Shown: positions 1 to 46,924 of the stretch, in pieces
How the letters are laid out: every line of letters begins with the position of its first letter
Position numbering within the stretch: position 1 is the stretch's first letter
From: Anaerolineae bacterium
GTDB lineage: Bacteria > Chloroflexota > Anaerolineae > J102
Length of the DNA stretch: 46,924 bases
NCBI GenBank assembly: GCA_026991225.1
Contig: JALXCB010000112.1
Span: forward strand, 65,917 to 112,840
Direction of reading: 5' to 3'
Made by a program: the position numbers and the translations under genes
The notes under the pieces: generated by a model
Databases searched by the model: none
The model's input: only the letters and a program-made list of their open reading frames with translations
Told to the model about the DNA's origin: nothing

Positions 1-150
1 CACCGGGCCCATGGTCAGGTTGGGCACGAAATGGCCGTCCATGACATCGACATGGATGTAGGCCGCGCCCGCGGCCGCGGCCTCGCGCACCTGCTGGCCC
101 AGGCGGGCGAAGTCGGCGGAGAGGATGGAGGGAGCCAGGGTGATAGGCAT
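1..150 (-). CDS. rpe: Ribulose-phosphate 3-epimerase, N-terminal part (cut by window edge)
   Basis: Only the first 50 codons lie in the window; the rest is beyond base 1. The translation begins [18 protein letters not shown] and continues to [17 protein letters not shown]. These are the first two conserved blocks of Rpe (APSILSADF; HxDVMDGxFVPN), holding the first-strand Ser and the metal-binding His/Asp. Rpe interconverts ribulose-5-phosphate and xylulose-5-phosphate in the pentose phosphate or Calvin pathway. It is followed downstream of transketolase on the same strand, which fits a pentose-phosphate pair. No Shine-Dalgarno is visible; the upstream region is a heptamer array (161-190). Confidence 0.93.
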
Positions 151-160
151 GGGGGTAGTA

Positions 161-293
161 TTCAGTAAGCAGTGTTCAGTGTTCAGTAAGTGGACGCCAT
201 GAGCGGCGGTGCGCCGAGAAGGATGAAAATGCGGACACGGATTCACACGGCCTTCGGTCACAGATTTATTGAATTATCCGTGTTTTTCTGTGT

Positions 294-304
<11 letters not shown>
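161..304. repeat. Heptamer array plus CACGGAT-type inverted satellite
   Basis: Bases 161-190 are a run of imperfect heptamers (TTCAGTA / TTCAGTG). Bases 235-304 hold direct units ACACGGATTCACACGG on the left and the inverse units CCGTGTTTTTCTG...TCCGTGTG on the right, so the stretch can fold as a hairpin. The right edge runs into transketolase and provides its last residues (AHG) and TGA stop. Confidence 0.7.
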
Positions 305-2294
<1,990 letters not shown>

Positions 2295-2350
2295 GATGAG
2301 CTCCTGTTGATTTGAAAAAGCCACGAAGGGTGAAGGAATAAACTCAGGAA

Positions 2351-2440
2351 GCCTGTAAACCGGGAAACCGGTAGACCGGGTGGGTGACCGATGCGGCCCG
2401 GGTTCCCAGGTTTCCTCGTCTACCGGGTTGCCGGGCTACT
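2351..2440. repeat. ACCGG-type heptamer array
   Basis: Imperfect units of the kind AAACCGGGAAACCGGTAGACC are followed by inverse units (GGTTTCC, GTCTACCGGG). Related short arrays occur at about 37040-37077 and 40654-40679. No coding potential was seen. Confidence 0.55.
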
Positions 2441-2477
2441 GACCACGATTTTCATCCGTATCGATGCGGGCTTGCCT

Positions 2478-2631
2478 GTTCCGAAAATAGGATTAGGGAA
2501 CGCAGATGACGCAGATCGAAACGGATGAGCGTAGATAAAAAGAAACAATCTGCGAAAATCAGCGTCGCATCCGCGTTATCAGCGTTCTCCTTTTCATCCG
2601 TATCGGCAAGCTATTGCTTGTGTCGCCTGCT
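2478..2631. repeat. Dispersed CGCAGAT satellite element ending in a conserved hairpin
   Basis: The unit begins CTGTTCCGAAAATAGGATT and runs through CGCAGATGACGCAGAT units and their inverse (ATCTGCGAAAATCAGCG). It ends in TTTTCATCCGTATCGG plus a hairpin with stem CAAGC/GCTTG and then TGTCGCC. The same element, with the same two edges, recurs at 41448-41611. The whole gap 2295-2685 consists of this and the ACCGG array; no gene was seen in it. Confidence 0.72.
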
Positions 2632-2685
2632 ATCGGATTATTCCGATATGGCGCTGGTGGCTATTTTACCTTATTTTGCAGGGAT

Positions 2686-4236
2686 TCATGGCACGATGAC
2701 GGTGGGCAGGAAGACGCGCTCATCGCCCGCGGCGACGAAGATGACCCGCGGCTCCGAGTAATAGCCCACCGCGCCATCCACATCCACGGCAGCCACCCGC
2801 CAGTAGTAGCGACCGGGCGGCAGGGGTGACGCGGGTTGATAGGTCACCTCAGGAATAGAAGGCGGCGCGGCCTGAGCTGCCGTTTCCCCGGCAGCCTGTG
2901 CGCCGCCTCCCACCATCTGCAAAGGCAGGAAGTGCACCAGGCCCGCGGGGACCCAGACGTCGAGTTCGGGCGATTGGAAGTAGGGCTTGCCGCGGAAAAG
3001 CGTGTCGTCCACCTGGAGTTTGTATCCCGCGATGGGACGCGGGCCCGGCTGGGGCCGTCGCCAGGCGAAGGTAGGGCGGGGTGGAACCAGTTCGTTCAGT
3101 TCGGGAACCGTCACCACGGGACGGCGAGGAGGCTGATTGGTCAGAGCCAGGCCCTGGTAGGTGGGATAGAAAGGGCTGGGATCGAAGGATTCCCGTTCCC
3201 AGAGACGGTCGCTTTCGGTGAAAATGCCCGGCCCCCATTTCGATGTCCATGATTTGAACCAGAATGTACGGGAAACGCCTTCTCGATAAACGATATCAAA
3301 AAAGCTCTTGACGTGATCGCGGGGGATGGTCTCCTCCCATTGTCGGACGTTGGCTTCGGTGATCCACATGACGAATTCATTATCTCCCAACGCCTTGTGG
3401 ATGGCGGCCATCTTCCGCTCGGGCTCATCGAAGAGATGGAAGGTGAGCACGTCGATGATGTCTCGGATATCGTTCTCGCCTTCGAGTTCCATCATGCGCT
3501 TCAGAAACTTGGCGCCGTAGATATCGGAAAGGCTGCCCACGAGCACTTTGCCGCCGGGATCATAACGATGAATCTCGGCCGCGGCCAGGCGCACCAGTTT
3601 GGCGTACATGGGTGCATTGGCGTTCCAGGGGTCTTCGGGGATATACCAGAACTCGAAAAGATCGGGCTCGTTCCAGATTTCCCAGAGGTGCACCTGATTT
3701 TTGCCGAACGCGCCATAACGCTGCGTGATGGCGGCCATGAAGTCGGACCAGTCGTTCCAGTCCTGCGGGGGGAGGTTGCGGGGATAGTCCTGGTAGTCGA
3801 AGCAGCTTTCATCGATGTCATGCCCCACCGCGGCCCAATCGGGCGTGTAGAAGATTTGGGGCACGATATCCATGCCGTAGTTGCGGGCCAGTTGGAAGGC
3901 GATATCGGTTTCATCCCAGCGATAGGCGTCCCGTTCCGGCTCGGTCAGACACCAGAGCACGGCGATGCGGGCGCTGCGCACGCCCGCGGCCCAGCTTTTC
4001 TGAAACATCTCGTCCATGAGATCCACCCGAATCTCACCATCCAACCGGGGCCAGGCCTTCTCTCGGGGGAATGTCCATTGCCAGCCCGGCCCCATCAGGT
4101 CCATGCCATAGGGCGAAGAAGATGAAGGCTGGCGCAGGGGATCATAGGGAGGATCGCTATCGGCCTGAACGACGCCGGACGCGATGGTCACCGCCAGGAT
4201 CAAAAGGGCCGCGGCCAGAAGCAAGCGTTGTTTCAT
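2686..4236 (-). CDS. Secreted glycoside hydrolase, clan GH-A (GH39-like) with C-terminal FN3-like domain
   Basis: The 516-residue product starts with a signal peptide (K2, R4, hydrophobic 5-23, likely cut near VQA-DS). A TIM-barrel hydrolase follows: the acid/base Glu lies in WEIWNEPDLF (about E190) and the likely nucleophile in MWITEANVRQW (about E294), the spacing expected for clan A. Residues about 375-510 resemble an FN3/immunoglobulin-like module (FAWRRPQPGP, YYWRVAAVDVDG). It probably acts outside the cell on plant or microbial polysaccharide; the exact substrate cannot be read from sequence. There is no strong Shine-Dalgarno, only GGTG near the start. No partner genes lie adjacent; repeats sit on both sides. 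Confidence 0.85.
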   Translation of the reverse strand: MKQRLLLAAALLILAVTIASGVVQADSDPPYDPLRQPSSSSPYGMDLMGPGWQWTFPREKAWPRLDGEIRVDLMDEMFQKSWAAGVRSARIAVLWCLTEPERDAYRWDETDIAFQLARNYGMDIVPQIFYTPDWAAVGHDIDESCFDYQDYPRNLPPQDWNDWSDFMAAITQRYGAFGKNQVHLWEIWNEPDLFEFWYIPEDPWNANAPMYAKLVRLAAAEIHRYDPGGKVLVGSLSDIYGAKFLKRMMELEGENDIRDIIDVLTFHLFDEPERKMAAIHKALGDNEFVMWITEANVRQWEETIPRDHVKSFFDIVYREGVSRTFWFKSWTSKWGPGIFTESDRLWERESFDPSPFYPTYQGLALTNQPPRRPVVTVPELNELVPPRPTFAWRRPQPGPRPIAGYKLQVDDTLFRGKPYFQSPELDVWVPAGLVHFLPLQMVGGGAQAAGETAAQAAPPSIPEVTYQPASPLPPGRYYWRVAAVDVDGAVGYYSEPRVIFVAAGDERVFLPTVIVP

Positions 4237-4374
4237 GAGGTGTCACCATCCTGAAAAGATCATTGCAGAGCGCCGAAACGCATTGTCACCATCAGGGGAG
4301 AGGAAAGGGAATTCAGAAGGCGTTTCCCATTTTACCCTATCTCAAATGGATGCAGTAACCTGTGGGTGTCCCCC

Positions 4375-4588
4375 GGGTGCGTTTCAAAAATGGGGCGCAC
4401 TAGCCGACTCAAGTCGGGCGCTTCAGGCCTGCGGCCAGTGGACGGCCTCCGCCGTCCATTTTCACCGTATGCAACAGGTCGACGAAGGTCGACCACTGGC
4501 GCGAAGCGCCCAAAAAGCCCGAGTTTACTCGGCCAGTGCTTGGCGACGAATCGACGATGATTTTTTGCCCCCAAATTGAAACGCACCC
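4375..4588. mobile_element. MITE-like element, 214 bp, with 9-bp target-site duplication
   Basis: The left end GGGTGCGTTTCAAAAATGGGG is matched by the inverted right end (CGGGTGCGTTTCAATTTGGGG read on the minus strand). The flanks are a perfect 9-bp direct repeat GTGTCCCCC at 4366-4374 and 4589-4597, the mark of a transposition event. There is no room for a transposase. The inside is a string of hairpins (GCCGACTCAAGTCGGGC; a GGACGGC/GCCGTCC stem; GCGCGAAGCGCC; CCGAGTTTACTCGG). The same modules recur, inverted, at 25610-25770 inside a related element. Confidence 0.82.
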
Positions 4589-4798
4589 GTGTCCCCCTCT
4601 CAGCAAATCATACATCCGGGCCGCCGTCCGCGGTTGTTTCTTTTCTTCGGTTTCTCCTCGTCCTCTTCATCCATGCCCTTCAGTTGCGATATACGAGGAG
4701 CCCGGGTGATGGAGTACTTTTAGGGGATTCCCGAGCTGATGGACGCTCCTCGCGCCCACGCCTTATTCCCCACAACCACCCCCCGCTGTTTCAAGCAT

Positions 4799-4827
4799 AG
4801 AAAAAGGCCTGTGTGAGTAAACAGGCC
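4799..4827 (-). terminator. Rho-independent terminator-like hairpin
   Basis: Read on the minus strand: GGCCTGT stem, 8-nt loop, ACAGGCC, then TTTTTCT. It lies about 130 bp past the stop of the band-7-like gene and is oriented to end transcripts from the 17087-4960 cluster. Confidence 0.55.
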
Positions 4828-4959
4828 AGAAGCGCGTAAAGCAGCGGATTTGTAGATCAATATGGCGGATAAATCAAAACGGCGGAGATCGAATGGTGTA
4901 GGGCATTACAGAGGAAGCATGCATCTTCATAAACGCCTCCTGGGAACGCAAACGTGGAA

Positions 4960-5679
4960 TCAGTTCAATTTGACCCGAGGAAAGGAAAGGGACAGGGAAT
5001 TCGTAAGTTGAGAAAGGAGTTCTTTGACGCCATCATCCATGGAGAGGTGGGTGATTTGAATGTTGGCGTTGGCCAAAGCCTCGATTTTTTCCATGTCTTT
5101 GTAGATTGCCAACGCCTTTTCGTTGAGTCGTGTGTATTGCATCAACGTTTCGTAAGAAGCGGGAGGTTGGGCGACGGTGATCACCCGTTCGAATTGAATG
5201 CCCTCGAACAGAGCTTCTCGATGGGTTATGGAAACAATACGGCCGGAGTAGGCGGTATGATAAATTTCTCCCCCACATAGCGTTTCGGCATTGTATTCGC
5301 CCAATACGGAGCGCACCGCTCTTTCTGCGATAAATGCCACTCGTTCCTTGAGTGCGGCGGGGAAATAGCCGTACCGGTAGGCAAGAATCAACGATTGGTT
5401 TCTGGCGGCATTCCCAGGGTCGAATCGAAAATAACCGCTGACCCGCACCCGAAAGGGGATGCCATCCTTTGAACGGACATTTTCCAACGAAACGTTGAGG
5501 GGCCTGGGGCCTACATGGATGAGGGGGCCGAAGGATTCCCAAATCGAGTGTAACTGAGCCTGGCCGGGCCCAACCAATCGCTGGGGATTGCCGTTGTTCA
5601 GCACCAGCACGACGTGATCAGGAGGAACGGTCATTCCCCAAAAATGATGAGCTACCTGCTCGGTTATGGAGCGCTTCAT
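4960..5679 (-). CDS. Band-7/SPFH-like protein
   Basis: The 239-residue product has no evident signal or membrane helix. The core (VRSKDGIPFRVRVSGYFRFDP, then a helical stretch with AERAVRSVLGEYNAETL) resembles SPFH/band-7 domains, whose beta-sandwich is followed by helices with an R-x-x-x-G pattern. The usual N-terminal membrane anchor is missing. The C-terminal part (LNEKALAIYKDMEKIEALANANIQ) is helical. The start at 5679 was chosen because GGAGG lies about 7 nt upstream; the longer frame from 5775 has no such site. It is last in the minus-strand ATPase cluster, 159 bp after the radical SAM gene. Family placement is moderate and the function unknown. Confidence 0.6.
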   Translation of the reverse strand: MKRSITEQVAHHFWGMTVPPDHVVLVLNNGNPQRLVGPGQAQLHSIWESFGPLIHVGPRPLNVSLENVRSKDGIPFRVRVSGYFRFDPGNAARNQSLILAYRYGYFPAALKERVAFIAERAVRSVLGEYNAETLCGGEIYHTAYSGRIVSITHREALFEGIQFERVITVAQPPASYETLMQYTRLNEKALAIYKDMEKIEALANANIQITHLSMDDGVKELLSQLTNSLSLSFPRVKLN

Positions 5680-5838
5680 CGGGGCCTCCAGGGATGGAGC
5701 GGAATCATGAAGGAATGATTTTGTTCGATTGTATTGTAGCGGAAAAACCCATCGCCTTGGTTCACGCCATACCAATTGATTGATTCAATTTTCCCCTACT
5801 CCTGCATAGACGAACGTTACACCAATCTCACATTTTCC

Positions 5839-7296
5839 TCACACTGCCTGGAAAGTCGCGACGCCGCTCCATTTCAACAGCCGCAACCCTTCCAGCCGCA
5901 CGATTTCGGGCAGAATGGCCTGATATACCTGGCAGTAGGGCGATTTCGCGTCGGCCCGCCCGCGCGTGCGATAGGTCATCAACGTGCACCCGCCGCCGCA
6001 CACGTATCGCCAGGGGCACGTCGCGCATGCCGTCTTCTCATCCACATCCAGAAAGATGGGCTGCCCCTCGCCCGGTTGGAACAGGCGGATCTCCGCCAGG
6101 GGATGGCGAGTGCGAACGTCGGTGACGGGATTGTCCATCTCCATCTGGCAGCGGGCAACTCGCCCTCGATGGTCGATGACGAGATAGCTGTCGCCCGCGC
6201 CGCAGGCCCGGGTGTGGGCCCCGGCCAGATTCGTGCGATCCAGCAGGGAGGTGAACACGTTGTAGGGGGGCAGATCCGCTTCGATGACGGCCAGAGCAGC
6301 CAGGATACCCTGGATAAGTTTGTCGTTCTCCGCTTGCAACGCCTCGTGAGTGCGCCCGGGCGCGTGTTCCTGATAGAAATTCAGGTTGAAGTAGAGCCCG
6401 CGCTCCAGGGCGAAAGCCACGGTCTCGGGCAGGGAGGCCACATTGTGCGCGGTGATGGTGATGGAAAGATGGGGGCGCACGCCGTGGGCAATGGCCCGAT
6501 CAATGCCCCGGCGCACATGTCTGGCGCTGCCTGCGCCGTTGAGGAAGACGCGCTGGGAATTATGCCCTTCGCTCAAACCATCCAACGAGATGGAGAGGGT
6601 CATTTCGGCCTCGCGGATGAAGTCGAGCATGGCGGGGGTGAGGGCGACGCCGTTGCTGAGGAGGACTTCCTGGAGCCCGACGCCTGTCATCTCGCTCAGT
6701 TGCCGGGCGCGCTGATGCAGGGTGCGCACGAGGGGGAAGTTGAGGGTGGCTTCGCCCCCTGCATATTTGAGCTTGACCGCGCGGAAGCCATCGGCCCGGG
6801 CGGAGCGGAAAACCGCGTCCACGGCTTCCAGGCCGATTTCTTCACTCATGCGTTCCTGGTTTTTGCGCACGAAGCAGTAGGTGCAGGCCAGGTTACAGGC
6901 GTTGGTGATGTGCAGCCAGGCGGTGAGGATTTGGGGACGGCGGTGGGGGGCGGGTCGCGGCGATCCATGGTCCGCGGGCTGGAGGAGTTGGAGTCGGGCC
7001 AGTTGGCGGGCGTGTTCGGTGTGGAGCGGCTGGGGTTGGCGATAGGCCTGGAAGAGGTCGAGCGCGGGCCGGTTGAGGACGACGACGCCGGCATCCCCCT
7101 GGGGATCGAACAGGAGCGCATGGTCTTGGGGCAAGGAGGCGCGATGCAGCCCGGGCGTTTGTCGCCAGGGCGCGGTCGGCGGCGCGGCCAGCGCGGGTGC
7201 AAACGTGTGACCGTCCACCGCGCAGGCGCAGTGGGTGGCGGCCCAGTGCTCGGGCCGGACGTAGAGGATGCGGGGAATGTCATGGGGTGCGCCCAT
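5839..7296 (-). CDS. Radical SAM/SPASM-domain peptide-modifying enzyme
   Basis: The product has 485 residues. The radical-SAM [4Fe-4S] motif CNLACTYC (C134, C138, C141) sits in HITNACNLACTYCF. It is followed by GGEATLNF (SAM-binding GGE) and SISLDG. The C-terminal third has a SPASM-type auxiliary cluster: CGAGDSYLVI, ARCQM, CATCPWRYVCGGGC and a final PYC. Such enzymes install crosslinks or thioethers in ribosomally made peptides or proteins. The N-terminal 110 residues (LLFDPQGDAGVVVLNRPALD) faintly resemble a PqqD-like recognition domain. The start at 7296 has GAGGAGG 7 nt upstream and overlaps the STAND gene by 17 bp, so the two are translationally coupled. No small precursor gene was found beside it. 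Confidence 0.88.
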   Translation of the reverse strand: MGAPHDIPRILYVRPEHWAATHCACAVDGHTFAPALAAPPTAPWRQTPGLHRASLPQDHALLFDPQGDAGVVVLNRPALDLFQAYRQPQPLHTEHARQLARLQLLQPADHGSPRPAPHRRPQILTAWLHITNACNLACTYCFVRKNQERMSEEIGLEAVDAVFRSARADGFRAVKLKYAGGEATLNFPLVRTLHQRARQLSEMTGVGLQEVLLSNGVALTPAMLDFIREAEMTLSISLDGLSEGHNSQRVFLNGAGSARHVRRGIDRAIAHGVRPHLSITITAHNVASLPETVAFALERGLYFNLNFYQEHAPGRTHEALQAENDKLIQGILAALAVIEADLPPYNVFTSLLDRTNLAGAHTRACGAGDSYLVIDHRGRVARCQMEMDNPVTDVRTRHPLAEIRLFQPGEGQPIFLDVDEKTACATCPWRYVCGGGCTLMTYRTRGRADAKSPYCQVYQAILPEIVRLEGLRLLKWSGVATFQAV

Positions 7297-10200
7297 TGTT
7301 TGCCTCCTCACAATACCAGAGTGAACGATCTTCCAGGAGTTCGCGCATGGCGGATTTCTCGATTCCCATCCCTTCTTCGGCCTCCTGCACGCCCTGGCAG
7401 ATCTCATGCAACTCGGTCGTGGTAAGTTTTTTCAACTGATCGAAGATGAACTGCTTCCCTACCAACAGCGCGCCATAATTCTCCCCGCGCACCTGGCTGT
7501 ATGCCAGCGCCCGGGTGTAAAGCCGGCCGATTTCCCGTAATTTCTCCCTCACGTTCCTTTTCAGGGTTTTCTTATTCGGTTCTCGAATCTTCTCGAATTC
7601 GCGATACACCTGAGCTCCTTTCATGACGTAAAGTTTGCCCAATTGCTGCCAGATAAGTTTTTCCTGTGAAACGACCTGACGACCTTTTTTGGGCGGATCC
7701 GCAGCCGTTCCGTTCCGCCAGAAACCGGGAAATTCTGCTTTGAACAAGGCTTCCGCGCGCTTCATCAAGTCCTCATCCTCCGCATAGAATCCCAGCCAGG
7801 CCAGAGTGGCGATGGCGTCAGCAGCCAACGGGGGATAGCCATACTCCAGCGCTTCCCGTGCCGCTTCCATCAGGAAAGATTCACTTTCTCTGGCGTAGCG
7901 GGCGAGGCGGGAGGGAGCGCACTCGCGGGGAGGCTGGATGGGATGGCAGAGCTCCTCTTGGGTCATCTGCCTGCAGAGGCGGATCTTGTCACGAATGACG
8001 CAGCCCAGTTCGATCAGCGCTTTGATACGATACCAGCGGTCTTTGGATTCGGTCATCGCGTCTAAGGAGCGTTGGGCGAGCGTGTTCGCCCGTAACAGGG
8101 CATCGAATTTCTCTTCGTAGGAGGGCATGTAAGACGTGCCGGCAAGCAGACGGATGGCTTCGGAGAGGGCCAGGGCAGCCAATCCTTCGCCTCGAGTGAA
8201 CCTGATGCATTGGGCAATATGCAGCGCCCGGCGGGCCAGATACATCGCATCCCGATAGTGGCGCTGTTCGATCTCGATCATAGCCAGCGCGCTGAGCGTC
8301 AGCCCCACCTGTCCGGGCGCGCCCAACTGCCGGAAGAGGTTGAGACTGTTGAGACCCAGGTCTTCTGCTTCCGGAAAGTACCCCACCCGCCCCAGGTTGT
8401 AAGCCAGATCGCGGGTGGTGGTGGCCACCTCGGCCAGAAGATTCACCTCCCGCCACAGTTTGACCGAGTCGCGATAATGTCTAATCGCTCTATCCACGTC
8501 ACCCTGATTGTCCAGTAGATAAGCCTTCACCCGCAGGGCGAAAGCCTGGATGGCCTTACAACGCCAGCGCACAAGACCATCCCCGGCCAGGCGCTCCCTC
8601 GCGCATTGACTGGTCTCGCCAATGGCGTGGTCCAACAACGCATGCGCTTTTTTCAGATCGCGGCCAAGCATGATGAGGGCGTAGGCCTCCCACACATCGA
8701 GGATGGCACAATTATTGAGATCGGCCATAAGGTTCTTATCTTCTCGCAACTTCTCGGCCATCTCCGTCACCGCATCATAGCGTCCCTCCACCCAGGCCCG
8801 CACCACCGGGCGCATGGCCACGATGCCAGCCACCGTGCGTTTCAGATCATCGGTGATCGACGGAGCGCCTGGCTCGTCGAAGAAGTTCAGCATCTCCGCT
8901 TCCAGGGCCATATCCAGGGCCACATCCCCGGCCAGATCAGCGTGACGGGTGTATCGATATCGTTGGCGCAACCCTCGTTCCTTATCACGCTTGAGGTCGT
9001 AATAAATGCGTTCCGTCATCCAGGCGTGGCGGAGGAGGTAATACTCGCTCAAACGCTCCCTCGGTGGACACCGTTCCGTTCCCTCCTCCTCGGCCGGCAG
9101 GAATTCCTGAGACAATTCCTCCAACAAACAGCGGACATGCTGGCTGTAATAGGCGTCAACCGCGTCCATCTGTTCCTCGAAGGTGGGATCTTGATTGGAC
9201 TCCAGGACCTCATTGAGTAGAAAGTAGAGCTCATCATGGAGGAAGTAACGCACCCCTCCGCTGACATGTTGGCGCTTCTTGGTGAAGGTATAGGGCTCGA
9301 TGGCCAGCAGGCGCTGTTGCGCCTCTTCCTCGTTGCGGCCAATGACCCTGGCCAGCAGCGTCGAATCAGCGCCCTTGGGCAGCCACGCCAACGTCCTGAT
9401 GGTGTCGAACTGCTCTCGAACGGCCTCGTCGGGATGGTTGGCCAAATGCTCGAAGAAAGTAACATGCCAGGCCTCGGAATGGCCGAAAGCAATTACTGCC
9501 TCCAGTTGCGCAATGGTTCCCTCCATAAGCAGGTAGTCGATGATGAGTGAGAGGCGGATGGGATTCCCCTCGGACCAATGCGCAATGCGCCTCACAAGTT
9601 GGGGTGAAAAAGTGGAGAGCCGCCCGACAATGCGCCGCGCGTCGGTGCGTCGTTTTGGGTCGGGATCCTCCAGATGCTCTTCCGCGATCTGAAGGATGGC
9701 CTCGAAATAAGCCTGCACCCCCGCCTCATTCAGAGGCTTTAGTTCCATCTTGTAGCTTAGCGGCTCAGGAAAAGCCTTTCGCAGATCCTCCCAGAGCGCG
9801 CGCGACGCGTCCCGGCCAGAAGGGGACTCAGGCCGGCCGGCGATGATGAAATACAGATTTTCCTGGTTCTTCAACAGTTGTTTCAACCATTCCCATGCAT
9901 CCGCGAAATGCCGCTGTTCAGTTTCCCCCATCCAGGTGTACACCCACCGCTCCGCCGTGTCCAGGGCAAAGATCACGGGCTTCTCCTGGCATGCTTCCTC
10001 CAAAACTCTCTCGAAAAGCTCCAAATGTTCCTTGCGCCGTTCTGCGCTTTGCCCTGCCACCCCTGCCGCCCACAGGCCCCACATCTCTTCCATGAGCTCT
10101 TCCACCCGTTTTTCCTGCAAAAACGGCGCCGCCCGATGGAGGGCGTCGGCCAGGCCATTGGAGGTGTGGGCCGTGGTCAGGTAAAGGTCCACCTCCCGTT

Positions 10201-10441
10201 CGGCCACATACGCCATCCCCTTTGCCCCCAAGGTCTCTCGCAGACGTTTCAAAGCCTCCCGCACCAGCCGGGTCTTGCCAATGCCCCCTTCGCCGGAAAT
10301 AAAAAACACCCGCGGAGGATCCCCATTTTGGAACATCTGGAGAATCTGGTTCAGCTCTTTCTCTCGCCCCACCACGCGGGGCAAGGCATAGAGGCTGGTA
10401 AAACCGCCCTCGTTTTCTCTTTGAATGGCATCACCATACAT
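7280..10441 (-). CDS. STAND-type ATPase with TPR repeats
   Basis: The product has 1053 residues. The order is an AAA_16/NACHT-like NTPase with VVGREKEL (about 23-30), Walker A GEGGIGKT (50-57), a Walker B-like PVIFALDTAE, and a winged-helix-like linker with RRIAHWSEGNPIRLSLI. A long helical region follows with TPR-like units (AIRHYRDSVKLWREV, AEDLGLNSLNLFRQLG, AMYLARRALHIAQ). STAND proteins are switches that oligomerise when the repeats sense a signal; many serve in conflict or regulation. The start has GGAGGAGGG about 8 nt upstream. It ends inside the start of the radical SAM gene. The tail SLWYCEEANNGRTP carries Trp, Tyr and Cys, possible targets for that enzyme (inference). Confidence 0.88.
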   Translation of the reverse strand: MYGDAIQRENEGGFTSLYALPRVVGREKELNQILQMFQNGDPPRVFFISGEGGIGKTRLVREALKRLRETLGAKGMAYVAEREVDLYLTTAHTSNGLADALHRAAPFLQEKRVEELMEEMWGLWAAGVAGQSAERRKEHLELFERVLEEACQEKPVIFALDTAERWVYTWMGETEQRHFADAWEWLKQLLKNQENLYFIIAGRPESPSGRDASRALWEDLRKAFPEPLSYKMELKPLNEAGVQAYFEAILQIAEEHLEDPDPKRRTDARRIVGRLSTFSPQLVRRIAHWSEGNPIRLSLIIDYLLMEGTIAQLEAVIAFGHSEAWHVTFFEHLANHPDEAVREQFDTIRTLAWLPKGADSTLLARVIGRNEEEAQQRLLAIEPYTFTKKRQHVSGGVRYFLHDELYFLLNEVLESNQDPTFEEQMDAVDAYYSQHVRCLLEELSQEFLPAEEEGTERCPPRERLSEYYLLRHAWMTERIYYDLKRDKERGLRQRYRYTRHADLAGDVALDMALEAEMLNFFDEPGAPSITDDLKRTVAGIVAMRPVVRAWVEGRYDAVTEMAEKLREDKNLMADLNNCAILDVWEAYALIMLGRDLKKAHALLDHAIGETSQCARERLAGDGLVRWRCKAIQAFALRVKAYLLDNQGDVDRAIRHYRDSVKLWREVNLLAEVATTTRDLAYNLGRVGYFPEAEDLGLNSLNLFRQLGAPGQVGLTLSALAMIEIEQRHYRDAMYLARRALHIAQCIRFTRGEGLAALALSEAIRLLAGTSYMPSYEEKFDALLRANTLAQRSLDAMTESKDRWYRIKALIELGCVIRDKIRLCRQMTQEELCHPIQPPRECAPSRLARYARESESFLMEAAREALEYGYPPLAADAIATLAWLGFYAEDEDLMKRAEALFKAEFPGFWRNGTAADPPKKGRQVVSQEKLIWQQLGKLYVMKGAQVYREFEKIREPNKKTLKRNVREKLREIGRLYTRALAYSQVRGENYGALLVGKQFIFDQLKKLTTTELHEICQGVQEAEEGMGIEKSAMRELLEDRSLWYCEEANNGRTP

Positions 10442-10537
10442 GAGCGCCCTCCTCCGGTCAGCTCAGATGTCAGAACAACAAGTTCCTTATGAAACTGGAC
10501 ATAGATGACTTCATCATACAAAACCAGGTGTTGTCTG

Positions 10538-12052
10538 TCAACTAACAATAATGTTGGGGGACGAAGACCAATTTTTACTTTGCCCCAGCTCCACTTCCCA
10601 GATGGCCACATAATGCATCAATGCCAGAGGGCCGTATTTCTCTCGGTCGTATTTCTCAGACCATGTATCGAAAAGCCGGTATGCCACATAATGGAGCCAT
10701 TGCCAGAGCCTCGGACTGTTGACTCGCAAGTCGTACGTCAGGGGAAATCGAACGGCTTCTTCGACGAAGTAGCCTTTATATTCTCTTGTTTCTTTTCGTT
10801 TTATGTCCCAACGCAGAAGTTGATATTTCTGTAACTCATTTCGCACCCGCCAGAATGCTACCCTATCGTAATAACGTAAACCCTTTACGATAAATTCCTC
10901 ATACAATGTTTCCAATGATTGCGATTGCATTTCTCTTTGATATTGTTTGAAGAATGTGTAAGCGTTGAGCATCCTGACGCCGTCGGGATCACGCACCCCC
11001 CATTCGATGTAAGGCAAGGGAGCTTCTCCGAGATATCTTACTTTCACGGCCTTCAGATCGCTCTCTTTTCGCCTCGATGTCTCTTCCAAATGGCTCTCCA
11101 GATCGGGACGCCACCGGTTGAGGATGGAAAGGGCTTCCAGATGTTGGCGAATCTTGCTTCTTTCCGTTTCCTCTGTGATGAAAGAGAGTAACTCATCCAG
11201 AGCTTGCTTCACGCCGTCTCCCAGATCCTCTGTGCGCGCCAGCAGCAAGGCGGTGCGGGGATAGCCGCCGCTGATGCGATAGATGGTGTCGATTTGATTT
11301 TTGCCCTGCTCCCCCAATTGGTGATATGCAGGCGACTGGGCTAATTTCTCGAAGAGATCGTACAGCCCTTCCTCCCTATCTTTTTTCCCCACGGTCCTTT
11401 TACTCAAAGGCCCCAAAGAGATGTCTTTGCTTTGAATATTAAGATCGTGATGGGTGAAAAGAGGCGCCCGCCCCCGTCCGCTCATGACAATGACCCAACG
11501 CTTCTCTTCGACAATATGATTCAAAAGATAGGTTTCCAGGCCTTCGAGAAATGCCTGGGGAACATCGAAGAGCCCGTCCAATAGCCAGACGATGGTTTTG
11601 TCCGCCATTGCTCGTAGTTGGTTCATCAGCCATTGTGATTGTTCTGACAACTTGGCGTCTTCCGCGGTCAGCCCCTCAAACTCGCGGGTGATATCGCGCA
11701 ACAGATCCCGTAGTCCCCGCTCGTCATATTTTCGCGTTGTGTAAATCCGATTCCGCTCACTCCGATCATTTTTTCTCCGACTCGCCATGGATGTTGGCTG
11801 ATCGAAGTTAATATAAATCGAGATAATATCAGCCATATTGCTGTGGAGGACGGTGTGATGGATATGGCGCAAGAGCCAACTCTTGCCCACGCCCCGCTCT
11901 CCAGAAATGCGAATGGTGTGCTCGTCGACATTCTGGCGCTGTGAAACGGATTCGATGATTCCTTTGATCTCTTTAATTTCGTTTTTGCGATCGACAAAAA
12001 GATCTGGATCATACTGGGTAGGAATTTCAGTAGACGTGTTTCGATCTGGCAT
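10538..12052 (-). CDS. P-loop ATPase (STAND/AAA-like)
   Basis: The product has 504 residues. FVDRKNEIKEIKGII (about 19-33) precedes Walker A GERGVGKS (51-58). Walker B is IVWLLDGLFD, and RWVIVMSGRGRAPL looks like a sensor-1 strand. YRISGGYPRTALLLAR matches the GGxP turn of STAND ATPases. The C-terminal 150 residues, with YYDRVAFWRVRNELQKYQLL, look like a winged-helix domain plus helices; there are no TPRs. The start at 12052 (MPDRNTST) was chosen for AGGAGGAG directly upstream; the longer frame from 12358 overlaps the previous gene. It begins 16 bp after that gene ends, so the two are probably co-transcribed. Base composition is AT-richer than neighbouring metabolic genes. Confidence 0.8.
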   Translation of the reverse strand: MPDRNTSTEIPTQYDPDLFVDRKNEIKEIKGIIESVSQRQNVDEHTIRISGERGVGKSWLLRHIHHTVLHSNMADIISIYINFDQPTSMASRRKNDRSERNRIYTTRKYDERGLRDLLRDITREFEGLTAEDAKLSEQSQWLMNQLRAMADKTIVWLLDGLFDVPQAFLEGLETYLLNHIVEEKRWVIVMSGRGRAPLFTHHDLNIQSKDISLGPLSKRTVGKKDREEGLYDLFEKLAQSPAYHQLGEQGKNQIDTIYRISGGYPRTALLLARTEDLGDGVKQALDELLSFITEETERSKIRQHLEALSILNRWRPDLESHLEETSRRKESDLKAVKVRYLGEAPLPYIEWGVRDPDGVRMLNAYTFFKQYQREMQSQSLETLYEEFIVKGLRYYDRVAFWRVRNELQKYQLLRWDIKRKETREYKGYFVEEAVRFPLTYDLRVNSPRLWQWLHYVAYRLFDTWSEKYDREKYGPLALMHYVAIWEVELGQSKNWSSSPNIIVS

Positions 12053-12068
12053 GATCTCCTCCTGGTTT

Positions 12069-13289
12069 CTATGAACCCCAATGAAACGCTGCGCGATCTG
12101 GAAAAGCGGCCGTACTGGGAGAATCATTCCCGGATTTTTTGTGTCGATAGCGCTCCTCCAGACGTCGGACATCCTTTTCCCCAAAAAGATCCAGGGGGTT
12201 ATGAGAGCGACTATGTTCGATGAAAAGACGATGAACCAGCCACAACACCTCCCGGGGCGTGGAGGGCGAGGCCATGTGCGCCAACCGTCGGTCCAGGTCT
12301 TCCAATTCGATCTCTGCCAGCGCGTCCAGGGAATCAAAGCGTCCCTGACTGGCGACATAAAGCCTACGGCGCAGCATCTCCACCAACATCCCGGACGTCC
12401 ATTGCAAATGGGCCTCGGGCCATGGCATTTCCAGCATTCGAAAATCGGGCCGGATCATCTCGGGAGCAAAGACCTTGACGTAGATGGGCGCGCGGAAGAA
12501 CTCCCGGAAACCAGTCAACCAGCGTGCCAACCAGCGCGCGCCCTCCCGTTCCCCTTCCCTCCGGTTGGTCTCGGAATAGGCGTCCACGCCGTCCACCAGG
12601 ATATGGATGGCCCGATAACCGAAATGGTCATGAAGGATTTCGAAGAGAGCATGCAATGACCGCCACGCGATAGACGCGTCCGGAGAGACTCGATGGGCTT
12701 CGATGCGAGCAATGACATGATGCAGCCGCTTCTGGGAGGGGGGGAGAAAGCCTCTCCTCAAGGCAGGAGGCAGCAAACTGGCCAATGTCGCTTCCCAGGG
12801 ACCTTCTTTCCATTGCGTCAAAATCCAGCCCAGTTCAGGTTGCGTGCGCCAGAGGAGGAGACTTAGCGTCTTTTGCATTGTATCAGGAAGCGTTAGGAAG
12901 CGTTGAGGAAATGTCAGGAGGATGGTCAAGATGGCGTTCGTTGTGGCATACGTCAACGCCCGGCCATGCGCTTCGAAATCGGATGGGGGAAACGCGTCCC
13001 AATGTTTGGGCAGCACATAAGGAATGGCGAAGAACGCGTAAAGGCTGCGGAGACTGTGCCATGTGGCGTAGAGACGTAAAGCTGTTTTCCCGCCGCCCAC
13101 AGGAGCGAAGATCAAAGCGTCCCCAGGCTCCCATATGCGCGCCAATCCTTCGTGGACCACCGTATATTGCAACAAGTGGGGATCCGACGCGGACTCGAGA
13201 TGGACAAAGGGATCGAACTGAAGCCCAACGTCCTGCAACCATGCCTGTAGCTTCCAGGCGTGATCAACAACGGGCGCCTCGATTGTCAT
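12069..13289 (-). CDS. P-loop ATPase with intact Walker A
   Basis: The product has 406 residues. FDPFVHLESASDPHLLQY leads into a P-loop APVGGGKTA (about 62-70, lysine 68) and Walker B AIHILVDGVDAYSE (about 227-240). It then has YVKVFAPEMIRPDF and a helical C-terminus. The motifs align in order with those of the gene at 13517-14878, so the two look paralogous, but only this one keeps the Walker lysine. The start at 13289 (MTIEAPVVDH) was chosen for GAGG 6 nt upstream and because the family similarity starts there; an upstream reading from 13478 adds a low-quality tail. Its exact role is unknown; context suggests a part of the ATPase relay here. Confidence 0.75.
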   Translation of the reverse strand: MTIEAPVVDHAWKLQAWLQDVGLQFDPFVHLESASDPHLLQYTVVHEGLARIWEPGDALIFAPVGGGKTALRLYATWHSLRSLYAFFAIPYVLPKHWDAFPPSDFEAHGRALTYATTNAILTILLTFPQRFLTLPDTMQKTLSLLLWRTQPELGWILTQWKEGPWEATLASLLPPALRRGFLPPSQKRLHHVIARIEAHRVSPDASIAWRSLHALFEILHDHFGYRAIHILVDGVDAYSETNRREGEREGARWLARWLTGFREFFRAPIYVKVFAPEMIRPDFRMLEMPWPEAHLQWTSGMLVEMLRRRLYVASQGRFDSLDALAEIELEDLDRRLAHMASPSTPREVLWLVHRLFIEHSRSHNPLDLFGEKDVRRLEERYRHKKSGNDSPSTAAFPDRAAFHWGS

Positions 13290-13516
13290 AGAAACCTCAA
13301 GGACGTCATTCGAAATAAGGCCCAAAGGAAAGAAAAAAGTCTCAAGCGGGAGCCGCCAGCCCTTAAAGCCGGCCCTTTGGCGTTGCGCCTCCTGCTCCAT
13401 TGCATGAGACTTATCCTGAAATTGGGGAGAAAAGTGTATTTTTAATTTACCAAATTGATTCGTAGAAAAGTTATACAAAATCTCTGCTAGAACCTCACAA
13501 CTTCCTCACAGAACGA
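13290..13516. other. Gap inside the ATPase cluster, possible internal promoter
   Basis: This 227-bp gap is the only break of over 200 bp in the cluster. On the minus strand an AT-rich patch (TTGTGA, then TATAAC 19 bp on, followed by AATTAAAAATAC) could initiate transcription of the three downstream ATPases and the radical SAM gene. No gene was seen. Confidence 0.3.
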
Positions 13517-14878
13517 CTATCGAGTACGGGCGAGACGCACACCGCGGCCGCGTTCGGTGATGAGGAAAATGGGATGGTGGGGATCGGGTTCGATGGCCTG
13601 TCGCAGCCGCCAGATCACCGTCTCCATCGTCCCTTCCCATCCATACGTCGCTTCGCCCGGCCGATAAGCCTGTGTGAACAACTCCTTTCGGCTGCATATC
13701 TCGCCATCTCGAACATAGAGATATTCCAACACTCGATAAAGACTCTCGGAAAGGCCTTTGATCTCCAACGAGCCAACCCAGACCCGCTTATCCGGGGTAA
13801 TGCGCAGGCGAGGAGCAAGTTGGCGGCGGATCCGCCGCCAACTTGCGATGGACAGGGGACGCTCCCCTCCTTCCTCCAGATAGATGCGATAGAGATCCCC
13901 TGTCCATCGCAGCCAGCGGCGGGGATTGCCGCCGCCATAACGCTGCAACCATGTCACCACATCAGGCGCATCGCAAAGGTCTATCAGTTTGGTGACGCGG
14001 CCTTCGCTGGCCAAAGCCAGACGCAATGCCACTATGTCCGTCAGATCATCCATATCCCATTGCAGCTCGAATTCCACCACCCGCCGCGTATTGACGGCAT
14101 GGGTGCGGGTGAGAAACCGTCGCCAGCGTAAGGGAGCGGCCATTTTGAAAGCAAATCCCGGTTGATCGAAGTAGGCCAGGGTGGAAAAGAATCGTTGCAG
14201 CGCTCCCTGGATTACAGCATCATCCAGATCAAGATCCGCCTCCCATCGCTCGAAGCCATCCACGAACACCCAGACGCCCTGAACGCCCGCCCGTTTCACC
14301 ACCTCCACCAACCGTCGGATGGCTTGCGTCAGGGGGAATAGCCGTACGGTCTCAGGCGGCAAAAGCAAATCTCCTTCCGGCCTATTCAGGGTCCGCAGCC
14401 AGGCCCGGGAGGCCTCAGGGGCCTCTTCGTGCAATTGCATCAGTTCGACATCCAACAAAGGGGAGGCAAAGGCGAGGATGAAAGCCGAAAGGTAAGCCTG
14501 GCCCCACGCTGGTAGGGCCTCACGCCGCCGGGGCTCCCACGCAAAATACTGCAGCGCGCCCAGGGCCACGCTCTCCAACAATGTCCGTCGCCATGTCATC
14601 TGCGTCCGTCTTTCATCCCCCTCCGGCGGATTGGGCCGCCAATCGACGGGGAGCCATAATGCGGCCTTTTTATGGTGCGACAGGCTCCGGCGTTTCAACA
14701 TCCTCAGCATGGCGCTACGCCCGCCACCAGCCTCACTGTAAATCACCACAGAGCCTGGCCCGGCCATCAAAGCTTCATCTTGTGGAGAATGAAACGCGCG
14801 CGGCAACCAGGGCTCATCTTCGGCCCGTAGCGCGGCAAAAGCCTGCAAGCCAGGAGGGAGGATATCAACACCAATCAT
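13517..14878 (-). CDS. P-loop pseudo-ATPase fused to OmpR/PhoB-type winged helix
   Basis: The product has 453 residues. The P-loop position reads SEAGGGRSA (about 48-56), with Arg where Walker A needs Lys. Walker B is retained (VWVFVDGFERWE, 202-213). Motif order matches the ATPase at 12069-13289. The last 95 residues (about 358-452) form a transcriptional-regulator winged helix: SLEIKGLSESLYRVLEYLY, then VIWRLRQAIE as recognition helix and FLITERGRGVRLA as the wing. No receiver domain is present, so it looks like a one-component regulator gated by nucleotide binding or by partners. The ATG overlaps the end of the upstream membrane gene by 14 bp; no strong ribosome site exists, so coupling is likely. 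Confidence 0.78.
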   Translation of the reverse strand: MIGVDILPPGLQAFAALRAEDEPWLPRAFHSPQDEALMAGPGSVVIYSEAGGGRSAMLRMLKRRSLSHHKKAALWLPVDWRPNPPEGDERRTQMTWRRTLLESVALGALQYFAWEPRRREALPAWGQAYLSAFILAFASPLLDVELMQLHEEAPEASRAWLRTLNRPEGDLLLPPETVRLFPLTQAIRRLVEVVKRAGVQGVWVFVDGFERWEADLDLDDAVIQGALQRFFSTLAYFDQPGFAFKMAAPLRWRRFLTRTHAVNTRRVVEFELQWDMDDLTDIVALRLALASEGRVTKLIDLCDAPDVVTWLQRYGGGNPRRWLRWTGDLYRIYLEEGGERPLSIASWRRIRRQLAPRLRITPDKRVWVGSLEIKGLSESLYRVLEYLYVRDGEICSRKELFTQAYRPGEATYGWEGTMETVIWRLRQAIEPDPHHPIFLITERGRGVRLARTR

Positions 14879-17087
14879 ACGTGGATTCCATCTTGCGAAT
14901 GGCTGCGCAAATATCCGCTTTCGTCAATTGCTTCTCAACGATATCTGGGGGCATGGCGTCTTGGGGGCTGAGGGCGACATGATGTTGCAACGCCAGACGC
15001 ACGGCCTGGATAAGCGCGCGGGGCGGCGCGTCCTGCACCAACGCGAAGTCAAGAAGCAGCGTGCGGGCCTCCTCGGTCAAGGTGAGCTCATTACGTAGGT
15101 AATCAAGACGATTGTCAAGCAATCCATTCAAATCTTCGCGATTCCAGACCAGTTCACCTTGAGGGCAGCAGAAGGACGGCGGCTGGGGAGCGATGAATTT
15201 GAGATACACGCTCTCTTTCTGTAACGCTTTGGCCAAAGGTAACATCTCCTGGAGAACGAGCGATGGCATAGGCTCATCCCATTCTATCATCACATGGGTT
15301 GCGTTTAGACCGACGGGGCGAGCAGATGCCAGACGCAACATCCAGGAAAAAGGCGGCTGGTTCCCGGACAACGCCAGGGGAAACGCTTCCAGACGGGCCC
15401 TCAGGCTCCTGCCCGTCTTGGTGCGTTCCAGATCGATGCCCAAACTGGCAAGCCAGGCGTAAATTGCTGCGAGATCGCCGAATCGCCAGAACAACAACTG
15501 CGCGACCACATGCTGCGCCTCATAGGGAAGATCGAGGAAAGCTGTGGGGCCATTGAAATACTTCGGTGATTCCCGTTCTGGATCCAGGATCGCTCCCCAT
15601 GTATCTACAAGCACATACAGTAACTGCTCCAGAATGGAAAATCGCGTCAGTTGTGACGGCGCAGCTTCTAAAGCGAGATAGAGAGGCAACGCCTTTTTCT
15701 CAAGCTGATTTTCCTTAAGCAGATGAAAAGTATAGTATGCCAGAGAGGTGCGTCCGCTTCCCGGTCCGCCTTGAATCCAACCCATGCGCTTTCCTTCCAT
15801 GAGTTGCATGATACGTGGCCTCTTATAATAAACCTTCGGCAGATAAGGCTCCCATTCTGCACAGGCCACGGCGAAAGGGTTGGATGGACTCCCCAACCAT
15901 GCAAGAACCTGGTCATCATCGACAGGCTCGACCCTCGAGGCCCCAGGAAGAGAAAAATCATACAACGGCTCCTTCACAACGTCGGAGAACTCGTCTCGTT
16001 CCCGCAGCCTCGGGTGTCGAAGCAGGCGACGATAAGTAGCCACCTTCAATATTTGTTCCTTCCATTCTTGTTTCTTTTCTTCGACTTGCTGGTCCAACCC
16101 TAGTTCGATCAGCGCCACCGCCCATTCTCGCACCAAAACGTCATATTCCTGCCAAAGCCACAAGATGGCGTTCAGACGCTCATCCGTCCCCAGCGAATCC
16201 GCTCGTCCGTCCCTGGTTTCCCATAATGCTTTGATCGTCTTCCATTTACAGCATACCTCCTGATCATCACGATCTTTATCTCTTGACGCCTTCTCCAGCT
16301 CCAGCAATATATCGATCCTTTCCATAATCTGCACACGATATTTCTCTAGCCCTTCCGCCCATAAGAATTCACGCGCCAGTATATCAATTTGAGTTAGCAC
16401 GACAAGTATCCACTGGTCTTTGTGTTGCTTAAGTAGTTGGTTGTGCAAAAATTTTGTTTTTTTATCCACGATATGATCTTGGCTTTCAATTTCCTTTTTT
16501 AAGTCCAGCCAATGATCAATAATCTGAATAGGCTGAGATACGCCACGATCTTCGATTTTCCTCAAACGTTCTTGCCAGATAAGATTTTGTTCCCGTCGTT
16601 TATATTCAATATACCATTGAGCTAAACCCACAAGAAAGGCAAATGCACTCCACACCAGCCCCAAATCCCCAAACCATGTCTGCGTCATCTGCACCCGACA
16701 CGCCCGCACCTCTTCGGAAGCGTTCCCTATGTCAACGAACAGTGGAGGCCCGCCGAAGCCGCGAACCAACATCGATGTCACGGCCAATGCGCTCCCCAGA
16801 ACGATGAAATCGTAAGGCAACAGCTCGTCACCGCCAAACCGCACCAGCAAGGCAAAATAGCCCAGGAGCAGCGTCACAGACAGGATTCCAATCGCCAATT
16901 GAATGAAATCGCTCTGTGGCCTAACCGCACACACCCCATACCCAAACACGCCTACGCCCAAAAATACCGCGCCTACCCAAATGAATACTTTTATCCCATT
17001 CACCAGGCCCGGCGGATAACACTGCTCGATTCGTCGTCGCCAATTTGGCTCATCAGGATTGAAATCTGAATGATTTTCTGGCGCCAT
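14865..17087 (-). CDS. Membrane-anchored P-loop protein with GR[ST] Walker A
   Basis: The product has 740 residues. There are four probable membrane helices at about 31-54, 61-83, 92-110 and 142-160. A charged helical, coiled-coil-like region covers about 165-370. A P-loop GGPGSGRTS (440-448) has Arg in place of the Walker lysine, and ATHVMIEWDEPMP (about 596-608) is Walker B-like. The layout suggests a membrane sensor whose soluble part is a degenerate ATPase related to the two following genes. It is first in the minus-strand cluster and overlaps the wHTH gene by 14 bp. Parts of the coding region (about 16250-16600) are clearly AT-richer than the neighbouring metabolic genes, hinting at acquisition by transfer. 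Function unknown. Confidence 0.75.
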   Translation of the reverse strand: MAPENHSDFNPDEPNWRRRIEQCYPPGLVNGIKVFIWVGAVFLGVGVFGYGVCAVRPQSDFIQLAIGILSVTLLLGYFALLVRFGGDELLPYDFIVLGSALAVTSMLVRGFGGPPLFVDIGNASEEVRACRVQMTQTWFGDLGLVWSAFAFLVGLAQWYIEYKRREQNLIWQERLRKIEDRGVSQPIQIIDHWLDLKKEIESQDHIVDKKTKFLHNQLLKQHKDQWILVVLTQIDILAREFLWAEGLEKYRVQIMERIDILLELEKASRDKDRDDQEVCCKWKTIKALWETRDGRADSLGTDERLNAILWLWQEYDVLVREWAVALIELGLDQQVEEKKQEWKEQILKVATYRRLLRHPRLRERDEFSDVVKEPLYDFSLPGASRVEPVDDDQVLAWLGSPSNPFAVACAEWEPYLPKVYYKRPRIMQLMEGKRMGWIQGGPGSGRTSLAYYTFHLLKENQLEKKALPLYLALEAAPSQLTRFSILEQLLYVLVDTWGAILDPERESPKYFNGPTAFLDLPYEAQHVVAQLLFWRFGDLAAIYAWLASLGIDLERTKTGRSLRARLEAFPLALSGNQPPFSWMLRLASARPVGLNATHVMIEWDEPMPSLVLQEMLPLAKALQKESVYLKFIAPQPPSFCCPQGELVWNREDLNGLLDNRLDYLRNELTLTEEARTLLLDFALVQDAPPRALIQAVRLALQHHVALSPQDAMPPDIVEKQLTKADICAAIRKMESTYDWC

Positions 17088-17102
17088 AAGTTATGCCCAA
17101 AG

Positions 17103-17132
17103 ATAACAAGAGTCAGGTGAGTAACAAGACAA
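17103..17132 (-). promoter_or_regulatory. Weak candidate promoter for the ATPase cluster
   Basis: Read on the minus strand: TTGTCT, 18 bp, TGTTAT, about 15 nt before the ATG at 17087. Each box matches the sigma-70 consensus at 4 of 6 positions, so this is only suggestive. Confidence 0.28.
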
Positions 17133-17287
17133 GTGCTCATGTGTGCTTTGCAAGTTTATTGTACACACTTCCAGACATAACGGCAAACTCCCGACGTTTA
17201 CCTTTTTCCCTCAATTTCTTCCCATGCGGCAATTTCAATATGAATGACGCATCAAGTGCGGTGGCGGCCTCGCTGGCGCCCAGCATG

Positions 17288-17321
17288 AGCCCTGGAAGGT
17301 CTGCGCAGACCTCCCAGGGCT
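17288..17321. repeat. 34-bp near-perfect palindrome between divergent genes
   Basis: AGCCCTGG-A-AGGTCTGC reads back on the other strand with one mismatched pair. It sits in the 304-bp gap (17088-17391) between the ATPase cluster and an FAD oxidoreductase. It could be an operator, a transcription barrier or a dispersed palindrome; only one copy is in the window. The rest of the gap shows no gene. Confidence 0.6.
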
Positions 17322-17356
17322 GAGTGAAGCGCGCCAAAGCCGCCTACCCCTCCCCC

Positions 17357-17385
17357 TTGACCATTCCCGCCCGAACCGGTATGAT
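17357..17385 (+). promoter_or_regulatory. Sigma-70-like promoter for a leaderless transcript
   Basis: TTGACC at 17357-17362, exactly 17 bp, then TATGAT at 17380-17385. The -10 box ends 6 nt before the ATG at 17392, so the expected start of transcription is the A of the start codon. There is no Shine-Dalgarno. Confidence 0.72.
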
Positions 17386-17391
17386 ACCCCC

Positions 17392-18558
17392 ATGCCTCGC
17401 ATCCTCATCATCGGCGGCGGCATCATCGGCGTCGCCTCCGCCTACTTTCTGGGCAAAGCCGGTTTCGAAGTCCACCTGCTGGAGCGGGAAATCACCCTCG
17501 GCGCGCTGACCACCGCGGCCTCGCTGCAGGCTGTACGCGCTCAGTTCGCCGACCCCGTGAACATCGCGTTCATGAAGGAAAGCCTGGGCTTCTATGAGAC
17601 CTTCGCCCAGCAGCTCGACCTGCCCGGCTACGACATCGGCTTCCACCAGCAAGGCTATCTTTTCGTCACCAGCGATGAGACTACCGCGGCCCGCCAGCGT
17701 CAGCGCGTCGCCTTCCAGTGCGCTCACGGCCTGGCGGACGTCGAATACCTGGAAGGCGAGGACCTGCACCGCCGCTTCCCCTATCTGGCCGAGGAGGCCC
17801 TCGCCGCCACCTTCCGTCAGCGGGATGGCTGGATCTCGGCCCACGAGGCCCTGCTGGGCTTTCGTCAGGCCGCCCGCCGCTACGACGTGCGCATCCATCT
17901 CAAAACCGAGGTTCTGAGCCTGATCGTCCGGGGCGGGCAGGTGGTCGGGGTCCGCACCCCGGCCGGGGATTGGGAGGCGGACGCGGTGGTCCTGGCCGCG
18001 GGCCCCTTCACCGCCCAACTCGCCCGCACTGCGGGGGTCGATTTGCCTCTGCAGCCCGTCCGCCGCCACCGCGTCGTCATCGGCGAGCACGACGCCATCC
18101 CCTACTGGGCGCCCATGACCATCGATGAGGACACGGGCGCGCACTGGCGGCCTGAAGGGCCGGGCGCAGCTCTGGCCTGGGCCGAACCCGAACCCCCTTC
18201 GCCGCCCCAACGCCACGTCAGCCCCGACCCCAACTTCACCTTCCGGGTCATGGAAGGCGTCTATCGCCTCAATCCCTTCTGGCTGGACGTGGCCGAGACC
18301 CTGACCCGAGACAATATCTTCCTCCACGCCGGCCAATACACTGTCTCGCCCGACCACAACCCCCTCATCGGCCCCGTGCCCGACCGTCCGGGGTTGTGGG
18401 TCATCAGCGGCTTCAGTGGGCATGGCGTCATGGCCGCGCCCGCCAGCGCCCGTCTCCTGGCCGACCTGCTCTCCGGCCACATTCCTCTGGCCGAAAACCC
18501 TTACGCCGTGGATCGTCCGGGCCTGGAAGCTGCCGAGGGAGAGAAGATGGTGTTGTAA
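17392..18558 (+). CDS. FAD-dependent oxidoreductase (DAO family)
   Basis: The 388-residue flavoprotein belongs to the D-amino-acid/sarcosine oxidase/HcnC-like group. The N-terminus RILIIGGGIIGVASAYFL holds the GxGxxG dinucleotide fold, followed by the acidic end of strand 2 (VHLLERE). C-terminal signatures are YTVSPDHNPLIGPVPDRPGLWV and SGFSGHGVMAAPASARL, the flavin-contacting block of the family. It probably oxidises a secondary amine or imino acid (sarcosine, proline, glycine or opine-like); the substrate is not evident. The start codon follows a -10 box by 6 nt, and no ribosome site exists, so the message is probably leaderless. The next gene is 187 bp away across repeats. Confidence 0.88.
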   Translation: MPRILIIGGGIIGVASAYFLGKAGFEVHLLEREITLGALTTAASLQAVRAQFADPVNIAFMKESLGFYETFAQQLDLPGYDIGFHQQGYLFVTSDETTAARQRQRVAFQCAHGLADVEYLEGEDLHRRFPYLAEEALAATFRQRDGWISAHEALLGFRQAARRYDVRIHLKTEVLSLIVRGGQVVGVRTPAGDWEADAVVLAAGPFTAQLARTAGVDLPLQPVRRHRVVIGEHDAIPYWAPMTIDEDTGAHWRPEGPGAALAWAEPEPPSPPQRHVSPDPNFTFRVMEGVYRLNPFWLDVAETLTRDNIFLHAGQYTVSPDHNPLIGPVPDRPGLWVISGFSGHGVMAAPASARLLADLLSGHIPLAENPYAVDRPGLEAAEGEKMVL

Positions 18559-18615
18559 GCTGCGATGACCCTGATTGCAAAAATCTCCTGTCCGCCTCAT
18601 TGGCGCGGTTATTCA

Positions 18616-18735
18616 AGCCCGTGAAACGTGATGCGTAATGCGTAAGGTTTTCACGTTTCACGTTTTCACGCATCACTTGCTTTGCTGCCCCGGCCGACGT
18701 TGGTTCGGCCGACTTTTGTAAGCAACTCCGACTCT
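18616..18735. repeat. GTAATGCG/TTTCACG inverted heptamer array
   Basis: The left arm has GATGCGTAATGCGTAAGG-like units and the right arm has TTTCACGTTTTCACGCATCAC-like units, so the arms are roughly inverse. A second hairpin follows (CGGCCGAC/GTTCGGCCG). Relatives lie at 20099-20222, 29118-29200 and 44880-45007. Confidence 0.65.
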
Positions 18736-18745
18736 GCAACCGTCC

Positions 18746-19279
18746 ATGCACCGCTTTGCCAACAACCATCCCAACATCACCGGCGTCATCCTGGCCCTGA
18801 TCCTGTTTGGGGCCATTCTGCTGACCGGGTTCACCCTCTTCCTGCCCGAGATCGCGGGGGCGTTGAACGTGGGCGCCGCGCCCGATCGTTCCTGGACGCC
18901 GCCCGTCACCGCCACGCCCACGCCAACGCTTACCCCGACCCCCACGCCCGAACTTCCAGCCACGCCCACGCTGGCGGTCACGCTTCCGCCCGATCTGCCG
19001 ACGCCTGTGCCCGGTCAGTGGACCTTCCAGCCGGGGGATGTGGCCGTGAACGTGAACAACGGCCCCGTCAACCTGCGCAAAACCCCGGGCTACAAGAACA
19101 AGCCCACCAGCGACCGCATCGCCCTGGTGCCTGCGGGCGCGAAAGTCCGCATCCTCCACGGCCCCGCCCTGGCCGACGACCTGGTGTGGTGGTATGTGGA
19201 TTGGAACGGGCGTCAGGGCTGGATGGCCGAGCGCCGGGCCAGCGGCGCGCCCATGCTGAAGAAACAGGATCAGGATTAG
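18746..19279 (+). CDS. Membrane-anchored SH3b-domain protein
   Basis: The product has 177 residues. A cytoplasmic N-terminus of about 11 residues precedes one membrane helix (about 12-34). A Thr/Pro repeat linker (about 50-85; TPTPTLTPTPTPELP) leads to a bacterial SH3 module (VNVNNGPVNLRKTPGY, ALVPAGAKVRILHGP, WWYVDWNGRQGWM). SH3b domains usually bind cell-envelope peptides or act as spacers. The final residues QDQD and the TAG stop are encoded by a GATCAG-type repeat, so the tail may not be original. No Shine-Dalgarno is evident. Function beyond envelope location is unknown. Confidence 0.8.
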   Translation: MHRFANNHPNITGVILALILFGAILLTGFTLFLPEIAGALNVGAAPDRSWTPPVTATPTPTLTPTPTPELPATPTLAVTLPPDLPTPVPGQWTFQPGDVAVNVNNGPVNLRKTPGYKNKPTSDRIALVPAGAKVRILHGPALADDLVWWYVDWNGRQGWMAERRASGAPMLKKQDQD

Positions 19280-19344
19280 GATCAGGAATGTCTCATCCTC
19301 CCCCCCAATCCAAATCCTGATCCTGATCCTGATCCTCATCCTGA
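19265..19344. repeat. GATCAGGAT inverted repeat over a stop codon
   Basis: Left arm 19265-19287 (CAGGATCAGGATTAGGATCA) and right arm 19315-19344 (TCCTGATCCTGATCCTGATC) are largely complementary, with a C-rich loop between. It could act as a terminator for the SH3b gene. The left arm includes the last codons and TAG stop of that gene. Confidence 0.68.
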
Positions 19345-19384
19345 CTTTCTCCCATCCTCCTCTTTTCTCGGAGTAGATCCCATC

Positions 19385-20059
19385 ATGCCAACACAAAGCC
19401 CTCCGCGCGCATCCTCCCTCACCCTCACCGAATCGGGCCTGTTGCTTCTGCCGGGCGACGCGCCTTTGCAGACCATCGTCGATGCGGACAATGCGCCCGC
19501 CTTGCTGCAGCAGGTTCTGCGGCGCAGCTATTCCTGGCAGGAGCGCAACGACGTCAGCATCCGCCGGGCCGCACTCTCGCCCGACCGCGGGCCGTTGTGG
19601 GCCGCCGCGCTCATGGCCTGGAACGCGTCCATCCTCTTCGACAGCGGTGAGACCGCCTCTTATGCCCGCTACATGCATCGCGATGTCCGCCCCCAAGGTC
19701 GCTCCACCGACATCTTGATCCCGCCCGAGGCGGACGCTCTCCGCTGGGGCGTGGCCGACGTCGCCCGCACGAAGCTCGACGCCCCCATCGTGAGCGCCGT
19801 GGCCGTGGTCGAATTCGATGGCGACAGGGTCAAGGCGGCCCGGGTTGCGCTGACGGGCGTCTGGAAACACACAGCGGATCTGGCTCAGGCTCCGACGCAA
19901 CTCGCGGGCCAACCCCTCACGCCCGAGGCCATCGATGCTGTGGCCCGAGCCATCGCCCAGGAAGCCGATCCCCGCCCCAACTTCCTCGGTTCCATCGAAT
20001 ATCGTCGGGCCATGGCCGAGGTGTTGAGTCGGGATGCATTGATGCAGTGTTTGGCATAG
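19385..20059 (+). CDS. Shortened flavin-subunit homologue of molybdenum hydroxylases (CoxM C-terminal type)
   Basis: The 224-residue product matches the C-terminal part of the FAD subunit of the xanthine dehydrogenase/CO dehydrogenase family: AVAVVEFDGDRVKAARVALTGV and a closing GSIEYRRAMAEVLSRDAL. The roughly 170-residue FAD-binding fold that normally precedes it is absent; the N-terminus instead has SLTLTESGLLLLPGDAP. It may therefore not bind FAD and could be a structural partner of the molybdenum enzyme encoded 182 bp downstream. The start has GGAG about 12 nt upstream. A frameshifted remnant of the missing half was not found upstream. Confidence 0.72.
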   Translation: MPTQSPPRASSLTLTESGLLLLPGDAPLQTIVDADNAPALLQQVLRRSYSWQERNDVSIRRAALSPDRGPLWAAALMAWNASILFDSGETASYARYMHRDVRPQGRSTDILIPPEADALRWGVADVARTKLDAPIVSAVAVVEFDGDRVKAARVALTGVWKHTADLAQAPTQLAGQPLTPEAIDAVARAIAQEADPRPNFLGSIEYRRAMAEVLSRDALMQCLA

Positions 20060-20098
20060 CAACCAAGCCTGAAATTGAAGCGAAGCGCGGAAAGCCAA

Positions 20099-20222
20099 AT
20101 CCGTAATGCGTAATGCGTGATGCGTAACGCTCTCACGTTTCACGTTTTCACGCATCACACCCGTTGCTGCCTCGCCCAACGTCGGCCTGGCGATCTTAAT
20201 CCTGATCCGAATCCTATTTTCA
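20099..20222. repeat. GTAATGCG/TTTCACG array with TCCTGATCC tail
   Basis: The array of TGCGTAA-like heptamers has its inverse arm TTTCACGTTTTCACGCATC, then CGCCCAACGTCGGCCTGGCG and CCTGATCCGAATCCTATTTTC. The order is the same in 44880-45007, showing a dispersed composite element of about 125 bp. Confidence 0.68.
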
Positions 20223-20241
20223 TAGCAGCAGGAGATCATAC

Positions 20242-23163
20242 ATGCGCGGCACACCCACCCAAATCACTTTGACCGTCAACGGGCAACCCCAAACCTGGAC
20301 TGTCGGCAGCCGGGATATGCTGCTGCACGTCCTGCGAGAGCATAAATACTTCAGCGTCAAACAGGGCTGCGACACCGGCGACTGCGGCATCTGCACCGTG
20401 TTGGTGGATGGCGAGCCCGTGCGCAGTTGCATGACTCGGATTGTAGATGTGGCCGGGAAGAGCATCCTCACCACCGAGGGCCTCTCGGCCCATGGCGAAA
20501 TCCATCCCATCCAGGAAGCCTTCATCGAGACGGGCGGCGCTCAGTGCGGATTCTGCACCCCTGGCAAGATCATGACCGCCAAAGCGCTTCTGGATAAAAA
20601 CCCCAACCCGACCGTGGAGGAAGTACGGGAGGCCATGAGCGGCGTGCTCTGTCGCTGCACCGGCTATGTGCGCACCAACGACGCGGTGTTGCGGGCCGCG
20701 CGCAAGCTGCAAGGCGAGGAGACCGGGCCATTACAGCCATTGCGCTTTCATCTGCATGAAGGGGAAACCGTGGAGGATGTCGAATTGCCCGAGGCCTATT
20801 ATCGCCGCAACGGTGATCTCGATCCCTTGCCGCCCGTAGTCATCACCCCGCCCGACATGCCCGAAACCACAGTCGTGGGCGCAGCCGAAACCAAGGTGGA
20901 TGCTCGCAAGCTGGTGCTGGGCCGTCCCGTGTACGCCTTCGACAAATATATCGACGGGATGCTCTACGGCGCGCTGCTCACCAGCCCCCACGCCCACGCC
21001 CGCATCATCGATATCGATACAAGCGCGGCCGAAGCCCTGCCCGGCGTCCACGCCGTCCTCACCTACAAGAACGTCCCTCGCGTCAAACACGCGACCGGCG
21101 GCCAGAGCCCGCCCCAGCCCCCGCCCTACGATCAGGTCATGTTCGACAACAAAGTGCGGCATGTGGGCGATCGGGTGGCGGCCGTGGCCGCAGAAACCCC
21201 CGAACTGGCCAAAAAAGCCTTACGCCTGATCAAAGTCGAGTACGAAGTCCTGCCCCATGTCATCGATCCCATGGAGGCCATGCAGCCGGGCGCGCCCGTC
21301 ATCCATGATGAGGATGACACCGTGGGCATCTACGATCCCGAGCGCAACATCGTTCATCACATCGAGGCCGAAGTGGGCGATGTGGACAAAGCCTTTGCCG
21401 AGGCCGATTTCATCTACGAGGGCGAATACTACACGCCCAAACAGCAACACGTCCATCTCGAACCCCACGTCACCCTCACCTGGTGGGACGAGAACGACCG
21501 CCTGGTCATCTACACCTCCACCCAGGTACCCTTCCACCTGCGCCGCATGGTCGCCCCCCTCATTGGCGTGGAGCCCAAACATATCCGCGTGGTCAAGCCC
21601 CGCATCGGCGGCGGCTTCGGCAACAAACAGGAGATGATCCTGGAGGATGTGTGCGCCATGCTCACCGTGCGCACGGGCAAACCGGTGCGGATGGAATACA
21701 GCCGCACCGACGAGTTCTACTCCTCCCGCAGCTCCCACCCCAACATCGTCCGCTACAAGGTGGGCGTCAAGGGCGATAAGGTAACCGTGGCCGAACTCTA
21801 TCTGGTGGGAGATACGGGCGCGTATGGGACGCATGGCCTGACCGTGCAGATGGTGGGCGGGCTCAAGGGCCTGTCGCTCTACAATCCTCCCAACGCCCGC
21901 TTCATCTCCGACGTGGTCTACACCAACCAGCCGCCTACGGGCGCGTTCCGCGGCTATGGCGCCACCCAGGCTCAATACGGCTTCGAGGTCATCATGGAGG
22001 AGATCGCGGAGCAGCTCGGCCTGGACGTGGTTCAGTTCAAGGGCAAAAATGTGCTGAAAGTGGGCGAGACCATGTATCTGGCCGAGAAGCTGGGCGAGGG
22101 CCGCGAGGGCTATCCTCAGGACCTGACCACCAGCGGCATGGCCGAATGCACCCGCATCGGACTGGAGGCCACCGATTTCTACGCTAAGCGCAAGGCCTAC
22201 GCCAAGCAGACGGGCCGCTACCGCAAGGGCATCGGCTTCGCCAACACCATGCACGGCTCCGGCATCGCCGGCCTGGATATGGCCGCGGCCACCATCAAAA
22301 TGTGGGACGACGGCACGTTTTTCCTCACTATCGGCGCCACCGACATCGGCACCGGCTCCGACACCATCCTGGGCCAGATCGCGGCCGAGGTGCTGGGCGT
22401 CCCCCTGGAAGACGTTATCGTCTATTCCTCCGACACCGACTTCACCCCCTACGACACGGGCGCCTACGCCAGCTCCACCACCTACATCAGCGGCGGCGCG
22501 GTGCGCAAGGCCGCGCTCAAGGTGCGCCAGCAGATTTTGGACTTCGCCGCGCTCATGTGGGAGCTGGACTCGACCGAAGGGCTCGTTCTGCGCGACCGCA
22601 AGGTCATCGCGCCCGACGGCCGCGAACTCACTCTGTGGGATATCGGCATGACCAGCACCCATCAGATGGAGCAGCGCCAGATCATGGCCACGGCATCGCA
22701 CATGAGCTACGTCAGCCCGCCCCCCGCGGCCGCGTCCTTCGCCGAAGTGACCGTGGACACGTGGACGGGCCAGGTGACGGTGGATCGCTTCTTCGTGGCC
22801 GCGGACATCGGCCGGGTGATCAATCCGGTCACGGCCGCGGGCCAGGTGGAAGGGGGCGTGCTTCAGGCTATGGGCTTTGTCATGAGCGAGGAGATGGTTT
22901 TCGATAAGGATGGCAAGCTGGTCAACGCCACCATCAAAGACTACCATCCCTACCTGGTGGATGACGCCCCGCCCATCGATGTGGTCTTTGTGGAAACCAA
23001 CGAGGAGACCGGGCCGTTCGGGGCCAAATCGGTGGCGGAACTGGCCATGGATGGCGCCGCGCCCGCCATCGTCAGCGCCGTGCACAACGCCACGGGCGTG
23101 TGGGTGCGCAAGCTGCCCCTCTATCCCGAACGCGTCTGGAGAGCGATTCGTGGTCAGAGTTAG
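20242..23163 (+). CDS. Fused [2Fe-2S] and molybdopterin-binding oxidoreductase (xanthine dehydrogenase/aldehyde oxidoreductase family)
   Basis: The product has 973 residues. Residues 1-150 bind two [2Fe-2S] clusters: the plant-type set C43, C48, C51, C63 (QGCDTGDCGIC) and the second set C102, C105, C137, C139 (CGFCTPG, LCRCTGY). Residues about 215 onward are the molybdenum subunit: RPVYAFDKYIDGML, IGGGFGNKQE, PTGAFRGYGATQAQ, TDIGTGSDTI, and the probable catalytic Glu at about 933 in AKSVAELAMDG. The Fe-S/Mo fusion without an FAD domain resembles Desulfovibrio-type aldehyde oxidoreductase. The substrate is unknown (aldehyde or N-heterocycle). AGGAG lies about 8 nt before the ATG. It is paired with the shortened flavin homologue upstream. 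Confidence 0.9.
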   Translation: MRGTPTQITLTVNGQPQTWTVGSRDMLLHVLREHKYFSVKQGCDTGDCGICTVLVDGEPVRSCMTRIVDVAGKSILTTEGLSAHGEIHPIQEAFIETGGAQCGFCTPGKIMTAKALLDKNPNPTVEEVREAMSGVLCRCTGYVRTNDAVLRAARKLQGEETGPLQPLRFHLHEGETVEDVELPEAYYRRNGDLDPLPPVVITPPDMPETTVVGAAETKVDARKLVLGRPVYAFDKYIDGMLYGALLTSPHAHARIIDIDTSAAEALPGVHAVLTYKNVPRVKHATGGQSPPQPPPYDQVMFDNKVRHVGDRVAAVAAETPELAKKALRLIKVEYEVLPHVIDPMEAMQPGAPVIHDEDDTVGIYDPERNIVHHIEAEVGDVDKAFAEADFIYEGEYYTPKQQHVHLEPHVTLTWWDENDRLVIYTSTQVPFHLRRMVAPLIGVEPKHIRVVKPRIGGGFGNKQEMILEDVCAMLTVRTGKPVRMEYSRTDEFYSSRSSHPNIVRYKVGVKGDKVTVAELYLVGDTGAYGTHGLTVQMVGGLKGLSLYNPPNARFISDVVYTNQPPTGAFRGYGATQAQYGFEVIMEEIAEQLGLDVVQFKGKNVLKVGETMYLAEKLGEGREGYPQDLTTSGMAECTRIGLEATDFYAKRKAYAKQTGRYRKGIGFANTMHGSGIAGLDMAAATIKMWDDGTFFLTIGATDIGTGSDTILGQIAAEVLGVPLEDVIVYSSDTDFTPYDTGAYASSTTYISGGAVRKAALKVRQQILDFAALMWELDSTEGLVLRDRKVIAPDGRELTLWDIGMTSTHQMEQRQIMATASHMSYVSPPPAAASFAEVTVDTWTGQVTVDRFFVAADIGRVINPVTAAGQVEGGVLQAMGFVMSEEMVFDKDGKLVNATIKDYHPYLVDDAPPIDVVFVETNEETGPFGAKSVAELAMDGAAPAIVSAVHNATGVWVRKLPLYPERVWRAIRGQS

Positions 23164-23167
23164 GAGA

Positions 23168-23258
23168 GTAATCAGTAATCAGTATTCAGTATTCAGTAGG
23201 GAGAGAAGAGCTTTTCATCACTGTTTACTGATTACTGATAACTGGTTACTGATTACTC
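23168..23258. repeat. AATCAGT/ACTGATT inverted heptamer array
   Basis: Units AATCAGT AATCAGT ATTCAGT are followed, after about 25 nt, by the inverse units TTACTGATTACTGATAACTG. The arms can pair into a long hairpin 5 bp after the oxidoreductase stop, so a terminator role is possible. Similar arrays lie at 25900-25932 and 30886-30914. Confidence 0.7.
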
Positions 23259-23316
23259 ACAGTGAGGGGAAAGTCAGAAAGTCAGGATCAAAAAAGAGCT
23301 TGGGGAAAGCGTGCGT

Positions 23317-25443
23317 ATGAACCTCGCCATCATCTGGCACATGCACCAGCCCCTCTACCGCCAGCCGGGCAGCGATGTCGCCATCCTGCCCTGGGTGCGG
23401 CTGCACGCGGTCAAGGATTACCTGCACATGGCCCAGGTGCTGGCCGCGCACCCCGACATGCGCGTCACATTCACCCTGACGCCCTCGCTGGCCGAACAAC
23501 TGGAGGATTACGTGGCCGGGCGGCTCACCGACCGGCTGATGCAGCTTGCGGATCGGGCCTGGTTCAGCCCCGATGAGAAGCAATACCTGCTGGATATGTG
23601 TTTCAGCATCAACCCCGCCATCATCGCCCAACACCCGCCCTACCAGGCCATCCTCGATCGTCGTCATCTGGCCCGCCTCAACCCCGACTACTTCGCAGTC
23701 CAGACCTATCGCGACCTGCTGGTGTGGTTCAACCTGGCCTGGACCGACCCCAACCTGCTGGAGAAGGATGATTTCCTGGCCGGGTTGGTGCAGAAGGGAG
23801 GGGATTTCAGCGTGGCTGACGCCCAGAAGCTGATGGCAAAACATCGCGAGATCATGGGGCAGGTTCTGCCCACCTATCGGGACCTGGTGGAAAAGGGTCA
23901 ATTGGAACTCATTACCGTGCCCTTCTACCATCCCATCCTGCCCCTGCTGGTGGATAGCCGCATCGCCCAACGCCCCAGCCCTGGCCTGCCCATCCCCGAT
24001 CCGCCTTTCCAGGCCCCCGAAGACGCCCGGACGCAGATCCAGTGGGCGGTGGAGAAACACGCCCGAATCATCGGCCGCAAGCCCGCGGGCATGTGGCCCA
24101 GCGAGGGCGCGGTCGCGCCCGAAATCCTGCCCATGGCCGCGGCCGCGGGTCTGACCTGGCTGGCCACGGACGAAGCCATCCTGGGCGAGAGCCTGGGCGT
24201 GTACTTCGATCGGGATGAGAGCGGCCTGGTGCGCCGCGGGGACCTGCTCTATCACCCCTGGCGGGTGACGACGCCCCAGGGCGATCTGACCATGATCTTC
24301 CGCGACCACGACCTCTCCGACCGCATCGGCTTCGTCTATCAGCATCTGCCCGCAGCCCAGGCCGCGGAGGATATGGTTGTGCGGATGGAGCGCATCGCCC
24401 GGGCCTTTGGCGGCCGCGAGGATGGGCTCATCACCGTCATCCTCGATGGCGAAAATGCGTGGGAATACTACGAACACAACGGCGATCCCTTCCTGCACGC
24501 CCTCTATGACCGCCTCTCCGCCCATCCCGACCTGACGCCCGTCCTTCCCAGCGACCACTTCGCCCAACACCCGCCTACGGATACCATCGACCATCTGGCC
24601 TCGGGCAGCTGGATCCTGGGCGACTTCACCACCTGGATGGGCGATCCCGAGCACATCGCGGCCTGGTCGCGGCTGCGGGACCTGCGGGACGCCTACGCAG
24701 CCTGGGTGGAAGAAAACCGGCCCGAGCCCGCGAAGCTGCATCTCGTCCAGCATCATCTCTTCGCGGCCGAGGGCTCCGACTGGTTTTGGTGGTATTCCCA
24801 CCGCAACAGCAGCGCCCAGGACGCGCTCTTCGACCAGCTTTTCCGCGACTATCTGGCCGCGGCTTACCGGGGCATGGACCTGCTCCCGCCCGAGGAGCTG
24901 GTCCAACCCATCACGGGCATGGCCCAACAGCCTCCACCGCCCCGGCGCTTCTTCACGCCCCGGCTCACGGCCTCGCCCGATCCCTCTCTGCATTGGGCCC
25001 AGGCTCAGGTCATCCGCCCCCAACTTTCCACTGGAGCCATGCAGCAGGCGGGAAGCATCGTCCAGGCCGTGCGCTACGGCAATGATGCGAATCTGCTTTA
25101 CCTGCGCGTCGAACTGGCTGCGCCTCTGGCCAATTTCGCTCTGGATGTGCACTTGCGGTCGAAAGGAGGCGCGTATCTGGTGCGGCTGGGGCGAGGCCAG
25201 AGCACGGCTTTTCTGCTGCGGCTGGAGAATGGCTCCGAGGTGAATATCGGGCCGGTGAACACGGCCTCGGGCGACAAACTGGCGGAGTTCGCCATCCCGT
25301 TGCGGCAATTGGGCGTGGACTTGAGCCAGGAGACCGCGCTTTTCTTCCATCTCACCCTGACCGGAGCCGCGGGCGACGTGGCCCGATTCCCGCATACGGG
25401 CGAAGCGGCGTTGGAACTGGCGCAGGGAACGGGTGCGTCCTAA
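23317..25443 (+). CDS. Glycoside hydrolase family 57 protein
   Basis: The product has 708 residues from ATG 23317; a GTG at 23311 is an alternative start and GGGGAA lies just upstream of both. GH57 enzymes act on alpha-glucans (amylase, amylopullulanase, glucanotransferase). Signatures are WHMHQPLY (about 7-14), LPWVRLHAVKDY, the nucleophile region GMWPSEGAVAPE (E263), FRDHDLSDRIGF, and the acid/base region ILDGENAWEYY (D377). The C-terminal 180 residues form a beta-rich module (SPDPSLHWAQAQV, LLYLRVELAAP), probably carbohydrate-binding. There is no signal peptide, so it probably acts on intracellular glycogen. The last three residues (GAS) and the stop derive from an inserted element; before insertion the protein would have ended QGT. 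Confidence 0.92.
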   Translation: MNLAIIWHMHQPLYRQPGSDVAILPWVRLHAVKDYLHMAQVLAAHPDMRVTFTLTPSLAEQLEDYVAGRLTDRLMQLADRAWFSPDEKQYLLDMCFSINPAIIAQHPPYQAILDRRHLARLNPDYFAVQTYRDLLVWFNLAWTDPNLLEKDDFLAGLVQKGGDFSVADAQKLMAKHREIMGQVLPTYRDLVEKGQLELITVPFYHPILPLLVDSRIAQRPSPGLPIPDPPFQAPEDARTQIQWAVEKHARIIGRKPAGMWPSEGAVAPEILPMAAAAGLTWLATDEAILGESLGVYFDRDESGLVRRGDLLYHPWRVTTPQGDLTMIFRDHDLSDRIGFVYQHLPAAQAAEDMVVRMERIARAFGGREDGLITVILDGENAWEYYEHNGDPFLHALYDRLSAHPDLTPVLPSDHFAQHPPTDTIDHLASGSWILGDFTTWMGDPEHIAAWSRLRDLRDAYAAWVEENRPEPAKLHLVQHHLFAAEGSDWFWWYSHRNSSAQDALFDQLFRDYLAAAYRGMDLLPPEELVQPITGMAQQPPPPRRFFTPRLTASPDPSLHWAQAQVIRPQLSTGAMQQAGSIVQAVRYGNDANLLYLRVELAAPLANFALDVHLRSKGGAYLVRLGRGQSTAFLLRLENGSEVNIGPVNTASGDKLAEFAIPLRQLGVDLSQETALFFHLTLTGAAGDVARFPHTGEAALELAQGTGAS

Positions 25444-25779
25444 ATTTTGGCAAATCGCGTTGTCATCAAGAATTCGGTCATGCGGGCTCCACCCGGCGCT
25501 GAAGCGCCGGGCTACAAAACCACGCCGGGTGAACCCGGCTTTTGACGCGGGCGAGCTCTGAAAGCCCCCTTGAGGGGGCGTCGTTTTTAGCCCGGAGGTT
25601 CACCTCCGGGGCGCCCTCGCCGAGTAAACTCGGGCTCTTTAGGCGCTTCGCGCCATGGGTCGCCCTCCGGCGACCCTTTTCTTGTCGCCGTTTTGGACGG
25701 CGGAGGCCGTCCACTGGCCGCAGGCCTAAAGAGTTCGACTTCAGTCGGCTGGATGACGCCAAATATCTGGGACACACCC
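25431..25779. mobile_element. MITE-like element, 349 bp, with 9-bp target-site duplication
   Basis: The ends GGGTGCGTCCTAAATTTTGG (left) and GGGTGTGTCCCAGATATTTGG (right, minus strand) are inverted repeats. The flanks are a perfect 9-bp duplication GCAGGGAAC (25422-25430 and 25780-25788). The inside has the hairpin series CCCGGCGCTGAAGCGCCGGG, GCCGGGTGAACCCGGC, CCCCCTTGAGGGGG, CCCGGAGGTTCACCTCCGGG, then the modules shared with 4375-4588 in inverse orientation. No transposase is encoded. Confidence 0.85.
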
Positions 25780-25829
25780 GCAGGGAACATAACGTTTGTC
25801 AGGCCGCGCGGGGGCGGGTATAATGGCAA

Positions 25830-25932
25830 GGCGGACGCTCCCGCGTCGATACCGATGAAAATGAGAACGCAGATTTTCGCAGATGCTTCGCAGATTTCTA
25901 CTGATTACTGATAACTGATCACTGATTACTTA
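25830..25932. repeat. CGCAGAT satellite, hairpin and ACTGATT heptamers
   Basis: A hairpin GACGC(TCCC)GCGTC followed by GATACCGATGAAAATGAG is a variant of the TTTTCATCCGTATCGG hairpin in inverse orientation. Then come CGCAGATTTTCGCAGATGC units and ACTGATTACTGATAACTG heptamers. With the element at 25431-25779 it fills the gap 25444-25983; no gene was seen there. Confidence 0.62.
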
Positions 25933-25983
25933 ATTTTCCATAGCAGCAAAATATCGTTAAGCCTATTCTCCCGGAGAACCTCT

Positions 25984-28900
25984 ATGTCCCCCAAGCCCCT
26001 CTCCGATTACCCCCGTCCCCCAAAAGACAATGGCCGCGGCGTGCACTGGTCCGCCAGCGTCTATCATCCCTCGGGCGCAGATTTGCAATTCTGGATGGAT
26101 GAACTCAAGGCCATGCAGATCAAGTGGGTGAAGCTGTTGGATGATGGGGGCGGCTCTTCCATCGAACTCTGCCGGGCGCTTATCGACAACGAGATCATGC
26201 CTGTGGTGCGCGTCTATCGCGAGCGGCCCAATCCCGGCCACATCGGCGGTCGGGAGATCGACGCGATTCAACGGCTCATCGACGCGGGTGTGCGCTATTT
26301 CGAGACGAACAACGAGCCCGACCTGCCCGCGGAATGGCAAAACAACCATCGCCCGGACAACTGGCTGGATATCGTCGTGGACAATTTCATCTACGACGCG
26401 GACGTCATCCAGGGCATGGGCGGCCTGCCCGCGTTCCCGGCCATGGGGCCTGGCTCCAAAGCCAATGGCATCGCCAAAGTGGTCGAGCGGGGGCGCATCG
26501 ACATCTTCGAGAAGGGCGCGTGGCTGGCCATCCACAACTACACGCTCAACCATCCTCTGGATTATCCTTACGATCCCGTCAACCAGGAAGGCCAGCCCCT
26601 GACCCAGGAGGAGTATGAGCGCCTGGCGGCCTGGCAATACAGCCATCTCACCTGGGAGCAGATCCAGGAGATGGGCATTCCCATCTCTCGCGAGGATTAC
26701 GACAAGTTCAACCGCTGGGCCTGGGATGGGCGCTCGCTGGAGGAGATCAACCGCATTCGGGCGGAGAACAAAAATCCGGGCGACACCATCTTCGACGACG
26801 CCAACTGTTTTCGGGCGTGGGAGCTGTGGGGATATTATGTTTATCAAGCGCTGGGCTTCTACATTCCCATCATCAGCACAGAGGGCGGGCCTGTGGTGGG
26901 CTGGGGCGACGACAACCGCTACGCCAAGGTGAATCCCACCACCCAGGCGGAATGGCAGATGGCCATCGTCAAATTCCTGCAGGACGAGGCTCCGCCCTGG
27001 TATTTCTCTGTCTGCACCTGGCTGCTGGCCTCCGTGCCCATGGGCGATTTCAATCCCGCCTGGGATCAAATGTCCTGGTACACCCATGCCTGGGACCTGC
27101 AATTCGGGTTGGATGGGCAGCTTCCCATCGTGCAACTGCTCAAGGATACGCCCGCGAAAATCCGCCATGAATTGCGCCCCAAGGAAGATTCGGCCGCAGT
27201 CACCGGCGTGGTAACGGACGCGCAGGGGCAGCTTCTGCCGGGCGTGGCCGTGGAATTGCGCGATGATCGGGGAAGCATCGTTGCTCGGGACGAGAGCGAC
27301 GATGCGGGGCGCTTCGAGCTCACGGTCGCCCCGGGCGAATACGATCTGTTCGTTCCCTGGTGGGGCGTCGCAGCTCACAATATCACCCTGACGCCGGGCG
27401 ACGTGGACGTCATCGACGTCACGGGCATCGATCCGCCAGGCCAGTATGAGATTACGGGCAAGGTCCTGGATGAAGACAATCTCGTATTGCCCGAGATGCC
27501 CGTCTCCATCCAGCGCAACGGCGTCATTCACCAAACCATGGAGACGAACGCCCTGGGCGAATTCACCTTCCGGCCGACGTTGGCGGGAACCTACGTCATC
27601 ACAACCGAAGGCGCATCCGCCGAGGTCATGGTCACGCCCGAATCGCCCATCGCCCGTCAGGATTTGACTCTGGCCCCGCCGCCCACCATGCGCTATACCC
27701 TCATTGAGAAGCGCTTGCTGCCCCCTGAAGAGACAGGCAATCGGGAGATGTTCTATGGCACGGTCACCAATCCCGCGGGCCAGGGCATGAACGGCGTCGA
27801 ACTGGAGATGCGTTGGGAGAACGCGGAGCCTGGAACCCATTTCCCCCGCACGCAAACGGGCCGTGACCCCTTCAAGCCCGACGGCTACTACGAATTCATC
27901 CACACGAAAGGGACGTTCATGATCCAGGTCGTCCAGGGTGACTACGAAAGCGACGTCGCGGACGGCCTGGAGACCGCCCACGTGCCAGGGCGGGAGGGCG
28001 AACCCATCACCTACGAGGTGAATTTCCAACTGCTGCCCGTGGGCGAAGGAGGCCAGGAAAGTGTCATCCGCGGCAGTGCGCCCGGCGGCCGCGCGGGCCA
28101 GGCCGTCATCCTGTGGAAGGATGGGCAAAAGGCGGCGGAAACGGCCCTGGACAACGCCCGCGCCTTCCTGTTCGAGCATCTGGGCCCGGGCGTGTACGAC
28201 GTCGAACTGGCGGGCGTCGGGCTCATCGCTACCGAGATTCAACTGGATGGAGCCAATCAGAAGATCATCGACTTTCCCCTCATGGGCGCGATTGTGGGCC
28301 GCGTCGAGGGAGCGGGCGGGGAACAGCGGGCCATCAAGCTCATCTCCGAAACCTACGGTTTCATCCGCCACGGCGAACTCACCCAGGACGGCCAGTATCG
28401 GTTCACGAACCTGCCCGCGGGCCGGTATCGCGTGGAGCTGGATGACGACATCCTTGTCGGGCTGGAGACCGACGGCCAAAGTGTGACCGAGGCCCCCTTG
28501 CTGCGGGTGGGCATGGGCCGCGAACCCCGGAACAGCCGCATCTCGGGCCGGGTGCACGACGCCGCGGACAATCCCACGCCCAACGCGACCCTCTCTTTAC
28601 ATTTCCGGGATGAGGTCATCGCCACGGCTCAAAGCGGCGAGGATGGGCGCTATGCGTTCGAGAACCTGGGCCCGGGCGTGTACAAAGTCGCCATTGGCGA
28701 CGAGGTCAGCGTGGCGGACATCGTGCTGGATGGCGGAAACCAGGTGACGGTGGACCTGCTCTACGCGCCCATCGCCGAAACCCCGGTCAAGTCCCTCGAC
28801 CGCTATTACCTGTTGCTGATGGCGGATGACGCCCTCGCGCCCGAGCTGATGCGGCTGATAGCGCCCTGGCTGGCGACCCAGCCCGCGGGCCCGGCCGGGT

Positions 28901-29058
28901 TCAGCATCACCGAAGCCCAATTCGCCCAGACCGTCGTGCTCCTGGGCGACGGCATCCCCGAAAGCGTCATCGCCCTGCTGCAGGAAGCCCAATGCGAACT
29001 TGTCGACATGCGCGGCGGCCTGCTGGAACTGGCGCGGCGTTTGGCTGAACGCTCGTAA
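25984..29058 (+). CDS. Glycosidase-like TIM barrel with multiple carboxypeptidase-regulatory-like domains
   Basis: The product has 1024 residues and no signal peptide. Residues about 1-400 are a clan-A-like barrel: YFETNNEPDLPAEW carries the likely acid/base Glu and YIPIISTEGGPVVGWG the likely nucleophile. At least six beta-sandwich modules of the carboxypeptidase-regulatory/Cna-B type follow (TGVVTDAQGQLLPGVAVELRD; ITGKVLDEDN; FYGTVTNPAGQGMNG; VIRGSAPGGRAG; ISGRVHDAADNPTPN). The last 85 residues (RYYLLLMADDALAPELM, then ALLQEAQCELVDM) are shared with the next gene. GGAG lies 9 nt before the ATG. The substrate is unknown; lack of a signal suggests cytoplasmic action or unconventional export. 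Confidence 0.78.
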   Translation: MSPKPLSDYPRPPKDNGRGVHWSASVYHPSGADLQFWMDELKAMQIKWVKLLDDGGGSSIELCRALIDNEIMPVVRVYRERPNPGHIGGREIDAIQRLIDAGVRYFETNNEPDLPAEWQNNHRPDNWLDIVVDNFIYDADVIQGMGGLPAFPAMGPGSKANGIAKVVERGRIDIFEKGAWLAIHNYTLNHPLDYPYDPVNQEGQPLTQEEYERLAAWQYSHLTWEQIQEMGIPISREDYDKFNRWAWDGRSLEEINRIRAENKNPGDTIFDDANCFRAWELWGYYVYQALGFYIPIISTEGGPVVGWGDDNRYAKVNPTTQAEWQMAIVKFLQDEAPPWYFSVCTWLLASVPMGDFNPAWDQMSWYTHAWDLQFGLDGQLPIVQLLKDTPAKIRHELRPKEDSAAVTGVVTDAQGQLLPGVAVELRDDRGSIVARDESDDAGRFELTVAPGEYDLFVPWWGVAAHNITLTPGDVDVIDVTGIDPPGQYEITGKVLDEDNLVLPEMPVSIQRNGVIHQTMETNALGEFTFRPTLAGTYVITTEGASAEVMVTPESPIARQDLTLAPPPTMRYTLIEKRLLPPEETGNREMFYGTVTNPAGQGMNGVELEMRWENAEPGTHFPRTQTGRDPFKPDGYYEFIHTKGTFMIQVVQGDYESDVADGLETAHVPGREGEPITYEVNFQLLPVGEGGQESVIRGSAPGGRAGQAVILWKDGQKAAETALDNARAFLFEHLGPGVYDVELAGVGLIATEIQLDGANQKIIDFPLMGAIVGRVEGAGGEQRAIKLISETYGFIRHGELTQDGQYRFTNLPAGRYRVELDDDILVGLETDGQSVTEAPLLRVGMGREPRNSRISGRVHDAADNPTPNATLSLHFRDEVIATAQSGEDGRYAFENLGPGVYKVAIGDEVSVADIVLDGGNQVTVDLLYAPIAETPVKSLDRYYLLLMADDALAPELMRLIAPWLATQPAGPAGFSITEAQFAQTVVLLGDGIPESVIALLQEAQCELVDMRGGLLELARRLAERS

Positions 29059-29117
29059 ACAGGATGTGTGCTGTTTGCAGAAATGACTTAAAAACCCACG
29101 TTGGAAGCATCAGCCAC

Positions 29118-29200
29118 GGACGTAATGCGTGATGCGTAATCCGTAAAGTCGTTACGCATTACGCAATACGAATGACGATTCACGCATCACGCTTCACAGC
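29118..29200. repeat. GTAATGCG-type inverted heptamer array
   Basis: The left arm has GTAATGCGTGATGCGTAATC-like units, and the inverse arm has TTACGCATTACGCAATACG and TTCACGCATCACGC. No gene was seen in 29059-29257. Confidence 0.6.
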
Positions 29201-29257
29201 CCTGGCTTCTTGCGCCCACACTGAATACTGAGTCAACTTCCCTTATCGGAGCTAACC

Positions 29258-30190
29258 ATGACCGATGTCATCAACGACGCGGAAGCCTACGGCGTCGAAA
29301 TCATCCCCGCTGCCGTCGAGCCCGGCCAGGTGTACTGGAAAGTCATCCGGGTGCATCATCTCACGCCCGAAGAGAACAACGGGCGGCATCACATCTTCAT
29401 CGACGCGGTGGATGAAGAGGAGAACCGTCTTTACGGCAGCCTGTTTGCCATCTCGTGGGATGGCGGCAGCGACACCGTGATCATCGAAAAGGAGCCGCCC
29501 GAGCCCGGCGCGAACTTCCCCATGTGGAAATGGCAGGTGTGCAGCGTCGAGGGCATGGGCGCGCCCTCCGACCGGGTCATCAACCTGCACACCGCTCATC
29601 CTGACGAAGGCCCCGGCAACACCCTCTTCCACCACTCCTTCGCCATCACCTACCTGCGCACCGTGGCGGAGGAAGTGGAAACGCCCGCGTACAGCATCAT
29701 TCGCGGCCGCGTGCCCGGAGGCGGCGGCCACACCCTCGCGCTCATCGATGAGGATCAGGTCGTGCAGACTCAGGTCGTGGGCGCAGATGAACAATACCGC
29801 TTCGCCAATCTGCCCGCGGGCGCCTACATCGTGCGCGACAGCAGCGACCTGCGCGTGGCCGGGCCTGCGTTCCTGGATGGACGGGATGAAGCCGTCCTCA
29901 ATTTCCCCGCGCCCCTGCCCGAAGACCGCGTCTTCGCCCGCTACGTCCTCTTCGCCGACCCCGCACTGCCCGAAACCCAGGTCTATCTCTCCCTCCTGGC
30001 CGATTACCTGGCCCAGAACGCCATCCCCTTCGGCTTCCAGGTCACCGACGCCGCCCAGGCCCTGAAAGTGAGCCTGGTGGGCGTGCACCCGCAGGAGACC
30101 GAGGAGGCGCTGATTGAGGCGGGGTGCGACGTGGAACGCCTGCCTCTGGACCCCAGCGAGCTGCTGGCAGCGCTGGAAGCCGCGCGATGA
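29258..30190 (+). CDS. Conserved beta-rich protein sharing its C-terminal domain with the preceding glycosidase
   Basis: The product has 310 residues and no signal or membrane helix. The N-terminal half (VYWKVIRVHHLTPEENNGRH, SDRVINLHTAHPDEGPGNT, LFHHSFAITYLRT) looks like a His-rich beta-sandwich; I know of no assigned function. A carboxypeptidase-regulatory-like module follows (IIRGRVPGGGGHTLALIDED, YRFANLPAGAYIV). The last 80 residues (RYVLFADPALPETQVYLSLL, ALIEAGCDVERL) match the end of the 1024-residue neighbour. GGAG lies upstream of the ATG. The stop overlaps the sfsA start (ATGA). The shared domain and proximity suggest the pair work as partners. Confidence 0.75.
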   Translation: MTDVINDAEAYGVEIIPAAVEPGQVYWKVIRVHHLTPEENNGRHHIFIDAVDEEENRLYGSLFAISWDGGSDTVIIEKEPPEPGANFPMWKWQVCSVEGMGAPSDRVINLHTAHPDEGPGNTLFHHSFAITYLRTVAEEVETPAYSIIRGRVPGGGGHTLALIDEDQVVQTQVVGADEQYRFANLPAGAYIVRDSSDLRVAGPAFLDGRDEAVLNFPAPLPEDRVFARYVLFADPALPETQVYLSLLADYLAQNAIPFGFQVTDAAQALKVSLVGVHPQETEEALIEAGCDVERLPLDPSELLAALEAAR

Positions 30191-30876
30191 AGCATCCTCA
30201 GCCGTTGATACCGGCCCGCTTCCTGCGTCGGGACAATCGGTTTCGGGCCACGGTGGCGGTGAACGGTCGGGAAGCGTGGGCGCATGTGCCCAATTCGGGC
30301 CGCCTGGATGATCTTTTCGTGCCCGGACGACCCATCTACCTCCATCCGGTGGACAATCCCGACCGCAAGACGCCCTATGACCTGAAGCTGGTGCAGATGC
30401 CCGAGGCCCTGGTCTCCATCGACGCCCGGCTGCCCAATCCCATCTTCGCCGAGGCCGTGGCCGCGGGCAAACTCCCCGAATTCTCCTGCCCTGGGATTCA
30501 ACCCGAAGTGCGGTATGGCGACAGCCGTCTCGATTTTCGGCTGGAGGGGCCTGAGGGCGCGTGTTGGGTGGAGACGAAGTCGGTTACGCTGGTGGAAAAC
30601 GGTGTGGCCTACTTCCCCGACGTGCCCACGGCCCGGGGCAGCCGCCACCTGCGGGAACTGCTGGCGATCGTAGAGGGAGGCGAGCGGGCCGCGGTGGTCT
30701 TCATCATCCAGCGGGAAGACGCGGTCGCCTTCGCCCCCGCGGCGTCGGTGGACCCGCTCTTCGCCCAGACCCTGGCCCAGGTCGCGGCCGCGGGCGTGGA
30801 AGTGCGGGCCTACGTCTGCCGCGTGGATATGGAAGCCATCGTCCTCGACCATCCCGTGCCGGTGAGATTGCTATGA
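30187..30876 (+). CDS. sfsA: SfsA family protein (sugar fermentation stimulation)
   Basis: The 229-residue product has the full-length SfsA pattern: FLRRDNRFRATVAVNG, AHVPNSGRLDDLFVPG, WVETKSVTLVENGVAYFPD, and SRHLRELLAIVEGGERAAVVFIIQRED. The family has an OB-like DNA-binding part and a PD-(D/E)XK-like nuclease core (here the FRL...WVETKSVTL block). The name comes from maltose metabolism effects in Escherichia coli, but the biochemical role is unsettled. The start at 30187 overlaps the stop of the upstream gene by 4 nt, a coupling arrangement; a longer frame from 30124 lies in that gene and was rejected. Confidence 0.93.
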   Translation: MKHPQPLIPARFLRRDNRFRATVAVNGREAWAHVPNSGRLDDLFVPGRPIYLHPVDNPDRKTPYDLKLVQMPEALVSIDARLPNPIFAEAVAAGKLPEFSCPGIQPEVRYGDSRLDFRLEGPEGACWVETKSVTLVENGVAYFPDVPTARGSRHLRELLAIVEGGERAAVVFIIQREDAVAFAPAASVDPLFAQTLAQVAAAGVEVRAYVCRVDMEAIVLDHPVPVRLL

Positions 30877-30885
30877 AAATAAAGT

Positions 30886-30991
30886 AATCAGTGATCAGTT
30901 ATCAGTAATCAGTGGAAATCTGCGAAGCATCTGCGAAAATCTGCGTTCTCATTTTCATCCGTATCGGCGAGCTGTTGCTCGTGTCGCCTGC
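30886..30991. repeat. AATCAGT heptamers, CGCAGAT satellite and conserved hairpin
   Basis: TAATCAGTGATCAGTTATCA units lead to TCTGCGAAGCATCTGCGAAA units and then TTTTCATCCGTATCGG with hairpin CGAGC(TGTT)GCTCG and TGTCGCC. It lies between convergent sfsA and the SanA-like gene and could end transcription from both sides. Confidence 0.66.
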
Positions 30992-31017
30992 TTTGAAATC
31001 ACTATTTACGCATCGCG

Positions 31018-31686
31018 CTATTCATACCGCCCCTTGTAGTCGGGCGAAAAGATATCGATGGGGTCGCCGCCGATGGGTTGGGGTTTGAGAAGGTGGACAT
31101 CGAGCCAGGCCCGGACGCGGGCCAGCACCTCGCGCAGGGCCAGCCAGGCCAGGGTGCGGCGGGGATAGACCCGTCGATCCGCAGCCACGCCCACCGCGTC
31201 CACCCCCACCGCCTGGCACAGGTAGATGGCCCGGGGCAGATGAAAGCGCTGGGTTACCAGCACAACGCGCGCCAGGCCGAAGATATGCTTCGCTCGCCAG
31301 CAGGAATCGTAGGTGCGGCGGCCTGCGTAATCGAACGCGATGTCCTCCTCGGGCACGCCCAACTGGATGGCGTAATCGGCCATGTGCCAGGGCTCGTTGT
31401 AGGTGAGGATGCTGTTGTCGCCCGTCATCAGCAGCTTCTGCACCTTGCCCGCCTCATACAACGCCACGCCCGTGGCCACCCGATCCGCCAGCATGGGGCT
31501 CAGTCGCCCGCCTGGATACACCCCCGCGCCGAAGACGATGGCCACGGGCCGGGGATCCACCTCCTCGGGCGGGAGAATGCGATCTCGGTAGCGGTATGTT
31601 ACATCGAGATAGGCATATGTGAGCAGGGCAAAGCCGGCCAGAAACGTCAGAAGCAGAAACACCCGCAAGACTTTGTACCGAAGCAT
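31018..31686 (-). CDS. SanA/YdcF-like DUF218 membrane protein
   Basis: The product has 222 residues. One N-terminal membrane helix (about 7-27) is followed by a DUF218 domain: AIVFGAGVYPGGRLSPMLADRV, LLMTGDNS, DYAGRRTYDSCWRA, and VVLVTQRFHLPRAIYLCQ. SanA in enteric bacteria affects envelope permeability and vancomycin resistance at high temperature; the catalytic role is unknown. The domain should face outside the membrane. A 247-bp element lies 68 bp upstream and may carry or disrupt promoter signals. Confidence 0.85.
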   Translation of the reverse strand: MLRYKVLRVFLLLTFLAGFALLTYAYLDVTYRYRDRILPPEEVDPRPVAIVFGAGVYPGGRLSPMLADRVATGVALYEAGKVQKLLMTGDNSILTYNEPWHMADYAIQLGVPEEDIAFDYAGRRTYDSCWRAKHIFGLARVVLVTQRFHLPRAIYLCQAVGVDAVGVAADRRVYPRRTLAWLALREVLARVRAWLDVHLLKPQPIGGDPIDIFSPDYKGRYE

Positions 31687-31754
31687 AACAGGGCGATGAG
31701 AAGGTCAAACAGCGTTACAGGGTGATTTCACGGTGAACGTTCGTTTTCTTTACT

Positions 31755-32001
31755 TAAACTAAACGCATTTTGAAATCAGGTGTTTTCGGCCTCGGCCACC
31801 CGGAGCTGAAGCGCCGGGCTACGAAACGACGCCGGGTGAACCCGGCTTCCTGCGGCGCGCGACATGCACCGTAGCCCCATTCATGGGGCGTCGTTTTTAG
31901 CCCGCAGGTTCACCTGCGGGCGGCAGCGCGGCCAGAGAATCGCCTTTCATGGATGATCCAATGCAAACCAAAAGCCTTGGTTTCAATTTGCTTTCAGTTT
32001 A
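31755..32001. mobile_element. 247-bp TA-flanked MITE, copy A
   Basis: It begins TAAACTAAACGCATTTTG and ends CAATTTGCTTTCAGTTTA. The two ends are inverted repeats with 24 of the first 32 positions matching. TA at each edge fits a TA target duplication, as in IS630/mariner-type elements. Copies B (37523-37769) and C (44389-44635) are also exactly 247 bp, in the same orientation and nearly identical. Inside are the hairpins GGGTGAACCC, CCCCATTCATGGGG preceded by GTAG, and CCCGCAGGTTCACCTGCGGG. No protein is encoded. Confidence 0.85.
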
Positions 32002-32231
32002 GAGCCTGTTATGAACTTATCGCCAATTTGGCGTGATTTTGTGGGTGACGTGCGTTTCAATTCGCCACGGATGAGGCTGATGCGACGGATCAACACGGAT
32101 TGTTACGGAAAAAGATGGCATCCTTTTGAAAAAATCCGCGGAAATCTGCTTTATCCGCGTTATCTGCGGCGAATTTCAACCTCCGATGCGGCGATCCTGA
32201 GCCTTGAGGGCGGAAAGTGCATAACAGCCTC
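32002..32231. mobile_element. 230-bp MITE with IS5-like ends
   Basis: The left end GAGCCTGTTATGAACTTATC and the right end read on the minus strand, GAGGCTGTTATGCACTTTCC, match at 19 of the first 23 positions. TA flanks both sides; the left TA is the right edge of the 247-bp element, so the two abut. The inside carries CACGGATG/ATCCGCG satellite units and no gene. The end sequence resembles IS5-family termini. Confidence 0.68.
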
Positions 32232-32234
32232 TAG

Positions 32235-32302
32235 GACACAAATGGCAGAAAACACAAATGATACACAAATGGCATTCGTGTTTCTTTCTATTCGTGTCTT
32301 TA
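32235..32302. repeat. ACACAAATG inverted satellite
   Basis: Three ACACAAATG-like units are followed by inverse units TTCGTGTTTC and TTCGTGTCTT. It sits just beyond the stop of the glycosyltransferase and completes the otherwise gene-free gap 31687-32314. Confidence 0.55.
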
Positions 32303-32314
32303 TAATCGGCGGCG

Positions 32315-34090
32315 TCATTGCGCCCGCAACGCGGGCAAGAGATAATCCCGAACCACCACCTCCCAGCTCATACGCTGGCCCGCGCGCTGGCCCAAATCCA
32401 GCAGCGCCCCCAACTCTTCATCGGTCAGGGGCAGGCGCATGGCGATGGCCTCGGCCACCCGCTTGCTGCGTCGGCTTTCGATGCGATCGCGGGCGGCGCG
32501 GTCGATGCCCAGCGCATCCTCCGCCCGGAGCAAAGACCAATCGGGGGGCGGCGTCACATAATCGGCCACGATGACGTTGGGGAATGCTTCGAAATCGGCC
32601 GTGGCCCGCTGCACGAACCCCACCGCGCCGCATACATTGCTGGGGACGCACAACGCGCCGAAGCTTAGCGGCTCCACCTGGGCGATGCCGAAGGGCTCGT
32701 AGATGCTCTGGCCGAACTCCACGTCCGTCCCCCGCCGCAAATCCATGAAGCTCATGGCCTCGGGCATGCGCAAACCGCAGCGGTCCCGGCTCCAGCCGAA
32801 CTGATTCACCAGCACGGCCTTCACCGCCCGGCTGCGGGCGTTGAAAGGCTCCAACACGTGGAAGTAGAAATCCACCTCCAGCCCCAACAAATCGCCATTG
32901 TCCGCCCGATGGCCCACGGGCCAGCCATAGTCCTGCTCCCAGCGGAAGACCTGCTCGGGCGGGCGGCCTGTGGGCTCGGCGCTGGAGAGGATGAACATGA
33001 CCGCGGTCTTCCCCGCCCGGGCCAGGATGCGGTCCAGATGCTCCAGCACCCGGATATCCCGCCACAGGGCCTTGCTCAGCACAAAGCGGGTGACATGGCT
33101 GAAGATGAAATCGGGGGTGAAGTCTAACAGGTTGTGCGCGTATTGCTGCAAGAGCGCCCGGCTGCGCTGCTTTTCCGCCAGGGTGATGCGGGCGCTGGGG
33201 ACGCCGTTATAGACGAGATGGATGGGTTTGTGCGCGAACGCGGGGTCCGCGAAGCGCAGCTCCTCCACCACCAGGTCACCCACGGCCAGGGTGCCGTCAA
33301 ACAGCGCGGCGCGGGTGAGCAGCGCGTGCTTGAAGAAGTGATCCTGCGGCCCGAACAGATCGGCCATGCTCCGGTCTTTCTGCAGGGCCAGACGCAGGAC
33401 ATTGTAGAAGCGGGTGTCGTGGCCCGGATGCGCTTCCACCAGCAGGCGGGCTGTGGCCACCTCGTGCGCGTAGAAGTAGGTGCGCCACATGGACGCATCC
33501 CGCGCCAGCGCCGCCAGGGTCAGGGGCACGCCCATCCATTCGTGGGCGAGGAGGATGCGATGCCCGGGCGTTTCCTGGGCCAGATGGTAGATGGCCGCGT
33601 ACGCGGGCTCGGCCAGCTCCACGAACTGGCGGAACTCGGGATCGTGTTCATAGCGGGCCACATCCAGCCCGAACCCGTCCCACAGGCTGTATTTGAACGC
33701 CGCGGCCCGCTCCCCATCGATCTGCGAGGCGTCGATCAGCAGCACCTCATGCTCCACCCCGCCGAAGGGCCGCAGCCCATACAAAATCTGCACATGGAAC
33801 GCGTCCTCGATGCGGCGAAAGGCATCCCCGAGTTCGGGCGGAACCAGGGCCACGCCCCGCTGGCGCAGATAGAGCAGGCGCAGGCCATTGGTGGGCGCAA
33901 ACAGCCGGGCCATCTCCTCCCGATGGTGGACGTTGTACGGTCCCACCACGATGCTGCGCCCCACCGCCTCATTGTACGCCCGCGCGCCCAGCAGTCCGTT
34001 CAGCACCGCGCCGATGCCGCCCACCTTCACCCCCGCTTCGTGGGTGATGTGGATGAGGAGGTCGATGGTAGGCGAGGAGGTGTGTGTCAT
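32315..34090 (-). CDS. GT5-like glycosyltransferase (starch/glycogen-synthase type)
   Basis: The product has 591 residues with a GT-B fold. The N-terminal HEAGVKVGGIGAVLNGL has the KxGG motif that binds the sugar nucleotide in starch and glycogen synthases. The C-terminal SIYEPFGIAQVEPLSFGALCV has the EX7E motif, and a central LVYNGVP is typical of the linker. The N-terminal domain is longer and more divergent than glycogen synthase GlgA, so the acceptor is uncertain; it may act in glycogen or another intracellular glucan, consistent with GH57 about 7 kb away. There is no obvious ribosome site. An A/T-rich heptamer array lies directly upstream. Confidence 0.8.
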   Translation of the reverse strand: MTHTSSPTIDLLIHITHEAGVKVGGIGAVLNGLLGARAYNEAVGRSIVVGPYNVHHREEMARLFAPTNGLRLLYLRQRGVALVPPELGDAFRRIEDAFHVQILYGLRPFGGVEHEVLLIDASQIDGERAAAFKYSLWDGFGLDVARYEHDPEFRQFVELAEPAYAAIYHLAQETPGHRILLAHEWMGVPLTLAALARDASMWRTYFYAHEVATARLLVEAHPGHDTRFYNVLRLALQKDRSMADLFGPQDHFFKHALLTRAALFDGTLAVGDLVVEELRFADPAFAHKPIHLVYNGVPSARITLAEKQRSRALLQQYAHNLLDFTPDFIFSHVTRFVLSKALWRDIRVLEHLDRILARAGKTAVMFILSSAEPTGRPPEQVFRWEQDYGWPVGHRADNGDLLGLEVDFYFHVLEPFNARSRAVKAVLVNQFGWSRDRCGLRMPEAMSFMDLRRGTDVEFGQSIYEPFGIAQVEPLSFGALCVPSNVCGAVGFVQRATADFEAFPNVIVADYVTPPPDWSLLRAEDALGIDRAARDRIESRRSKRVAEAIAMRLPLTDEELGALLDLGQRAGQRMSWEVVVRDYLLPALRAQ

Positions 34091-34097
34091 GCGGTGG

Positions 34098-34198
34098 AAA
34101 TTAAAGGTTAAAGAATAAAGATTAAAGGCTAGAATGCAAAAGATTTATAGGCGATACTGATCTTCCACTTCTCAATTATTAATCTTTAGTCATTGGTC
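34098..34198. repeat. TTAAAGA/TCTTTAA inverted heptamer array
   Basis: AAGGTTAAAGAATAAAGATT units on the left and TTAATCTTTAGTCATTGGTC units on the right are inverse. The right arm encodes the last residues (IKDQ) and TGA stop of the downstream-facing PLP enzyme gene. Confidence 0.65.
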
Positions 34199-35449
34199 TT
34201 TAATTCTCCCCATTGCCTGATCCAAATCGGCCATCAGGTCTACGACATTCTCGATGCCCACCGAAAGGCGCACCAGCCCGTCGGTGATGCCCACCTTGCG
34301 GCGCTCTTCGGGGGGCACGCTGGCATGGGTCATGCTGGCCGGGTGCTCGATGAGGGTGTCCACGTTGCCCAGGCTCACGGCCAGGGTGGCCAGCCGCACG
34401 TGGTTCATCACGGTCACGCCCGCGTCGAACCCGCCCTTGAGCTCGAAGGAGATCATGCCCCCGAAGCCATTGACCATCTGCTGGCGGGCGATGGCGTGGC
34501 CCGGATGGCTTTCCAGGCCCGGGTAGTGCACCTTTGCCACCTGGGGATGGCTTTCCAGCCAGCGGGCCAGGGCCATCGCGTTCTCCGCGTGGCGCTGCAT
34601 ACGGATCTCGAAAGTCTTGAGGCCCAGGTTGGCCAGCCAGGCGTCGAAGGGGCTGACCGCGGGTCCCATGACCCGGGCCAGCAGGCCCACGCCATCCTTC
34701 TTCGCGTGCATGTACTCCAGATGCGTGCTGACGATGGCGCCGCCGATGACCACGCCGTGGCCCGTGAGGTATTTCGTGGTGGAATGCACGACGACGTCGC
34801 AGCCTAACGCGAGGGGACGCTGGTGGTAGGGCGTGGCGAAGGTGTTGTCCACCATGATCCAGGCCCCGCGGGCGTGTGCGATCTCGGCCACCGCGGCCAG
34901 GTCAAGAACGCTGAGGGTGGGGTTCGCGGGGGTTTCCACGTAAGCCAGCTTCGCGTCGGGGTGCGCGTCGAACGCGGCGTCCCAATCCCGGGCGTCCATG
35001 CTGTCCACCCACACGACCTGGATGCCGATGCGGGGCGCGACCTCGTGGAAGAAGCGAAACGCGTTGCCGTACAACTCCCGCTGCACGATGACCTTCTCCC
35101 CCGCGGTCACATGCCCCATGACCGCGGCGCTGATCGCGGCCATGCCCGAGCTCATCACCCGCCCCGCCACGATGGCATCGGGCTCCCGGTCGGGCTGTTG
35201 GCGGATGAGGTCCAGCCCTTCCAGATAGGCGTACTTCTTCGCCAGTTGAGTCACATTGGGATTGCCCGCCCGCGAATAAATGTAGCCGGGTTGCTCCCCG
35301 GCGAAAATGGCCGCGCCCGTGGCCACATCAGGAAACCCGAAGGTGGAGGTCTGGAAGATGGGCGTGATATGGGCGTGATACTGGTTGTTCCCTTCCTGAT
35401 AATGGGTGACGATGGTGCCGATGCCGGCCTTGGGGTCCAGTGGGGTCAT
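34190..35449 (-). CDS. Cys/Met metabolism PLP-dependent enzyme
   Basis: The 419-residue fold-type I enzyme belongs to the cystathionine gamma-synthase/lyase, methionine gamma-lyase and O-acetylhomoserine sulfhydrylase family. Diagnostic segments are YIYSRAGNPNVTQLA, SSGMAAISAAV, VETPANPTLSVLDL, MVDNTFATPYHQRPL and the PLP-lysine block VVHSTTKYLTGHGVVIGG (K226). The exact member cannot be fixed; the tail IEHPASMTHASVPPEER is common to several. AGGA lies about 8 nt before the ATG. The final IKDQ and stop come from a satellite repeat. It stands alone; a toxin-antitoxin pair lies upstream. Confidence 0.92.
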   Translation of the reverse strand: MTPLDPKAGIGTIVTHYQEGNNQYHAHITPIFQTSTFGFPDVATGAAIFAGEQPGYIYSRAGNPNVTQLAKKYAYLEGLDLIRQQPDREPDAIVAGRVMSSGMAAISAAVMGHVTAGEKVIVQRELYGNAFRFFHEVAPRIGIQVVWVDSMDARDWDAAFDAHPDAKLAYVETPANPTLSVLDLAAVAEIAHARGAWIMVDNTFATPYHQRPLALGCDVVVHSTTKYLTGHGVVIGGAIVSTHLEYMHAKKDGVGLLARVMGPAVSPFDAWLANLGLKTFEIRMQRHAENAMALARWLESHPQVAKVHYPGLESHPGHAIARQQMVNGFGGMISFELKGGFDAGVTVMNHVRLATLAVSLGNVDTLIEHPASMTHASVPPEERRKVGITDGLVRLSVGIENVVDLMADLDQAMGRIKDQ

Positions 35450-35480
35450 GGGATTTTCCTGAAGTATGAGAATAGATGGG

Positions 35481-35876
35481 TTAAAACCAATCTTCTAGTA
35501 GAAGCCCCTCGATTCGCGCAAATTCTTTGGTGTTATGAGTCACAAGCGTATGCTGCCCGGCCATCGCAGTCGCCGCAATCAGAACATCGTAAGGCCCGAT
35601 CATGGTCCCATTTTGTTCTAACTCGGCACGAATGTCCGCTGCAACCACCGCTTCGCGATATCCAAAAGGCAACACTTCGATCACAGAGAGAAATCGCTCC
35701 AATTGCTCCTTCCTTTTAGGAGATGCACCAGACTTGATAATGCCAACTTTGAGTTCGTAAACCACGACAGTTGGAATACCAATCTCTATTGGAGGCGTTG
35801 CTAACAACCTTTGTGGCACATTACCTACGCCCTTGAAAAAGAAAATCAGCGTATTTGTATCAAGCACATACATCAT
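35481..35876 (-). CDS. vapC: VapC-type PIN-domain toxin
   Basis: The 131-residue PIN ribonuclease carries the four acidic/polar site residues: D6 (YVLDTNTL), E41 (VVYELKVG), D97 (GPYDVLIAATA) and N115 (VTHNTKEF). VapC toxins cleave tRNA or rRNA and are held inactive by the neighbouring antitoxin. The start at 35876 (MMYVLDTN) was chosen because it places the catalytic Asp at the usual distance from the N-terminus; a frame from 35897 would overlap the antitoxin stop. It follows the antitoxin by 7 bp in one operon. The region is AT-richer than its surroundings, as expected for a mobile module. Confidence 0.9.
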   Translation of the reverse strand: MMYVLDTNTLIFFFKGVGNVPQRLLATPPIEIGIPTVVVYELKVGIIKSGASPKRKEQLERFLSVIEVLPFGYREAVVAADIRAELEQNGTMIGPYDVLIAATAMAGQHTLVTHNTKEFARIEGLLLEDWF

Positions 35877-35883
35877 TGCACTC

Positions 35884-36114
35884 TCATAGCATTTCACGAG
35901 TCATATCTTGTGACAATCCAGCCCGGATTTCATCCAGTGACGGAAAATCTTTCCATGCCCCCGCCAATTGAACGACCTCTGGAGGCCATTCTGTAGCGAG
36001 TTTTTCGTGAATGATTTTTTTGATCCATTCCTCTTGTGAAACGCCTTCTTGCTGCACGCGTTTCTGAATTTTGGACTTGGTTTTATCATCAAGAAAAATC
36101 GTGATCTGTGGCAT
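35884..36114 (-). CDS. vapB: Ribbon-helix-helix-like antitoxin
   Basis: The product has 76 residues. The N-terminus MPQITIFLDDKTKSKIQKRV has a beta-strand and helix pattern of ribbon-helix-helix proteins, followed by VSQEEWIKKIIHEKL as the second helix. The C-terminal half (WKDFPSLDEIRAGL) is the flexible part that normally wraps the toxin. GGAG lies about 8 nt before the ATG. The gene precedes the PIN toxin. A palindrome with TGTAT/ATACA arms 38 bp upstream is a good autoregulatory operator candidate. Confidence 0.85.
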   Translation of the reverse strand: MPQITIFLDDKTKSKIQKRVQQEGVSQEEWIKKIIHEKLATEWPPEVVQLAGAWKDFPSLDEIRAGLSQDMTREML

Positions 36115-36140
36115 GGTCGTCTCCGGAAGCAGAAGGATGT

Positions 36141-36169
36141 TTGCACAAATGTGTATGGTATATTATACA
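36141..36169 (+). promoter_or_regulatory. Promoter with embedded palindromic operator candidate
   Basis: Plus strand: TTGCAC (36141-36146), 17 bp, TATACA (36164-36169). An 18-bp inverted repeat TGTAT-N8-ATACA (36152-36169) covers the -10 region. It lies between the antitoxin (minus) and the cyclase gene (plus), so binding by the antitoxin could control both. Confidence 0.5.
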
Positions 36170-36213
36170 TGAAAAAGATGTGTCCCGCCTCTTTCGTTCT
36201 CAAGGAGCCGCGT

Positions 36214-36975
36214 ATGCAATTCATTGATCTCTCCGCCCCCATCGCGCCCAGCCCCGAGGGAACCCCGCCCTTTCTCCGCATCGATATCGAATATCACGAC
36301 CACGCCCAGGGCGCGGCTCAGGCCCAGGCCATTCTCAAGGTTCCGCCCAGCGTCTTTCGCAACGGCGAAGGCTGGGCCACCGAGACCATCACCCGCCTGG
36401 GGACGCACGACAGCACCCATGTGGACGCGCCCTGGCACTACAACAGCGTCATCCAGGGCCAGCGGGCCCAGACGATTGACGAGCTTCCTCTGGAATGGTT
36501 CTTCGCCGACGGGGTGGTCTTCGATTTCGCGCACAAGGCCGACGGCGACGCCATCACGACGGAGGAAATCCAGGCGCAACTGGACGCCATGGGCTACCAG
36601 CTCAAGCCCCTGGACATCGTGCTCATGCGCACGGGCCGGGACGCGTTCTACAACCAGCCCGACTATCTCTTCCGCGGGCCCGGCGTCACGCCCGAAGCCA
36701 CCCGCTGGCTGTATGAGCAGGGCGTGCGGGTCATGGGCATCGACGCGTGGGGCTGGGATCAGCCCCTGAACATCCAGGCGCAGAAGGCGATGGAGGCCGG
36801 AGGGAAACCGGGCATTTTCTGGGCCGCGCATCAGGTGGACCTGCCCTACGCCCAAATCGAGCGCCTGGTCAACCTGGACAAGCTTCCTCCCCACGGCTTC
36901 AAAGTCGCCTGCTTCCCCCTGAAAATCCAGGGCGGCAGCGCCGGCCCCGCCCGCGTTGTGGCGATTTTGCCATAA
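36214..36975 (+). CDS. Cyclase family protein (kynurenine-formamidase-like)
   Basis: The product has 253 residues. MQFIDLSAPIAPSPEGTPP leads to the metal-binding motif LGTHDSTHVDAPWHYN (H-G-T-H-x-D-x-P-x-H type), with LPLEWFFADGVVFDF and GIDAWGWDQPL further on. The family (PF04199 type) binds Zn or Mn and hydrolyses or cyclises amides, as in kynurenine formamidase. The substrate is not clear. AAGGAG lies about 8 nt before the ATG. A possible promoter at 36141 is shared divergently with the antitoxin. Confidence 0.85.
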   Translation: MQFIDLSAPIAPSPEGTPPFLRIDIEYHDHAQGAAQAQAILKVPPSVFRNGEGWATETITRLGTHDSTHVDAPWHYNSVIQGQRAQTIDELPLEWFFADGVVFDFAHKADGDAITTEEIQAQLDAMGYQLKPLDIVLMRTGRDAFYNQPDYLFRGPGVTPEATRWLYEQGVRVMGIDAWGWDQPLNIQAQKAMEAGGKPGIFWAAHQVDLPYAQIERLVNLDKLPPHGFKVACFPLKIQGGSAGPARVVAILP

Positions 36976-37088
36976 AGGCGACTGTTGGCACGACCCGAAC
37001 CCATAGATTGTAAGCCTGGAACCGGGCCGATTCGCTCCTCCGTCCGACCTCCTGGTCTATCGGTTTCCCGGTTTGCGGTTGCGATTTG

Positions 37089-37505
37089 TCATGTGATGAT
37101 GGCCATGGTGAGGCGGGCGACCGCGATGAGCCGATCCTCCGCGTCCCGCACCCGGATATCCCACACGTGGGTGCGTCGCCCGATGCGGATGGGCTGAGCC
37201 CGACCGGTCACTACGCCCTCGCTCACCGAGCGCAGATGGCTGATGTTCAGCTCGATGCCCACGGCCTGTTGCCGGGGCCAATCGATGATGAGCACCGAGG
37301 CCACGCTGCCGATGGTCTCGGCCAGGAGCGCGGTGGCTCCGCCGTGGAGGATGCCCGCGGGCTGCTTCGTGCGATGATCCACGGGCATGGTTGCTTCCAG
37401 CCAATCATCGCCGATGGCGGTAAACTGGATGCCCAGGTGGCCCACCGCGGTGTTTTGGCGGGTTTGGTTGAGTGCGTCCAGGTTGGGAGGATATTTCCAG
37501 ATCAT
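37089..37505 (-). CDS. PaaI-like hotdog-fold thioesterase
   Basis: The product has 138 residues. DQ...TAVGHLGIQFTAIGDDWLEATMPVDHRTKQPAGILHGGATALLAETIGSVAS holds the PaaI/YbgC-type HGGA helix with its active-site acidic residue two turns later, and ELNISHLRSVSEGVVTGRAQPI is the following strand. It probably hydrolyses acyl-CoA (phenylacetyl-, hydroxybenzoyl- or similar). The ATG at 37505 has no Shine-Dalgarno. MITE copy B starts only 17 bp upstream, so promoter signals may be carried by the element. Confidence 0.9.
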   Translation of the reverse strand: MIWKYPPNLDALNQTRQNTAVGHLGIQFTAIGDDWLEATMPVDHRTKQPAGILHGGATALLAETIGSVASVLIIDWPRQQAVGIELNISHLRSVSEGVVTGRAQPIRIGRRTHVWDIRVRDAEDRLIAVARLTMAIIT

Positions 37506-37522
37506 AGGGTTAGGGGCAGGAT

Positions 37523-37769
37523 TAAACTAAACGCATTTTGAAATCAGGTGTTTTCGGCCTCGGCCACCCGGAGCTGAAGCTCCGGGCTACGAAACGACGC
37601 CGGGTGAACCCGGCTTCCTGCGGCGCGCGACCTGCACCGTAGCCCCATTCATGGGGCGTCGTTTTTAGCCCGCAGGTTCACCTGCGGGCGGCAGCGCGGC
37701 CAGAGAATCGCCTTTCATGGATGATCCAATGCAAACCAAAAGCCTTGGTTTCAATTTGCTATCAGTTTA
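37523..37769. mobile_element. 247-bp TA-flanked MITE, copy B
   Basis: It has the same ends, length and orientation as copies A and C, with a few substitutions (GCTGAAGCTCCGG in place of GCTGAAGCGCCGG; CTATCAGTTTA in place of CTTTCAGTTTA at the end). It lies between the thioesterase start and the holA stop and fills most of that gap. Confidence 0.85.
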
Positions 37770-37785
37770 GGATCGGGATTGGGTG

Positions 37786-38781
37786 TTATTGGACGCGGGC
37801 CAGCTCGACCACCAGCATATCCAGGGCCAGGTTGGCTTCCAACTTGCCTGTTTTGATGGCGACGTCGGTGTCCAGCAGGCGATCGTAGATGCGTTGAAGC
37901 TGGTCGGGGGTGTAGTGGCGGGCCTGGCGCATGGCTTTTTCGGTGGGATAGGGATGCAGTTTGAGGGTCGAAGCGATGTCGTTCAGGTTCATGCCCTGGT
38001 TCATGTAGTCCTTCACCTGGATGAGAATGCGGTATTGGCGCACGATCATGGTGAGGAGATAGAGGGGGTGCGCACCCTGGTTGCGCATCTGGGCCAGCAG
38101 GCGGAAGGCGACGGGCGTGCGGCGGTTGCCCAGCGCGTCCACCATGTCGAAGATGCTGGCTTCTTTGGCGTAGGGACACATGAGGCGCACATCGTCTTGA
38201 GTTATGGGGCGGTCGCCCGCATAGAGCGCCAGTTTCTCCAGTTCGCTGTCGATGATGCGCAGGTTGGGGCCGATGAAGGTGGCCAGGGCTTCGGCCACGC
38301 CCGGTTTGAGCCTGACGCCTTTCCCACGGGCGTGTTGCGCCACCCATCGGGCCAGCTCGCCCCGTTTCAATTTGGGCGTCTCGAACAACGCCACCTCTCC
38401 CCTCTCGCCCAGCTTCTGGATCGCCTTCAGCACGGGATTGCGGGCGCTGATTTTCTTGCTTTCGTTAAATACCAGCAAGGTGCTCTCCGGCATGGTGGGC
38501 AGATAATCCGCCAGCCAGATCAGGAAATCCCTGGAAGATGCAGGCTGTTTGCCGTCCGGGCCTTTTTTCTCCAGGCGGGTGAGCAGATCTTCCACCACGA
38601 CCAGCCGATAATCGCCCAGGAAGGGCGGCACATCGCAGTGGTGCAGCAGAGCTTCCCGAGAGAGGCCGCGGCCATCCAATGTCACCGCGTTCATTTCGGC
38701 CAGATCGCCCAGCTTCGCTTTCAGCGCAGCGATGCGCTCGCTTTTGCCGAATTCTTCCTCGCCGTGGAACAAGTAAATCAT
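37786..38781 (-). CDS. holA: DNA polymerase III delta subunit
   Basis: The product has 331 residues. MIYLFHGEEEFGKSERIAAL is the HolA N-terminal signature (a degenerate P-loop position), followed by VVVEDLLTRLEKK, SRDFLIWLADYLPTMPESTLLVFNE, RWVAQHARGKG, and the C-terminal helical collar with ALGNRRTPVAFRLLAQM. Delta opens the sliding clamp in the clamp loader. The gene begins 6 bp after the DUF6391 stop. The ATG and the preceding stop are within an ACTGATT heptamer stretch, with no Shine-Dalgarno, so translation may depend on coupling. Confidence 0.93.
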   Translation of the reverse strand: MIYLFHGEEEFGKSERIAALKAKLGDLAEMNAVTLDGRGLSREALLHHCDVPPFLGDYRLVVVEDLLTRLEKKGPDGKQPASSRDFLIWLADYLPTMPESTLLVFNESKKISARNPVLKAIQKLGERGEVALFETPKLKRGELARWVAQHARGKGVRLKPGVAEALATFIGPNLRIIDSELEKLALYAGDRPITQDDVRLMCPYAKEASIFDMVDALGNRRTPVAFRLLAQMRNQGAHPLYLLTMIVRQYRILIQVKDYMNQGMNLNDIASTLKLHPYPTEKAMRQARHYTPDQLQRIYDRLLDTDVAIKTGKLEANLALDMLVVELARVQ

Positions 38782-38806
38782 CAGTAATCAGTGATCAGCA
38801 GCGATC
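38779..38806. repeat. ACTGATT heptamers across a stop-start junction
   Basis: The TCAGTAATCAGTGATCAG stretch (plus strand) contains the stop of the DUF6391 gene and the ATG of holA on the minus strand. Confidence 0.6.
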
Positions 38807-39324
38807 GCATTTTCCGAAACCGGGGCGTAGGCCAGTCCCACCCAATGAAAAACGCGCTTGCCCAGTTGTCTGCGTTCGATTTCTGTGACGCGGACGGGAG
38901 GAAGGTTGGCGTCGGTGGTGACTTTGGCCTGGAGTCGCATGCCCACCAGTTGCCCCATGACGACGCCGATAAGGGCGCCCAGCACGCCCGCGGGCGCTTG
39001 TTCGATCCATCCCCGGCCTTTCGTGCCCGTGACGGCCAGCATGGTGCCCCCCGCGGCCAACACCGCAGAAGCGAGCATGTTCGTGCCGCAATTGGGATGG
39101 ATGGCGAGTTGGCGCTCGCCGCGTTGCAAACGCCCGATAGCCTCATCCACCGCCCGACGCAGCATATCCGTGGGAACGTCGCCGTAAATGTAAAAACCAC
39201 GGCTGTTGGAACGCCCCGCCATGCTGGTGAAGGGCGCCATGCGGCTGAGAATGTGGATGGTGGCGTGTTCGATGGCGTGATTCCATCGGGTGAGAGCAAC
39301 GAAGTTCATCTTGATCGGACTCAT
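38788..39324 (-). CDS. DUF6391-like membrane protein
   Basis: The product has 178 residues. RWNHAIEHATIHILSRM, AGRSNSRGFYIYGDVP and HPNCGTNMLASAVLAAGG are typical of the DUF6391 group seen in Cyanobacteria and Chloroflexota; naming is from memory of the motif. Two hydrophobic segments (about 106-122 and 131-148) suggest membrane insertion. The role is unknown. It is directly upstream of holA, 6 bp apart. The last residues lie in a heptamer repeat. An in-frame ATG five codons later (MNFVALTRW) is a possible alternative start. Confidence 0.78.
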   Translation of the reverse strand: MSPIKMNFVALTRWNHAIEHATIHILSRMAPFTSMAGRSNSRGFYIYGDVPTDMLRRAVDEAIGRLQRGERQLAIHPNCGTNMLASAVLAAGGTMLAVTGTKGRGWIEQAPAGVLGALIGVVMGQLVGMRLQAKVTTDANLPPVRVTEIERRQLGKRVFHWVGLAYAPVSENAIAADH

Positions 39325-39451
39325 TGGGTGTTCTGGGAATGGCCTGGCGAACCGGGATCGAGACTATTTCGCCTGAGAACCGGTTGATCGGGAGGATCAA
39401 CCTGCATCAACCTCTTTATTCTACCACACGCCGCCCGTCTACTTGCGAAAA

Positions 39452-40513
39452 TCATCCGTTGGCCAGCCAGATGTACGCCACATAGCCCGCGTAGATGGCC
39501 AATAGCGCCCAACCTTCCCAGCGGGAGAGTTTGAGTTTGGTGAGCAAAAAGATGAAGAGCAGGATGACCGTGCCGAACAACAGCAGCGCCGAGGTCATCA
39601 GGCCCGCGGTGTCGATGGCGATGGCGCCCGATCCCATCGCCATGGCCAGGAGCCAGGGCAGGCCCAGGCCCACGAGCATATCGAAGATGTTGGAGCCCAC
39701 GGCATTGGCCACGGCCATATCGCCCCGCCCCTGTTTGGCCACGACGATGGAGGCGAACATGTCGGGGACGGACGTGCCCGCGGCCAGCACCGTCAGCGCC
39801 ACGACCACCGCGGGCACGTGGATGGCTTCGGCGAAGGCCACAGCGGATTCGGCCAGGGCGTAGCTGATAATCGCCACGAACGCGATGGAGACGAAAAACG
39901 CCCGCAGATAGGACGTGCGCGCATTCCCGGCCAGGAAGCCGATGCCCTTGCTGATGGCGATGGTCACTCGATGATAGATGTCGGTGCAGCTATGCTCTTT
40001 CTGGATAGCCTCTTCAACAATCCCCACCACGTCCGTATCCTTGACATACGCATCCCACTTGTAGAGAATGATGAGGTAGATCGCGTAAACCGCCAGGTAG
40101 ATGGAGGCTTCGAGCAGGGTCACCTTGCCATCGTAAATCGTGATCAGTAAGAGGATGACGCCCACGGAATACATGAGGATATCCCGCGTGATCACCTTCC
40201 AGGAGATGTGGGCGGGATTGGCCACGGCGGAGACGCCCGTAATCACCAGGATGTTGAAGATAGCAGAGCCTACAATGGTGCCAATGCCCACGTCGCTGTG
40301 TGCGCCGCCCGCAACGAACAAGGAGAAGATGGCGATGGCCAGTTCGGGCGCAGAGGAGCCCATGGCCATCAGCGAGGCTCCGGCCACATTGTTGGGCAGA
40401 TGCAATTGTTGGGCGATCTGGTCCAGGCTGATGATGAAATACGCATCGGTGATGATGGACAGCAGGTAGACCGAGACAACGATGACGATCAGGCTGGTGA
40501 CGATGGCGAGCAT
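39452..40513 (-). CDS. Sodium/calcium exchanger family (CaCA) protein
   Basis: About 353 residues from the ATG at 40513; a TTG at 40555 would add 14 residues. There are about ten membrane helices in two halves, each with a CaCA alpha-repeat: GASLMAMGSSAPELAIAI with GTIVGSAIFNILVI, and LTVLAAGTSVPDMFASI with ANAVGSNIFDMLVG. The acidic residue of each repeat is Glu in the first and Asp in the second. A cytoplasmic loop with KDTDVVGIVEEAIQKEH separates the halves. It probably exchanges Ca2+ or another cation for Na+ or H+. No clear ribosome site. Confidence 0.9.
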   Translation of the reverse strand: MLAIVTSLIVIVVSVYLLSIITDAYFIISLDQIAQQLHLPNNVAGASLMAMGSSAPELAIAIFSLFVAGGAHSDVGIGTIVGSAIFNILVITGVSAVANPAHISWKVITRDILMYSVGVILLLITIYDGKVTLLEASIYLAVYAIYLIILYKWDAYVKDTDVVGIVEEAIQKEHSCTDIYHRVTIAISKGIGFLAGNARTSYLRAFFVSIAFVAIISYALAESAVAFAEAIHVPAVVVALTVLAAGTSVPDMFASIVVAKQGRGDMAVANAVGSNIFDMLVGLGLPWLLAMAMGSGAIAIDTAGLMTSALLLFGTVILLFIFLLTKLKLSRWEGWALLAIYAGYVAYIWLANG

Positions 40514-40706
40514 AGGATGGTGATGAGAACGTTGACGGAGGATGATAGAGCGCAAATGATTTTGACATTATTGTCACCATTTTCTGGAAAAAAGCAATCC
40601 CATCCCTTTCGCATGTTTGACCTTTCCCTATCGACCCGCTACCCTTACTGTGGCTCGGTTTCCCGGTCTACCGGTTTCCCTGTTTTCCAACTTTCCCCCA
40701 ACCGTC

Positions 40707-41441
40707 ATGGGTTTGGCCGATCTCCACATCCACTCCACCTTTAGTGATGGCGTCGCTACCGTCGAAGCCATCCTTTATCACGCGTCCATGCACACCAACC
40801 TGGACGTCATCGCCATCACCGACCATGACACGCTGGCGGGGGCGTTGCGGGCGCTGGAGCTTGCCCCCAGGTTTCGGGTCGAGGTCGTTCCCGGCGTCGA
40901 GGTGACCACGTTGGAAGGGCATCTGCTGGCCCTCTTCGTGACCGAACCCGTGGCCGGGGGCATGTCCTTCGTGGATACAGCCCGCCGGGTGCGGGAGATC
41001 GGCGGCCTGCCCATCGCCGCCCACCCCTTCGACGTGCTGGCCAGCGGCGTCGGCGCCCGCTGCCTGCGACGCATCCAGCAGGACCACCCTGGCCTGCTGG
41101 CGGGCGTCGAGGTGATCAACGGCTCCTTGCTGTCCTCCGTAGGGAATGCGCGGGCGGAGCGATTGCGTTGGGAGCTGGAACTGCCGGGCGTCGGCAATTC
41201 GGACGCGCATTTGCTGGAAGATATCGGCGCGGGCTACACCATTTTCCCCGGCAGCACAGCAGAGGATTTGCGTTTGGCCCTGGAAGCGGGTCATGTCACC
41301 CCGGCATTGCGCCGCCGGGACCGCGCGTTCTATCGCCGGGCGTTGACCCGGTTCGCCCTGCGCATGGGCCTGGGTCTGGCGGATACGCTGGATGAGCGCG
41401 GGGAAGAAGCGCGTATCCGCAAGCGACGGTTTCGTCGATAG
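40707..41441 (+). CDS. PHP-domain phosphoesterase
   Basis: The product has 244 residues. ADLHIHSTFSDG has the first PHP motif (HxH), followed by IAITDHDTLAGALRAL, VVPGVEVTT, LPIAAHPFDV, and GNSDAHLLEDIGAGYTIF, the later metal-binding motifs. It resembles YciV/RNase AM-like 3'-5' phosphatases or metal-dependent nucleotide phosphoesterases. The start at 40707 was chosen because the motif begins three residues in and a longer frame from 40617 reads through a heptamer array. No ribosome site was seen. Confidence 0.88.
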   Translation: MGLADLHIHSTFSDGVATVEAILYHASMHTNLDVIAITDHDTLAGALRALELAPRFRVEVVPGVEVTTLEGHLLALFVTEPVAGGMSFVDTARRVREIGGLPIAAHPFDVLASGVGARCLRRIQQDHPGLLAGVEVINGSLLSSVGNARAERLRWELELPGVGNSDAHLLEDIGAGYTIFPGSTAEDLRLALEAGHVTPALRRRDRAFYRRALTRFALRMGLGLADTLDERGEEARIRKRRFRR

Positions 41442-41447
41442 CGCTGT

Positions 41448-41611
41448 TCCGAAAATAGGATTAGGGAACGCAGATGACGCAGATTGAAACGGATGAGCGC
41501 AGATAAAGAAAAAATCTGTGAAAATCATCTGCGAAAATCAGCGTCGCATCCGCGTTATCAGCGTTCTCATTTTCATCCGTATCGGCGAGCTCTTGCTCGT
41601 GTCGCCCGCTT
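41448..41611. repeat. Dispersed CGCAGAT satellite element with conserved hairpin
   Basis: Second copy of the element at 2478-2631: same left edge (CTGTTCCGAAAATAGGATT), same satellite and inverse arm, same end TTTTCATCCGTATCGG with hairpin CGAGC(TCTT)GCTCG. It lies between the convergent PHP and arfB genes and could serve as a two-way transcription end. Confidence 0.7.
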
Positions 41612-42052
41612 TCACTCCTCGCCCGGCGTCACCTTTCCCCGCGTTTTTTTGATCTCCGACCGGCGGCGTTTCTTGCGCAATCGCCTTTCCCTGGCCGCTT
41701 CCGAGGGCTTCGTGGGCAGTCGTCTTTTGCGCGGCGTCGTGGCCTCTCGCAGCAAGTGAACGAATCGCTCGATGACCGCCTGCTTGTTCTGCCATTGCGA
41801 CCGACGCTCGCCCGAAACGAGATGCAGCACGCCATCCTTGTCGATGCGGCTCGCCAGATGCTGTTCGATGCGATAGCGCTGGGTTTTCGACAGGCTGGGC
41901 GAGTTCCGCACATCCCACAGCAATTCCACGCGCGTCTCGGATCGATTGACGTGCTGGCCGCCCGGGCCGCTGCTGCGCGAGGCGCGGAAAGTCAGCTCGC
42001 GCATGGGGATCCGCAAATTGTCCCGGATATGCAGGATAGCGTCCTCGTTCAT
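41612..42052 (-). CDS. arfB: Alternative ribosome-rescue factor / peptidyl-tRNA hydrolase
   Basis: The product has 146 residues. FRASRSSGPGGQHVNRSETRVELLW contains the GGQ motif that releases peptides on stalled ribosomes. KTQRYRIEQHLASRID and the basic tail (KRRLPTKPSEAARERRLRKK) match ArfB/YaeJ, whose tail enters the empty mRNA channel. The length is normal. The start at 42052 places GGQ at residue 31-33, close to other ArfB proteins; an ATG at 42094 would lengthen it to 160 residues. The open frame continues upstream across the aminotransferase gene but is not coding there. Confidence 0.92.
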   Translation of the reverse strand: MNEDAILHIRDNLRIPMRELTFRASRSSGPGGQHVNRSETRVELLWDVRNSPSLSKTQRYRIEQHLASRIDKDGVLHLVSGERRSQWQNKQAVIERFVHLLREATTPRKRRLPTKPSEAARERRLRKKRRRSEIKKTRGKVTPGEE

Positions 42053-42163
42053 GGCGATTTCATCGATTTTCGAGTATGATTGCGTTGCGATCATGCGCCC
42101 TTCGCGGGCGTCTTCACGATTGATACGGTTTTGTTCAAGCATTCGTTCCGAGGTGATTTCATC

Positions 42164-43330
42164 ATGCAGACGGCTCATCGATTCGATCATATCGGCGAAT
42201 CGGTTATCCGGGAGATGACCCGATTGGCCATCAAACACGGCGCCATCAATCTCAGCCAGGGATTCCCCGACTTCGATCCGCCGCCCGAGGTCGTAAAGGC
42301 CGCGGTGGACGCCATCCAGGGCGGGCTCAATCAGTATACCATCACCTGGGGCTATCCGCCCTTGCGGGAGAAATTGGCCGAGATCTACGCCGACCGACTG
42401 GGCTGGCAGGTGGAGGCCGATGAACATATCGTCGTCACCTGCGGCGTCACCGAAGCCCTGGCTGCGGCGATGCTGGCGGTGTTGAATCCGGGTGACGAGA
42501 TCATTATTTTCGACCCCGCCCACGAGACCTTTCGGCCTGGAGCCAAGCTGGCCGACGCCCGTCCCGTCTCCGTGGTGCTGCAATCCCCCGAATTTCGCAT
42601 CAAGCGCGAGGCGCTGGAGGCCGCGATCACGCCCCGCACCCGGGCGATGATCCTGAACACGCCCCACAATCCCTCGGGCCGGGTGTTCGACGCGGATGAG
42701 ATCGCGACGGTCATCGACGTGGTGACGCGGCACGACCTCGTCCTCATCACCGACGAGATCTACGATCGGATTCTGTACGATGGCCGGGAGCACGTCAGCC
42801 CCGGCGGGTTGGAGCCCCTGCGGGAGCGCACCATCACCATCGGCGGGTTCGGCAAGACCTATGCGGTGACAGGATGGCGTCTGGGCTACGCCATCGCGCC
42901 CTCGGCCCTGGCCCGGGCCGTGAAGCCCGCGCACGATTTCCTCACCATCTGTGCAGCCACTCCCTTGCAGGCCGCGGCCGTGGCCGCGCTCAACCTGCCC
43001 GAAAGCTTCTATGAGCAGCAGCGAGCCGACTATCATCAGCGACGGGCGCTGATGACCGAGATTTTACGGGATCTCGGGTTCCATTTTCATATTCCCGAAG
43101 GGGCGTACTACATCCTGGCCGATTACCGCGACCTGCCCATCCCCGAGGCGGCCTGGCCCGCGGATCGTTTCGCCCGTTGGATGACCACGGAGGTGGGCGT
43201 AGCCGTAGTGCCTGGCCCCAACTTCTACGCCAACCCCGCCGACGGCGAGGGCCTCATCCGCTTCGCCTATCCCAAGAAGCTGGAAACCCTGCGCGCGGCG
43301 GCCGATCGCATGGCGCGCTTGAAGGGATAA
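42164..43330 (+). CDS. Class I/II aminotransferase (kynurenine/glutamine transaminase K-like)
   Basis: The 388-residue fold-type I PLP enzyme has INLSQGFPDFDPPPEVVKA typical of the kynurenine aminotransferase/methionine aminotransferase subgroup, VVTCGVTEALAAAM, NTPHNPSGRVF, ITDEIYDRILYDG and the PLP-lysine block TIGGFGKTYAVTGWRLGY (K231). The C-terminal IRFAYPKK carries the substrate-binding Arg. The start at 42164 has GAGG about 11 nt upstream; the frame from 42080 runs over the divergent arfB promoter region. Confidence 0.93.
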   Translation: MQTAHRFDHIGESVIREMTRLAIKHGAINLSQGFPDFDPPPEVVKAAVDAIQGGLNQYTITWGYPPLREKLAEIYADRLGWQVEADEHIVVTCGVTEALAAAMLAVLNPGDEIIIFDPAHETFRPGAKLADARPVSVVLQSPEFRIKREALEAAITPRTRAMILNTPHNPSGRVFDADEIATVIDVVTRHDLVLITDEIYDRILYDGREHVSPGGLEPLRERTITIGGFGKTYAVTGWRLGYAIAPSALARAVKPAHDFLTICAATPLQAAAVAALNLPESFYEQQRADYHQRRALMTEILRDLGFHFHIPEGAYYILADYRDLPIPEAAWPADRFARWMTTEVGVAVVPGPNFYANPADGEGLIRFAYPKKLETLRAAADRMARLKG

Positions 43331-43370
43331 GTTTCTGTCTTGAAAGGTAACTGCTAACGTACCCCGGTTA

Positions 43371-43470
43371 ACAAACCACAAAGAGCACAAAGGCACTAAG
43401 AACACGAAGAAAAAATGTATCAATTTCCCTTTGTGCCTTTGTGTCTTAGTGTTCTTAGTGGTTTTCGGGT
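43371..43470. repeat. CACAAAG/CTTTGTG inverted satellite
   Basis: AACCACAAAGAGCACAAAGG and CACTAAGAACACGAAG on the left are answered by TTTGTGCCTTTGTGTCTTAG and TTCTTAGTGG on the right. The long hairpin follows the aminotransferase and may act as a terminator. Confidence 0.65.
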
Positions 43471-43545
43471 GACGACCAGTGATGACCTTAGTAGTTACCT
43501 TGAAAGCCTTATAAACCAACACAGCTGCCAAATTGGAGCATCCTC

Positions 43546-44391
43546 ATGAAAACGAAATGGTATGCGCTTACGCTTCTCCCAATTCTTCTCATCCTGCTTG
43601 CGGCCTGCGGCGGCGAGAAGTATGAAGCTCCGCCCGCGGACGCGGAGATCAACGTCGCGGTGAGCATCCTGCCCCAGCAGTATTTCGTGAAGAAGGTGGG
43701 CGGGGAGCATGTCTCCGTACTGGTCATGGCCGGGCCGGGCGTCAATCCCCTCACCTACGAGCCGCCCAAGGGGCAAATCCGGGCGCTGAAAGATCGGGAT
43801 ATCTACTTTCTCATGGGCATCCCGCCCGAAACCGCGTGGCTGACGGAGGTGCAGGAAGCCGCGCCCGACATTCAGATTGTGGACATCAGCCAGGGCGTCC
43901 CCAAGACCGATGACGATCCCCACATCTGGCTCTCCCCGCGCCTGGTCAAGACCCAGGCCGAAACCATCGCCCAGGCCCTCATCGCCGCTGACCCCGCACA
44001 TGAAGCCGATTATCAAGCCAATCTCGACGCGTTTCTGACGGAGTTGGACAGGCTGGATGAGGATATCCAGCGGGTAATGGCGCAAAATGACGCTACGGGC
44101 AAGACGTTCATCGTCGCCCATCCAGCGTGGGGCTACTTTGCGGCGGATTATGGTCTGGAGATGGTCAGCATCCCCGAAAACGCCACCGACGCCCAATTGC
44201 AGGACCTGGCCTCCCTGGCGACCAGCAAGGGCGTCGAGACCATCTTCTATCAGCGGGGCTTCGATGAGAAGACGCCCGCGAAGTTGGCGGACATGATCGG
44301 CGGCCGGGTTGTGCCCCTGGAGCCTCTGAATCCCAGTTGGGAGGCCAACCTACGCAGCGTGGCGCTCATGCTGGCGAAAAGCGCGCGCTAA
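43546..44391 (+). CDS. Zinc/manganese ABC transporter substrate-binding lipoprotein (ZnuA-like)
   Basis: The product has 281 residues. A lipoprotein signal peptide ends in LLAACGG (lipidated Cys about 21). The SBP fold has INVAVSILPQQYFVKKVGGEHV, GVNPLTYEPPKGQ, DDDPHIWLSPRLV, FIVAHPAWGYFAADYGLEMVSI and the VETIFYQRGFD strand. Two metal-ligand His are present (DPHIW, AHPAWGYF), but the first, usually in NPHTYEP, is Leu. Zn2+ or Mn2+ are the usual ligands. No permease or ATPase gene is adjacent. GGAG lies upstream of the ATG. The TAA stop is formed by an inserted 247-bp element; the pre-insertion stop would be TAG. Confidence 0.87.
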   Translation: MKTKWYALTLLPILLILLAACGGEKYEAPPADAEINVAVSILPQQYFVKKVGGEHVSVLVMAGPGVNPLTYEPPKGQIRALKDRDIYFLMGIPPETAWLTEVQEAAPDIQIVDISQGVPKTDDDPHIWLSPRLVKTQAETIAQALIAADPAHEADYQANLDAFLTELDRLDEDIQRVMAQNDATGKTFIVAHPAWGYFAADYGLEMVSIPENATDAQLQDLASLATSKGVETIFYQRGFDEKTPAKLADMIGGRVVPLEPLNPSWEANLRSVALMLAKSAR

Positions 44392-44635
44392 ACTAAACGC
44401 ATTTTGAAATCAGGTGTTTTCGGCCTCGGCCACCCGGAGCTGAAGCTCCGGGCTACGAAACGACGCCGGGTGAACCCGGCTTCCTGCGGCGCGCGACCTG
44501 CACCGTAGCCCCATTCATGGGGCGTCGTTTTTAGCCCGCAGGTTCACCTGCGGGCGGCAGCGCGGCCAGAGAATCGCCTTTCATGGATGATCCAATGCAA
44601 ACCAAAAGCCTTGGTTTCAATTTGCTTTCATTTTA
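44389..44635. mobile_element. 247-bp TA-flanked MITE, copy C
   Basis: Same length, ends and orientation as copies A and B. Its first three bases are the stop codon of the ZnuA-like gene. The right edge TA is followed by GCTGACG, so joining the flanks gives CGC TAG CTG, a restored TAG stop. Confidence 0.86.
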
Positions 44636-44644
44636 GCTGACGTC

Positions 44645-45007
44645 AGGCGACGCGAGCAATGGCTTGCCGATACGGACGAAAATGAGAACGCTGATAACGC
44701 GGATGCTTCGCATCGCAGATTTACGCAGATGATTTTCACAGATTTTTTCAGTAACTGCTAAGGTAGCCTGGTTCGGCATCGAAAATGCCTTGCCACGAAG
44801 GCTCGAAGGGACGAAGTCAGCCCGAGCAAAGGCTCGCCGATACCTATGAAAACGCCCCGCGGCCAGGGTGACGCGTGAAGCCAGGCACGTAATGAGTAAT
44901 GCGTAAGGCCTTCACGTTTCACGTTTTCACGCATCACGCTCGTGGCAGACTCGCCCAACGTCGGCCTGGCGATCCTCAATCCGAATCCTGATCCGAATCC
45001 TATTTTC
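44645..45007. repeat. Composite satellite region with two hairpin copies and a heptamer array
   Basis: 44645-44683 and 44816-44853 are inverse copies of the TTTTCATCCGTATCGG hairpin (stems GCGAGC/GGCTTGC and CCGAGC/GCTCG). Between them are CGCAGATTTACGCAGATGA units. Then 44880-45007 repeats the order seen at 20099-20222 (GTAATG heptamers, TTTCACG arm, CGCCCAACGTCGGCCTGGCG, CCTGATCCGAATCCTATTTTC). The gap 44392-45022 holds only these and copy C. Confidence 0.65.
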
Positions 45008-45022
45008 AAAAGCAGTCCGACG

Positions 45023-46159
45023 TTATTGCCCGCGCAGCGTTTCCAGAATCTCCCGACCATACGCCTGCAGCCGCCACGGCCCCAACAACCCTAACGCCCG
45101 AAGCTCCTCCAAATTGCCTGGATTGGCCCGGGCGATGGCCATGAGCGTGCGGTTGGTCATGACCACGTCCGGGTCCACGCCCCGAGCACGGGCCTTTTCG
45201 GTGCGCCAGCGGCGCAGGGCCTCGTAACGGGCCAGCGCCGCGTCATCGGGGCGCTGGCCGCCGTTGCGGACGGGATAGGCGGGCGGGCGGGCCTGTCGCC
45301 CCTGCTGGATGACTTGCAGCAGCTTGCGAGCGAGATGGGGCGGGAATCGGCGGGAAAAGCCGGGGATGGCCCGCAGTTGGGCTTCGGTGCGGGGCATGTC
45401 GCGGGCCAGAGCGAGGATCAGCTCGTTGCGCAGGATGCGGTAAGGGGGGACGTCGCGTTGGCTGGCGCGTTGCTCCCGCCAGTCGAACAGGGCTTTGGCC
45501 ACGGCCTGCTGCGCCGGCTCCAGGTCGCGCACGCCCGACAGCCGCCAGAAACTCGGGGCCTCCTTCTCCTCCCAGCGGATTTTCCGCAGGTCGGCGAACA
45601 CCTCCTGCGCCTCCTCCCACCGCCCCGCAGCCCGCAATTCCTGTTCGATCTCATCCCGCAGGGGCAGGAGGAAGTGGGTGTCCAGGCGGGCGTAGGCCAG
45701 TTGTTCGGATGAGAGCGGGCGCTTACCCCAATCGGTGCGCTGCATCCGCTTGTCCAGCGTGATTCCGAAGCGGTTTTTGAGGATGGAAGCCAGGCCCGGG
45801 TTCGACCAGCCCAAAATGCGCGCGCCCCACAGCGTGTCGAAGAGATTCCCAAACGTCCAGCCGAAATCTTTGTTCAGCAGCAGGACGTCATTTTCGGCCG
45901 CGTGCATGGTGACTTCGATGTCGGGCCGGGCGACAAGCTCCCCCAGCGGCTCCAGCGCCCGCAGCGCCAGCGGGTCGATGATCACATCTCGCTCGTCGGT
46001 GGAGACCTGAATCAGGCAGACCTGGTAGTGGTAGGCGTACATGCTGTTGGACTCGGTGTCCAGGGCAAAACGTCCGGCCTCTTCCAGTTCCGCCACGAGG
46101 AGCTTGAGCTGATGCGATTGGGTGATGACGATAGGCGGGGGTAGATGGGGCAATTCCAT
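45023..46159 (-). CDS. rnd: Ribonuclease D with HRDC domains
   Basis: The product has 378 residues. The DEDD-type 3'-5' exonuclease has FALDTESNSMY (D34, E36), HAAENDVLLL (D91) and YARLDTHFLLPL (Y156, D160), all four catalytic carboxylates. Two HRDC domains follow (about 208-285 and 300-378; ALFDWREQRASQRDVPPYRILRNE and RWRTEKARARGVDPDVVMTNRTL). RNase D trims tRNA precursors. The start at 46159 sits 6 nt after a GATAAT -10 box whose -35 is TGGACA, giving a leaderless message; the longer frame from 46195 would begin within this promoter. Confidence 0.93.
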   Translation of the reverse strand: MELPHLPPPIVITQSHQLKLLVAELEEAGRFALDTESNSMYAYHYQVCLIQVSTDERDVIIDPLALRALEPLGELVARPDIEVTMHAAENDVLLLNKDFGWTFGNLFDTLWGARILGWSNPGLASILKNRFGITLDKRMQRTDWGKRPLSSEQLAYARLDTHFLLPLRDEIEQELRAAGRWEEAQEVFADLRKIRWEEKEAPSFWRLSGVRDLEPAQQAVAKALFDWREQRASQRDVPPYRILRNELILALARDMPRTEAQLRAIPGFSRRFPPHLARKLLQVIQQGRQARPPAYPVRNGGQRPDDAALARYEALRRWRTEKARARGVDPDVVMTNRTLMAIARANPGNLEELRALGLLGPWRLQAYGREILETLRGQ

Positions 46160-46165
46160 GGCCCA

Positions 46166-46194
46166 ATTATCCCCACTTCCCCGCCTCTTGTCCA
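46166..46194 (-). promoter_or_regulatory. Divergent leaderless promoter for rnd
   Basis: Minus strand: TGGACA (46194-46189), 17 bp, GATAAT (46171-46166), then 6 nt to the ATG at 46159. Its -35 box overlaps the -35 box of the plus-strand promoter by five bases. Confidence 0.7.
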
Positions 46195-46216
46195 TTCTCC
46201 GGGCTCACGGTACAAT
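46188..46216 (+). promoter_or_regulatory. Divergent leaderless promoter for the small downstream gene
   Basis: Plus strand: TTGTCC (46188-46193), 17 bp, TACAAT (46211-46216), then 6 nt to the ATG at 46223. Expected transcription start is the A of the ATG. No Shine-Dalgarno. Confidence 0.72.
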
Positions 46217-46222
46217 GCCCTC

Positions 46223-46546
46223 ATGGCTGCATCCGAGTTCCAGGGCTACAAGCTGCTGGTGACCTACAATTACCTGCCCGGTCGTGAAATGGCCTATCGC
46301 CGGTTCATGATCAATCAGTGGCTGCCCGCGGTGCAGTCCTTGGGCCTGGAGCCGCTGGAGATCTTCCACACCATGTGGGGCGAGTATCCTGTCCGGCAGA
46401 TCTCCCTTTACGCGCCCGATCTGGCGACCCTGCGTCGGGCGTTGCGCAGTCGCGAATGGGCGTTGTGGTGGCAGCGGTTGGGGCATTATGTGCGCGAATT
46501 GGACTATTGCATCGTCCCCGCCCGTCCCTGGTTTCAGTTTTGCTGA
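46223..46546 (+). CDS. Small conserved-looking protein of unknown function
   Basis: The product has 107 residues. FQGYKLLVTYNYLPGREMAY, INQWLPAVQSLGLEPLEIFHTMWGEYP and LRRALRSREWALWWQRLG give a beta-alpha-beta pattern with aromatic residues, suggestive of a dimeric alpha/beta-barrel (antibiotic-monooxygenase or NIPSNAP-like); this is a guess from the pattern. There is no signal or membrane helix. The start at 46223 was chosen because a complete promoter ends 6 nt before it; the longer frame from 46145 overlaps the divergent rnd gene. It ends in FQFC. Confidence 0.72.
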   Translation: MAASEFQGYKLLVTYNYLPGREMAYRRFMINQWLPAVQSLGLEPLEIFHTMWGEYPVRQISLYAPDLATLRRALRSREWALWWQRLGHYVRELDYCIVPARPWFQFC

Positions 46547-46563
46547 ATGGGCGGGTATGTTTT

Positions 46564-46782
46564 GGTGCGCGTCCTAAAATTTTGGCAAATCGCGTTGCCA
46601 TCAGGAATTCGGTCGTGCGGGCTCCACCCGGCGCTGAAGCGCCGGGCTACGCAACCACGCCGGGTGAACCCGGCTTTGGGCGGGGGCTGGCTCGGAAAGC
46701 CCCCTTGAGGGGGCGTCGTTACTAGCCCGGAGGTTCACCTCCGGGGCGCCAGGCGCAACGCGCCCATAATTTGGGACGCACC
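46564..46782. mobile_element. MITE-like element of the GGGTGCGTC family
   Basis: The left end GGTGCGCGTCCTAAAATTTTGG and right end GGGTGCGTCCCAAATTATGG (minus strand) are inverted. The inside matches the first half of the element at 25431-25779 (same hairpins, same order). A 9-bp duplication was not found at these edges. With the next partial copy it fills the gene-free tail 46547-46924. Confidence 0.7.
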
Positions 46783-46792
46783 CCAGAAAGGA

Positions 46793-46924
46793 GGTCACGT
46801 CCTAAAATTTTGGCAAATCGCGTTGCCATCAGGAATTCGGTCGTGCGGGCTCCACCCGGCGCTGAAGCGCCGGGCTACGCAACCACGCCGGGTGAACCCG
46901 GCTTTGGGCGGGGGCTGGCTCGGA
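46793..46924. mobile_element. Second, tandem copy of the GGGTGCGTC element, cut by window edge
   Basis: From CGTCCTAAAATTTTGG at 46798 the sequence is essentially identical to that from 46570 for all 127 bases available, giving a period of 228 bp. The right end is outside the window. Confidence 0.72.

Follow-up and report, generated by a model that had tools for sequence, protein, structure and literature searches.

Six minus-strand genes in the window, the 46,924-nucleotide stretch of Anaerolineae DNA analysed here, constitute a real and repeatedly inherited cassette and not a chance assembly. The cassette is probably an immune-type alarm system; defence is inferred rather than shown, in the absence of phage-challenge or biochemical data. 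The reading favoured here, with little more than even confidence, is that of an NTP-dependent conflict system in which a STAND-TPR switch controls a radical SAM/SPASM enzyme whose Cys-rich tail is most likely its own substrate.

Architecture of the six-gene block

Consistent with the earlier note, all six minus-strand open reading frames were found in the window (Table 1). The 14 bp overlap between the genes for Mem740 (14865-17087) and OmpR453 (13517-14878) was recovered, as was the 17 bp overlap between the radical SAM gene, read from the ATG at 7296, and the STAND-TPR gene, which stops at 7280. P-loops had been described in five consecutive proteins, and the motif could indeed be read in each: GEGGIGKT in the STAND-TPR protein, GERGVGKS in ATP606, APVGGGKT in ATP469 and, with Arg replacing the Walker Lys, SEAGGGRS in OmpR453 and GGPGSGRT in Mem740. 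The Lys is kept in most relatives of the OmpR slot, which makes the window copy unusual there, whereas Arg is frequent in relatives of the membrane slot.

Pfam matches were obtained for OmpR453 (Trans_reg_C, 2.8e-9), the STAND-TPR protein (AAA_16 and TPR_12) and the radical SAM enzyme (Radical_SAM, 2.6e-15), together with a weak NPHP3_N/NACHT match on Mem740. The two transmembrane (TM) helices predicted in Mem740 span residues 31-49 and 64-82, a 41% identical homologue occurs within the same genus (L064/L002), and the first-slot proteins of other loci are usually TM-anchored; Mem740 is presumed to be a sensor or membrane anchor. The AF2 model of ATP469 (pLDDT 82) displays a generic AAA/ASCE fold, and a fold search with this protein returned generic AAA matches only, none with E <= 0.001. 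RNA families and tRNAs were sought in the region and none was found.

Table 1. Positions of the cassette genes and associated features in the window.
Feature	Coordinates	Strand	Remarks
Mem740, membrane-anchored P-loop protein, first slot, degenerate P-loop	14865..17087	-	2 predicted N-terminal TM helices
OmpR453, P-loop ATPase domain with C-terminal OmpR-type winged helix; DS-41/Sll1717-like ATPase	13517..14878	-	
ATP469, intact P-loop ATPase without Pfam family	12069..13289	-	likely ATG 13289; longest ORF from 13478
ATP606, ATPase_2/AAA_16 STAND-like ATPase	10538..12052	-	likely ATG 12052; longest ORF from 12358
STAND (AAA_16/NB-ARC-like) ATPase with C-terminal TPRs	7280..10441	-	near-constant partner of radical SAM gene
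Radical SAM/SPASM enzyme, PapB/CteB-like	5839..7296	-	ATG 7296; longest ORF to 7407
HCAC in the window genome, at the site of the family's (E/D)xDCAC motif; candidate embedded core-peptide motif	7222..7233	-	
Small beta/alpha domain between tail and radical SAM core	6934..7179	-	position of RRE-like N-terminal domain of CteB
SPASM domain, seven invariant Cys	5932..6204	-	two auxiliary Fe-S clusters expected
Band_7/SPFH protein, seventh co-directional gene	4960..5775	-	PF01145, 9e-9; 63 bp downstream of radical SAM gene
Terminator-like hairpin with T-tract, after Band_7 gene	4806..4827	-	

The gene order is conserved across families and phyla

The earlier note had named conservation of the gene order as the check on the block, and rare co-occurrence with the radical SAM gene as the result that would refute it. 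The order membrane P-loop protein, ATPase-winged helix, ATPase, ATPase_2, STAND-TPR, radical SAM was observed to recur, complete or nearly so, in many Chloroflexota families at 25-50% identity, and the cassette extends across several phyla. The refutation was sought from both sides and did not materialize. When loci were scanned from the radical SAM side, a STAND-TPR gene lay within 4.5 kb in 63 of the 66 informative loci, mostly as the adjacent upstream gene, and these loci came from Chloroflexota, Nostoc, Actinomycetota and KSB1; from the ATPase side, the radical SAM gene was present in 12 of 13 informative regions. The divergence of the STAND-TPR proteins is correlated with that of the radical SAM enzymes (Mantel r 0.68; best of 999 permutations 0.10). 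A chance neighbourhood of unrelated genes has nothing in its favour beyond the window itself and, because the order is kept in many families and several phyla, is already refuted; the probability left to it is negligible.

The near-universal core consists of the STAND-TPR and radical SAM genes, in most cases joined by one further ATPase, and the other ATPases are optional. The cassette of the earlier note holds, but that note had lacked this distinction, the tail motif and the Band_7 gene. Occurrence of the cassette is patchy and accessory (34/301 Chloroflexota genomes), and Mem740 and ATP606 were matched in only two of the five sampled genomes of the window's genus. One exception to the pairing is locus L160 (the same place as L208), where the enzyme occurs without STAND-TPR or other family ATPases and both flanks are long.

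The radical SAM enzyme resembles peptide maturases

The CxxxCxxC, GGE and seven-Cys SPASM motifs that define the radical SAM/SPASM peptide maturase superfamily are invariant in 60/60 sequences and intact in the window enzyme. The enzyme is closest to the thioether/peptide maturases PapB, CteB and anSME. PapB is the best profile match (5e-35 to 6e-42), with 121 bits for the window enzyme and a maximum of 144 in a Nostoc relative, short of the cutoff of 340; CteB is the best PDB match both by sequence and by fold, and the fold is CteB/anSME/ChlB-like. The intact motifs and these folds support the peptide-directed SPASM chemistry suggested previously, with activity on a peptide or protein remaining an inference. 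Membership of the FxsB family (TIGR04269) was not met (58.5 bits against a cutoff of 370, with PapB scoring higher), and neither was that of the viperins (55.6 bits against 180). Viperin-type nucleotide chemistry was rejected, the match being at superfamily level only and a full SPASM domain being present.

A Cys-rich tail carries tandem (E/D)xDCAC motifs

The N-terminal tail of the enzyme is rich in Cys (6.9%, versus 0.75% in the STAND-TPR protein) and bears (E/D)xDCAC motifs. The pattern DC[AD]C was observed in 70 of 81 radical SAM ORFs as against 2 of 808 neighbouring ORFs, and D22, C23, A24 and C25 are each present in 56-58 of 60 sequences. The motif occurs in one to several tandem copies of variable spacing, also between the small N-terminal domain and the core; 40 proteins have at least two copies, most commonly 18-25 residues apart. 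In some members the second Cys is missing (DCAP, DCR, NEC...DEC) and the D-C units persist.

It is proposed that the tail is the enzyme's own substrate, self-modification being inferred, not shown. A more ambitious form of this idea, offered tentatively and at less than even confidence, is that a widespread immune system of Chloroflexota, cyanobacteria, Actinomycetota and other phyla has as its output a radical SAM enzyme acting on its own tandem DCAC tail to modify it under a STAND switch, as an embedded-precursor RiPP-like effector.

Alternatively, the cassette could be the same conflict system with the DCAC tail serving the enzyme as a metal, Fe-S, redox-sensing or electron-entry site; the substrate would then be some other protein, whether from the cell, the cassette or the invader. 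CxC and CDC motifs are able to bind metals, near-invariance of the motif is what would be expected of a functional site, and auxiliary-cluster enzymes of the same class (anSME, QhpD) modify whole proteins. A fixed site is, however, difficult to reconcile with tandem units whose copy number and spacing vary and which occur also between the N-terminal domain and the core, or with loss of the second Cys in several lineages that retain the D-C units. Because the units vary, repeat and lose this Cys, the tail looks more like a core peptide than like a set of fixed ligands, and the metal- or redox-site explanation is considered unlikely.

A separate precursor peptide was also considered. When the small ORFs around the enzyme were clustered, none within about 2-3 kb proved to be shared more widely than among close relatives, one example being a hydrophobic ORF of 54-68 aa in four Nostoc loci, and such a precursor was rejected. 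A classical RiPP cluster, with a secreted peptide made from a precursor that was missed, could draw on the PapB and CteB similarity, the RRE-like domain and the ease with which short ORFs escape detection; yet, besides this lack of a conserved small ORF, no exporter or protease is constantly linked in the neighbourhoods viewed and the ATPase stack is not RiPP tailoring machinery, which leaves such a cluster very improbable.

Relatives are linked to conflict-system domains

In other lineages, TIR, SIR2, PNP/UDP-phosphorylase, trypsin, CHAT, EAD or MoxR/vWA domains occur in the ATPase slot and in genes next to it, and the ATP606 slot itself bears EAD, TIR or CHAT. The associations observed include Trypco1, Trypsin-EAD9 and EAD9-ATPase in Nostoc loci, TIR proteins in Actinomycetota and Chloroflexota loci and, elsewhere, SIR2, SIR2-PNP, SIR2/TIR, EAD7 with CHAT, and EAD7-PNP with MoxR and vWA. 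Linkage of STAND/AAA ATPases to effector or EAD/Trypco domains is thus met in relatives and not in the window itself. Kaur et al. 2020 (PMC7159879) described NTP-dependent conflict systems of which these domains are hallmarks, so that immunity has the best support as the arena, as an inference about purpose. The block had been read as a signal-transduction or conflict system with a radical-SAM output: the TIR, SIR2, PNP/UDP, trypsin, CHAT and EAD links now favour conflict, and the output is still an inference.

A regulated cassette that serves signalling and has no part in immunity, in which the ATPase-winged helix would govern transcription and the radical SAM enzyme would make a modified signal peptide or cofactor, is compatible with the OmpR-type winged helix of many Chloroflexota cassettes, with the housekeeping surroundings in the window and with a patchy occurrence that would suit a metabolic role too. 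The same STAND-TPR/radical SAM pair is nevertheless tied elsewhere to TIR, SIR2, PNP, trypsin, CHAT and EAD, and the signalling explanation appears distinctly improbable.

Both ATP469 and OmpR453 have a remote relative in DS41_1 (best relative E 4e-20 over 1-371 of 448), a component of DS-41, an experimentally validated anti-phage system (PMC13092281). The two window proteins score 46.6 and 47.4 bits (46-72 bits overall) and fall far short of the DS41_1 equivalog cutoff of 370.

Surroundings of the block

The terminator-like hairpin of the earlier note is present and lies 3' of the Band_7 gene, and such hits as a class are not above chance (17 found in the region, 14.4 expected). With that caveat, the position of the hairpin after a co-directional gene suggests one transcription unit, comprising the block and Band_7 and ending at 4827-4806. 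Among the regions compared, the Band_7 gene is common only to the window and the same-genus relative L064.

The window flanks encode housekeeping or metabolic functions (transketolase, DNA pol III delta, release factor-like), and a defence-island setting was rejected. No effector enzyme apart from the radical SAM protein was found in the window cassette. Phage carriage was likewise rejected, no relative being found among viral contigs. These flanks, the lack of another effector, the lack of viral relatives and the low DS-41 scores were counted against the conflict reading, as were the members without the second Cys and the L160 enzyme without STAND-TPR.

A model for the cassette

In the model, Mem740 and the P-loop ATPases would act as sensor and relay and control the STAND-TPR switch, and the OmpR-type DNA-binding end of one ATPase may switch transcription. 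The STAND-TPR protein would activate or scaffold the radical SAM/SPASM enzyme, which would then modify its own tail of one to several (E/D)xDCAC units, the most likely substrate. The output would be this tail once crosslinked or changed in some other way, whether it latches the active state, is released as a toxic or signalling peptide, or offers a binding surface. The STAND-TPR/radical SAM pair of other lineages is connected to standard suicide effectors (TIR, SIR2, PNP, trypsin, CHAT). The purpose would probably be anti-invader, either cell-protective or suicidal; the trigger and the order of action, like the tail modification, are inferred.

Comparison with known systems

In agreement with the earlier note, which knew no named system of this kind, a literature search found no description of the gene combination, with subscription papers and most preprints outside the search. 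Among arrangements already described, the nearest is the FxSxx peptide-processing module of VMAP-ternary conflict systems (Kaur et al. 2020, PMC7159879). Both couple an AP-ATPase/STAND protein with TPRs to a radical SAM/SPASM enzyme, as is met in the window cassette, both occur with TIR and MoxR-vWA companions, and a peptide output is proposed. In contrast, no separate FxSxx peptide or metallopeptidase was found: no small FxSxx/RxD/acidic precursor appeared as a conserved small ORF within about 2-3 kb of the enzyme, close relatives aside, although FxsA-type motifs were not queried as such. The cassette enzyme, moreover, carries its own DCAC tail and scores below the FxsB cutoff and best on PapB, and the cassette adds a multi-ATPase stack with an OmpR winged helix. 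The MoxR and vWA components are absent from the window block and present in one relative, L151.

NTP-dependent conflict systems at large (PMC7159879) share EAD7/EAD9, Trypco1, trypsin, CHAT, TIR, PNP and MoxR/vWA with the family neighbourhoods, but no description of a pair of STAND-TPR and DCAC-tailed radical SAM was found in the literature searched. DS-41 (DefensePredictor, PMC13092281; NF053860) shows remote homology to ATP469 and OmpR453 in their ATPase part; the scores are far below cutoff and the DS41_1 model lacks the winged helix and the STAND-TPR and radical SAM partners. The PapB/CteB thioether (ranthipeptide, SCIFF) maturases provide the best profile and fold matches, with a seven-Cys SPASM and an RRE-like region, whereas the cassette enzyme falls below family cutoffs, has a candidate substrate motif on the enzyme itself and is tied genetically to STAND ATPases. 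Prokaryotic viperins (pVip) share the radical SAM core and the antiviral arena; the cassette enzyme differs in its SPASM and extra N-terminal domain, and the match is at superfamily level only.

Overall, these data point to an unrecognised module of STAND and radical SAM proteins that is widespread in bacteria, Chloroflexota and Nostoc among them, and provide a multi-gene context for DS-41-like ATPases. The enzyme is a testable candidate for a radical SAM protein that carries its own substrate, which would link RiPP-type chemistry to NLR-like immune switches.

Composition of the cassette

The six minus-strand genes that the earlier note had claimed as one block were found as described, running from a membrane P-loop protein through a winged-helix ATPase, the ATPases ATP469 and ATP606 and a STAND-TPR protein to a radical SAM/SPASM enzyme. 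Its 14-bp and 17-bp overlaps were obtained with refined gene starts, and its domain calls were upheld (Radical_SAM; AAA_16 with TPRs; ATPase_2; a Trans_reg_C-P-loop fusion; a protein with two TM helices whose P-loop is degenerate). No Pfam family was assigned to ATP469; in profile searches it and the winged-helix protein were remotely similar to the anti-phage protein DS41_1 and to the Sll1717 ATPase family, the DS41_1 similarity being stronger in a relative (E 4e-20, positions 1-371 of 448). Because a Band_7/SPFH gene lies 63 bp downstream of the radical SAM gene, and the terminator-like hairpin was located beyond it, the transcription unit may comprise seven genes. Among the regions compared, this Band_7 gene is common only to the window and its same-genus relative, L064.

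Coordinates of the cassette and of individual genes and ORFs
Feature	Location	Strand	Observation
Six-gene cassette	window, 5839-17087	minus	
Band_7/SPFH gene	window, 4960-5775		
591-aa ORF	window, 32315-34090		no Pfam match at E 1e-4
310-aa ORF	window, 29258-30190		no Pfam match at E 1e-4
1504-aa single ORF	L077:5737-10251 (L106)		fused ATP606-like and STAND-TPR parts
Orphan DCAC-tailed radical SAM gene	L160:9854-11323 / L208:8997-10466		two GDCACDS units
88-aa ORF	L118:6539-6805		EEDDCACI; upstream of second STAND-TPR and radical SAM gene

Conservation of the gene block

In class-wide searches with one cassette protein as query each time, the membrane protein matched in 5 of 199 genomes (best other genome, 47% identity) and, judged by sequence, is fast-diverging. 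For the winged-helix ATPase, ~18 homologues covering all or nearly all of its length were found; hits to ATP606 came from 20 genomes, mostly on the same contigs as those homologues and a few kb away. The same gene order was observed in about ten genomes among the fetched regions. Rare co-occurrence of ATPase and radical SAM genes would have made the block a chance assembly; the radical SAM gene was present in 12 of 13 regions whose contig extends beyond STAND-TPR, including one picked up via its tail motif (L076), and the sole exception, L080, is a weak homologue. L064 lacks the two middle ATPases, which are therefore optional. The ATP606-like/STAND-TPR fusion (Table) would, as a sequence-based inference, support a direct functional link between both parts.

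From the enzyme side, a radical SAM alignment scanned against 84,980 named species genomes gave 183 relatives, the best 80 of which were kept. Of the 66 loci among these whose upstream sequence sufficed, 63 had STAND-TPR ≤4.5 kb away; of the 65 with long flanks, 32 matched two or more of the remaining three ATPase profiles and 24 matched none, many of the latter being from Nostoc. Near-identical Nostoc loci somewhat inflate these counts, which were kept apart from the ATPase-side counts since the fetched locus sets overlap in some genomes. STAND-TPR and enzyme distances were correlated (Mantel r 0.68; maximum of 999 permutations 0.10). In Roseiflexus the enzyme gene is convergent with the remainder of the cassette. 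The enzyme is carried by 34 of 301 Chloroflexota genomes in a phylum-level search and is thus accessory and patchy. The fetched flanks of the orphan gene held neither STAND-TPR nor any other ATPase gene of the cassette family.

Effector-type domains were observed beside the enzyme in other lineages. The Nostoc locus L122 encodes Trypco1, trypsin-EAD9, EAD9-ATPase, STAND-TPR and the enzyme in series; the actinomycetotal loci L116 and L141 encode a protein with TIR (and, in L116, a detectable AAA domain), then STAND-TPR and the enzyme; and L151 encodes EAD7-PNP, MoxR, vWA, a double ATPase with winged helix and the enzyme. Further Chloroflexota loci carry SIR2, SIR2-PNP, SIR2/TIR, an ATPase with EAD7 and CHAT, TIR-ATPase or EAD7-ATPase. 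Such domains (Trypco1, trypsin, EAD, TIR, SIR2, PNP, CHAT, MoxR/vWA) are the signature of NTP-dependent conflict systems (Kaur et al., PMC7159879); an immune purpose for the cassette is inferred. In one Chloroflexota family (L201-L207) the trio adjoins SIR2-like and PNP_UDP proteins; in several members NEC/DEC-type repeats are what the tail motif has decayed to.

The enzyme and its cysteine-rich tail

The active-site residues are intact: all 60 sequences compared retain CxxxCxxC, GGE and the seven cysteines of the SPASM domain without change. The top profile match is PapB, and the closest solved relative, by sequence (6.5e-41) and fold, is CteB; both are thioether peptide maturases. A small beta/alpha domain precedes the core, in the same position as the RRE-like N-terminal region of CteB. 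The AF2 model has a mean pLDDT of 91.9, falling to about 68-80 in the tail motif region.

This tail, with its (E/D)xDCAC units, lies before the small domain and, in some cases, between this domain and the core. DC[AD]C was observed in 70 of 81 enzyme ORFs; of the 808 remaining ORFs ≥100 aa long in these loci, 2 have it. Cysteine makes up 6.9% of tail residues versus 0.75% in STAND-TPR, and Asp precedes 101 of 219 tail cysteines. At least two motifs occur in 40 proteins, most commonly spaced by 18-25 residues. Variants lose the second Cys with D-C kept (DCAP, DCR) or carry NEC/DEC instead; the window enzyme and its close relative have THCACA (Asp to His). No separate peptide gene was conserved beyond close relatives within ~2-3 kb around the enzyme. 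The 88-aa ORF of L118 might be either a tail that became detached or a disrupted duplicate.

Most likely, the enzyme's own tail is its substrate, its modification being inferred. The main rival, that the tail is a metal or Fe-S cluster binding site, is not excluded; the variable copy number, spacing and position of the motifs count against a fixed ligand site. In the proposed mechanism, the sensor and relay ATPases would gate the STAND-TPR switch, which would activate or scaffold the enzyme, which would then modify its own N-terminal tail; the trigger and this order of action are likewise inferred.

The nearest described logic is the FxSxx peptide-processing module, in which a TPR-bearing AP-ATPase is coupled to a radical SAM/SPASM enzyme modifying the FxSxx peptide (Kaur et al., PMC7159879). 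However, neither this peptide nor its metallopeptidase was found in cassette loci, and by profile search the enzyme is not FxsB, that module's enzyme. The general logic of STAND switch, SPASM enzyme and conflict arena has a described precedent; no description of the STAND-TPR/radical SAM pair, or of SPASM enzymes with a DCAC tail as a family, was found in the literature, subscription papers and most preprints being outside the search. Were the tail shown to be the substrate, the enzyme would represent a novel effector type.
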